This document shows, piece after piece, positions 1 through 40,131 of a stretch of DNA of 40,131 bases; the first letter of the stretch is position 1; every line of letters starts with the position of its first letter. Made by a program: the position numbers and the translations under genes. The notes below the pieces were generated by a model. That model was not told the DNA's origin. It made no database searches and saw only the letters and a list, made by a program, of their open reading frames with translations. The DNA comes from a virus: the IMG/VR virus record IMGVR_UViG_3300044527_000242, positions 1 through 40,131 of that record. One strand, written 5' to 3'.

Positions 1-139
1 GTGGTTTCTCCTGTCTCGAGCTCGTGGATGACAAGGCAATGAATGGTGTCTGTCTTGTCCAGTAGCCCGTTAGATTCCAAGTCAAAGATAAGGGTTTTCA
101 TTGTAGATCCTCGGGGATTTCCACCGGGGGCTGACCGCT
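1..139. repeat. Left copy of 139-base terminal redundancy
   Basis: Bases 1-139 match 39993-40131 with one difference (A at 107, C at 40099). The repeat covers the 3' end of the primase-helicase gene and the first codons of the DNA polymerase gene. Because it sits in the middle of the replication block it is best read as the overlap of a circular assembly, not as the packaged direct terminal repeat, which in T7-like phages lies outside the gene set. Confidence 0.9.
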
Positions 140-1699
140 ATCCTTGAGCCTTCCTGTAAGCTGGTTGTATTCTAGCCGACAAGCCAGCCCTGTCTCGCCC
201 GTGTACCGATTCTTCAGCACGCGAACGAGGGTGAAGTTTTTTTGTGTTTCGTCCTGTTGGTTGCGCTCCAATCCCAGAACGATGTCCGAGAGTTGGGCGA
301 TGCCAGCGGAACCGCGAAGCTGGGACAGACTTGTAGTCGCCCCCTCTTCGTGCCCCCTACCTTCTGGTCTTTTTAGATGACTGACTAATATGAGCCCAAT
401 CTTGAGCTCCTCCACAATCGAGCGCAGACGGGTCATAGTATTGTCGATGAGACGGCGCTCATCTCCTTCGCCCATTCCCGAAACCACAATCGAAAGGTGG
501 TCCAAGATGATCCACCCGCACCCGCACCCTTTGACCATGTAGCGAATACGGTTGATCAGGTTGTCAGAATCGAGGGACCCGAAGTGATCGTAGGTGAAGA
601 AGCGGCCAGTTGAGAGGCACGCATCATACGCCTTCTTTATCTCATCCTGAGGCACCTCCTTGAGGCGAAGGTGAAGCGGAGTGCTCATCTCGATACCGAG
701 GATGCCCAAAGCTGTCCGCCTGACGCTTTCCTCTAGCGCGATGTAGCCCACGGTCTGTCCGTTGGTCAGAAGCCAATGGCAAACCTCGCGGCAGATTTGG
801 CTTTTGCCAATACCGCTCCCAGCCGTGATGGTCACGAGCTCGCCTTTGCGAAGCCCGTGGGTCATCGCCGTCAGGCCTTCAAAAGGGTATGGAACGGCTT
901 CATGCTGGTCCACCTTGGTGATGTAATCCCAGAGGTCCACCCCACCGACGATGCCATCCGGGCGGTAGTCCTTGGCCCTCCACATAGCCTCGATGAGCTC
1001 GCCTCCACGCTCGGCAACAAGCATATCGTTGGCGTCCTTCAGAGGCAGGGCGGCAATCTTGGCCTTGCGGGGGCTCATCAGCGCCGCACATTCCTGAGCC
1101 GCCTTCCTCCCGGGCTCGTCGTTGTCGAACATGAACACCACAGTCTCGAACTGCTCTAGCCACTCGAGACTGCGGGCAACGGCCTTGGCCGCGCTCTGTG
1201 CCCCGTTGGGAACGCTGACCACGGGCCATTTGTGATTTTGAACTTGGCTAAGGGAGAGAGCGTCTATCTCGCCTTCTGTAACCGTGACCATCTTGTAGGA
1301 GCCCTTCCAAAGGTGCATCCCGTAGAGGCCCATACGATGGGCGTCCCCGATGATCTTGAAGTCCTTGTTAGGAAACCTAACCTTTTGAGCGATCACGTTC
1401 CCTTCGTTGTCTTTGTAGTTTGCGATCTGTACAGGGCGCCCGAAGTACTGACCAACTCGGTAGTCCCACTTCTGGCACGTTTCCTCGGTAAGGCATCGCT
1501 TACTAAGGCCTGTGATCTCACCCTCTAAATATCCTTCTACTTGCACCTTTTCCTTTCTCAGCGTCGGTTGCCCGTCGCCGTGTTCGTAGTTTTCACAACT
1601 GAAACAATAAGCATGGCCGTCGCTATAACGAGACAGAGCATCGCTAGAGCCGCACTTAGGGCACGGCTCATGCTGTATGAAATTGGACGTTAGCTCCAT
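98..1699 (-). CDS. Primase-helicase (T7 gp4-like)
   Basis: Bifunctional replisome enzyme that should unwind the fork as a hexamer and synthesise RNA primers for the phage DNA polymerase. It has 533 aa, against about 566 for T7 gp4. An N-terminal zinc-ribbon carries Cys13, Cys16, Cys32 and Cys35. A TOPRIM motif (TEGEIDALS) follows near residue 145. The RecA-like helicase domain has a Walker A motif GSGIGKS with Lys299, then an LDHLSIV segment and a VSHLKRP segment typical of DnaB/gp4 helicases. The start at 1699 has a good GGAGG five bases upstream. The gene overlaps the small gene before it, and its TGA overlaps the ATG of DNA polymerase (ATGA) across the circular junction. Confidence 0.96.
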   Translation of the reverse strand: MELTSNFIQHEPCPKCGSSDALSRYSDGHAYCFSCENYEHGDGQPTLRKEKVQVEGYLEGEITGLSKRCLTEETCQKWDYRVGQYFGRPVQIANYKDNEGNVIAQKVRFPNKDFKIIGDAHRMGLYGMHLWKGSYKMVTVTEGEIDALSLSQVQNHKWPVVSVPNGAQSAAKAVARSLEWLEQFETVVFMFDNDEPGRKAAQECAALMSPRKAKIAALPLKDANDMLVAERGGELIEAMWRAKDYRPDGIVGGVDLWDYITKVDQHEAVPYPFEGLTAMTHGLRKGELVTITAGSGIGKSQICREVCHWLLTNGQTVGYIALEESVRRTALGILGIEMSTPLHLRLKEVPQDEIKKAYDACLSTGRFFTYDHFGSLDSDNLINRIRYMVKGCGCGWIILDHLSIVVSGMGEGDERRLIDNTMTRLRSIVEELKIGLILVSHLKRPEGRGHEEGATTSLSQLRGSAGIAQLSDIVLGLERNQQDETQKNFTLVRVLKNRYTGETGLACRLEYNQLTGRLKDSGQPPVEIPEDLQ

Positions 1700-1907
1700 T
1701 GTTACCTCCGCTGTTCACAATCTCGACACCCAATAAAAACAAACGCTCTCCGTCTTTGTAATCAGCGGTGTATGGAATTGGGGCCTGTTCTTCTAAATCT
1801 TTTTCTAGCTCTTTGAACTCAACTGTTGGCAACCCAATCTTTTTCGGCTTTGTCCCGAACCTTCCCTCGAACTTGTTTAGAAACTCCGCGTAATCCTTGT
1901 ATTTCAA
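1668..1907 (-). CDS. Small hypothetical protein between endonuclease I and primase
   Basis: A 79-aa protein of unknown function, probably starting at a TTG (1907) because a strong GGAGG lies nine bases upstream. A longer reading from ATG at 1970 would overlap endonuclease I by about 150 bases. It is rich in Lys and Glu (KFEGRFGTKPKKIG, FKELEKDLEEQ) and has no recognisable catalytic motif. It overlaps the end of the endonuclease gene by 89 bases and the start of the primase gene by 32. This kind of packing is usual for small T7 class II genes lying between 3 and 4. Confidence 0.6.
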   Translation of the reverse strand: MKYKDYAEFLNKFEGRFGTKPKKIGLPTVEFKELEKDLEEQAPIPYTADYKDGERLFLLGVEIVNSGGNNGANVQFHTA

Positions 1908-2280
1908 TTTCTGTGCCCTCCTTGATCCAATCAGCGGGAATCCTCCCGCCGTCAGAGAAAGGGAAACCATGTTTGGTGGCCCAATCTCCGTATGTTGTTT
2001 TGCTTTTCTTGTTAAGACGATTTCTGGCGTTCTGAAACACCAGACGAATATCCAGCCCCGGGTTATTGGCTTTTACCGCAAGAAGTTTGGATCGGTCCTC
2101 TGGACGGAACCAGCCTTTAGCCTCAAGGATGACCCCAGCGGGAAGGATAAAATCGGGTGTGTACCGACACTCCCTCACGTAGGGAAAGCTGATGCTTTCG
2201 TATCCAAACTGCACCCCACCCCTTGTGAGGTGGGATGCAATTTGAACTTCGAGCTTCGAGCGATATTTAGAAGTCAGCAT
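1819..2280 (-). CDS. Endonuclease I, Holliday-junction resolvase (T7 gp3-like)
   Basis: Structure-selective nuclease that resolves branched DNA and breaks down host DNA during infection. From the ATG at 2280 it has 153 aa, close to the 149 of T7 gp3; an upstream extension in frame would run far into the SSB gene. The catalytic signature is clear: Glu11, then YTPDF with Asp43, and the E-x-K pair Glu53/Lys55 in ILEAKGW, spaced as in T7 (Asp55, Glu65, Lys67). The C-terminal half is basic, fitting branched-DNA binding. The start overlaps the SSB stop by 14 bases, which implies coupled translation. Confidence 0.92.
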   Translation of the reverse strand: MLTSKYRSKLEVQIASHLTRGGVQFGYESISFPYVRECRYTPDFILPAGVILEAKGWFRPEDRSKLLAVKANNPGLDIRLVFQNARNRLNKKSKTTYGDWATKHGFPFSDGGRIPADWIKEGTEIEIQGLRGVSKQVRGKVRDKAEKDWVANS

Positions 2281-2905
2281 TAGCCTCAGCAGGGGCCGTT
2301 GCTTTCTTCTCAAAGATGTCGTCAGAGAAACTTTCGCCTCCCGAAACGAAACCTTCCTCTTCAGAAGTGAACCCATAATTATCAGTCTGCATGGGGCCAC
2401 CCGGGGCTTTGAGGTCAAGCACCTGAACCGCTCGGCAACGGAGCGAACAACCAACTCCTAGCGCCGGGGTGTACCAAGGAAACACGTCCGCCGCCACACG
2501 AATGGTTGATCCTCCTCCAACGCGCTCTTCAATCGGCTTGTTTTTGGAGTCAAACAAAGCAGGGCGCTGTTCCCACTCTTTTCCGCTCTTTCGGCTTTTT
2601 ACCTTAGCCGCAAGCGCAAACTTAATGCGAATGTGCCCGGTCTCGTTGCCCTCTTTGTCCGTGTCCTTTTTGATCGGCAGAGGGGCCATTTTAAGCTCTT
2701 TCTTTTTGAGAAGAGCGCATTGCTCCTTGTAGTAATTTTTTACAATTTCCTTCACCTTCGCGGCAAACTCGTTGGCTTCCTCCGGGGAAACCAAAAGATT
2801 GACCGAGTACTCGCCCTCTGGCTTGAACTTGGTGTCGGGTTCGTTGAGTTTCGGATACGAGGCTACGCCCTTCGGGCTAATAAGCCTCACGCTTCTATCG
2901 CTCAT
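2267..2905 (-). CDS. Single-stranded DNA-binding protein (T7 gp2.5-like)
   Basis: Coats single-stranded DNA at the fork and should contact polymerase and primase-helicase through its tail. It has 212 aa (T7 gp2.5 is 232). The N-terminal part (SPKGVASYPKLNEPDTKF, then YSVNLLV) matches the DUF2815/gp2.5 OB-fold family. The C-terminus is acidic and ends in Asp-Phe (ANADF), as in T7 gp2.5, where the terminal Phe is needed for partner contacts. The start at 2905 is preceded by AAAGGAAGG. It is the first gene after the RNA polymerase, separated by a 60-base gap that contains a CCTCCC/GGGAGG hairpin. Confidence 0.9.
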   Translation of the reverse strand: MSDRSVRLISPKGVASYPKLNEPDTKFKPEGEYSVNLLVSPEEANEFAAKVKEIVKNYYKEQCALLKKKELKMAPLPIKKDTDKEGNETGHIRIKFALAAKVKSRKSGKEWEQRPALFDSKNKPIEERVGGGSTIRVAADVFPWYTPALGVGCSLRCRAVQVLDLKAPGGPMQTDNYGFTSEEEGFVSGGESFSDDIFEKKATAPAEANADF

Positions 2906-2965
2906 ATTCCTTCCTTCCTTTCTTGGTGTTCCTCCCGCGTTAACTCCGGGGAGGTTTTGGTTTGA
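2906..2965 (-). promoter_or_regulatory. RNA polymerase-SSB intergenic spacer with small hairpin
   Basis: A 60-base gap between the RNA polymerase stop and the SSB start. On the minus strand it contains a six-base inverted repeat (CCTCCC, GGGAGG) separated by 12 bases, followed by the SSB ribosome binding site. There is no T-run after the hairpin, so an RNA-processing site or promoter region is as likely as a terminator. No T7-type promoter consensus could be confirmed by eye. Confidence 0.35.
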
Positions 2966-5344
2966 CTAGCCAAAAGTGTAGGGGGCCCGCTCAATTTGAC
3001 AAGGGTCAAAAAAGCCCATTTGAAAAGCAGAAGATTCTCTAATACCGCTATTAGAATTGCTTATGCTGTCGTAAAAAAGGTCTAAATTATTTTTTCTAAA
3101 AACCTTTACAAAAGCGCTTCGAACAACTTTTGTTAACTCATCCATATAATTGGCATGGGAGCCGTAGCAATCGTGAATAGCTACTCCATGTTTGGAAAAC
3201 TCTGAAAAAGACAGATGAACAATCGAGGAGTCCAGCGAATGAATAAAATTGGGTGCCACACTCCCTGACTGCTTTTCGCAATCAACTTTTTTAGGGTCTT
3301 CTTCCAGCAACCGAAAATATCGGTATTTCCCGGCCAAGCACGTTTTTACCTCAACCCCTTTAGCCTTCATGTAGGGCTGGACAACAGGAAACCCGCTAGG
3401 GGAAACCCACGAAAGATTTTGATTGGCTTTAGCCGCTGGTCGCGCAACCGAGGCCATCCAAGTCATGCACTCAGACGCTTTGGGCAAAAGCTCCTCCACA
3501 ATTTGCTGAACAGTTGTCGCGTAATAGCGTGTCATCCCCCAGAATTGTTTGATTTCTGCTCGAGGGTCAATTTTAGCTAAACGAAGCCTTACCCACTCCT
3601 CGGCGTTGCGCTGGATGCTGTAGGTAGTCCCACCGTACGGGATTGTCATCACGGCTGGTTTGGTAAGCGAGCGGTCTGGTTGAAGCTGTAGCCACAACCG
3701 GGCTACATCAGTATTGTCGGCTCTGCACTTTTCAATAAAAGAGTCGCAAACTAAGGTATATACATCGTAGAGCCGGGGTGTTTCGGTCAAGTTTGTTAAG
3801 CGTGCGCTGTTTTCATCCCCGGTAAGAAGAGACAAAACTTGAAGACCTGATGAGGTGCAGTCTACAGTTATGGGGAGGCGGCACTTGTAGTTGTCGATTT
3901 GAGCGTGGTTGCGAAATTCTATACACCACCGAAGAAACTGCCATTTGTTCTTTGCTTCTTGCCACCATCTGCATCCATACGGGTCGTTGGCGCTCGCTAC
4001 TATAACGCTAATATGGTGGTCCACCCACTCGCACCGCTCTGAATGGCTAATTTTATCTTTGCCAAAAAGGTTGGCTCCAAAGATTTGAAACCAGAAGTAA
4101 CCCCGGTCTGTAAGGACCTCGCCATCCGCAAACTCTAAAAGGGCCCGAGCGTAATCGCTACCCTGAGGGTTTAGATGCCCCGGGAGGTAATAACAACGCC
4201 CACGAAAATCCAACTGTACAGGAAAGTAAATTTGCTCCCCTAAAAACTTTTTGGCCGTGTACAGGGTTTGAGCCAGCGCCACCCTAGCCGCTTTCATGCG
4301 TACGTTGGCTGTATGCACGTAAGCCGCCCGCTTGTTGTAGGCCGACCAAGCCGGGTCCTTACGAGGCGCACCGTTTGGGCGCTGAGGAAGAGCGAGCGTG
4401 CGATTAAGAGGGATGTCTCCGCCATCGTCCAAGCCACGCTCCCAATAATCGTACATTACGTCAAAAAGCTCCCGGCTTATTTTCCAAGGGGTTTCTTGAA
4501 GGCGGTTCACGCATTGGACTACGGCGGGCATATCAGCGGAAAGCAAAAGGCTAGTTTGGCGTTTGTTCCGAGACTTGACCAAAGTATGGTCAAACGTGTC
4601 TGAGCCGTAGCCGCCTCCCCTTATCATCCCCGGGGTCCATGCCACAGGCTTTTCCACCATTGGCATAAACCGAGGCGTCAACACCTCCCCGCTTTCGACG
4701 TAATTGTTGATCCATGCCATGCACTCGTCGGTCGCAACTATGACGTTTGTATACCGCTTTGGGGCGTCAAACCGCTTGTGCACCCGGACTAACCCGGTGT
4801 GTTTCATAAAAAGGTCCAGACAAGCGGCGCCTACGTGAAGCCGTTGCTTCCGCGTCCATAGGTCCATCTTGACCCCGTTGGCTGTCATGGTTTGGCGGGC
4901 GCACTTGCGACGGAACTCGTAGCCTTTCTTGGTTTTGTTTAGCCTTCTTTGTACCGCCACCCCAAGGCTACCTTTAACCCTTTTGAACCTTCGCATACGC
5001 GTTTCGTCTTCCACCGATTCCCCAATCCTTACACACAAAGCAGTCATCGGCTTTTGTGTTGATACGGAACTTAAGATTACCTTGGAAGCGAGCACGGCCA
5101 CAACTTCCGAGGGAAGAAGTTTAAGATAGGGTACAGCGGAATGATGGACGCCGGGAGTTCTGCCCGCCTTTGCCACAAACTCGTCAATCGCGGTAGCAAC
5201 TCTCTCGATGCTTCCCGAAAGAAGTCTACGCACAGGAGCCGAGATAAGCTCATCCCCCCGGGAAATACCGTTGGCACGAACTTTTTGAGCCGTGAGCTTT
5301 GCGCTCAACAGCATCTCCTTGTTTAGCTCTGCTTGCGTGTGCAA
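2966..5344 (-). CDS. Single-subunit DNA-directed RNA polymerase (T7 gp1-like)
   Basis: Phage-encoded polymerase that transcribes middle and late genes from phage-specific promoters. It has 792 aa, shorter than the 883 of T7. The catalytic set can be placed: motif A with Asp495 (VDCTSSGLQ), motif B with Lys562 and Tyr570 (KPAVMTIPYGG, eight residues apart as in T7 Lys631/Tyr639), a FIHSLDSS element, and motif C with Asp725 (AIHDCYG). The shorter N-terminal region suggests a reduced promoter-binding domain and a diverged promoter sequence. It lies downstream of the integrase block and upstream of the SSB, as in integrase-bearing marine T7-like phages. Confidence 0.97.
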   Translation of the reverse strand: MHTQAELNKEMLLSAKLTAQKVRANGISRGDELISAPVRRLLSGSIERVATAIDEFVAKAGRTPGVHHSAVPYLKLLPSEVVAVLASKVILSSVSTQKPMTALCVRIGESVEDETRMRRFKRVKGSLGVAVQRRLNKTKKGYEFRRKCARQTMTANGVKMDLWTRKQRLHVGAACLDLFMKHTGLVRVHKRFDAPKRYTNVIVATDECMAWINNYVESGEVLTPRFMPMVEKPVAWTPGMIRGGGYGSDTFDHTLVKSRNKRQTSLLLSADMPAVVQCVNRLQETPWKISRELFDVMYDYWERGLDDGGDIPLNRTLALPQRPNGAPRKDPAWSAYNKRAAYVHTANVRMKAARVALAQTLYTAKKFLGEQIYFPVQLDFRGRCYYLPGHLNPQGSDYARALLEFADGEVLTDRGYFWFQIFGANLFGKDKISHSERCEWVDHHISVIVASANDPYGCRWWQEAKNKWQFLRWCIEFRNHAQIDNYKCRLPITVDCTSSGLQVLSLLTGDENSARLTNLTETPRLYDVYTLVCDSFIEKCRADNTDVARLWLQLQPDRSLTKPAVMTIPYGGTTYSIQRNAEEWVRLRLAKIDPRAEIKQFWGMTRYYATTVQQIVEELLPKASECMTWMASVARPAAKANQNLSWVSPSGFPVVQPYMKAKGVEVKTCLAGKYRYFRLLEEDPKKVDCEKQSGSVAPNFIHSLDSSIVHLSFSEFSKHGVAIHDCYGSHANYMDELTKVVRSAFVKVFRKNNLDLFYDSISNSNSGIRESSAFQMGFFDPCQIERAPYTFG

Positions 5345-5346
5345 AG

Positions 5347-5619
5347 CTAGTTATGAACAAACTTTTTCCGGCGGAGCTTACTGCCTGAACTAACCACAGC
5401 TTCTTTTTTAGAAGCTCGGGCCGGGAACGTGGCAAGTCTGTAAAGTTTCTCGGCTGTGCTGTGCAAAGGCAAAAAAGAAGTACACTTGTTTTCTTCGTTG
5501 TACTCAATCTCTTTCAAATACGTTTGCCCCTTTCCCAAAGAAACCGCATTAGCTGTAAATCGCTTGCAAAGTTGAGCAATAGAACATTCGGCGTGGTTGC
5601 AAAGAATTGTTTTGCTCAT
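5347..5619 (-). CDS. Hypothetical protein upstream of RNA polymerase
   Basis: A 90-aa protein of unknown function ending two bases before the RNA polymerase start. The N-terminus has three cysteines (LCNHAECSIAQLC), which might bind a metal. The C-terminus is basic (KLRRKKFVHN). The close spacing to the polymerase gene indicates co-transcription and possibly translational coupling. No domain is recognised. Confidence 0.7.
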   Translation of the reverse strand: MSKTILCNHAECSIAQLCKRFTANAVSLGKGQTYLKEIEYNEENKCTSFLPLHSTAEKLYRLATFPARASKKEAVVSSGSKLRRKKFVHN

Positions 5620-5624
5620 ACAGT

Positions 5625-5876
5625 TTAGCCTTTGTTTTGAGTTTCGATCTCTTCTTTTAAGCGGTGAAGATGATAAGAAAGCGCTTTGTTTTGCTGGTTA
5701 AGGCAATCGCATTCTTTTTCAAGGTCTCGGGCTATGCGGCGCCAACTGTCTGAGTTGGCGTATCCGCTAAAGAAGGAGATAAGCCCGAGGTAGACCATGC
5801 TGAGTCCGAGCACGATGGCCCCGACAAGGCAGGTCCACAGGGCGATAGTTGCGAGTAGTGGTGTGGTGGCTTCCAT
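5625..5876 (-). CDS. Small membrane protein with coiled-coil tail
   Basis: An 83-aa protein with hydrophobic residues from about 7 to 37, enough for one or two membrane segments, followed by a charged helix (about 45-83) with heptad-like spacing. The ATG at 5876 has a good GGAGG seven bases upstream. Function is unknown; early T7-like phages often carry small membrane proteins that act on the host envelope or on superinfection. It overlaps the gene before it in another frame. Confidence 0.65.
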   Translation of the reverse strand: MEATTPLLATIALWTCLVGAIVLGLSMVYLGLISFFSGYANSDSWRRIARDLEKECDCLNQQNKALSYHLHRLKEEIETQNKG

Positions 5877-6031
5877 TTGTTTTCCTCCGTTACTGATCTG
5901 AGAGTTTCAAGGTTTTCACGAAGCTGTCTGTTCTCAGACCACAGACGTTCGTTTTCCTCTCGCATCTGGCGGAGGCCAACCTCAAGAATTTGATCAACAG
6001 CCCTGTTAAACACACAATTATTGTTTTGCAT
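5732..6031 (-). CDS. Possible coiled-coil protein, overlaps next gene
   Basis: A 99-aa reading frame. Its first half (residues 1-52) is a plausible charged coiled coil (LRQMREENERLWSENRQLRENL). Its second half overlaps the better supported gene at 5625-5876 in another frame and is low-complexity Ser/Pro-rich. No clear Shine-Dalgarno precedes 6031. Either it is real with a 145-base overlap, or its 3' part is a relic and a frameshift once joined the two genes, which would give one coiled-coil/membrane protein. Confidence 0.4.
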   Translation of the reverse strand: MQNNNCVFNRAVDQILEVGLRQMREENERLWSENRQLRENLETLRSVTEENKWKPPHHYSQLSPCGPALSGPSCSDSAWSTSGLSPSLADTPTQTVGAA

Positions 6032-6100
6032 AAGGAATCACGTAATAGGGACCAAAAAACGGGTAACAAGCGCTGTTTAGGAAAAAGTTCACAGCGCTAG

Positions 6101-6355
6101 TTATTTTAGTCTGGACATAAAAATAGGCGTGCCTTCCCCAACGTACGCCCCGGCTTGGTTGTACTCATGGTATTCGTACGCTTCTTCCCGGGTCATTTTA
6201 TCCCGCTTCATTAGCTTTTTGATAACCTCGTCCCGGTCATAAACAATCCGGGTAGGGGAGCCGAAGGTGTCAGCCACACCGACAATACAATCGTCATAGC
6301 CCACCATCTTCATGGCCTCTGGGGCCCACAGCGTAATAAAGTCTATGGCTTTCAC
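6101..6355 (-). CDS. Conserved phage hypothetical protein
   Basis: An 84-aa protein of a type widespread in phages, recognisable by its C-terminal part (TREEAYEYHEYNQAGAYVGEGTPIF), though its function is not known. The N-terminus is a short helix followed by YDDCIVGVADTFG. Its ATG overlaps the stop of the gene at 6352-6543, so the two are probably translated together. Confidence 0.75.
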   Translation of the reverse strand: MKAIDFITLWAPEAMKMVGYDDCIVGVADTFGSPTRIVYDRDEVIKKLMKRDKMTREEAYEYHEYNQAGAYVGEGTPIFMSRLK

Positions 6356-6543
6356 TTAGAAGAAATAGCGAGATGGAAGATTTTGCGCCACTTGTGCTCT
6401 GCCTTGGGCTTGGGCTCTTTGAGCACAATCTTTTTCTCACGTTCGTCGTGATCGAGGTGCGGCCCAATAGGTGAGTGGGCCACAAAGAACACAGCCAATA
6501 TAGCCATGAACGCTTTGTCCAGTTTTGTTGGTTGTCTGTTCAT
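6352..6543 (-). CDS. Small protein with N-terminal hydrophobic segment
   Basis: A 63-aa protein. Residues 10-23 (AFMAILAVFFVAHS) form a short hydrophobic stretch, followed by a basic tail rich in Lys and His. It could be an inner-membrane anchor or an uncleaved signal. It overlaps the following gene by four bases and starts two bases after the preceding stop. Function unknown. Confidence 0.6.
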   Translation of the reverse strand: MNRQPTKLDKAFMAILAVFFVAHSPIGPHLDHDEREKKIVLKEPKPKAEHKWRKIFHLAISSK

Positions 6544-6545
6544 AA

Positions 6546-6716
6546 TTAGCTCTTTTCGATTTCGCAGTCGGTTGGGAGATAGCTATCGAGGGGAAGGTTC
6601 TCCCCCACAAAGGCGATCTGTTTCCCGGTGGTTTTGTCGGTCAACGTCCAGCCGCCTTCGGCCCGCCCGATGACAACGACCTTCTTTTTCTCAGTTGATT
6701 GCTTTTGCGTACTCAT
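6546..6716 (-). CDS. Small hypothetical protein overlapping integrase end
   Basis: A 56-aa protein starting at ATG 6716, with GGAGG a few bases upstream inside the integrase gene; a longer frame from 6740 lacks this support. It has a basic N-terminus (QKQSTEKKKVVVIGR) and then a compact beta-rich region (GGWTLTDKTTGKQIAF). The overlap with the integrase is 26 bases. Possible roles include a recombination directionality factor, but only position suggests this. Confidence 0.6.
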   Translation of the reverse strand: MSTQKQSTEKKKVVVIGRAEGGWTLTDKTTGKQIAFVGENLPLDSYLPTDCEIEKS

Positions 6717-7701
6717 ACTCCTCCAGTTTCTTTGTCGCATCCATCAGGTTTTGAGGTAGCAAATGGGCGTACCTCAGGGTCACTTGGATGCTTTTGTGAC
6801 CCAAAAACTCTTTTACAGTTAACAGGGGTACCCCGGCTTGAACCAACCGAGACGCACACGTATGCCGCAATGCGTGCGGAACAAACTGTGCGTCATCCCC
6901 CAACCGCATCATGTTTTTCATCCTGTTCCAAACCTTGTTAAACGAGCTTTGGTTCACCGTGTCAAACGGCCCCTTTCCGTCTCTGGGTAGCGACGCCAAC
7001 AACTCTTGGGCGCGCTTAGTCAAAGGTACCGTACGAGCTTTCCCGCTTTTGGTGTCCCAAAAAGTAGCCTTATCGTTGTTTAGGTCTTTCCACTCAAAAC
7101 TAAGCGCTTCGCCTACTCGGGCCCCGGTGTCGATCAGGAAGACGCACAGCTTGGCATAAAACCCAAACCCAAGGTGCTCCAAAGTTTTAAGCATAAGAGT
7201 TTCCTCTTCTTTACTCAGAAAACGAATCCGGCCCTCATATTCCTTCTTTCGGTGCATTGCAGGAACCTTTGTGATCCAATCGCGCTCAAGAGCAAATCGA
7301 AGCATCTTGGAAAGCGCCGCCAGCTTTCGGTTAATCGTGGCGTTTGAATTTCCCTCGTTCTCTAGTATTTGGACGTACTTATCCACGTCCTCCGCGTTCA
7401 GGTTACTCACGTAATCTTCGGCCCCAAAATGCCTCACCGCCCGGGCTGAATTGATAAAAGCCGTGTGCTCGCCCTTACTGCCGTGCCAATATCTTGAATG
7501 GGTAGCCCGACGAAGCTCCTCCCAAGTTCTCCCCGTGGTTACGCTGTCTCCACGATCAATAGATTCACCACGTAATAGCTTGGCTTGGCTTTCCATAAGC
7601 CAAGCATTGGCCTCCGCTTCGGTAGCAAACTGCCTCCGTATGCGTTGTCCGTCTGTAATAAGACTAGCTTGGTAGCCGTTTCCGCGTTGGTTTACTGGCA
7701 T
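6691..7701 (-). CDS. int: Tyrosine integrase
   Basis: Site-specific recombinase expected to integrate the phage into the host chromosome at an att site. It has 336 aa. A short N-terminal arm-binding-like region (about 1-45) is followed by a SAM-like core-binding domain (about 55-150) and a catalytic domain with all key residues: Arg195 (TGARVGEAL), Lys218 (TKSGKARTVPL), His276 and Arg279 (HALRHTCASRL), His302 (LGHKS) and nucleophile Tyr311 (TLRYAHL). GAGGAG lies ten bases upstream of the start. It overlaps the small genes on both sides. No attP could be assigned next to it with confidence. Confidence 0.96.
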   Translation of the reverse strand: MPVNQRGNGYQASLITDGQRIRRQFATEAEANAWLMESQAKLLRGESIDRGDSVTTGRTWEELRRATHSRYWHGSKGEHTAFINSARAVRHFGAEDYVSNLNAEDVDKYVQILENEGNSNATINRKLAALSKMLRFALERDWITKVPAMHRKKEYEGRIRFLSKEEETLMLKTLEHLGFGFYAKLCVFLIDTGARVGEALSFEWKDLNNDKATFWDTKSGKARTVPLTKRAQELLASLPRDGKGPFDTVNQSSFNKVWNRMKNMMRLGDDAQFVPHALRHTCASRLVQAGVPLLTVKEFLGHKSIQVTLRYAHLLPQNLMDATKKLEEYEYAKAIN

Positions 7702-7951
7702 GGTGTGTGTTCTCCTCGTTTTCCTTGACCGATTCCAAAACTGCCCGAATAAAGCCGTTCACGTTCCCGCTAGTGTACTCGTTCGAACAAGACTTAACCC
7801 AGCGGTACATAGACGGTTTAAGTTTAATCCCCACAAACACGTCCTTTCCATTGGAAGGGGTGGGCGTGGCGTCAAATGTTACTTCCCCAAGAGCAACCAA
7901 AGCGCACAACTCAGACTTAGCTTTTTCCAAAAACTTAGGGTCTACTTTCAT
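7664..7951 (-). CDS. Ribbon-helix-helix-like small protein, possible regulator
   Basis: A 95-aa protein starting at ATG 7951, four bases overlapping the previous stop (ATGA). The segment about residues 38-75 (FVGIKLKPSMYRWVKSCS, then NVNGFIRAVLESV) has the strand-helix-helix pattern of MetJ/Arc or CopG-type DNA-binding proteins. Being directly upstream of the integrase and overlapping it by 38 bases, it could control integration or bind the repeats at 8212-8316. This is inferred from pattern and position only. Confidence 0.6.
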   Translation of the reverse strand: MKVDPKFLEKAKSELCALVALGEVTFDATPTPSNGKDVFVGIKLKPSMYRWVKSCSNEYTSGNVNGFIRAVLESVKENEENTHHASKPTRKRLPS

Positions 7952-8157
7952 TTTCTGCCCCCCATTGCAAACTCGCTCCCAAGAACTTTGCCAGCCACCA
8001 GCGAGGCATCCACGTAATACGGCCAGCAAATCCCGCAAATAATTCCAACGTCTTTGGTCTCAGCGTGACTTACTACTACTCCATTCCAAGGAGTAAAAAC
8101 AACCTTGTCGCAAAGCTCACAGCGCCGTGGCCCTTTGTTGGGTATCTCGCCTTCCAT
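7948..8157 (-). CDS. Small zinc-finger-like protein
   Basis: A 69-aa protein with two Cys-x2-Cys pairs (RRCELCDKVV and IICGICWPYY) spaced about 24 residues apart, a plausible single zinc-binding knuckle. It is the first gene of the integrase block, directly downstream of the operator-like repeats. Its TGA overlaps the next ATG. Function unknown; nucleic-acid or protein binding is likely. Confidence 0.65.
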   Translation of the reverse strand: MEGEIPNKGPRRCELCDKVVFTPWNGVVVSHAETKDVGIICGICWPYYVDASLVAGKVLGSEFAMGGRK

Positions 8158-8211
8158 GTTTCAATAGTTGCACGGTGCTGTTAGTAGACGCAAATAGAAT
8201 TTTCTGCAAAA

Positions 8212-8223
8212 TAACACGTATTA
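8212..8223. promoter_or_regulatory. Operator-like motif, copy 1
   Basis: TAACACGTATTA, related to the two TTAACACGTAA copies at 8285-8295 and 8306-8316 and lying between them and the start of the integrase block. On the minus strand it reads TAATACGTGTTA in an AT-rich stretch. It may be a repressor or activator site; part of a phage promoter is an alternative. Confidence 0.4.
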
Positions 8224-8284
8224 GATATTTTAATTTTCCTTTTTAGCTTTTCTACTTTGTGGTTTAGATTTCAGGTTAGGGCGG

Positions 8285-8316
8285 TTAACACGTAAAGTTG
8301 CGGAGTTAACACGTAA
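8285..8316. promoter_or_regulatory. Tandem operator-like motifs, copies 2 and 3
   Basis: Two exact TTAACACGTAA copies at 8285-8295 and 8306-8316, with centres 21 bases apart (two helical turns), each preceded by GCGG. This spacing would place bound dimers on the same DNA face. They lie upstream of the zinc-finger, ribbon-helix-helix and integrase genes and are candidates for the lysis/lysogeny or early-to-middle switch. Confidence 0.5.
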
Positions 8317-8499
8317 TGGATGATCATAGTGGGCGACCCCCGGGGCCCTCCTGCTCCGCCCGGGGCCCCCTCCCGGTCAACTCCCCATTCTTCCGGGGTC
8401 GATGCGGCGGGCCCGGTAAAGATGCCCGCAAGAATCGCGCGAGGATGCCCAAGGTGGGGCGATCACGGGCCCGGTAGGGTAAGGAGTGCGGGCAATAAA

Positions 8500-8532
8500 A
8501 AAGGCCCCTAGGATTTGAACCTAGGAGCCTTT
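8500..8532 (-). terminator. Strong hairpin terminator with T-loop-like loop
   Basis: A 13-base-pair stem (8500-8512 with 8520-8532, one G-T wobble) closes a seven-base loop. On the minus strand the loop reads TTCAAAT and the stem is followed by T residues, so this is a good intrinsic terminator for the GC-rich operon ending at 8556. The A/T-rich flank suggests it might work in both directions. GGTTCAAATCC at its tip matches the tRNA T-arm box B exactly, but no tRNA body surrounds it. Confidence 0.8.
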
Positions 8533-8555
8533 CCCGGTGTTCCCGGTGGGTCGGT

Positions 8556-8645
8556 TTACTTTTTCAGAGCGAAAAAGAATAGGATGAACAGGGCTAAGAG
8601 AATGCCCAGCCCGATATGGTGGTTCACCTTGTCAATGCTTTTCAT
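8556..8645 (-). CDS. 29-residue single-span membrane peptide
   Basis: A very short gene. The peptide has a polar N-terminus (MKSIDKVNHH), one hydrophobic span at about residues 11-26 rich in Leu, Ile and Phe, and a Lys-Lys end. Its ATG lies inside the last codons of the GP88 gene (14-base overlap) with GGAG upstream. It is the last gene before the terminator at 8500-8532. It may be a small envelope-acting toxin-like or holin-like peptide, but nothing beyond topology supports a role. Confidence 0.6.
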   Translation of the reverse strand: MKSIDKVNHHIGLGILLALFILFFFALKK

Positions 8646-9261
8646 AGGCGACATTCTCCGTTCCCTTGTCCCAGCACGCCCTACACGCGGCGCATTTATT
8701 CCCTTGCGCCCGGGAAGGGCACGTTGCCCCCGAGGTTGTCACGGTCGAGGTGACTAGCCCAAGGCGCCGCGCCAACTCCACCGGGGCGGGCCCATCCACC
8801 ATGTGGGCCGATAGGCGCACCGTTAGGTTTCCCGGGATGGTTCCGCCCATCTCGAGAAACTTTGAAACGATGGCATATTCCCGGGTAGGTAGCCAATGGC
8901 GCACGTCCGGGGTGAGGTTGCAAACCTTCACAATCTGCCGCAAATGCGCGACGTTCTGAAGGTCGCCCGAATCATGCCAGCGGAAAAAGCGGTTGCCTTC
9001 CGCGTTGATTAAAAACGCGATGGCCTCCGCCCATTCCGGGTGACGCATGGAGCGCAACCGTTTCGCCAGCGCGGCCCTTACTGCCGGGAACAAGTAGCGG
9101 TTCCGCAGGGCGTAGCATTTCGCGCATACGCTCCCGGCGATGGCCCGCAACTTGCTCCCGGTCTTGCAGAGGGTCGCGGGTATGGAGTAAGCAGGGCACG
9201 GCATTTTGGACGGATAGGAGAATCCGCCCCCGGTCAACTGTTCGGCTTGGGCCAGGGTCAT
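8632..9261 (-). CDS. GP88-family cysteine-rich phage protein
   Basis: A 209-aa protein starting at ATG 9261, supported by the GGAGG cassette shared with other junctions of this operon; an upstream frame from 9324 has no such support. It resembles the 'gene product 88' family known from actinobacteriophages and plasmids, whose function is unknown. The cysteines are striking: MPC, TLC, VCAKC in the first third, and CPS, KCAACRAC near the end. They could hold zinc or an iron-sulfur cluster. A LPTREYAIV segment lies between. Its stop overlaps the start of a tiny membrane peptide. Confidence 0.75.
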   Translation of the reverse strand: MTLAQAEQLTGGGFSYPSKMPCPAYSIPATLCKTGSKLRAIAGSVCAKCYALRNRYLFPAVRAALAKRLRSMRHPEWAEAIAFLINAEGNRFFRWHDSGDLQNVAHLRQIVKVCNLTPDVRHWLPTREYAIVSKFLEMGGTIPGNLTVRLSAHMVDGPAPVELARRLGLVTSTVTTSGATCPSRAQGNKCAACRACWDKGTENVAYEKH

Positions 9262-9446
9262 TTCCGGGCCTCCCCGACAATTTCCCAACCGTCGATTCCA
9301 AAGTGGGCCCATCCTTCCCGCCAATCGTCCCCGGTGTAAGGTATAAAATCGGGGCCGTGGTCCTCGTTTAGAATCGAAACAAGTTCGACAAGAGACATGG
9401 TGAAAACCTTGTCCGCTTGGGTGTCTTTTATGGTGTAGTATTGCAT
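9258..9446 (-). CDS. Small hypothetical protein ending in EARK
   Basis: A 62-aa acidic protein, probable start at ATG 9446 (MQYYTIKDTQ) since the frame further upstream is low-complexity. No strong Shine-Dalgarno is visible, but a GC-rich hairpin (9460-9490) lies directly upstream. A helix (SLVELVSILNED) is followed by a Trp-rich end (WREGWAHFGIDGWEIV). The last codons and the stop form the repeated GGAGGCCCGGAAATGA cassette that starts the GP88 gene. Confidence 0.65.
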   Translation of the reverse strand: MQYYTIKDTQADKVFTMSLVELVSILNEDHGPDFIPYTGDDWREGWAHFGIDGWEIVGEARK

Positions 9447-9459
9447 TTTTACTGGGTGA

Positions 9460-9490
9460 GCCCGGGAAACGGTTGGAACGCTCCCCGGGC
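9460..9490. promoter_or_regulatory. GC-rich hairpin before small gene
   Basis: Inverted repeat GCCCGGG at 9460-9466 and CCCGGGC at 9484-9490 with a 17-base spacer, just 14 bases before the ATG at 9446. It could attenuate transcription or mask translation of the downstream genes. Similar GGGCCCGGG-type sequences recur in the non-coding parts of this island. Confidence 0.45.
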
Positions 9491-9531
9491 CCTTGTTGGT
9501 GTGGTGTGGTGTGCTTTCCTTGTTGGTGAGT

Positions 9532-10425
9532 TTAGCTAGCGAGGGCGAGCTCCCGGGCGGTCGTGTGGATGTCCGCGTCACCCTGTTTGCAGGCCGCGTG
9601 GAGCTCGCCGAGACGGCCCCGGTTGGCGGTTTCAGCTATATTCCAGAGAGTCCGATTGAGGCGGATGCTGGCATCAATGTTGCGAAGGGCCCGGATACCC
9701 CGGCGAGCCCATCCCACCGTTCCCGAGGTGAAACTCTCCTGTGCCCGGTTGAAGGTGCGCCATAGGTCGCGGCCCTCGTCTTCCCGGCGGCGGGTGATGT
9801 GGGCGGCGGTTTCGGTGAAGTAGGAGCGGCGCAGGGCCTCAGCCTTACCCCACCGGGCGATTCCGGCGAGGTCAAAGAATTGGCCGTGTTCGGCGGTCTC
9901 GAGCTCCCGGGCCATCCAAGCGGTGACAGACTGATCCAAGCGCGGCAGGGCCTCGCGGATAGCTTGGGCCCCCTCGAGGATGCGAGCAGACAACTCGCCC
10001 CGGTCGCCTACGTGGCGCACGCGGATGGCGGTTGCCGTGGCCCCAATGACAACTCCGTTTGAGCACGCGAACCTGTAAAGGCCCGCGAGCAGGGTGAACG
10101 CGGCGGTGCCGTCGTTCGCGTTCCGCAGAATGATTTGCGGCTTATACTCCCCGCCCCGGTTGATAAAGTCCGGGTGATCCAGCCTCAGAGCGTGGGCGAT
10201 GTAGGGCGCACGTTCCGGGGTGCGATGGCGGCGAGCGGTGATGGAATCAATTTGATACCCCGCCTCTGCGAGCGGTTGCAGGGCGTCCGCCGTGCTGATC
10301 CCGGCAAACCGGGCCGACGTGGTGCCGCTGAATCCCTCCCGGGTGGCGAGGTAAGGCCGCTCCTCAAAAAAGCGGCGCATGGTCTCCATAGTGGCGTTGC
10401 TGATGGTGTCGTTGTGTGTGTTCAT
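9532..10425 (-). CDS. DUF932 family protein
   Basis: A 297-aa protein of the DUF932 phage/plasmid-like family (unknown biochemical role, common on plasmids and phages). Supporting features are the RFACSNGVVIG segment near residue 115-125, the RVRHVGD segment, and the C-terminal LWRTFNRAQESFTSG (about residue 220), all typical of the family. AAAGGAG lies about 15 bases upstream of the ATG. It is the largest gene of the GC-rich operon. Neighbouring tiny membrane proteins and GP88 suggest an accessory or host-takeover module rather than virion structure. Confidence 0.8.
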   Translation of the reverse strand: MNTHNDTISNATMETMRRFFEERPYLATREGFSGTTSARFAGISTADALQPLAEAGYQIDSITARRHRTPERAPYIAHALRLDHPDFINRGGEYKPQIILRNANDGTAAFTLLAGLYRFACSNGVVIGATATAIRVRHVGDRGELSARILEGAQAIREALPRLDQSVTAWMARELETAEHGQFFDLAGIARWGKAEALRRSYFTETAAHITRRREDEGRDLWRTFNRAQESFTSGTVGWARRGIRALRNIDASIRLNRTLWNIAETANRGRLGELHAACKQGDADIHTTARELALAS

Positions 10426-10448
10426 AGTGTGTAGTGTGGTTACTCCTT

Positions 10449-10547
10449 TTATTTTCTGTTTATGGTGCCCGCGAGAATCCCGAGAAGGATTCCCGAGGCG
10501 AAGACTGTCCCGATAGCTAAGGCGAGGTCGGCGGGTTCAATGATCAT
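10449..10547 (-). CDS. 32-residue membrane peptide
   Basis: Short gene whose ATG overlaps the previous stop (ATGA) and which is preceded by the repeated GGAGG cassette. The peptide starts MIIEPADLALAIG, has a hydrophobic glycine-rich span at about residues 8-28, and ends in NRK. A single membrane span with Lys/Arg at the C-terminus is predicted. Function unknown; it is one of three such peptides in this operon. Confidence 0.6.
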   Translation of the reverse strand: MIIEPADLALAIGTVFASGILLGILAGTINRK

Positions 10548-10741
10548 TTCCGGGCCTCCTCTAGCGGGGTCGAGGTGACGTTTAGAAGACGCCCGCTCTC
10601 GTCCGTCCAGTAGGAAACGGCATACTGCCGCCCCTCAGGGCATAGGAGGATTTCCCCCCGGGTGATCCGGGGCCCTTGGCTATCCGCCCGGTGTAAAACG
10701 TCAAACTTCTTTAGGATTTTCCAGCCCCCTGAAAAGCTCAT
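10544..10741 (-). CDS. Small hypothetical protein ending in EARK
   Basis: A 65-aa protein, probably a small beta-rich domain (RGEILLCPEGRQYAVSYW, then ESGRLLNVTSTP). Both its start and its stop are ATGA junctions carrying the same 16-base cassette, so expression is coupled to both neighbours. No family recognised. Confidence 0.65.
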   Translation of the reverse strand: MSFSGGWKILKKFDVLHRADSQGPRITRGEILLCPEGRQYAVSYWTDESGRLLNVTSTPLEEARK

Positions 10742-10833
10742 TTCCGGGCCTCCGCTAGCCTCTCGAGGGCCACTAGGGCCCCCGCGAGGGTGAGAAGAGC
10801 GACAAGGGCGGCGCGAGTCTGTGCCGGGGTCAT
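10738..10833 (-). CDS. 31-residue membrane peptide
   Basis: Short gene with AGGAG nine bases upstream of ATG 10833; the start overlaps the previous stop (ATGA). The peptide (MTPAQTRAALVALLTLAG and onwards) has a hydrophobic Ala/Leu span at about residues 7-23 and ends AEARK in the repeated cassette. One membrane span is predicted. Function unknown. Confidence 0.6.
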   Translation of the reverse strand: MTPAQTRAALVALLTLAGALVALERLAEARK

Positions 10834-11072
10834 CGGCTCATCTCCTGAACGTGGGCCTCTCGGGCCTCGCGTTTAAGGATGGCAATTTCGTCTTGAAAGT
10901 TGGCGATTTCAAAAAGCCGCTTGGCGAGCGGGTGGTCGTGGTCGCCCTTTCCGATAAGGCCCGACAAGGTCGCGCTTCGCTTCTCTAAAAGCTTTTCGAC
11001 GCGCTCGAGGGCTCGAATTTCACCGTGAAAGATCATCATACGATTGTTTGCGAGCTCTTCGGTTGCGGTCAT
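10830..11072 (-). CDS. Small helical coiled-coil protein
   Basis: An 80-aa protein starting at ATG 11072 (MTATEELANN), four bases overlapping the previous stop and preceded by GGAGG. It is almost wholly charged helix (EIRALERVEKLLEKRSATL, then FQDEIAILKREAREAHV), probably a helical hairpin or dimeric coiled coil. No family recognised. Confidence 0.65.
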   Translation of the reverse strand: MTATEELANNRMMIFHGEIRALERVEKLLEKRSATLSGLIGKGDHDHPLAKRLFEIANFQDEIAILKREAREAHVQEMSR

Positions 11073-11395
11073 TTCTGAATCCTCCCGGTGCGCGAGTTGT
11101 AGTAGAGGCAATTCCGGCCCTCGAGGCGGTTCAATGTCTGCTCAATCTGCTGGCGCATCTTTTCGACGTCCCGGGCGATTTGGGAGAGTTGGTCGGCTTT
11201 CAGGTCGAGCATCGCGTGAAGGTCGCGCAACTCAACGAAAGCCTCCTCAGCGGTGAATTGAAGCGCGGTGATCACTTGGGCCGGGTCAATCTCCGGGGCG
11301 GTGGTGGTGTCCTGTTCGCTTGCGGCGATAATGTCCGCGAGCGTCTTGATAGCTTGGGCCGTATCAATTTCGGCACGTGGTGTGGTGTGTTCCAT
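11069..11395 (-). CDS. Coiled-coil protein, first gene of the GC-rich operon
   Basis: A 108-aa protein. Residues 1-40 are Thr/Ala-rich. Residues about 50-95 form a long heptad-patterned helix (FVELRDLHAMLDLKADQLSQ and beyond), ending in a short basic tail. It is the first gene of the operon after the repeat-rich non-coding tract. No clear Shine-Dalgarno precedes the ATG, and the first codons are CA-rich. Function unknown. Confidence 0.65.
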   Translation of the reverse strand: MEHTTPRAEIDTAQAIKTLADIIAASEQDTTTAPEIDPAQVITALQFTAEEAFVELRDLHAMLDLKADQLSQIARDVEKMRQQIEQTLNRLEGRNCLYYNSRTGRIQK

Positions 11396-11460
11396 AGGGC
11401 GAGCCTAAGCGGGCCCGGGATGGTCTCAATCTATTTTGCGCGTTGTCGCGGTGTTAGCAG

Positions 11461-11647
11461 GGCCGCTTATGGCGGGATTAGGTCGGCTTATCATAGTCAA
11501 TAGGCGGGCCCGGGACGGCGTTAGGGCGGCTTAGGGCTATAACCCCGGGAAGGGCGCGGGCGGCTTAAAGGGTGCGCCGCGAGCGTGCCCTAGGTCGGCT
11601 TAGGGTGTGCTTAGGCTATAACCCCGGGATGGTGTGAGGGCGGCTGA
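11461..11647. repeat. Decameric repeat array (GGNCGGCTTA)
   Basis: Copies of GGNCGGCTTA or close variants on the plus strand at 11481-11490, 11524-11533, 11558-11567, 11593-11602 and 11638-11647 (last with one change), plus a GGCCGCTTA at 11461-11469. Two further units, TTAGGGCTATAACCCCGGGA (11531-11550) and TTAGGCTATAACCCCGGGA (11611-11629), are interleaved 80 bases apart. Such an array may bind an origin protein, the terminase, or a regulator. Confidence 0.6.
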
Positions 11648-11902
11648 TGGTGTGGGCATCGCAAACCGCGCAACTAGGGATTAAAAATTCAAGGTCGAAA
11701 AAGTCGGTTGTGGTCGCGCTCGGGGCCGATAGGAGGGCGGGCAATCTCCGCCGCGACGCCGACGACAAGCGAAAAAGCGCGGACGCGTAGGGCGATAGAT
11801 TCCTAGTCTGTAGGCTGAGACGACGAGTCAACGGCTTAGGCGGTCGGTGTGGCGCGAGCGGTGGCGCGGTCGGTGTCATAGTGGGCCCGGGGCGGCGTCG
11901 AT

Positions 11903-11928
11903 CCCGGCTTTTCGCGGTCGGAGCCGGG
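11903..11928. promoter_or_regulatory. GC-rich hairpin
   Basis: CCCGGCT at 11903-11909 pairs with AGCCGGG at 11922-11928 around a 12-base loop, about 30 bases downstream (minus strand) of the candidate promoter. It may be an attenuator, a processing site or part of a packaging signal. Confidence 0.4.
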
Positions 11929-11957
11929 GGTATGGGGGGATCGCGGAAATCGCCACC

Positions 11958-11986
11958 GTTATATACCCCTTCGAAATTTTCTACAA
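11958..11986 (-). promoter_or_regulatory. Candidate sigma70-type early promoter
   Basis: On the minus strand TTGTAG (-35, 11981-11986, 3 of 6 consensus bases) is followed after 17 bases by TATAAC (-10, 11958-11963, 5 of 6). It lies in an AT-rich pocket inside a GC-rich tract and reads toward the operon starting at 11395. T7-like phages need host-type promoters upstream of their first genes, so the place is right, but the -35 match is weak. Confidence 0.4.
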
Positions 11987-12017
11987 AAATTTAGGGACCC
12001 CCTTACAAAGCTACTGA

Positions 12018-12042
12018 CCTACTAGGGGTCGAACCTAATAGG
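12018..12042 (-). other. T-loop-like hairpin, tRNA T-arm mimic or att-site candidate
   Basis: A nine-pair stem (12018-12026 with 12034-12042, one G-T wobble) with a seven-base loop. On the minus strand the loop reads TTCGACC within GGTTCGACCCC, matching the tRNA T-arm consensus GGTTCRANYCC at nearly all positions. No complementary acceptor or D/anticodon arms were found at the right distance, so it is not a complete tRNA. It may be a tRNA 3'-part carried as attP, or simply a hairpin. Confidence 0.4.
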
Positions 12043-12108
12043 CCAGCGGAGGAACACACACACATAGGAAGAGGGCAACCGAAAGCCTTCTTCGTATATC
12101 CCGTCTTA

Positions 12109-12399
12109 TTATGAGGGGTAATTGATCCCGGTCCTGTCTGAAGAGCCCCCTGAGGACCCCCCAAAGCTATCCGGGGAAATAACCAAGCTGGCCCTATTCC
12201 TGACAGAGCGACCACGAGGGGCACGCCTCGGGGAACTAGGAGCTGGCTGAGAAACCTTGCCCTGCTCTTGCACAGGGGCGGCAGAGGGAGCGGAAGGGGC
12301 CAAAGCCAAAGCCTGTTTAGCGGCCATGTCTTCCTTAGCTTTTGCCTCAGCTTTCATCCTGACAGGCATCAGCCCTGAACCTACAAAGGAGCTACACAT
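12109..12399 (-). CDS. Small Ala/Pro/Ser-rich protein with gp7.3-like ends
   Basis: A 96-aa protein starting MCSS, with a middle rich in Ala, Pro and Ser and an end reading RNRASLVISPDSFG and then TGINYPS. A Met-Cys start and a C-terminal basic/Leu/hydrophobic motif followed by Gly-Ile/Leu-Asn resemble T7 gp6.7 and gp7.3 (small virion proteins), and also the window's own protein at 36281-36511. It stands alone between two structured non-coding tracts. There is no convincing Shine-Dalgarno, so existence is likely but not certain. Confidence 0.5.
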   Translation of the reverse strand: MCSSFVGSGLMPVRMKAEAKAKEDMAAKQALALAPSAPSAAPVQEQGKVSQPAPSSPRRAPRGRSVRNRASLVISPDSFGGSSGGSSDRTGINYPS

Positions 12400-12800
12400 A
12401 TCAAAGGTGGATAGATAATGGTGGATAATAAGTCAATCAACTTCTGACTTACCAAAGGTCAACCAAAAGCCTACCTTGTACCAAGGATTGTTTTGCGGGG
12501 CTTTGCTTTATCTACAGCCTACCAATTTCACCATCCACCAAGTGATATGCCTTTGACCCTCCTTCGGCTGTCGCCTCAGTCGGGTTCCATCCGAACTGTC
12601 TCAATGTTGTCTAATTTTAACTCCTGTACCTTTAAGATATGTATTATCTTATAGGGGTTCTAAGCAACCAGTTCCCATAAAGCGAACTGTAACTTAGGTA
12701 AAAGCTGAAGGATTGATTTTACCAATTTGGAGTCGTTTTTGTCGAGCTTTTTCTTTCAGACTTGCTCTAACTCAATCCCAATCAATCAAATAATTTTTCT
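12400..12800. other. Densely structured non-coding tract
   Basis: About 400 bases with no credible gene between the muramidase stop and the small gene at 12109-12399. It is AT-richer than the island and contains at least seven perfect inverted repeats: 12419-12426/12533-12540, 12429-12435/12445-12451, 12466-12471/12499-12504, 12474-12478/12482-12486, 12563-12567/12591-12595, 12633-12639/12645-12651, 12669-12674/12684-12689 and 12697-12703/12717-12723. It may be a 3' untranslated region with processing signals, a non-coding RNA or part of the genome end. Confidence 0.55.
12419..12540 (-). ncRNA. Candidate structured RNA of about 122 nt
   Basis: On the minus strand an eight-base-pair closing stem (TGGTGGAT with ATCCACCA), extendable inward with wobbles to about 13 pairs, encloses two nested arms. 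One arm pairs AAAGCC with GGCTTT and contains the hairpin CCTTG-GTA-CAAGG. The other is TAAGTCA/TGACTTA with a nine-base loop. TGGTGAAATTGGTAG near the 5' end resembles a tRNA-Leu D-arm, but the rest does not fit a tRNA. No known RNA family is recognised. Confidence 0.35.
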
Positions 12801-13808
12801 TTAAGGCTTTCTCATTGCCACCTGAACAGGAGGCGTCGTAATTGGCTGGGACATAGCAACAAACTCATTGCGTTCGCGGTCGTACCTATTGATCAGTCCT
12901 TTGCCGAACAAATCCCACCAATTACCTGTGACGGTTCGCCCGTTGATCACAACGGAATCTGTTTTATTGCCGTAGACTTGCTTGTCGTACTGCTCACGAA
13001 CCATGCGGAGTCTGTCTTGAAATTCGGTCGGGGACATGGAGTTAATTGCGTTAACCGTTTCGTTGGACAGCTTGCCCGATTTGGTGATAGGGGCCCCGGC
13101 AACGGAGTTAAGGATAGCCTGAGCTCCGCCTTCGCCTCTCATGTGAGCGATGGACAAAACGGCCCCCTGTACGCCGGGGTCGGTAAACTTATCGGCCCCT
13201 ACGGTTTTAGCCCGTTGCCTGAGAAGGGTGCCCACAAGCTCTCGGGTTTGGGCGGAGTCCACCCCGTACTGCTTGACGGTGGTTTGGATTTTGCCAAAGG
13301 CGGGGTGGTCGGCCCGGAAGCCAAAGTACTCCCGCTTGCCTGATTGCACGGCGGTCTTACCTTCGCTTTTCATCACGCGGTCGATCACGGTAGAGGCAAT
13401 GCCCATCTCTCCCTCAACGGCCCGTGGAGTGCCCGGGGGCTTTGGAATGGTCTGGTTGGAGGGCGCCGGGGCTTGGGTAGGGGCGTTGGTCTGTCTCATG
13501 TTGTCCTTCAGGTCCACCCGAACGGTGGCTTGGTTGGTGCCCGAGGGGGCTACGGATAGACGAGGTGAGGGGAGATTGAGAGAGCTCAAATCAAGCATCA
13601 ATTCCCCGTTAGTTAAAGTTGGTGCTGAAACAGGCGCATTAGTGGCCTGATTTGAAGCAGAAATGGCGCTAGAAGGGGCGTTTGTGGGCGACCCGCTGTC
13701 CTCACCCTCCGAAACGCCAAAAGCCCCTACAACGGGCTTTAATCGCTTAGGGGGCACAACAAAAGAGTCTCTAGGGGATTGGAAAAGGGTGTATCTGTTG
13801 GTACTCAT
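12801..13808 (-). CDS. Probable peptidoglycan hydrolase (muramidase-like endolysin)
   Basis: A 335-aa protein. Residues 1-135 are low-complexity, with repeated NAP-x-x-AP patterns, probably a linker or virion anchor. From about 140 it resembles GH108-type phage muramidases: VIDRVMKSEGK with candidate catalytic Glu149, then an AQAILNS and SGKLSNETVNAINSM region like the lysozyme 'xxGxxxxxTxxAL' motif, and a late NWWDLFGKGLINRYDRE. Its start overlaps the large terminase stop (ATGA), a usual place for late lysis genes. It could be a virion-associated lysin instead of the free endolysin. Confidence 0.5.
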   Translation of the reverse strand: MSTNRYTLFQSPRDSFVVPPKRLKPVVGAFGVSEGEDSGSPTNAPSSAISASNQATNAPVSAPTLTNGELMLDLSSLNLPSPRLSVAPSGTNQATVRVDLKDNMRQTNAPTQAPAPSNQTIPKPPGTPRAVEGEMGIASTVIDRVMKSEGKTAVQSGKREYFGFRADHPAFGKIQTTVKQYGVDSAQTRELVGTLLRQRAKTVGADKFTDPGVQGAVLSIAHMRGEGGAQAILNSVAGAPITKSGKLSNETVNAINSMSPTEFQDRLRMVREQYDKQVYGNKTDSVVINGRTVTGNWWDLFGKGLINRYDRERNEFVAMSQPITTPPVQVAMRKP

Positions 13809-15463
13809 GCGGTTATCCAGTTCTTTTTATCTGATTTCCTTCCAATAGCGCTCTCCATGAACTTGTCGAGTTCGATCTGAAGAAGGTCTTCTTGGTGGTC
13901 ACGATGGGCTTGTTGGACATCTCTAGCCATAGCTTCGACCCAATAGGCCACGGCTATGGAGAGGGCATCCAGCCTGTCGTCGTGCGCTAGGGCTCCCTTG
14001 TCCCGGGTAAGGCGGGGGAGTTGGTAGAACAGGCGATAGCGCTCGGCTGTTTCACCTAGCTCGTCGGCTACCGACTTAAAGTCCTTTTCAATTACCCGGG
14101 GGTCCACGATCAGCCGATGCTGGTTCATCACGGGCTCGAGGGTGTCGATGATCCGCTTCTCCTTTTGAAGGCTGTGCTTGACCTCCTCTATTGTACACGG
14201 GTGGATACGTCCGAACACGGGCTTTAGAAGCTCCCCGAACATCCCGTCCCCAAAGTTGGCTTCGTAGACAACGTAGTTGACATCATGCTCCTTTGCGGCC
14301 CGGGCCAGCGCTTCAAGGGTGGTGTTGTCGTAGCCTGAGCGGAAGCCGCCGATGTCGGTGAGGAACAGTTGCCCGTGGAGGCACTTGACGATGGCATAGG
14401 CTGTCTCGTCCTTGCCCCGCCCTGAGGGGTCAATAGCCATGACCGTCCCCTGATACTCGGCAAAGCTATCGGAGACTTGCATAGGGCCGTGGTAGGCGTC
14501 CCCGTCGAAGCCGACGTTGGGGATGTCGTTGAGGCGCTTTGTAGGGTCGTTGCACCACACGACGAACGATGGGCCCCGCTTGTTGTCCAGCGCCATAACC
14601 ACAAGGTCGTTGATCTTAAGCGGATAGCGGTCTTGGTCGCTGATCCGGGGGTCCAACATGAACTGAAGGGCAAAACCTGAGCGCCCATAGGACGCCTCAC
14701 GGAACATGAGGTCTTCTTCGGTAAAGCGGGTGGGCTCCGTGGAGCTCCCGGCAGTCCCGTTATTCTGAGCCACAAAGGGCGCAAGGCGTACGCCATAACG
14801 TACGCGTTGCTCTTCGCTTGGGATACGCACGGGCCATATCCGTGCCATGTATCCACGGCGCTCGAGCTTTTCGTAAATAGAGTTTTCGGTCTGCGGCGTT
14901 CCAAGAAACACAATGCGGCCTTCGGGCTTGACCACCGCGTCAAACTCCTTGACTGCCTCAGCCAGCTTGATTCGCATAAGCTCGGTTTGGGAGTTGCCTG
15001 AAGTCTCAATATCGTCGGCAATAATCAGGTCGGCGCGGCTTCCCGTGATTTGCCCCGTGATACCCACAGACTTGACCGAGGGGGCGTGTGAGGCTGGCGC
15101 TGGGCCAACGTCAAAGCTCTCCTTGGAATTGCGCTGTTCCTCCCGTGGCTTGAGGTGCTGAAGGATCGGTATTTCGTTGATCAGGCGTAGCGTGAAGGTG
15201 GTGAAGTCGCTAGAGCGGTTCTTGGAGGCCGACACCACTAGCACGTTAAGGGTTGGGTTGAGAAGAAGCCGATGGCACACGAAGGCTGACGTAATCCAGC
15301 TTTTGCCGATGCCTCGGAACGCCTCGATGATCTGACGGTTTGGTCCGTGCTCGAGACGCTCGGCAATGTCGTATTGGATCGGCGTGGGATCGGGAAGGTT
15401 TAGGTGCTTCCAAACAACGTACAGAAAGTTTCTGAAATCCCGTAGCCGGGGGTCTAGTTGCAT
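13805..15463 (-). CDS. Terminase large subunit (T7 gp19-like)
   Basis: DNA packaging motor with ATPase and nuclease domains; docks on the portal and cuts concatemers together with the small subunit. It has 552 aa (T7 gp19 is 586). Walker A is FRGIGKS with Lys54, Walker B is LIIADD at 146-151, and a coupling-type motif LGTPQTENS is at 188-195. The RNase H-like nuclease domain begins with VMAIDPSGRGKDETA, Asp345 being the first metal ligand, and ends with HDDRLDALSIAVAYW. A stem-loop (15475-15492) lies just upstream of its start. Confidence 0.96.
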   Translation of the reverse strand: MQLDPRLRDFRNFLYVVWKHLNLPDPTPIQYDIAERLEHGPNRQIIEAFRGIGKSWITSAFVCHRLLLNPTLNVLVVSASKNRSSDFTTFTLRLINEIPILQHLKPREEQRNSKESFDVGPAPASHAPSVKSVGITGQITGSRADLIIADDIETSGNSQTELMRIKLAEAVKEFDAVVKPEGRIVFLGTPQTENSIYEKLERRGYMARIWPVRIPSEEQRVRYGVRLAPFVAQNNGTAGSSTEPTRFTEEDLMFREASYGRSGFALQFMLDPRISDQDRYPLKINDLVVMALDNKRGPSFVVWCNDPTKRLNDIPNVGFDGDAYHGPMQVSDSFAEYQGTVMAIDPSGRGKDETAYAIVKCLHGQLFLTDIGGFRSGYDNTTLEALARAAKEHDVNYVVYEANFGDGMFGELLKPVFGRIHPCTIEEVKHSLQKEKRIIDTLEPVMNQHRLIVDPRVIEKDFKSVADELGETAERYRLFYQLPRLTRDKGALAHDDRLDALSIAVAYWVEAMARDVQQAHRDHQEDLLQIELDKFMESAIGRKSDKKNWITA

Positions 15464-15474
15464 TAGGTGATATT

Positions 15475-15492
15475 AGCCCCGCTTATGGGGCT
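15475..15492. promoter_or_regulatory. Hairpin upstream of large terminase
   Basis: Perfect inverted repeat AGCCCC (15475-15480) and GGGGCT (15487-15492) with a six-base loop, between the HNH stop and the terminase ATG at 15463. No T-run follows on the minus strand, so an RNA-processing or translation-control element is more likely than a terminator. Confidence 0.5.
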
Positions 15493-15496
15493 CCCG

Positions 15497-15730
15497 TCAA
15501 AATGATTTATCGCCGCGATTAGAACTGATGGAACGAATGCGAAGGTTTGCGTAGCGGTTGTTATGCGGGTTGCCGTCTTTGTGGTCTACGTCCTTGCCAC
15601 GGAGCGCCGCCTTACCGTGCTTTTTAATCATCAGCCTACGGGCCCGGTGGCGGGCGGCCTGAGCTTTGAGTTGTTTCGGAGTGCCCTGATATTCGCGGTA
15701 CTCCTTGGCGTAATCGCGGGGCTTGCTCAC
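15497..15730 (-). CDS. Small HNH endonuclease
   Basis: A 77-aa HNH nuclease. The N-terminal half is basic and DNA-binding-like (KQLKAQAARHRARRLMIKKH). The ββα-metal core follows: DVDHKDGNPHNNRYANLR at 47-64, with His50 as general base and Asn62 as the central Asn, then a final Asn71 (SSNRGDK). HNH genes beside terminase genes are common in phages and can aid packaging or be homing elements. Its start overlaps the previous stop by four bases. Confidence 0.85.
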   Translation of the reverse strand: MSKPRDYAKEYREYQGTPKQLKAQAARHRARRLMIKKHGKAALRGKDVDHKDGNPHNNRYANLRIRSISSNRGDKSF

Positions 15731-16242
15731 AGCGTGTTTAGGCCCGTTGCGGCGTTGGAAGCGTTGATCGAAAGGTCAAGCTGAGGACCGCGACGGCGGC
15801 GAAGTCCGGCGAGGCTTTCAGAAATGCTAGAATCCATCGGGTCGTAGCTGTCTGCGCTTGGCGGAGGAAGATCGCGCCCCGGAAGCTGTCCGAGCTCGGT
15901 GGGCTCAATGCGAAGGCTCCGCTTTCCCTGAGCCATGTTGAGGCGCAAAGCGCCACCAGCCGTCTCGCCACGACGGAGCCTAGCTTGTTGCATTGTTCCG
16001 GGGGTGCCGGGAGTTCCGGGAATTGTTTCAACCACACGCTCTTCAAACCCTGTTGGGGAAGACCTAGAAAATCGGTAGCCCATTTGATTGGCAATAGCCA
16101 ACTGGCTTGAAAAGCCGGGAGCAGATACCCGAACTGGACGCCAGTACTCCCTATTGGTGTCGGGAGTACCAGCGGTACCCGGAGTGCCAGCGCTGTACGT
16201 TCTACCCTGAGTCTGCTGAAGGTATCTACGTTCGTAGGCCAT
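15727..16242 (-). CDS. Hypothetical virion-region protein with Gly-Thr-Pro repeats
   Basis: A 171-aa protein of unknown function between the terminase subunits. It has two collagen-like stretches (AGTPGTAGTP and PGTPGTPGT) and basic patches. The C-terminus (RRRRGPQLDLSINASNAATGLNTL at 148-171 with elision) resembles the basic/Leu/Gly-Leu-Asn tail seen in the proteins at 36281-36511 and 12109-12399 and in T7 gp7.3. It may be a minor virion protein. It is tightly packed with the HNH gene and the small terminase gene. Confidence 0.7.
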   Translation of the reverse strand: MAYERRYLQQTQGRTYSAGTPGTAGTPDTNREYWRPVRVSAPGFSSQLAIANQMGYRFSRSSPTGFEERVVETIPGTPGTPGTMQQARLRRGETAGGALRLNMAQGKRSLRIEPTELGQLPGRDLPPPSADSYDPMDSSISESLAGLRRRRGPQLDLSINASNAATGLNTL

Positions 16243-16243
16243 A

Positions 16244-16531
16244 TTATTTACTCACCGGGAACGGGAGCGAGGCGGGCTCCTTTACGGCGAGTCCTTTGAC
16301 TTCGATGGCTTTGGGTGCGGAGGGCTCGGCAAAAGGTAGAGCCATAGCAAGATTAAAAACAGGAGTACCTTTATCAAGGGCCGCAGACACATCATTGTCT
16401 TTGAGGAATTTGACGGCGACTGATAGGTCAGCGGGTGTAGCTTCACCGCTCTCAATGCGTGATAGAAGCTCTTCAGCAACCGCATCGTGGAGCTTGGCTA
16501 AGGCTTCTTTGGCCTTGTCTGACGCTGACAT
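16244..16531 (-). CDS. Terminase small subunit (T7 gp18-like DNA maturase A)
   Basis: A 95-aa protein with a helical N-terminal half (KEALAKLHDAVAEELLSRIE) and the segment ATPADLSVAVKFLKDNDVSA typical of small terminases of T7-like phages (T7 gp18 is 89 aa). It should bind DNA and hand it to the large subunit. Its ATG overlaps the stop of the preceding membrane-protein gene by one base (TAATG). Confidence 0.85.
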   Translation of the reverse strand: MSASDKAKEALAKLHDAVAEELLSRIESGEATPADLSVAVKFLKDNDVSAALDKGTPVFNLAMALPFAEPSAPKAIEVKGLAVKEPASLPFPVSK

Positions 16532-16752
16532 TAAGAGCCCCCAAAGAGCTTGTGCTTTAGTCCGTCAATAATTATGTTGAAGGCAACCGTGACCCCGGTG
16601 ATAATCCCTAGCGCCTTCATGCTTTGGCCTTCAAGATGGCGCAAGCGATTGTCGTGGGCATCAAACTTCTGACGAAAAGATTCTTGGTTTCCTAGAACTT
16701 GGTCTAGTTTTCCTTCAAGGCGCCCTAAAGAGCGATGCAACTCGTCCGACAT
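16531..16752 (-). CDS. Small membrane protein, class II holin candidate (gp17.5 position)
   Basis: A 73-aa protein. Residues 1-45 form a charged coiled coil (LGRLEGKLDQVLGNQESFRQ), followed by a hydrophobic segment at about 46-63 (MKALGIITGVTVAFNIII) and a short basic end. It lies between tail fibre and small terminase, exactly where T7 has its holin gp17.5. The architecture resembles XhlA-type membrane lysis proteins. A second holin-like gene exists at 32224-32394, so the division of work is unclear. Confidence 0.65.
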   Translation of the reverse strand: MSDELHRSLGRLEGKLDQVLGNQESFRQKFDAHDNRLRHLEGQSMKALGIITGVTVAFNIIIDGLKHKLFGGS

Positions 16753-16764
16753 AAATCCTTTTTA

Positions 16765-18435
16765 TTATGCGTACTCTTCAATGATGATTTGAGGCTGAAC
16801 GTATTGGTTTGAGACAGCCCCTTCCCAATAATACACATAATGAACTTTAACTCTGTTAGAAGCATTGTAAGACCTAGCCATAAGAGCGTATGTAATTGGG
16901 ACAAGCTGAGTGTTGCCTCCGTTAGAATAGACAAATTGAGCGCACATACTTTCATCCGTGGTTTGGGACGACCACTTTTTATATTCATTACCTTGAAATT
17001 GCCATTTGTAATTTCCAATAGCTGACCCGCCCACATATCCAACAGAGAAATTAACCGTGAACCGTATAAGACTATTCTGAGCTAAAGGCGTGTATGACCT
17101 TGTGGTCGGTGGCGTGGCTGACGACTGCAACAAAATGTCAACGTAAGTTTCAGTAAGAACGTTATTAGTCAATCCATGAACAATGGACAAACTCGGCGTA
17201 ATTACTGCCATGTTGATTAGGCGTTTTCCCACCCAAGGGACTGCCTGAATAGAGTTTACCCTTCCTTTGTCATCAACGCTGATTCTTGGAATTTCGCAAA
17301 CACTAGCCTGACACGATCCGTAAACGCCGGGAGTAAACAGAAAAGGCGATTCGTTCGCCATAAGCGGAAATCTGTTAGAGCTAAGGGTACCAGAAGTAAT
17401 GTTGCTGGCGTTTGTCTGGTCTAAATTCTGGACGTTACCCAAGCCGACCGCTGTCTTGTTGATGTTGGTCACGGTCTTGCCCGTAAAGTCCAACGTGTTG
17501 GCGAGCTTGCCAGCAGTTACAGCTAGGCTGGCAATTTTGTCTTCGGTAATAGAGCCAGCGTCCAACTGAGCGGCGCCAACCGGGACTTTGAAGCCGAGGC
17601 AAGAAACAACAACCACAACCCCGTTAGGAGGAGCGGCGGTAAACGTAACCCGCACCTGACCGCTCACCACGCTTATTGTGTAGTCGGTGGTGGGGCGCTG
17701 TACCACTCCATTCAAAGACACAAGCCAAGCCGAAGCCGTAGTCAGAGAGCCTTCATTTTCTCCCACAAGATTGAAAAAAGTGGTCGAGCCATCGCCAGTA
17801 AACGAGTAAACGTCGGGCGGAGTTGTGCTTCCGAACTTAACGGCGTTGTTGACCTGAGCGTTGACGAAGCTACGGGTAGCGGCGTCTTGGTTGGAAGCAG
17901 GGTCAGCCAGACCAGTTACCCGATTGCCTCCCATCGCCAGATTGCCAGACATTGTGTCGCCAGCTTTGGCAACCTTTAGCGCATCGGCGGTATCGACGTA
18001 GCTCTTGTTGGTCGCATCGTTCGCGTTTGTGGGCGCGGCTACGTCCGTAATCTTCTTGCCTTGGGCGTAGAAATCAGAGGAACCAGCGCCAATCTGAAGG
18101 GCCGTATCGTTGAGCTCGGACGTCTCCTGATTGATATAAAGTGTCTGCCTGACGGCTGTGTCCAAATCAGATTCAAGAATTGTTGAGCCGTTGGCAAAGT
18201 CTACCAAAGCCGCATCGCGGTACGTTACGCGACGGATGCGGACTTTGGCCCCGTTAGCTGGCGTGTTACCAGCCGTGAAAACAACTCTAAGAGGGCTTGT
18301 GGATACCGTGAAATGAGTCCCTTGTGTCTTCTCGACGTTATCTACAAAGACCTTAACGTGGGAGACATCTAGGTACGGAAAGTCAAAACTATAGTTTTCC
18401 CGAGGGGCGGTATAATCTTGGTATGTATTAGGCAT
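16765..18435 (-). CDS. Tail fibre protein (T7 gp17-like N-terminus)
   Basis: A 556-aa receptor-binding protein. Residues 1-110 match the T7 tail-fibre N-terminal domain that attaches to the tail: YQDYTAPRENYSFDFPYLDV, then VRIRRVTYRDAALVDFANGS and LESDLDTAVRQTLYINQE. The middle has the shaft-like segments GKKITDVAAPTNANDATNKS and GNRVTGLADPASNQDAATRS. The C-terminal part (about 370-556) does not resemble T7 and probably sets host specificity. Confidence 0.93.
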   Translation of the reverse strand: MPNTYQDYTAPRENYSFDFPYLDVSHVKVFVDNVEKTQGTHFTVSTSPLRVVFTAGNTPANGAKVRIRRVTYRDAALVDFANGSTILESDLDTAVRQTLYINQETSELNDTALQIGAGSSDFYAQGKKITDVAAPTNANDATNKSYVDTADALKVAKAGDTMSGNLAMGGNRVTGLADPASNQDAATRSFVNAQVNNAVKFGSTTPPDVYSFTGDGSTTFFNLVGENEGSLTTASAWLVSLNGVVQRPTTDYTISVVSGQVRVTFTAAPPNGVVVVVSCLGFKVPVGAAQLDAGSITEDKIASLAVTAGKLANTLDFTGKTVTNINKTAVGLGNVQNLDQTNASNITSGTLSSNRFPLMANESPFLFTPGVYGSCQASVCEIPRISVDDKGRVNSIQAVPWVGKRLINMAVITPSLSIVHGLTNNVLTETYVDILLQSSATPPTTRSYTPLAQNSLIRFTVNFSVGYVGGSAIGNYKWQFQGNEYKKWSSQTTDESMCAQFVYSNGGNTQLVPITYALMARSYNASNRVKVHYVYYWEGAVSNQYVQPQIIIEEYA

Positions 18436-18455
18436 AATTCTGTAAGTCCTTTACA

Positions 18456-21400
18456 CTATTGCTGAAGCTGTGACAAGAGTTCTTCTACGCTCTCGCCCCG
18501 CCTCAGGGCCAATTTAACCCGTGTTGAGGCGTCAGTTTGTCTGTTTAGGTCTGAAAACTCCCTCAGAATCTTTTCTTTAGCTACTGCACGATAAGCACTA
18601 ATGACTTTTCGTATTTCGCGGGTTCTGGGGGAATCAAAGTCTTCCAGTAGCTCGGCGCTTAGGCTTTGGTACTGACGGCTTTTAATCAAGCGCTCGAGGG
18701 ATTGACGAAGGGTTTTTCCGTTGATCCGAACCTCGGAGGTGGCCTCAAGCCAGCGATCATAAGCCGTCTGACCGTTAGAGTTTTTGTATTCAGAGAAATC
18801 AATCCCACCATCCTGTATAACTCTGGGCTGTGTGAAGCCGTGCTGGACAGAGGCGATCTCGTTCATCACCGCGTCGTTCTTGTTTGAGCTCACGACAATA
18901 GGGTTGACGTAATCAACACCCGGCGCAACGCCCGTGCGCTCAATCTTCTCTCCAAGGATGTTTCGGCTTGGGTCAACAAAGCCAGAGGCCCCGGGGACCC
19001 TGCGAAGGACCGCATCAAACCACCCCCGAGCTTCGCGCATATAGGGGTCATCCCCAAAGCCGCCCGTGGCCTGTGAGATAGCCGAGGGAATGTAGGAGCC
19101 AAGCCTGTTCTGGAACAGCCGGGGCACGAACCGCTCAGGCTGAGAGAAGGCATCGGTGATCTGCTCAATACCCGCGAGGTATGACTTGTTGGTGATGTTC
19201 TTGGAAAAAGCCACAGCCAGCGCGGCCATTGTTGTCTGAAGAAGGTGCTCATCCTGAGCCTTGAGGGCCGTGGAGCGCTCGTAAATATCGGCGGCTAGAC
19301 CAAGGAACGTGGCAAAGGGGTCGAGGCGCTGGTAGGAGATATAGGTGTCCCCGACCTTGAAGCTGTAAGGGCGCCAGCCCGTAGCCATCTTGATCTTCTT
19401 CTCGTTCTCATCCTCCGGGCCACCGCCCGTGATCGTTCCAGCCACAGCCGCTCCCACCGCCGTAGAGCTCAAGGCAAAGCCCATGTAAATCTTGCCACTC
19501 GCGGCGGCTCTAACCATCGGATCGGGGTCAGCGAGCTCACGGGATAGCCTGAGCTTTTCAGCCATCAGGAAGGGGATGTTTTTAAGCGGGCTTCCGACAA
19601 CTACGGCGCCGTAGGTGTACTGCCCGACCATCTTGAGAATGTTCATGGGTGTGGTCACGAACGGAACCACAAGGCGAAGAGCCGGGTGGTTACTTACCAT
19701 CCGTTCAAGACTCAACTGAAGGCTGGGCTTGTTCGTGTTAGGGTTACGTTCGCCACGGCGGGTGAAAGTGACCTCTTGGGAAACGTCAAAAGCGTAATCC
19801 GACAGGGCGCCCTTGGACGGGTCCCAATTATCGGAGATGTATTTGTTGATAAAATCAGCGGCTTCGAGGCTGTCCAAGCCGTCCTTACCAAAGCGGTTGG
19901 TAGCCTCAACCACGGCTTGGGCACGCACCGCGCTCTTGGTGTAGCGGCGTCCGTCTTGCATGACAATGTTGTCCAAGCGAGCGGCAACCCATTGGGCGAG
20001 CTTTGCCGGGTCTTCAGCTTCCTTGCCAAGAGCTTCCAAGCCTTCGATAGTGGCTTTAGCCTTGGCAAAGGAGCGGTAGTTGATCTGCTTAAAAAATTCG
20101 TCCGTCCCGGTTAGGATGCGGCTAGGAATACGAACCGTGTTGCCGAAGAAGTCAGCCACGCCAGCGATCACCGGGTTAGCATCGCGCTCCGCACCCAAGA
20201 GGGCGTTGACGTTCTGCCCCGTGATAGCAGGGCCCTTCTCCATCGGAGAGGTGCCGCGCTGTAGGACGCTATCGCCTTCGCGGAACGCCTTGAGCCCGAG
20301 GTCAACGGCTTCCTTGAAGGAATCCATCATGTAGCCGTAGACGCTGATAAACTCGTCCCGCATCAGCTTGTAGCTGGTATCCCCGGTAAGTATGTAGCGA
20401 CCGTGAGCCCCAATAGCCGAGGTAACGGGTTTCAAAAACGTGGTCAGGCCAGTACCGAGGGCGTTAACCGCAAAAGTCTTAGGCCCGGACAACAGGAAGT
20501 TGATCCAGAGCTCGTTATGCATATCGAGCATCCCGGCGGGCGTTTGCTTGGCTAGGCCAGCGCCGCCGTGCTTCTTCCAAATCAGGTGGAGCTTATCGAG
20601 AGTAGCTTCCACGTCCTGTTTGCCCCCCGCCTGTTCCATCATGGCCTTGGCGTACTCAACCAGCGTGGCTTGCTCCTTAATCTGCTTAAAGACGTTCAGG
20701 GAGCGCCCCGCGTTGGAGCGGATCGTCTGGTAGCCGAACACAACGCTACCAAACTTCTGTTGGAGCTCGGTGGCGGCTAGGTAGTTCTCAGCGTAACGCT
20801 TGAGGAGAGCCGGGTCCTCCGGGTACTGCTCGAGGAGGTTGCGGGCTTTGATAAACTCGTCAACGTGCTTGCCAATCTTGTCCTGAAGGGAAACGGCAAG
20901 ACCGTAGTAGGCCCGGATACGTGCGTCCGCCTGACGGCTGTTCTTGGCATCCTTGGTAAGCTGGGCCATGAAGGAGCCATCGGTGTGCTTACGGATGAAA
21001 TCAATCGCATCCTGAGCCACAACCTCGGCACCCCGGGGCTCGCCCTTGGCCCGCTCGATGGTGTCCGCAAAGGTCTTCATCAGCGCCAAGGCCGACTTGT
21101 GAGCCGAGTCAACGCTGTCAAAGCTCTCGATGTTGAAAAGCGGGCGGTCGGTATCGTCAAAGAACGCCTTGGCTAAGGCGGCGAGGTCATCGGGGTTCTT
21201 CTCGTAAATCTTGAGGTACTCGTCAAAGCGGGCTTGGGCTGTAGGAGGAATCTGAGGCTCTGCCATCCGAGCGCCCGGTGTCGGGGCGTAGGCAAATCCT
21301 TCTTTAGCCGCGTACTCAGGGTTCTTAACAAAAACCGTATTCCCAACTGAGATAGCTTCGCTCGCCCTAACTACTGGCTGACCAGACGACTTATCGTAGA

Positions 21401-23939
21401 AATAGCTGTGGCGCTCTGGGTCAAAGCCCACTTGCTTCCAGTTGGTCAGAAGGTCATCAGGCAGTTTGTCGAGCTTCTCAAACTTGCCTTCTACGGTAGC
21501 CACCGGGAACTTTCTCTTTTCCCCCGTCCCAATCTTTGTAGTCCCTGCCTCCGAAGCATTGAAAAACTTAGCGTCGGTTACTTTAGCCGCCGTGTCGTAG
21601 CCAAGAACATTACCCACAGACGACGAGCCCGCTTTTGAATGAACGGTAATAACATAGTTGCCTGTTTTGGTGAAAGCCGGGATGTCAATTCTCAGGCCCA
21701 CTTCAGTCCCGTTAGACACGGAGTTTCTGTGAGCTCCAAACTTTTCTACTTGGCTGGTTTTTAGCGCCGCTTTTGCCTGATCATCAGTTACGGTGGCAAC
21801 TTCAGTCACAGGGCGGATAGGCTTTAGCGCTTCCACCTTGGAGTCATACTGTTCTCTGGAAATCTTTCCTTCCTGAAGGTCGCGGATCGCCTGTTGAAGT
21901 TCTGGGATTCTGTCCTTAGCGATCAATCCACGATCTGTTTCGGCAAAGTCACCAGCCATTCGTGCGGCGCCAGCCCCAACACCCTCTTTGGTGCCGCCAC
22001 GGCTAACAGGCGTCCCTGCAAGCTCGGCAGTTTCGCGGAGCACCTTCTCAAGCATGGTTTTGTCGATGTCCATGCCGAGGAGGTCAGCGATAGCGTCTGT
22101 TAGGGCGCGGAAGGCACTCTTACCCGAATCCAGCTTGATCGAGGCAAGCTGAGTTTGGAAACCGGGGCTAGAGATGGCTTGCGCCATAAACTCGTCAAGG
22201 TTCCCGAAGCCGTAGGCAACCCCTTTGGCCGTGGTTTGGTCCGGGCGGTTCCCTGCGGTCCCGCCAACACGGTTTCCGCTCTTTGTGGGCTTACCAAAAA
22301 TGGTATCGGAAACACCGAGCTTTTCAGCGGAGGAGACGTAGCTGTCAATCAGGTCGCGAAGAGGCTGAACAACATTCGGGTTGGCCTTGGCTTCTTCAAT
22401 CTTTGCTAAAAACTGCGATCCCTTTGCCTTGCTCAGGTCGGGGATATTTAGGTCAATCTGCCGAGAGGTAAGAGCGTGGACAATTTCGTGGACAGGCGTG
22501 TGAAAGAGCTTGTTGCCCTGCCATCTACCTCCAAGAACAATCACGTCGTCAGAGGGGCGATAGAAAGACCGTCCACCCCCTGCACCACGGTATACACGGG
22601 TTTTTCCTAGTGAGTCTCCGCCGATAACGAGCAGTTGCTCAGTAAGCTGGCGAAGCCCGTTAAGGGTTTGGTCTAGCTGTTCCTTGTTAAAACGGCCCAG
22701 CTTTGCGTAGTAATTTTCGGCTTCAATGGTACGACTTTCTTGGGTCATACCCTCAGTTGCAATTCTTTCGGCTTTTTCCTTGAAAGTTTGGGCAAACTGG
22801 CTCTTGAACCCATTTTCTACATCATTTTTCCACCGTTTAGTTGTGGTGGCGACTACATCATCCCATCCGTCCAGCATAGATTGGAGGATCGCTTTCGCGG
22901 AAACTGATTGCTCAGGAGCGACACGCCCCCTATCAGCGACGTCAGCCTGTTTTAGAAGATTTGTAGTAGTGGCCGGAAGATCAATCGCGTACCCGGATGT
23001 ACCGTAGGGAATCTCATTGCGAGTAGCTTTAGCCCCGGCGTCAAAGTTCACAACCTGAGCTTCGGAAAACGGACGCAATCCTTGGGTTGTGACCTCGTTG
23101 TCAATCGTCTGCTGAATCTGCAAACCAGCATCTTCCAAGGCTTTCTCAGCGCCCTTGGCGTTGCCAGCCTCAGCCAGCCCACGGGCTTTCTTAAGAGCCT
23201 TGACCCCGAGGATAATCCCGTCAATCGCGGAGCCGATCATGGCTCCCTCAAGCACGTTCTTCAGGCGTCCTTCAAGCAACCCATCATCTTTATCAGCCGC
23301 AAGGAACTCCGTGACCGGGTTCTCAAGGCTGGGGAACTGCTGAATGAGGTTGGAAAGGCGCTCTTCGTGTTCGTCAAAGACGGTGAAATCAGCGACGGCA
23401 CCAGCGATAGCACCACGGCCTATCTGCGACTTTTGAAGCCACTTGCCAATAGAGCCAGCTTTAGCGAGCTTGCCAGCCTTACCCGCGATATTGATAGCCC
23501 GGAAAGCAGGGATAAAGCCAACGGCAAACTCAGTCGCACCCTCAGCCAATCCGCCGATAGCGGATTTAGGGCGATCAATCTTCCCGGTAAGAAAATCATT
23601 AGGCAAATATCCAAGAGAAAGAAGGTCGGCGGTGCTTTCAACAGCTCCAAGGCCTCCCCGAACCACGCCCCGGGCCACGTCCAAAAGATAATCAGCCGCC
23701 CCGAGGTCCTCCGAAGCTGGCATAAGCTGACTATCGGGCTGTGAAGGAGTTTGAATGGGGGTTTCAGGCATTTCAACAGCCTGAGTAGCGGACAATTCAG
23801 GTGTTGCGGTAGGCTGTGGCTGTGCCTCAACTGGCGGCTGGTAGCGCGGGCGAGTATAGCCGTCAGCTTCTAGCTCTTTGTAAATTGTATCTACTTCAGA
23901 ATTAAGCTCTTCCGGGGAAAATTCGCCAAAAGTGTTCAT
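18456..23939 (-). CDS. Giant internal virion / ejection protein (T7 gp16 position)
   Basis: An 1827-aa protein in the gp16 position (T7 gp16 is 1318 aa), expected to be ejected into the cell envelope to form the DNA conduit. I see no transglycosylase motif at the N-terminus, where T7 gp16 has one. Instead a zincin-like HEIVH motif is present (His484, Glu485, His488). Around 720-860 lies a segment resembling toxin/polyvalent-protein domains (ITVHSKAGSSSVGNVLGY, then DPERHSYFYD). The last 700 residues, with hydrophobic helices and a MALSSTAVGAAVAG-like stretch, fit gp16/LPD38-type C-termini. It starts directly after the gp15-like stop. Confidence 0.85.
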   Translation of the reverse strand: MNTFGEFSPEELNSEVDTIYKELEADGYTRPRYQPPVEAQPQPTATPELSATQAVEMPETPIQTPSQPDSQLMPASEDLGAADYLLDVARGVVRGGLGAVESTADLLSLGYLPNDFLTGKIDRPKSAIGGLAEGATEFAVGFIPAFRAINIAGKAGKLAKAGSIGKWLQKSQIGRGAIAGAVADFTVFDEHEERLSNLIQQFPSLENPVTEFLAADKDDGLLEGRLKNVLEGAMIGSAIDGIILGVKALKKARGLAEAGNAKGAEKALEDAGLQIQQTIDNEVTTQGLRPFSEAQVVNFDAGAKATRNEIPYGTSGYAIDLPATTTNLLKQADVADRGRVAPEQSVSAKAILQSMLDGWDDVVATTTKRWKNDVENGFKSQFAQTFKEKAERIATEGMTQESRTIEAENYYAKLGRFNKEQLDQTLNGLRQLTEQLLVIGGDSLGKTRVYRGAGGGRSFYRPSDDVIVLGGRWQGNKLFHTPVHEIVHALTSRQIDLNIPDLSKAKGSQFLAKIEEAKANPNVVQPLRDLIDSYVSSAEKLGVSDTIFGKPTKSGNRVGGTAGNRPDQTTAKGVAYGFGNLDEFMAQAISSPGFQTQLASIKLDSGKSAFRALTDAIADLLGMDIDKTMLEKVLRETAELAGTPVSRGGTKEGVGAGAARMAGDFAETDRGLIAKDRIPELQQAIRDLQEGKISREQYDSKVEALKPIRPVTEVATVTDDQAKAALKTSQVEKFGAHRNSVSNGTEVGLRIDIPAFTKTGNYVITVHSKAGSSSVGNVLGYDTAAKVTDAKFFNASEAGTTKIGTGEKRKFPVATVEGKFEKLDKLPDDLLTNWKQVGFDPERHSYFYDKSSGQPVVRASEAISVGNTVFVKNPEYAAKEGFAYAPTPGARMAEPQIPPTAQARFDEYLKIYEKNPDDLAALAKAFFDDTDRPLFNIESFDSVDSAHKSALALMKTFADTIERAKGEPRGAEVVAQDAIDFIRKHTDGSFMAQLTKDAKNSRQADARIRAYYGLAVSLQDKIGKHVDEFIKARNLLEQYPEDPALLKRYAENYLAATELQQKFGSVVFGYQTIRSNAGRSLNVFKQIKEQATLVEYAKAMMEQAGGKQDVEATLDKLHLIWKKHGGAGLAKQTPAGMLDMHNELWINFLLSGPKTFAVNALGTGLTTFLKPVTSAIGAHGRYILTGDTSYKLMRDEFISVYGYMMDSFKEAVDLGLKAFREGDSVLQRGTSPMEKGPAITGQNVNALLGAERDANPVIAGVADFFGNTVRIPSRILTGTDEFFKQINYRSFAKAKATIEGLEALGKEAEDPAKLAQWVAARLDNIVMQDGRRYTKSAVRAQAVVEATNRFGKDGLDSLEAADFINKYISDNWDPSKGALSDYAFDVSQEVTFTRRGERNPNTNKPSLQLSLERMVSNHPALRLVVPFVTTPMNILKMVGQYTYGAVVVGSPLKNIPFLMAEKLRLSRELADPDPMVRAAASGKIYMGFALSSTAVGAAVAGTITGGGPEDENEKKIKMATGWRPYSFKVGDTYISYQRLDPFATFLGLAADIYERSTALKAQDEHLLQTTMAALAVAFSKNITNKSYLAGIEQITDAFSQPERFVPRLFQNRLGSYIPSAISQATGGFGDDPYMREARGWFDAVLRRVPGASGFVDPSRNILGEKIERTGVAPGVDYVNPIVVSSNKNDAVMNEIASVQHGFTQPRVIQDGGIDFSEYKNSNGQTAYDRWLEATSEVRINGKTLRQSLERLIKSRQYQSLSAELLEDFDSPRTREIRKVISAYRAVAKEKILREFSDLNRQTDASTRVKLALRRGESVEELLSQLQQ

Positions 23940-26255
23940 TTAGCGGCTTCTTCCTTTACCAAGAGCTTCAATGGCGATAGCTTGCGCTTTGGAAAACTGC
24001 TCAAAGTCTCGGATTTTAAGGGTATCCACAAATTTAACTGCGTTTTGATCGCCCTTTTTATACGCAATTCTAAAATTGGCAAGCTCTTCCACAGAAGAAA
24101 ACACGGGAATAAGGAGAGGATTTAGGTTCGGGTCAACAGGAATGTTATGGTCAGTTTGACCAGCCATAATTTCAGCCGGGGAGTAGCCCTTGACTGATTT
24201 AGCTGAATAATACCGCTCCAAGTCAGCCTGATTCTTTTCGGAGCTTTTTGGTACTTCATAGCTTTGTGGCGGAACGGCTATACCGGGTGCGGCTGGCGGA
24301 GTGTAATACTTTGTCTCAAACTTTTTGTTCACTTCGTTAGCTAGGCGATTGACTAACCCGTCAACTTTAGAGTCAATGTAGGAGAGCTTCTTCTGCACCG
24401 CCGCTTGGTCAGCCGGGGCTAGGCCTAAGCGCGAGGCGCGGCCAAGCTCAATAAAATTCCTTACCACTTGACGCTCCCGGGTAACCCGGTCAAGTTCGTT
24501 AAACGTAAACCACGACGGTCCAGCGGTGGCTTCGTCGCGGTTCTTAATCTCCAAGTTCTTGGCATCCACTTCACGTTGGCGCCTGTCTGCAATCTCAAGG
24601 TTTTTAATCTCGTTAGCTCCAAACGCGCGGAGCCGTTCTGAAACTTTTTCTCGGACAGCGCCCATAACAACAGGAGCCGCTTGTTCCTGAGTTTTCCCGG
24701 GGTTGGCTTCTAAATAAGCGTCCATTTCTTCTTTAACTGTTCTATTAAACTCCAAGTCAAGCATACCCAAAACAGAGGTAGCGACCTCAGGTGTGTCCTT
24801 AAACTGATTGCCGATTGAGCTATTAAGAATAGCCCGGGCTTCTTGGGCTGAACGGGTTTTTAATAGCGGCTCGTAGTTCTCTAAAGTTTGAATCTGCTCA
24901 AGCATCTTGGCTTGCTGGGTACCATTAAAACCACTTTCTTGCCCTACGTCGTACAGACGACGGGCCTCGGCAACGTCATTGTTTACAACGGCAAGATTAA
25001 AAGCGTTTAGGTGGGCGGCGTTAGGTGTAGCTTCTGCCCCACGGCGGTCTGCTACGAGCTTTCGGACAGTCTCTTTAATCGTCTTGTGGAGGTGGTCGTA
25101 ACCTTGCAAAGGAACAAGCTCTTTTTTCCCGTCTTGTCCCATAAGAGTAATGTTGGAAGACACTAGCTCTGCGGTGATGTCGTCTACTGCCTTCGGATCG
25201 TTTATATCGGAGTAGCGATCCATAATTTCGTAGGCTTTGTCCTGAGACGCGATAAGCACCTGACCCCGTTCAGCCTGACCCCGGTTAACCGCTTGATTTT
25301 GAGCCGCAATGACGTTTTCCTCCATTTGATTAAACAAAGGAAGAGTGTTGCCCTCTCCCACTACATAGCCGTTAGGTAGCTTTGTCTGTTTCAGAGTTTG
25401 AAGAATAGCCAAAGCGCGGTCCGGGTTGACACGACGAAGCTGGTCAATGTACGGGGCCACACCAGCTTGGAGGGCATAGTAAGTAGCGTTGCTCATTCCA
25501 CTCATGGACGCCTCGCCCACTTGCTTGACAAAAGATGAAATTACAGCCTCACCAGCAGTTTCTGATGGCAGGTTTTCTGCCTCTTTTAATCCGCGCTGAA
25601 TTGCAATTCCTAGCTGATTACGAGCGTCAATTTCCCGGGCCTCAAGCCTTTTGTTAAGAGCAGAAGTTGAAAATGTCTTGAAAACACCCGAAGAACTTTC
25701 GTTAGCCGCCGCTTTGGCAAAGGCAGAATCTAGATTAAAGCCGCTTTCTTTTAAGTAAGACTGCCATGCGTCCTGATACAGACTTTCAATAGGCTCGGTG
25801 TTTTTCGGGTCCGTAGCTTTGCTCATGTACTTTTCGTACAAAAAGGTTCTAAACCCGGGCTCTACCACGTTTTTGGCTGTGGTGCTCATGTAGCTACGCC
25901 AGTACATCGGGTTAGCGCTTTCTTTCAAAACACCAGCCTTTACGGCGTTTTGATAACCCATGCGTAGGACTTGTCGGGCTTTTTCTGGGTCTGAGTTAGC
26001 GTCGGCTTCTCCTTCGTTCTTCGATTCAATTACTTCGTTTCTTGTGTAAGCCAGACTAAATGACCCTAGCTGGGCGTTTAGGCCTTTTAGAGAATCAGCA
26101 ATCTGAAGAAGCTCATTTGTCTCCGGGGGCAAAGGAGCCGCCGGGGCGGGCGGAGCCATAAGCTGAGACGGCTGAACCAGCGGAGACGGCGTAATAGACG
26201 GGGCGTACCCAAGGCCGCGCTCCGCCCTGCGAGGGATGATAGACTCCTCAGCCAT
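23940..26255 (-). CDS. Internal virion protein (T7 gp15-like)
   Basis: A 771-aa, mostly helical protein in the gp15 position (T7 gp15 is 747 aa). It should be part of the internal core and be ejected to form the periplasmic tunnel with the gp14 and gp16 homologues. Sequence hallmarks are limited: a Pro-rich N-terminus, long helical repeats with many Ala/Glu/Gln, and a C-terminal FSKAQAIAIEALGKGR. Assignment rests on order and size. Its ATG overlaps the preceding stop by one base. Confidence 0.8.
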   Translation of the reverse strand: MAEESIIPRRAERGLGYAPSITPSPLVQPSQLMAPPAPAAPLPPETNELLQIADSLKGLNAQLGSFSLAYTRNEVIESKNEGEADANSDPEKARQVLRMGYQNAVKAGVLKESANPMYWRSYMSTTAKNVVEPGFRTFLYEKYMSKATDPKNTEPIESLYQDAWQSYLKESGFNLDSAFAKAAANESSSGVFKTFSTSALNKRLEAREIDARNQLGIAIQRGLKEAENLPSETAGEAVISSFVKQVGEASMSGMSNATYYALQAGVAPYIDQLRRVNPDRALAILQTLKQTKLPNGYVVGEGNTLPLFNQMEENVIAAQNQAVNRGQAERGQVLIASQDKAYEIMDRYSDINDPKAVDDITAELVSSNITLMGQDGKKELVPLQGYDHLHKTIKETVRKLVADRRGAEATPNAAHLNAFNLAVVNNDVAEARRLYDVGQESGFNGTQQAKMLEQIQTLENYEPLLKTRSAQEARAILNSSIGNQFKDTPEVATSVLGMLDLEFNRTVKEEMDAYLEANPGKTQEQAAPVVMGAVREKVSERLRAFGANEIKNLEIADRRQREVDAKNLEIKNRDEATAGPSWFTFNELDRVTRERQVVRNFIELGRASRLGLAPADQAAVQKKLSYIDSKVDGLVNRLANEVNKKFETKYYTPPAAPGIAVPPQSYEVPKSSEKNQADLERYYSAKSVKGYSPAEIMAGQTDHNIPVDPNLNPLLIPVFSSVEELANFRIAYKKGDQNAVKFVDTLKIRDFEQFSKAQAIAIEALGKGRSR

Positions 26256-26929
26256 TAGACTACTGCCGCCGAACCGAACCAGCTAGGCAACACATCCTGA
26301 ACTCCGCCAGCGTTAGGACCACCACCGTAGTAGTATCTGTTTTGGTAGTAATTTTGACCAGCGTTCAACCCGGCGCTCAAAGAGTTAATAGCAAAAGCCG
26401 CAAACGAAGGACGTTGGATCGGTCGGTTAATTTGGTTGATATTCATTTGCGAGGCGAGCCGCGACGTGTCTAGGTTCATCCCAAGAGCTTTGGTCATGTT
26501 TTTAGTGGTTTGGTCATAGTACGTATCGCGCATTTGACCTTGGCGGGTGCTTGCCTCAAAAAAGCCTAGCTCCTGACGATTGATCTCACCTAGCAAAGAG
26601 TCAACAGCAATCCCCCCAATACCCGCTTCCCCTGCGGCCACAACCGCACGGGAGCTTGCGGCTCTAGCTTCCATTGAAACTTTGTTTAGCTCTCGAGACG
26701 CGGCTTCTTTTTCCTGTGCCTGACGAAGGCGCAAAGCCTCTTGTTCTTGTTGGTTTTTTAATACAAGTTGAGCTTGTTCTTGTTGAGCCCGTTGTTGTTC
26801 CAGCACCGTCATCTGATTCTGATAGGCGGCTTGCTGGTTGGCCGCTTGCTGTCCTCCAACGTACTGAAGGGCAGACGAAGCTAGACCTACGACCAAACTA
26901 CCAATGGCGAATACTGCTGGGGCGCACAT
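26255..26929 (-). CDS. Internal virion protein (T7 gp14-like)
   Basis: A 224-aa protein starting MCAPAVFAIGSLVVGLASSA, the Met-Cys plus hydrophobic glycine-rich start of gp14-type proteins (T7 gp14 is 196 aa). A long Gln/Ala/Glu-rich coiled coil follows (about 30-85), then VVAAGEAGIGGIAVDSLL. gp14 homologues enter the outer membrane at ejection. It lies between the gp13-like and gp15-like genes. Confidence 0.88.
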   Translation of the reverse strand: MCAPAVFAIGSLVVGLASSALQYVGGQQAANQQAAYQNQMTVLEQQRAQQEQAQLVLKNQQEQEALRLRQAQEKEAASRELNKVSMEARAASSRAVVAAGEAGIGGIAVDSLLGEINRQELGFFEASTRQGQMRDTYYDQTTKNMTKALGMNLDTSRLASQMNINQINRPIQRPSFAAFAINSLSAGLNAGQNYYQNRYYYGGGPNAGGVQDVLPSWFGSAAVV

Positions 26930-26932
26930 ATA

Positions 26933-27490
26933 TCAGAGTTTTACGCTTAGAAATTCGATATAGGGTTCTTTATTCAATCCATATTCCTTATACTCACGAA
27001 TGAACCTGAAGCCAAGCCATTTAAGCCAATCAATGTGTAGTTTGTTCCAAAGGCAAACCACATTGAATAGGATCGGGTACAGTTCGTGAAAGGCTTCTAA
27101 CCATTTAGGGCTTTGGCGTAGGAAAGCAATCTTTTCCTTAAGTAAGTCGTTGCTACCCAACAGCCATATTACGCCAACCGTTGGGCTGTAATGATTTACG
27201 CCGAAAATAGCCACCACTTCACCTTTGATTGTGATGGTGTAGGTGTAGGGAGATTCAAGGATTCCCTTTTCCATCGCCTTCCCGGGATCGCCTAAGGTAA
27301 CTGCCCTGATTTCCCGTAGGTCTTCTGGCCTTAGTTTTGGAGCGAGAATATGGGCGTCCTCGGGCACCGCCTTACGGACGGCGCACCCGCGCTCATAATC
27401 CCAAACTTCGTCAGCCAGCCCTTTGAGAACGGGAGACGTATTGTGCCTCGACGTCCATTGAAAGGAGGGCGCAGGGGTGGGGAGTGTCAT
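26933..27490 (-). CDS. gp13-like protein with GNAT acetyltransferase-like fold
   Basis: A 185-aa reading frame in the position of T7 gene 13. The segment CAVRKAVPEDAHILAPKLRP and DLREIRAVTLGDPGKAMEKG, then VVAIFGVNHY and a late LHIDWLKWLGFRFI, matches DUF2833/GNAT-like proteins of T7-type phages. The start is uncertain: ATG 27490 overlaps the tail-tube B gene by 80 bases and has no Shine-Dalgarno, and a GTG at VPEDAHIL would be shorter. Catalytic activity is unproven; gp13 is needed for virion assembly in T7. Confidence 0.8.
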   Translation of the reverse strand: MTLPTPAPSFQWTSRHNTSPVLKGLADEVWDYERGCAVRKAVPEDAHILAPKLRPEDLREIRAVTLGDPGKAMEKGILESPYTYTITIKGEVVAIFGVNHYSPTVGVIWLLGSNDLLKEKIAFLRQSPKWLEAFHELYPILFNVVCLWNKLHIDWLKWLGFRFIREYKEYGLNKEPYIEFLSVKL

Positions 27491-30002
27491 TTACGAGTTT
27501 GATTATTACTTGATCGTTTTTGGAAAGGATAGGGAAACGGAATGTACCGTCCCGCAGGGAATCATAGTTGACCGCAGATGTGGTGGTCCCCATGACCTGA
27601 TTGTTGCAAAGATACTCGTAGGTTGTCGGGTACACCGCGTTAATTGGAGTCACAGTAATTTTGAAGCTACGGGTTTTGTCGTAGGAAACAGAGGCGCGGC
27701 GAAGATAGAGCTTTCCAGCGGACACAACCGTAGGGTTGCCTTTGGCCCCGGGGGCGCGAAGCACGACGCGACCAAGGGTATGCTCCATTGTGTATTTCTC
27801 ACCAATCCACAAGGCCGCCGTGCTGTAGTTACCCTTCACAACAACTGACGTACCGCCAGATGAAAGAACAGGAATAATTGACCCGCCTACCCCGGCTGTT
27901 TGAGGTAGCTGGCCCGATCCTACGGAGGCTGTTTGGATGTTATAGCCCGGACCTGAGGGGCTTGTGGCTCTTGTGACTACCGCCGCACGGTTGATTGAGT
28001 ATGGCAACGTAAAAGTGGTGTTACCAGTAGAGGAATCATAATTTTTTGACACTTGACTATCAGATAAACGGCGGTCGAGGAGAACTACATAGTTTGAGGT
28101 TGCGTCTGTTTTTCCAGATTGAAAGTCGATGCGCTCTAAATAGGTTCCGTCAGTACGGGTTGTTACTACAAAAAGCTGGTTGTCAATGAAGTCAATGTTT
28201 TCTACATAAGTCCAACCACTCGTTCCAGCAGTTGGGTCGTCCCCAAAAGTAAACTTGCACCATGCCGATTGTAACTTTTCGTTCCCATTAAAAAAGTACT
28301 TGTAAAGGTAGAATCCGTTGAAGAACTGGTCGGATAGCACAGCTATCATTTGCTCATTATCCGAGCCCACAATTTTAGTGACAGAGCCTTTAATGTACGA
28401 CGGTATCGAGGCTGAGATGTCAACTCCGTCTAGATACTGCGAATCGGAGTTTAGGTAATACTCCTGTATTCCAGAATAACTATCCCGGTTAAAAGAAAAG
28501 TAGATGTTTTTTCCCACAGCCACAGGGGCGCACGAAGTAGAACACGAAAAGTTGGTTGTGTTCTGAATAGCCACAGTCCGCGAAGTTAGGTTTTCGGCGC
28601 TTTGGAGGCTGAATTGGGTCTGATCAGAAAACAGGATGAGCTTCTCGAGGAACGGCACCCCGGCAAACAGAATGGATACCTTGTTAGAGCTCGAGGCCAC
28701 GTCAATCGGGTCCGAATCCAAAAGTTGGGTGACGGTGGTTCTGAAGAAGTTAAAGAACTCGCTTGCTTCTGACAGGATTACGTTTTCGTCACACAGGAAT
28801 CCAAGCCTGTTTCGGAAAAACACCATATCGGCAATCTTTCTCCCAACAAAAGAGGGATCAGGATTGCTGTCCTCGTCACCCACAAGTCTGTCGCCCCAAT
28901 ACGGAACCTCGTAGGTTAATGCGCCGCTGGTGTACGTGCCTCCGTCCAGCGGAGTAAAAAGAAATGTACCATTAGCCAGCCTAATAATGGCGTGTGGAAG
29001 GGTTGCTGGTTCAAGAAAATAAGGGATGGCCGGGGCTGATGTTTCTTTCCAAACGCCCGTACCTTGAGTCCCGTTGGACGCCTCAAACTTAACCCAATAC
29101 TCATCTCCCTCGTCGTCAGGCTCGCCAGCCACCTTAACTGTAAAATCGTGCTTGCCTTCAGCCGGGAGGTCTAAAAAGCTCTGAACTTCCTCGTTAATAA
29201 GTTTAAGACCATTTCCGCTTTGAGAGTCTGAAACGGCAATGGTGAAAGCCGCATCGTTGTCTCTTTTAATGTAAATTGTGGAGCCTATCTGAACGACAGA
29301 GCCAGTTGCGTCATAGTTAGTGTTAGTTCGAATGGCGGCGGCTAAAAACTCCGCAATTTTGGTAGTGCTGGCCTGTTGCTTTGAAGGCCATGTTGTATCT
29401 GTAGGTGCGGTGCCGTTGCTCACAGACGCAAAATTCGTTCCACTTGTTGCCGATCCGTCTCCGCTTTTTACCGTGTATTTAGTCCCATCCAACGTAACGC
29501 TGTACTCGGCGCTATACGCCCCCTGAGATACAAACACTAGCGCCTCGTAAGGGCGAGTGTAGGACACGCTTGGGTCCATCGCCGTGGTTTTGTCCTTGTT
29601 TAAGACAAGCGTGTAATCAGCCACCGTAAGGCATTTGATATTTTTGGCGCAGTTAGCTGGAAGGTAGTTTAGGGCGCTAGGGTCACCGCGAGTAACAACG
29701 GTCTGAGCAACCCCGCTCATGTTCCAGACCCTTACCTTTTTAAGGGGGTCTGGGTCTTCAGAGTTAAATGAAACCGTGTACCTCTCAGAGCTATCTCGGT
29801 TGATCGTGTGAAACTTGGCGTAATCGTAACTCTCGCTGTAGAGCTTGGCGACGTAGCGGGTATTGGGCCGCTTGACCAATCCGTCCACCAGCGATGGGTA
29901 TGCGTTGATGGATTCCTCAGCCTGAGAAGCGAACCGCAGGGCGTCAGCCTGTTGGCTCACCCCGCTGATTAAGTTCGGGATGTTGATTGAAACAAGCGCC
30001 AT
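27411..30002 (-). CDS. Tail tubular protein B / nozzle (T7 gp12-like)
   Basis: An 863-aa protein (T7 gp12 is 794). The N-terminus MALVSINIPNLISGVSQQAD and ESINAYPSLVDGLVKRPNTRY is diagnostic of this family, as is IADMVFFRNRLGFLCDENVI in the middle and ILFSDQTQFSLQS after it. It forms the tail nozzle to which fibres attach. It starts immediately after the tail-tube A stop. Confidence 0.96.
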   Translation of the reverse strand: MALVSINIPNLISGVSQQADALRFASQAEESINAYPSLVDGLVKRPNTRYVAKLYSESYDYAKFHTINRDSSERYTVSFNSEDPDPLKKVRVWNMSGVAQTVVTRGDPSALNYLPANCAKNIKCLTVADYTLVLNKDKTTAMDPSVSYTRPYEALVFVSQGAYSAEYSVTLDGTKYTVKSGDGSATSGTNFASVSNGTAPTDTTWPSKQQASTTKIAEFLAAAIRTNTNYDATGSVVQIGSTIYIKRDNDAAFTIAVSDSQSGNGLKLINEEVQSFLDLPAEGKHDFTVKVAGEPDDEGDEYWVKFEASNGTQGTGVWKETSAPAIPYFLEPATLPHAIIRLANGTFLFTPLDGGTYTSGALTYEVPYWGDRLVGDEDSNPDPSFVGRKIADMVFFRNRLGFLCDENVILSEASEFFNFFRTTVTQLLDSDPIDVASSSNKVSILFAGVPFLEKLILFSDQTQFSLQSAENLTSRTVAIQNTTNFSCSTSCAPVAVGKNIYFSFNRDSYSGIQEYYLNSDSQYLDGVDISASIPSYIKGSVTKIVGSDNEQMIAVLSDQFFNGFYLYKYFFNGNEKLQSAWCKFTFGDDPTAGTSGWTYVENIDFIDNQLFVVTTRTDGTYLERIDFQSGKTDATSNYVVLLDRRLSDSQVSKNYDSSTGNTTFTLPYSINRAAVVTRATSPSGPGYNIQTASVGSGQLPQTAGVGGSIIPVLSSGGTSVVVKGNYSTAALWIGEKYTMEHTLGRVVLRAPGAKGNPTVVSAGKLYLRRASVSYDKTRSFKITVTPINAVYPTTYEYLCNNQVMGTTTSAVNYDSLRDGTFRFPILSKNDQVIIKLVNDTPHPCALLSMDVEAQYVSRSQRAG

Positions 30003-30581
30003 TTAGCGAAAGATGATGCGGGCTACGTCGTAATTGTCAAAAACAGAATGATCCCCGGTGTCGTGATCAAACTCCTTGAGAAGAGTTAGGGCCTGAATCT
30101 CGTCGTTGAGAAGCGAACGAGCGGCGTCCCCAGACCCAACCACCCTGTCTTGAAAGATACGAGAAGCTCTGGTTGTGATGTAGTAGCGAGCGGGCTCAGG
30201 AAGTTCTTCAAAGGAAAGAAGGACAATAATTTCGCCCTTCAGGTCTTGGGTAAATTGAAAGGTGTGGTTCTTCTTATCGTATAGTTTCGAGCCCCGCTGA
30301 ACCACGTCAACTCCGGGGTAGAACTCGTTATCTACGTCAACCCGGACCACGTTGGCCGATAGGTTGATGTTGTTGTTGATGTCCCTAGAAAGCGGGAAAT
30401 CCTTTTCAGTATTGAAATGCCAACCCATAAGCTGGACGGCCCGGTCCACTTCATCCAAAATCTGGACAGCAATTCGCGCATCGGCGGAAGTGCCTTGGAA
30501 CAAGCTATTTATGGGAGATTCGCCAATACCAGAAAGCATCTGGTTGACGGCTTCCAGTTTGGTCATCGGGGCAACTGGCAT
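30003..30581 (-). CDS. Tail tubular protein A / adaptor (T7 gp11-like)
   Basis: A 192-aa protein (T7 gp11 is 196) with the typical opening TKLEAVNQMLSGIGESPINS, VQILDEVDRAVQLMGWHFNT, and PEPARYYITTRASRIFQDRV. It forms the ring between portal and nozzle. The start may be at 30581 or at the internal Met6; homologues begin close to TKLEAVN. An extensive inverted-repeat region lies between it and the capsid gene. Confidence 0.95.
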   Translation of the reverse strand: MPVAPMTKLEAVNQMLSGIGESPINSLFQGTSADARIAVQILDEVDRAVQLMGWHFNTEKDFPLSRDINNNINLSANVVRVDVDNEFYPGVDVVQRGSKLYDKKNHTFQFTQDLKGEIIVLLSFEELPEPARYYITTRASRIFQDRVVGSGDAARSLLNDEIQALTLLKEFDHDTGDHSVFDNYDVARIIFR

Positions 30582-30613
30582 ATCTACAGGTACTTACTAC
30601 AGAAAAAGAGAAA

Positions 30614-30707
30614 CCCTGCAAGCCATTAGTTTGATTAGACTCGGGGAAGGAAGGCGGGGAAAAACCCCTTTATATATTCCCGAGAACCAAGACTAAGACT
30701 TGCAGGG
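30614..30707. promoter_or_regulatory. Nested inverted repeats after the capsid gene
   Basis: Three nested inverted repeats in 94 bases: CCCTGCAAG/CTTGCAGGG (30614-30622, 30699-30707), CTCGGG/CCCGAG (30640-30645, 30679-30684) and GGGG-AAAAA-CCCC (30656-30668). The position equals that of the T-phi terminator after T7 gene 10. On the minus strand no long T-run follows, so partial termination, RNase III-type processing, or mRNA 3'-end protection of the capsid message are all possible. Confidence 0.6.
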
Positions 30708-30723
30708 CTCCCTAAGACTTTAA

Positions 30724-31692
30724 TTAGGCAGTAGTCTTGATCTCCACGGCGCACTCAGGGCGAAGGATACCATGACCCATCGCGTACTTAGCCACCATGA
30801 AGGTGCCTTGCAGTTCGATCTTATATTCGCTCTCAACCGCGAGGTCGAGGAGCTTGACCGTACCTGCCGCGTTCTTGTGGAACACGATACCAACAGTATT
30901 CGTGAAATCTCCACGATAGCTGTTGGCCGCGTTAACGCCAGAGTAGTCGGCGTCAAACCCGGCGGCGGACTGATTGGTCCCAAAGTTCAAGTTGTTGGAC
31001 TTGACGATGGTGACGTTAGCCACCTTGACCACAGAACCGTCAACATAGCTACCCACCGCGTTAGCGTTGGTAACTTTGGCGAGTTCCTGAACGAGCTTGT
31101 AGTAGTTCGCCGGGGAAAGAACGGCGTAGCGCTCTTCCGACGGAATATCATTCTCGTCCAATTTCTGGGCGGCTTCAAAAATGCTTTCAGCAAGTTTGGC
31201 GCCGGTGGGGTTGGCACCCGTCACCACGTTCTGGCCGTTTTTCCCGCCGATGAGCGAGGAACCACGGGCCGCGAGGGTGATGACCTGAGAAACGGTCTTG
31301 TCGAATTTCTTCGCAAGAGCGCGACCCAGTTCGGTGGTATAGATGGAACGCACGTCGTAATGGTTCATCGCTTCGTCGATGCGAGAAACCAAGGTGGACG
31401 AGGTGAGGAGGTTATCAATCGTGATAACCCGCTCTGCGTGTTTGATTTGGCTGATATAACCAGCGTCGGTGAGCATATTGTCACCAACACCGTGATACTT
31501 GGCCGAAGCCACACCAGCGACGGGGAACTGAGCAGACTTGCCGTTCTCAATCGTGCGAATCAGGTGCAGGGGTTTGAAGACGTTCTCAGTCTCAAACGTG
31601 GTCAGCACCTCACCCGCGAACTTCTTGAGGAACAACGCGTCCACAGCACCAGCCGCATTGATCTGACCAAGGCGGGATACAGTAGAGGGCAT
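30724..31692 (-). CDS. Major capsid protein (T7 gp10-like)
   Basis: A 322-aa HK97-fold capsid protein (T7 gp10A is 345). Typical stretches are LFLKKFAGEVLTTFETENVF, NGKSAQFPVAGVASAKYHGV, the helix ELGRALAKKFDKTVSQVITL, and ERYAVLSPANYYKLVQE. AAAGGT precedes the ATG by about nine bases. It is isolated by about 200 non-coding bases upstream and a structured region downstream, as expected for a very highly expressed gene with its own promoter. Confidence 0.96.
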   Translation of the reverse strand: MPSTVSRLGQINAAGAVDALFLKKFAGEVLTTFETENVFKPLHLIRTIENGKSAQFPVAGVASAKYHGVGDNMLTDAGYISQIKHAERVITIDNLLTSSTLVSRIDEAMNHYDVRSIYTTELGRALAKKFDKTVSQVITLAARGSSLIGGKNGQNVVTGANPTGAKLAESIFEAAQKLDENDIPSEERYAVLSPANYYKLVQELAKVTNANAVGSYVDGSVVKVANVTIVKSNNLNFGTNQSAAGFDADYSGVNAANSYRGDFTNTVGIVFHKNAAGTVKLLDLAVESEYKIELQGTFMVAKYAMGHGILRPECAVEIKTTA

Positions 31693-31892
31693 TTTGTTAT
31701 TACCTTTCGGGTAGAGTTTTCTTTTTCCAGTTCCTTAGACATTTCCACTCGGAAAGCTAACGAACCAGACAAGTGTTTTTGTGCTGGTCACACCCGAGTA
31801 TGTGCCTTTTCGAGTCGCAGTTGTCCCGCCGTAACGGGGCTGGCCTAGTCAGACCATCTCATTCGATGATCCCAATTTTCAAAAACTAGGGC
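31693..31892. promoter_or_regulatory. Capsid gene leader region
   Basis: 200 bases without a gene between the lipoprotein stop and the capsid start. On the minus strand there is a small hairpin (CCCG-TTACGG-CGGG) and then the capsid ribosome binding site. A strong phage promoter is expected here because T7 phi10 occupies the same place, but I could not identify its sequence without comparing leaders computationally. Confidence 0.4.
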
Positions 31893-32153
31893 TTATTTAT
31901 CAGTAGGAGGAGGACCAGTCAACCATCCTTCGGGTAGTTTTACTTTTTTTCCAGTAAGCTCCCATTCTTTCCCGTTCCAAAAGTAAACCTGACCTTCAAC
32001 ATTCGGGCCTATCCTTAAAAGGGTAGTATCCCCGGGGTCAACGAAGATTAGACTTTTTGTCTCTGAGGTAGTCGCGCACCCGCTCAGACCAGCGGCTATG
32101 GAGATAAGGAGGGGGAGGCCCAAGATCAGTACCTTTAACTGGCCTGTTTGCAT
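31893..32153 (-). CDS. Small lipoprotein, possible outer-membrane spanin
   Basis: An 86-aa protein from ATG 32153, which has GGAGG six bases upstream; a longer frame from 32204 lacks this. A signal sequence (LKVLILGLPLLISIAAG) leads to the lipobox LSGC with Cys26, so the mature protein should be lipid-anchored. The remainder (LRIGPNVEGQVYFWNGKEWELTG, with a Pro-rich end) belongs to a family often seen near holins of T7-like and related phages. Overlap with the upstream membrane gene in another frame resembles Rz/Rz1 layouts. Confidence 0.8.
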   Translation of the reverse strand: MQTGQLKVLILGLPLLISIAAGLSGCATTSETKSLIFVDPGDTTLLRIGPNVEGQVYFWNGKEWELTGKKVKLPEGWLTGPPPTDK

Positions 32154-32220
32154 CTTTGACCTCCCCCTTGATGATTTTCCATATCGCCAGAATGAGGGCT
32201 TCAATTAGCCCCCAAAACAT
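32038..32220 (-). CDS. Small membrane protein overlapping the lipoprotein gene
   Basis: A 60-aa protein with an N-terminal membrane segment (FWGLIEALILAIWKII, residues 2-17) and a charged tail (SRWSERVRDYLRDKKSNLR). It starts three bases after the holin stop and overlaps the lipoprotein gene by 116 bases in another frame. This arrangement suggests an inner-membrane/outer-membrane pair, but at 60 aa it is short for an i-spanin. Confidence 0.55.
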   Translation of the reverse strand: MFWGLIEALILAIWKIIKGEVKDANRPVKGTDLGPPPPYLHSRWSERVRDYLRDKKSNLR

Positions 32221-32223
32221 GGC

Positions 32224-32394
32224 TTAGGCTTTCTTTAGCTTGGCAATCAGGGACCAGCCGAGGCCGATAGCGGCAACAACGCCACCAATAATGGCTTCAA
32301 CCGCGCCGTGATCAACCACGCCCTTGGAGACGAAATAGCCGCCAACGGCAGTTAGAATGTGGCGCACAATGGCGCCTACGATTTCAGGTGTCAT
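32224..32394 (-). CDS. Pam3-gp28-type putative holin
   Basis: A 56-aa protein beginning MTPEIVGAIVRHILTAVGGY, which matches small holins of the Pam3-gp28 type (PEI-x-GAI-x-RH-x-LTA-x-GG). Two hydrophobic segments are visible (about 6-24 and 33-51) with a short charged turn, and the protein ends AKLKKA. It would form lethal membrane lesions at lysis time. The gene is unusually placed between scaffold and capsid genes, next to the membrane-protein/lipoprotein pair. Confidence 0.8.
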   Translation of the reverse strand: MTPEIVGAIVRHILTAVGGYFVSKGVVDHGAVEAIIGGVVAAIGLGWSLIAKLKKA

Positions 32395-32396
32395 AT

Positions 32397-32543
32397 TTAG
32401 TTCATACCTTTCTTGTTAATTTTGAATCCGCCCATCTTGTTTTTCATAGCCGTGTAAACTTTAGAAGCAATTGTAGACTTCTTTTTACTGCGGCTGATGC
32501 CAAGCCTTTTGCGCCTGTTGATGTTTGCGTATAAGCCTCTCAT
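32397..32543 (-). CDS. Small basic conserved phage protein (DUF6321-like)
   Basis: A 48-aa Lys/Arg-rich protein starting MRGLYANINRRKRLG, the 'LYANIN-x-KRKR' opening of a small conserved family found in many marine phages (DUF6321-type, function unknown). Its ATG overlaps the scaffold stop by one base (TGATG). A role with nucleic acid or as a minor virion protein is possible. Confidence 0.7.
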   Translation of the reverse strand: MRGLYANINRRKRLGISRSKKKSTIASKVYTAMKNKMGGFKINKKGMN

Positions 32544-33319
32544 CAGAATATGGTACTCACGGCCAAGCGTTGCTCAACTTCTTTTCTGTATGCCGGGTCT
32601 GTTTTGTACTTGGGGTCAGACATGGCCCGGGTGACTTCCGCCGTGCTCCGATAGGGCGCCAGCGAGCCGTTCGTCTGGGAGCCAGACAGAAGCCGGGGCT
32701 GTTTGAAGTTTCCGCCTTGAGCGGCTTGATAGCGGGCGTACATCCCTTTGACGGCAAAAGCCGCCTGTTCGGGAGAGCCCTCTAGGGCCGCGTTGTAGGC
32801 GTTAAGCTCGTTTTCGGGCACGTTAGACGCCGCCCAATCACGCATCGCCGTAAAGTTCTCTTGGCCTCCAATGTCGTTGAGAAGACCAGAAGTTGATTTT
32901 TCGGCTAGAGCACGCTGACCCTCAATGTAGGCTTCCACCACTTCCCGGGGGTAACCCATTTCGGTGAGCTTGCCAAAGCTATCGTCAGAAAGCTGACCTT
33001 TCTCAGAATACTCCTTGGAAAAATCAGCAAACTTGGTTTCCCAAGCCGTCTGCACGGCTTCGGTAGCCTTAGCTTGTTCCTCAGTCTGCTGAGTAGGTTT
33101 GTCCTCAGTAGCCTTAGGCTGAGATTCTGCTTTTTGTGCGTCCCGAGGAGCTCCGAGTTTCTTTTCTAACTCTCCGTACGCTTTCGCCATATCCTCTGGG
33201 CTCTTAAACTTTTCGGGGAGCCATTGAGGGCGGTCTGGTGTGTTGGTGTCTACCTTGCTATCCACGGGTGGATCAGCCGGGGTAGGGGCCGACTGTATCA
33301 CTACTGAGTCAGTAGCCAT
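32543..33319 (-). CDS. Capsid assembly scaffolding protein (T7 gp9-like)
   Basis: A 258-aa acidic, helical protein (T7 gp9 is 307). The N-terminus is Pro/Asp/Thr-rich; PQWLPEKFKSPEDMAKAYGELEKKLG is the typical family signature, followed by Glu/Gln/Lys-rich stretches and YQAAQGG. It guides assembly of the procapsid and leaves before packaging. It lies directly between portal and capsid modules. Confidence 0.92.
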   Translation of the reverse strand: MATDSVVIQSAPTPADPPVDSKVDTNTPDRPQWLPEKFKSPEDMAKAYGELEKKLGAPRDAQKAESQPKATEDKPTQQTEEQAKATEAVQTAWETKFADFSKEYSEKGQLSDDSFGKLTEMGYPREVVEAYIEGQRALAEKSTSGLLNDIGGQENFTAMRDWAASNVPENELNAYNAALEGSPEQAAFAVKGMYARYQAAQGGNFKQPRLLSGSQTNGSLAPYRSTAEVTRAMSDPKYKTDPAYRKEVEQRLAVSTIF

Positions 33320-33351
33320 TGTTTATGCTTCCTTCCTTGTCTGAGCCAAAG

Positions 33352-34932
33352 TTACTGTGGAGGGCCTTCAGGCGCGGCCTGTTGCCCTTGTTGCGCTTGG
33401 CTCATCGCAACATCGGTGAAGCTCTTGATCGCTTGCGGACCAAGTTTGTTCGCCATTTGCATCATCATGGCGTTGTTGTTGTTGTTGGCAATCTCTTCTT
33501 GAGCCTTAATAAGGCCTTCAGTTTCAATCCCTAAGGCAGTAGCGCGGCGTTTAAGATAGTCCTCAATGTTAATATAACTTCCAATTGCTTCAGGCCCAAA
33601 GATTTGTGCAATGCCAGCAAGGAAGAGGTCCAGCTTGTTTAAGTCGTTCCCGCGTCCCAACGCTTCTACGCCCGTGACAATCATGGGGCGGATAAGGTTG
33701 TTTTTGGGGAGCTTGGGGAGGCGACCCTCCTTGCCCATCCGGGTCATCAAGCGGTCTACAAGGGGAAGCTGAAACTCTTGGCTAAGGATTGAGTAAGCGC
33801 CACCCAAGGCAGTCTCAAGCTCTTGGGCCATGTAGCGGATTTCCTCGGCAGTCACCCGTTCGGCTTGGCGTTGAATCGAAGTGTTAAGGAGAAACGCAAA
33901 CCCAAGGCGGTTTTGAATCTCCGCCATCATTTCCTTGGCAACGCGGAAGTCAGCATACTTTTCAACCTGAAGCGCGGACACATCGTCCCGGTTACCCGAA
34001 ACAAACGAGCCGTTTTTGGCTTCGGCAAGAGTTTTGGCTTTGGTAGTCCCGGTCGGCTTGACCATGAACACAACCTTGGAAGCGGCGGCGCTACCTTCGA
34101 CAACTGCTTTGGTAAGGCCCTCAAGAGCGCGGAGGTCCCCGAGGTACTCCTCGACAAGACCACGGCCATAATCCTCGCCATCCACGCGGCTGTAGCGAAG
34201 CGGGATGAAGGGACACTTTTCAATCGGGAAATAGCCTTCGCTGTCAGGAACAGTTTGCCCGTTGATCTGCTGATACACTTCCCACTTCTTGTCCTCGCGA
34301 TGGACGCAAGTGTAGAGGTCAACGCCCTTTTCGTGAGAGTACTCTTCGCTTTTGCCTTCCTTAGGACGAAGTAACTTTTTCGCCTCGTCGGGCAAAGCCG
34401 AAGGTGATATGGTCTCCTTCGTTACGATATGAAGCACATTCCCAAAGGCGTCCCGCTTTACGACGTAATTCTCCAACTTAAAGACCCGAAGACCACCCTC
34501 CTCAGGGAAGTAAAGAAGCGTATTGCCCGTGACAACAAGGTGCTTAAGCGCCTCAAAAATCGGGACCCGAAGCGCTGAGGTTTCCACCTCTTTCATTACG
34601 GAGCGCTCTATCTCAGCCAGCGCTTTTTCAATCTCGGTCTTTACACGCTCATCGCCGCCCATCTTCTTGAGGCGGTACTGATCCACGCTCAAGCGGAAGA
34701 ACGGGGCATTGGGCGGGAAGAGGGCCATAAGGAGCTTGGCCGCGAGGTTGTTGACGCCCCGGGCTCCGATGCCCTGCCAAGGCGTGGGGTACACGGTGGC
34801 GTAGCTGTTTCCTTCCGGGGGGACAAGCGTAGGAATGGTGAGCTCGGCGCACTCACGGGCACGCTCAAGGTATGTCTGCCTCGGAGATTCGAGTTCGCTA
34901 TAAAGGGCCGCGCCAGTTTTGTACTTGTCCAT
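33352..34932 (-). CDS. Head-tail connector / portal protein (T7 gp8-like)
   Basis: A 526-aa portal protein (T7 gp8 is 536) forming the dodecameric ring for DNA entry and exit. Family features: LESPRQTYLERARECAELTIP, TPWQGIGARGVNNLAAKLLM, VVTGNTLLYFPEEGGLRVF, and VTAEEIRYMAQELETALGGAY. The Gln/Pro-rich end is variable. The gene heads the capsid module. Confidence 0.96.
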   Translation of the reverse strand: MDKYKTGAALYSELESPRQTYLERARECAELTIPTLVPPEGNSYATVYPTPWQGIGARGVNNLAAKLLMALFPPNAPFFRLSVDQYRLKKMGGDERVKTEIEKALAEIERSVMKEVETSALRVPIFEALKHLVVTGNTLLYFPEEGGLRVFKLENYVVKRDAFGNVLHIVTKETISPSALPDEAKKLLRPKEGKSEEYSHEKGVDLYTCVHREDKKWEVYQQINGQTVPDSEGYFPIEKCPFIPLRYSRVDGEDYGRGLVEEYLGDLRALEGLTKAVVEGSAAASKVVFMVKPTGTTKAKTLAEAKNGSFVSGNRDDVSALQVEKYADFRVAKEMMAEIQNRLGFAFLLNTSIQRQAERVTAEEIRYMAQELETALGGAYSILSQEFQLPLVDRLMTRMGKEGRLPKLPKNNLIRPMIVTGVEALGRGNDLNKLDLFLAGIAQIFGPEAIGSYINIEDYLKRRATALGIETEGLIKAQEEIANNNNNAMMMQMANKLGPQAIKSFTDVAMSQAQQGQQAAPEGPPQ

Positions 34933-34936
34933 AAAG

Positions 34937-35104
34937 TTATTCGTCGTCTTCCGTTATATCTTCGTCTTCAATTTTGACAAACAATTCCCCATTCTCATCT
35001 TCGTAAAGCGATATAAAGCCTTCTTCCAGAAGGTATTGCAACGCGGCAAGTACGTCGTTTTCGCTGAACTTAGAGAAATAAGAGGCTCCGTTATTTTCGC
35101 TCAT
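34937..35104 (-). CDS. Small acidic protein upstream of portal
   Basis: A 55-aa acidic protein. The segment SENDVLAALQYLLEEGFISL followed by ENGELFVKI has a helix-then-strand pattern like a small winged-helix domain, and the end is Asp/Glu-rich (IEDEDITEDDE). It ends four bases before the portal start and begins six bases after the preceding stop, so it belongs to the same operon. Function unknown. Confidence 0.7.
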   Translation of the reverse strand: MSENNGASYFSKFSENDVLAALQYLLEEGFISLYEDENGELFVKIEDEDITEDDE

Positions 35105-35110
35105 GGCAAA

Positions 35111-35872
35111 TTATAGGCGGTCGAAGGTCACAAGACTGAAGGTAACAATTCCGCCGTTGGTTTCTGACCACAACGCCACGCTAAACGTCTCGTTAGCCAA
35201 TCCTTTAATTCTAAAGAAAGGCATGACTGGAATCTGAACTCCTGTAGATGGAGACAAAGGCGAGAACACAGCACCAGTTCTAGGAGTGTAGACGGTAATA
35301 TACCGTGGGTGGTAAGAGCCAACATTTACGGTGTTAGTGGCTATTCCTAAAACAAAATCGGCGTCTTGGTTCAAGGTAATGTATAAGGCATCCACAAAAT
35401 ACATATCTTGAGTAGGTGTTGAGTACGGACCTTGATTGGCGTTTAAGGAAAGCGCACCGCCTCGATACAGTTTGTCGGCTGTAGCGTTTACAAACGAAGT
35501 GTAGCCGTAGAAGTTGACGAGGGTTCCGCTTCCACCAGTTACAGAAGCAAAACTAGGCGACGAATATAAAGTAGTATTCGACGCCAACGAAATGCCAAGA
35601 TCATTGTAGGCCCCTACTGCTTGAGAAAAAGAGGATAATGTCCATCCGCCAGTTTGCTCTATTGGACTTAATAAATAATATCCAGAGGTTCCGTATTTTT
35701 CTGCCGCTCCAACATTAAATTTCTTTTCAGTAGAAGCTGACCAATTACTTACGGCATAATTATCTGCAACCGTGTTGGCCTGATACCCAATAAACGAAAG
35801 TGGAGCTACGGCAGAAGTAATGCCGGACACCGCCGAAGCGTTTACAGAGGCCGCTAAACCTAAGCTAGGCAT
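35111..35872 (-). CDS. Hypothetical virion-region protein, Ser/Thr/Gly/Asn-rich
   Basis: A 253-aa protein of unknown function upstream of the portal gene. It is low in charge and rich in Ser, Thr, Gly, Asn and Tyr, with predicted beta structure (NQDADFVLGIATNTVNVG, YHPRYITVYTPRTGAVF), as in decoration, fibre or head-surface proteins. No counterpart exists at this site in T7. It is tightly packed between a lipoprotein gene and the small acidic gene. Confidence 0.7.
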   Translation of the reverse strand: MPSLGLAASVNASAVSGITSAVAPLSFIGYQANTVADNYAVSNWSASTEKKFNVGAAEKYGTSGYYLLSPIEQTGGWTLSSFSQAVGAYNDLGISLASNTTLYSSPSFASVTGGSGTLVNFYGYTSFVNATADKLYRGGALSLNANQGPYSTPTQDMYFVDALYITLNQDADFVLGIATNTVNVGSYHPRYITVYTPRTGAVFSPLSPSTGVQIPVMPFFRIKGLANETFSVALWSETNGGIVTFSLVTFDRL

Positions 35873-35875
35873 ATC

Positions 35876-36013
35876 TTAAAACTTTCCGTAATCAGGGTCC
35901 GTTACAGACATTGTAGGAACATTCGGGTATTTCGTGGGTTGCTCTTTCTCTCCGCCTTTATCAGCGTGGGAGCACCCAGCCAATAAAAGGCAGAGAAAAA
36001 GAATCCTGATCAC
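35876..36013 (-). CDS. Tiny lipoprotein (GTG start)
   Basis: A 45-aa protein starting at GTG 36013, overlapping the previous stop (GTGA). The signal sequence IRILFLCLLLAG leads to lipobox LAGC with Cys14. The mature part is about 32 residues, polar, ending VTDPDYGKF. It is a second lipoprotein of the genome; a superinfection-exclusion or spanin-like role is conceivable but unproven. Confidence 0.7.
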   Translation of the reverse strand: MIRILFLCLLLAGCSHADKGGEKEQPTKYPNVPTMSVTDPDYGKF

Positions 36014-36267
36014 TTAATGCCGTTGCGGTAGGCAATAACTTTACCAGATGCCAAAGTGAACCCGGTAAAGCGGCCAAACAGGGTGATGCCCTTAGGGATG
36101 ACAATTCCCGTCAAAGCATCGCCACTCAAGTCGTTGGCAGAAATGGCTGAAAACGTGGCGTCGTCCAGCACTGTAATCGCGGCAAAATTACCAGTTGCGG
36201 AGCTAGTTCCAGTTTTAACCAGAGCACCAAATTGGCCCATCGCTGTTGCGTCGTAATAATTAGACAT
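36010..36267 (-). CDS. Small hypothetical phage protein
   Basis: An 85-aa Ala/Thr/Gly-rich protein (MSNYYDATAMGQFGALVKTG, then GIVIPKGITLFGRFTGFTL), of a type seen in structural regions of many phages and perhaps a small virion component. It shares a GTGA junction with the tiny lipoprotein gene. Function unknown. Confidence 0.7.
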   Translation of the reverse strand: MSNYYDATAMGQFGALVKTGTSSATGNFAAITVLDDATFSAISANDLSGDALTGIVIPKGITLFGRFTGFTLASGKVIAYRNGIK

Positions 36268-36280
36268 AATATCCTTTCAA

Positions 36281-36511
36281 TTAAACTGGCATATTCAAGC
36301 CAGAATCAGATGAGGTTCCTAGGTCAATTCGAAGTGCCGAACGTCCCCGGCGAAGGGGGCGCAAACGGTTCTCGCCAGCGTCCTGACCAGCAGTTTCCAT
36401 TGCGGGCTCAACCTTTTCAGCCACGGGCGTGGGGGGCGGAGCGGGAGGGGGAGGAGGCGGCGGCGGAGGCGGAGGAGGAGGAGGGGCCGGGGGCCTAGAT
36501 GACATACACAT
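36281..36511 (-). CDS. Proline-run protein, gp6.7/gp7.3-like small virion protein
   Basis: A 76-aa protein: MCMSSRPPA, 14 consecutive prolines (10-23), an acidic middle, and the end LRRGRSALRIDLGTSSDSG and LNMPV. Met-Cys at the start and the C-terminal basic-Gly-x-x-Leu plus Gly-Leu-Asn motif recall T7 gp6.7 and gp7.3, small virion proteins released early in ejection. The position between replication genes and portal agrees. Compare 12109-12399 and 15727-16242. Confidence 0.65.
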   Translation of the reverse strand: MCMSSRPPAPPPPPPPPPPPPPPAPPPTPVAEKVEPAMETAGQDAGENRLRPLRRGRSALRIDLGTSSDSGLNMPV

Positions 36512-36515
36512 ATAT

Positions 36516-36719
36516 TTAATTTTCTTTCGTTAATATAGTTTCGTTTTGTTCGTTGAATTTTTCTTTTAATAGGCGCACTACAGCCCGCTGTCCAGCATAA
36601 AACCAAACTTCTCGGTCAGTAAAACCGAGATCCGGGCATTTTTCTGGAATACGGGCCTCTAATTCCTGAAGTAAAACCTCGGGAACTGGTGGAAACCTAT
36701 CGGCTGGGTCTTGTTTCAT
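36516..36719 (-). CDS. Small hypothetical protein
   Basis: A 67-aa protein of unknown function (PPVPEVLLQELEARIPEKCP, then WFYAGQRAVVRLLKEKF), mostly helical. Its ATG overlaps the DUF5664 stop (ATGA). The end of the replication block lies here. Confidence 0.7.
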   Translation of the reverse strand: MKQDPADRFPPVPEVLLQELEARIPEKCPDLGFTDREVWFYAGQRAVVRLLKEKFNEQNETILTKEN

Positions 36720-37096
36720 TGTTTTAGCTCAGGCGGTAAATCATCTAACTCTTTGGGCAACAGTCCTTTATCTATTTTGTTTTTAGTTTCAATAAGAGCT
36801 AATATGTTCCAAGCCGCCGCCACTTCATGCCTTTCATCTCTGTAGCCTTCTAGGTGCTTAAACAGATGACGCAAGGCTGAATCCATATACCTAGAAAGTG
36901 GCTGACCTTTTTCCCAATTCCTTTCGTTGTACTTTTTGGCTCCCTCCTCCAACTGCCTAGCCACCATGTAGATGGCATGGCACATAAGGAGGTCATAACG
37001 ACCCTTACCATCGCGTGTGTCGCGCTGGGAGCCTGTGTCAAAACGCTGGCGCTCCCCGCTGTCCTTTACAGGGCAATCGTTGTTTACGGTTTCCAT
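36716..37096 (-). CDS. DUF5664 / dATP-dGTP diphosphohydrolase-like protein
   Basis: A 126-aa protein. The segment RYDLLMCHAIYMVARQLEEG, AKKYNERNWEKGQPLSRYMD and SALRHLFKHLEGYRDERHEV is typical of the phage family also described as the dATP/dGTP diphosphohydrolase N-terminal domain. Glu, His and Asp residues in the last segment could bind metal. It may tune dNTP pools, but the reaction is not proven for this subfamily. It overlaps the exonuclease end by 13 bases. Confidence 0.7.
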   Translation of the reverse strand: METVNNDCPVKDSGERQRFDTGSQRDTRDGKGRYDLLMCHAIYMVARQLEEGAKKYNERNWEKGQPLSRYMDSALRHLFKHLEGYRDERHEVAAAWNILALIETKNKIDKGLLPKELDDLPPELKQ

Positions 37097-37833
37097 AAAG
37101 CTACTTTTTGGGTTTTGCTGTTAAACTCCCCGTGCCGTAGGATACGAGCGCACCTAGCCTGAACAAGCGCCTCTGCTTCGCCAAAACCGGCCTTGGCAAA
37201 AGCGGCTACGACCTTGGGCCATGCTTGTTCTACCCCCAAAAAGCCGTCAAGAATGTCGGCGGCTTTCTTAGGTCCAATCCCCGGACACCCCGGGTAGCCG
37301 TCCGCCTGATCGCCTGTGAGGGTTTGCACAAGAAAGTTGTAGTCAGCCTTAAGATCAGAGGTTTCCACAGTCTTATCCTCGGGGCTATTCCAGTTATAGG
37401 AAAGTCCGGGGATCGTGTTAAAGTCCTTGTCCAAGCTAACTATGACCTTTTCCACTCCCTTCTCCGGGGTGGTGGCCCAGACTCCAATAATGTCATCAGC
37501 CTCAAGGATATGACACCAGCGTGCCTTGTGGTTGTAAACAAGGTGTTCTTTTACCTCGCCCAAAACCATCGGCTTGCGCTGTGATTTGCGGTGCTCCTTG
37601 TAAGGTGGATAGATGACCTTGCGAAAGTTCTCCGGGCCGGACACGGCCACCAGAATTTCGTCCGCCTCTACCTCCTCCTGTAAATCCGCTAGGAACACGT
37701 CCACCTTCTGTTTCGCTTCCTTCGCATCAGCGTGAAGCGTCCATATATCGTCACCCCAATTTGTTGGGACCTCGGTGTTAGCCGACTGCTGGTAGGCCAC
37801 AATGTCCCCGTCCACCATTGCTACTCTTTTCAT
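37084..37833 (-). CDS. 5'-3' exonuclease (T7 gp6-like, FEN family)
   Basis: A 249-aa flap/exonuclease that removes RNA primers and degrades host DNA. Metal-binding acidic residues appear in order: Asp8 and Asp10 (MVDGDIVAY), LEADDIIG, and VSLDKDFN. The helix-hairpin-helix region QTLTGDQADGYPGCPGIGPK is characteristic. The ATG follows GGGAGG and overlaps the LAGLIDADG stop (ATGA). Confidence 0.94.
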   Translation of the reverse strand: MKRVAMVDGDIVAYQQSANTEVPTNWGDDIWTLHADAKEAKQKVDVFLADLQEEVEADEILVAVSGPENFRKVIYPPYKEHRKSQRKPMVLGEVKEHLVYNHKARWCHILEADDIIGVWATTPEKGVEKVIVSLDKDFNTIPGLSYNWNSPEDKTVETSDLKADYNFLVQTLTGDQADGYPGCPGIGPKKAADILDGFLGVEQAWPKVVAAFAKAGFGEAEALVQARCARILRHGEFNSKTQKVALWKP

Positions 37834-38204
37834 TTGTATACCTCCCTTTTTAGTTTTGTTATTTGTCGTTTAATTGCTTCACGGCGGGCTTTCCCAGCTT
37901 GATAGAAGTTAAGCGCCAACTGGATTTGGCGTTTTTTCTCACGGCTAAATGGGTAAACGCACGCCAAGAATCTAAGTGCTTGGTTGCCATAAACCCGCCA
38001 TTGATAAGACGGACGCCACTTTGGTTTGTTTTTGAAATGAAACCGTCTAATAGCGCCACCAAAGCGCTTGTGGACGTCACGAAGAATGCTTGGATAGCAC
38101 GAATGAATTTGGGCCATAACCGAACCTTCTGCTTCGATTCTGACCATCCCTTCTCCGTCGAAGTATCCAGCCAAGTAACTCTCATCCCATTCCCTCCTTT
38201 GCAT
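37830..38204 (-). CDS. LAGLIDADG-type homing endonuclease, free-standing
   Basis: A 124-aa protein from ATG 38204, which overlaps the DNA polymerase stop (TAATG). A single LAGLIDADG motif is visible near the N-terminus (SYLAGYFDGEGMVRIEAEG), so it would act as a homodimer. The middle (HKRFGGAIRRFHFK and RPSYQWRVYGNQALRFL) fits DNA-binding strands of this fold. It lies between polymerase and exonuclease genes and not inside an intron, so it is a free-standing homing gene or a domesticated nuclease. Confidence 0.85.
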   Translation of the reverse strand: MQRREWDESYLAGYFDGEGMVRIEAEGSVMAQIHSCYPSILRDVHKRFGGAIRRFHFKNKPKWRPSYQWRVYGNQALRFLACVYPFSREKKRQIQLALNFYQAGKARREAIKRQITKLKREVYK

Positions 38205-40093
38205 TAGTGTGTTTCGGCCCAATTAGGGCCTATTCTGTATTCGCCGTCCAAAGGACAACGAAAGTTGAAGGAGCGTCCAGCCGCTCGGATGGATTCAACG
38301 CATACCTTCCCGACCTCTTCGGCTATGTCAGCCCGGGCCTCAATTTGCATCTCATCGTGGATATGTGCCACGAGTGCATAATCGGGGCCGAACTTGTAGC
38401 CGAGCTTGTCCATAGCCACCACAAAGTGGATGGTCGCCATCTTCATAACCAGCGCACCCGCTGATTGAAGAAGAGTGTTCAAAGCCGCGTGTTGACTACG
38501 TATCGGCAGTTGGCGCCCGTCGAGACCGTTGAGGTGGCCCTTTGACCGCACAGCCCTCTCAACTTCTTCACGTAGGCGTTTAAGGGCAGGGGTTTTGTTG
38601 AGGAACTCTTGCTTGATCCTCCGCCCTTCGTCTTGCCCTTTGCCGATGATGTTGCCGATCTTTTCGTCACCCGCGCCGTATAAAAATGCGTAGATGAACG
38701 TCTTGGCATTGTCTCTTGTTGGTAGTCCAGCGGCCTTCTGGTTGACCGTGTGGATGTCGCCTTTGGTGAGCTCGTTGGCGTAGGCCCCGTCATCGAAGCG
38801 AGCCATGAAGTGGGCGAGACAGCGAAGCTCCAACCCTGAAGCATCACATCCAACCAGCTTTCTTTCAGGCGGTGCAATAAATAGTTCACGACACTCCTTT
38901 CCGTATTCGCTCCCCACCCGGGGAACTTGGGCCATGTTCGGTTTTGAATGGGTGCATCGGCCCGTGACGGCGCCATTCGTTGTGACTCTGCCGTGGATGC
39001 GACCATCTTCCTTGGTCATCTTCATCCACGCCTCCTTGCCCTCGGCAAGTTGGCCGATCCGCTTTTGGATCAGGAGATATTCGAGGAGGGGTTTGGCCTC
39101 TGCATAGCCCAGCTTTGCAAGAGCCGAGAGCACCGCTTCGTCAACCTTGGGCCTCCCGTCAGGAGTGTATTCAGTCGGCTTCCATCCGTACTTTTTGATG
39201 AAGCGTTCTGCAATTTCCTCCCGGCTTCCGGGGTTGAATGGGATTTCTTTTTCTTTCGCTTTCCCATCGGTGATCTTAGCCAGCGCTACCTTTTGGGTTG
39301 TCTTCTTGGCCTTGGCCCAAGCCTTGGCGGCTACGGTGGCCTCTGCCTTTGTATTGTAAGTCTTGCCCTCAAACTCATAAGTGCAAGTCTTCATCGTCTC
39401 CACGGTCGGGCTAAACACCCTACGCATCTCGCTCTCAAGCTCGATACGCCGCTTGGCAAGGGTCACGTAAAGCCCGTTGGCTTTCTCCTTGTCAAACAGG
39501 ATGCCGTGGCGCTCCTGAAGCATGATGATCCCGGCAAAGCCCTGCTCAAGAGAGATAGCCTTGGTTGAGTAGTTCTTCTGGGTGATCATCCGATAGAGCT
39601 TGGCTGTGACTGCCACGTCCTGAACGCAGTAGTCCTCCATGCTCGGGGACCAAACCGAGAAGTCGCCATCGACCTCCTTGAAGTCGCCCTTGAGCATCCC
39701 GATACGATGCCCCCACGCCTTCAGGCTATGGGAGCCAATCAGGTTCCTCGGAAAATCGGGGCGGCTGTTGATCTTTCCGAAGTCGATCTCCTTGAGGTCA
39801 GGCCATATCAGGCGGGTGCACACGATGGTGTCCACAACCTGAGACTTGGGCGCCCTGCCGTAGAGCTTGTCTATAACGGGGAGGTCGAAGCCAATAATGT
39901 TGTGTCCAACAATGCAAGCGTCCGGGCCAGCCTCAAGAAGGCGATTGACGCCCTCCTCAACTGACTTCCCCGTAGGCTGATGGTTGTAGCGGGTGGTTTC
40001 TCCTGTCTCGAGCTCGTGGATGACAAGGCAATGAATGGTGTCTGTCTTGTCCAGTAGCCCGTTAGATTCCAAGTCAAAGATAAGGGTTTTCAT
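38204..40093 (-). CDS. DNA polymerase, family A with 3'-5' exonuclease (T7 gp5-like)
   Basis: A 629-aa replicative polymerase, shorter than T7 gp5 (704 aa). The exonuclease domain starts with IFDLESNGL (Asp7, Glu9). Polymerase motif A is GCDASGLELRCLAHF with Asp417, motif B is RDNAKTFIYAFLYGAG, and motif C is HIHDEM with His579, Asp580 and Glu581. Whether it has a thioredoxin-binding insertion is unclear; the shorter length suggests a reduced one. Its ATG overlaps the primase-helicase stop, and the first codons are duplicated in the 139-base redundancy. Confidence 0.97.
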   Translation of the reverse strand: MKTLIFDLESNGLLDKTDTIHCLVIHELETGETTRYNHQPTGKSVEEGVNRLLEAGPDACIVGHNIIGFDLPVIDKLYGRAPKSQVVDTIVCTRLIWPDLKEIDFGKINSRPDFPRNLIGSHSLKAWGHRIGMLKGDFKEVDGDFSVWSPSMEDYCVQDVAVTAKLYRMITQKNYSTKAISLEQGFAGIIMLQERHGILFDKEKANGLYVTLAKRRIELESEMRRVFSPTVETMKTCTYEFEGKTYNTKAEATVAAKAWAKAKKTTQKVALAKITDGKAKEKEIPFNPGSREEIAERFIKKYGWKPTEYTPDGRPKVDEAVLSALAKLGYAEAKPLLEYLLIQKRIGQLAEGKEAWMKMTKEDGRIHGRVTTNGAVTGRCTHSKPNMAQVPRVGSEYGKECRELFIAPPERKLVGCDASGLELRCLAHFMARFDDGAYANELTKGDIHTVNQKAAGLPTRDNAKTFIYAFLYGAGDEKIGNIIGKGQDEGRRIKQEFLNKTPALKRLREEVERAVRSKGHLNGLDGRQLPIRSQHAALNTLLQSAGALVMKMATIHFVVAMDKLGYKFGPDYALVAHIHDEMQIEARADIAEEVGKVCVESIRAAGRSFNFRCPLDGEYRIGPNWAETH

Positions 40094-40131
40094 TGTAGCT
40101 CCTCGGGGATTTCCACCGGGGGCTGACCGCT
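39993..40131. repeat. Right copy of 139-base terminal redundancy
   Basis: Second copy of the redundancy at 1-139, differing only at 40099. The variable base lies in the Shine-Dalgarno region of the DNA polymerase gene. On the minus strand this copy reads GAGGAG before the ATG, while the left copy reads GAGGAT. It also changes primase-helicase residue 531 from Asp (left) to Glu (right). Confidence 0.9.

Follow-up and report, generated by a model that had tools for sequence, protein, structure and literature searches.

On balance, the region at the right end of the genome analysed here (the window: 40131 bases, the whole virus record, of a T7-like podovirus with integrase) probably gives a host-polymerase-driven structured non-coding RNA or leader. 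Read from the minus strand, this T7-like right end would be a transcription module complete in itself: host RNA polymerase would start at a sigma-70 promoter (12716-12745), and the product would be a structured non-coding RNA or leader with a conserved part (12531-12655, termed R1) followed by a closed domain ending with CCACCA (12419). In the window and in its nearest relative, L004, transcription would continue across a small interchangeable gene, and in all lineages the RNA would reach hairpin H1 and the T-loop-capped hairpin H2 just before the terminal repeat; H1 and H2 may stabilise, process or end the RNA. Comparison of the related genomes demonstrated a promoter footprint, conservation above third codon positions, and maintained H1 and H2 hairpins. 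The original prediction of a structured RNA in the tract 12419-12723 held in a modified form (minus strand, footprinted sigma-70 promoter, core 12531-12655); covariation inside the 122-nt element named in that prediction was almost absent.

The ends of the window (1-139 and 39993-40131) were identical in 138 of 139 positions (99.3%), and, since they repeat each other, the genome is taken as complete and circularly permuted, of ~39.99 kb; the record is classed as linear despite this end repeat. PHROG and Pfam matches gave a T7-like gene order on the minus strand: DNA polymerase, exonuclease, connector, capsid, tail proteins, internal virion proteins and tail fibre; terminase large subunit (13805-15463); a 335-aa gene adjoining the terminase (12801-13808; no family, lysin-like by eye); integrase (6691-7701), single-subunit RNA polymerase (2966-5344) and primase-helicase (early region). 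In minus-strand order, the hairpin tract 12419-12723 stands after the lysin-like gene and before the early region. Annotated phages found through the terminase matched that of the window by about 60% at most. In IMG/VR, L002 and L003 were the same virus as the window; terminase identity to the window of the other records: 97% (L004); 93% (L005, L007); 85% (L008, L009); 79% (L010). The tract element was no longer seen in L010, no relative was obtained from bacterial genomes searched for a prophage with the RNA polymerase, and the comparison of the tract rests on three or four lineages.

The promoter (minus strand, 12716-12745; TCGACA-18 nt-TAAAAT, extended -10; -35 at 12745-12740, -10 at 12721-12716) showed 10 of 12 matches and was the best on the minus strand of 8000-13800. 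The best promoter of L004, L005 and L008 was located at the syntenic place after the lysin-like gene, always with a spacer of 18 nt, and scores of 10-11 of 12 were obtained across the four lineages. In the aligned promoters the invariant letters were mainly those of the -35 and -10 boxes and the spacer diverged; transcription from this place would be expected. An operator palindrome for this promoter was rejected, its distance to the -10 box being variable by lineage and that to R1 fixed; the palindrome 12633-12651, T7/T3-like in look, was rejected as a phage-polymerase promoter because no second minus-strand copy was found. In another T7-like group (L015, L018, L021) a sigma-70-like promoter is, by eye, seemingly present between terminase and cut motif and followed, just before that motif, by a closed, conserved non-coding stretch, CCAGGAACA...TGTTCCTGG, also noted by eye.

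R1 (minus strand, 12531-12655) is non-coding, begins with the hairpin 12633-12651 (TAAGATA/TATCTTA) and overlaps the 122-nt element only partly. Its identity to L004 was 90-98% over most of the length vs 75.5% for the third codon positions of TerL; the identity of 12584-12643 to L009 was 78% vs 44.7%. Judged from these two comparisons, R1 is more conserved than terminase third codon positions. A covariance model of R1 matched only the window, L004, L008 and L009 among 77 loci, L005 gave a weak syntenic trace (E 0.013 in 751 bases) recognisable mainly by position, and pattern scans of wider collections returned only the known contigs; the R1-type element is apparently new and confined to a small clade. 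Covariation inside R1 appears slight: two-sided changes were found in 3 of 14 predicted pairs in the few lineages at hand, and the hairpin 12633-12651 showed one compensatory change along with one-sided changes. Folding of the transcripts gave z of −2.6 (window), −5.1 (L004), −1.8 (L005) and −1.1 to −1.3 (L008/L009), the folds of L005, L008 and L009 being weak. A conserved small peptide was rejected because the frame read by eye in L009 has a stop in the window, and the core therefore does not seem to encode a conserved peptide.

The tract 12419-12723 is non-coding, as predicted, with no ORF of at least 60 aa inside it. Its hairpin density had been described as well above that elsewhere, which was confirmed only where spacers are short and arms reach 6-7 bases or more, not for 5-base arms: the tract contains 4 perfect local inverted repeats whose arms are at least 6 long and whose spacers are at most 15, vs 0.9 ± 1.0 in shuffles (a count reached by 2% of shuffles and 1% of genome tiles); those with arms of at least 5 numbered 6 vs 4.0 (21% of shuffles), which is no enrichment. 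An 8-bp stem with a spacer of up to 130 was present in 41% of shuffles, so that the long-range stem alone is expected by chance. Folding was better than that of shuffled sequence: 305 nt, z −2.75 (0 of 100 shuffles); 122 nt, z −2.1 (10 of 200); the tract is not the most structured place of the window, z elsewhere being down to −7.8. The hairpins are real and their enrichment is modest (~four-fold, arms of at least 6); by itself the hairpin and fold evidence would be a weak finding, and it is comparison that lifts the site above chance. A reading of the region as nothing special, in which an AT-rich gap between genes of a GC-rich genome has hairpins by chance and owes its conservation to descent or to recent exchange, agrees with the chance level of the arms of at least 5 and of the long 8-bp stem and with a fold z unremarkable within the window, but is very improbable in view of the promoter footprint and of two comparisons in which conservation exceeded that of third codon positions. 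The strongest fold signals of the window were at 2202-2247, a 21-bp hairpin (minus strand) within an endonuclease I-like reading frame (1819-2454), and at 30601-30720 (minus strand), a strong hairpin (z −7.8) directly downstream of the major capsid gene; the terminator Tphi of T7 is located downstream of the major capsid gene.

In the 122-nt closed element (minus strand, 12419-12540) the outer stem TGGTGGAT/ATCCACCA (12419-12426 with 12533-12540) surrounds hairpins 12474-12486 and 12439-12471. The stem was present exactly as claimed, and its extension to 13 pairs with wobbles was obtained on the minus strand but not on the plus strand. In L004 the outer 8-bp stem was unchanged and the interior longer, with four of the five pairs of the wobble extension broken; L008 and L009 keep 6 bp of the outer stem, TGGTGG/CCACCA, and TGGTGG...CCACCA surrounds a closed domain of variable length across the lineages. 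As the outer stem is invariant, its pairing is neither supported nor refuted; covariation in the element as a whole was almost absent, and there was none in this stem. The 5' hairpin CAGTTC...GAACTG (minus strand, 12669-12689) was kept in L004 only. The enclosed tRNA-Leu D-arm-like string, TGGTGAAATTGGTAGGC (minus strand), was present but restricted to the window and L004, being absent from L005, L008 and L009. ARAGORN indicated no tRNA gene in the window, L002, L004, L005, L008, L009 and L010, and tRNA or tmRNA identity was rejected on this ground. An Rfam search of both strands gave no family match and no score above a family cut-off (best: bxd_5, 17.6 bits vs 50 needed).

Between R1 and the end hairpins the window has a small ORF of 96 aa (minus strand, 12109-12399; no known family), in place of which an unrelated 191-aa ORF was found in L004. 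There is no ORF of at least 45 aa between the place of R1 and H1 in L005, and apparently none in L008 and L009, where R1 is kept close to the end hairpins and no cargo ORF was seen between R1 and H1. The region could be no more than the 5' UTR of an accessory gene cassette made up of promoter, leader, cargo gene and hairpin, and the leader structure would then tune cargo translation in cis; such a cassette agrees with the ORFs that follow in the window and L004 and with the promoter and end hairpins bracketing them. It is rather unlikely, because the promoter, R1 (in L008 and L009), H1 and H2 persist without cargo, and a leader that stays conserved although the cargoes are unrelated points to selection acting on the leader. 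Three small genes of the window (minus strand, 10757, 10563 and 9273) share one ribosome-site/start string, GGAGGCCCGGAAATGA, at their starts.

The end hairpins of the putative host-polymerase RNA, H1 (minus strand, 12068-12093) and H2 (minus strand, 12013-12047; 14 bp, capped with the tRNA T-loop signature G-TTCGACC-C), are outside the tract originally predicted, 50-130 bp before the predicted terminase cut. The structure of H1 was kept with changed sequence in L004, L005, L008 and L009. In the H2 orthologues (L004, L005, L008/L009) 12 of 12 inner stem pairs were kept with many compensatory changes; some of the changes between L004 and the window are inflated, since in the alignment by loop these two are one pair out of register. 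The pairs of both hairpins were counted on hand alignments; MAFFT misplaces the loops. Folding of the H1 and H2 region gave z of −4.1 to −5.4 in five sequences. On these alignments H1 and H2 clearly covary and are the best covarying structure of the locus; no classical U-tract follows H2.

Downstream of the terminase, the T7-like relatives examined share a widely conserved motif, AAAAATCYGAR-GGGTA, ~25 bases, then TTCCCCCC; in T7, and by annotation in LUZ100, it flanks the point at which the terminal repeat starts. The T7-type junction motif AAAAATCTGAG...TTCCCCC was found in the window at 11925-11990 (minus strand), outside the tract originally predicted, and, since the motif is shared with T7 and LUZ100, the terminase cut and terminal-repeat start are expected at ~11951-11963. 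Of the alternative suggestion, a terminal recognition structure, the neighbourhood was right (the right end of the genome), but the cut motif is about 450 bp further on, the tract being located about 450-760 bp before the predicted cut. At 11483-11513 contigs L002 and L131 of another assembly of the same virus end and begin with 31 bases in common, a break that would fit a terminal repeat of ~450 bp and may mark its far end. A GC-rich non-coding tract at 11400-11930 contains recurring short motifs, e.g., CCCGGGGTTATAGCC and TAAGCCG(C/A)CC; a tract of similar look was seen in L008.

The hairpins could alternatively act as DNA, inverted repeats by the concatemer junction that assist the terminase or the replication machinery when the terminal repeat is duplicated and cut. 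Concatemer intermediates with hairpin ends are known for T7 and would fit such a function, as would the position of H1 and H2 50-130 bp upstream of the end of the cut motif and the inverted repeat found within about 130 bp of this motif in many T7-like relatives, including T7. By analogy, a DNA role in end processing is possible for H1 and H2; for the region it is distinctly unlikely, as the tract is about 450-760 bp from the cut, many relatives have no repeat better than shuffles, and neither the promoter nor the sequence-specific conservation of R1 is explained. We infer that RNA rather than DNA is the selected form.

The loop of H2 consists of 7 nt, TTCNANN closed by G-C, which is the tRNA T-loop signature. 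Three of the four longest perfect minus-strand hairpins carry G-TTCNANN-C: 12013-12047 (H2), 9458-9492 and 8497-8535, the last with a T run after it; all three bear the signature on stems of at least 12 bp. No T-loop-signature hairpin with a stem of at least 10 was found in shuffled genomes, no T-loop hairpin at other terminase loci or in five complete T7-like genomes, and none at later loci except two of the same virus. H2 and 8497-8535 were rejected as attachment sites: the arms are those of self-complementary hairpins, not of a tRNA 3' end, and hairpins of this type are present at three places. The three hairpins resemble the tRNA top half (acceptor/T-arm) in having G-TTCNANN-C on stems of at least 12 bp, but differ from it by lack of a tRNA body and of an encoded CCA end, and ARAGORN found no tRNA. 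It is a long shot that this clade of T7-like phages uses hairpins mimicking the tRNA top half as repeated RNA signals, one of them closing a non-coding RNA that the host polymerase makes at the genome end; phage transcripts would in this way be acted on by host tRNA enzymes, e.g., RNase P or T-loop modifying enzymes, or by elongation factor Tu.

The arrangement is similar to the right end of T7 (terminase gene 19, phiOR, gene 19.5, terminal repeat) in its position after the terminase and before the repeat, in a promoter reading toward the end and in an identical cut motif; in T7 the promoter is one of the phage polymerase, whereas that of the window is of host sigma-70 type and is accompanied by a conserved non-coding core and a T-loop hairpin. 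In LUZ100, a temperate-like Pseudomonas relative of T7, a promoter and terminators were mapped between the terminase and the 244-bp terminal repeat (PMC10134795). It shares with the window the T7-like order with integrase, but its right-end promoter phi8 is phage-specific, its right-end locus gave no match to the R1 model, and no T-loop hairpin was found in it. Phage-encoded small RNAs and leaders are likewise promoter-driven, non-coding, folded and located in intergenic gaps; unlike them, the element of the window matches no Rfam family. The open papers searched described no relevant non-coding RNA for the right end of T7-like phages.

T7-like phages are treated as poor in non-coding RNA, and accounts of their right end usually deal with packaging only. 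If the present reading is true, the host polymerase would make a dedicated RNA at this end, possibly tied to an integrase-bearing lifestyle; any regulatory role would most likely be that of a leader or small RNA that the host polymerase makes in the absence of the phage enzyme (early, prophage or concatemer state). With the recurring T-loop hairpins it would be simple to test whether tRNA-processing enzymes are exploited by phage transcripts.
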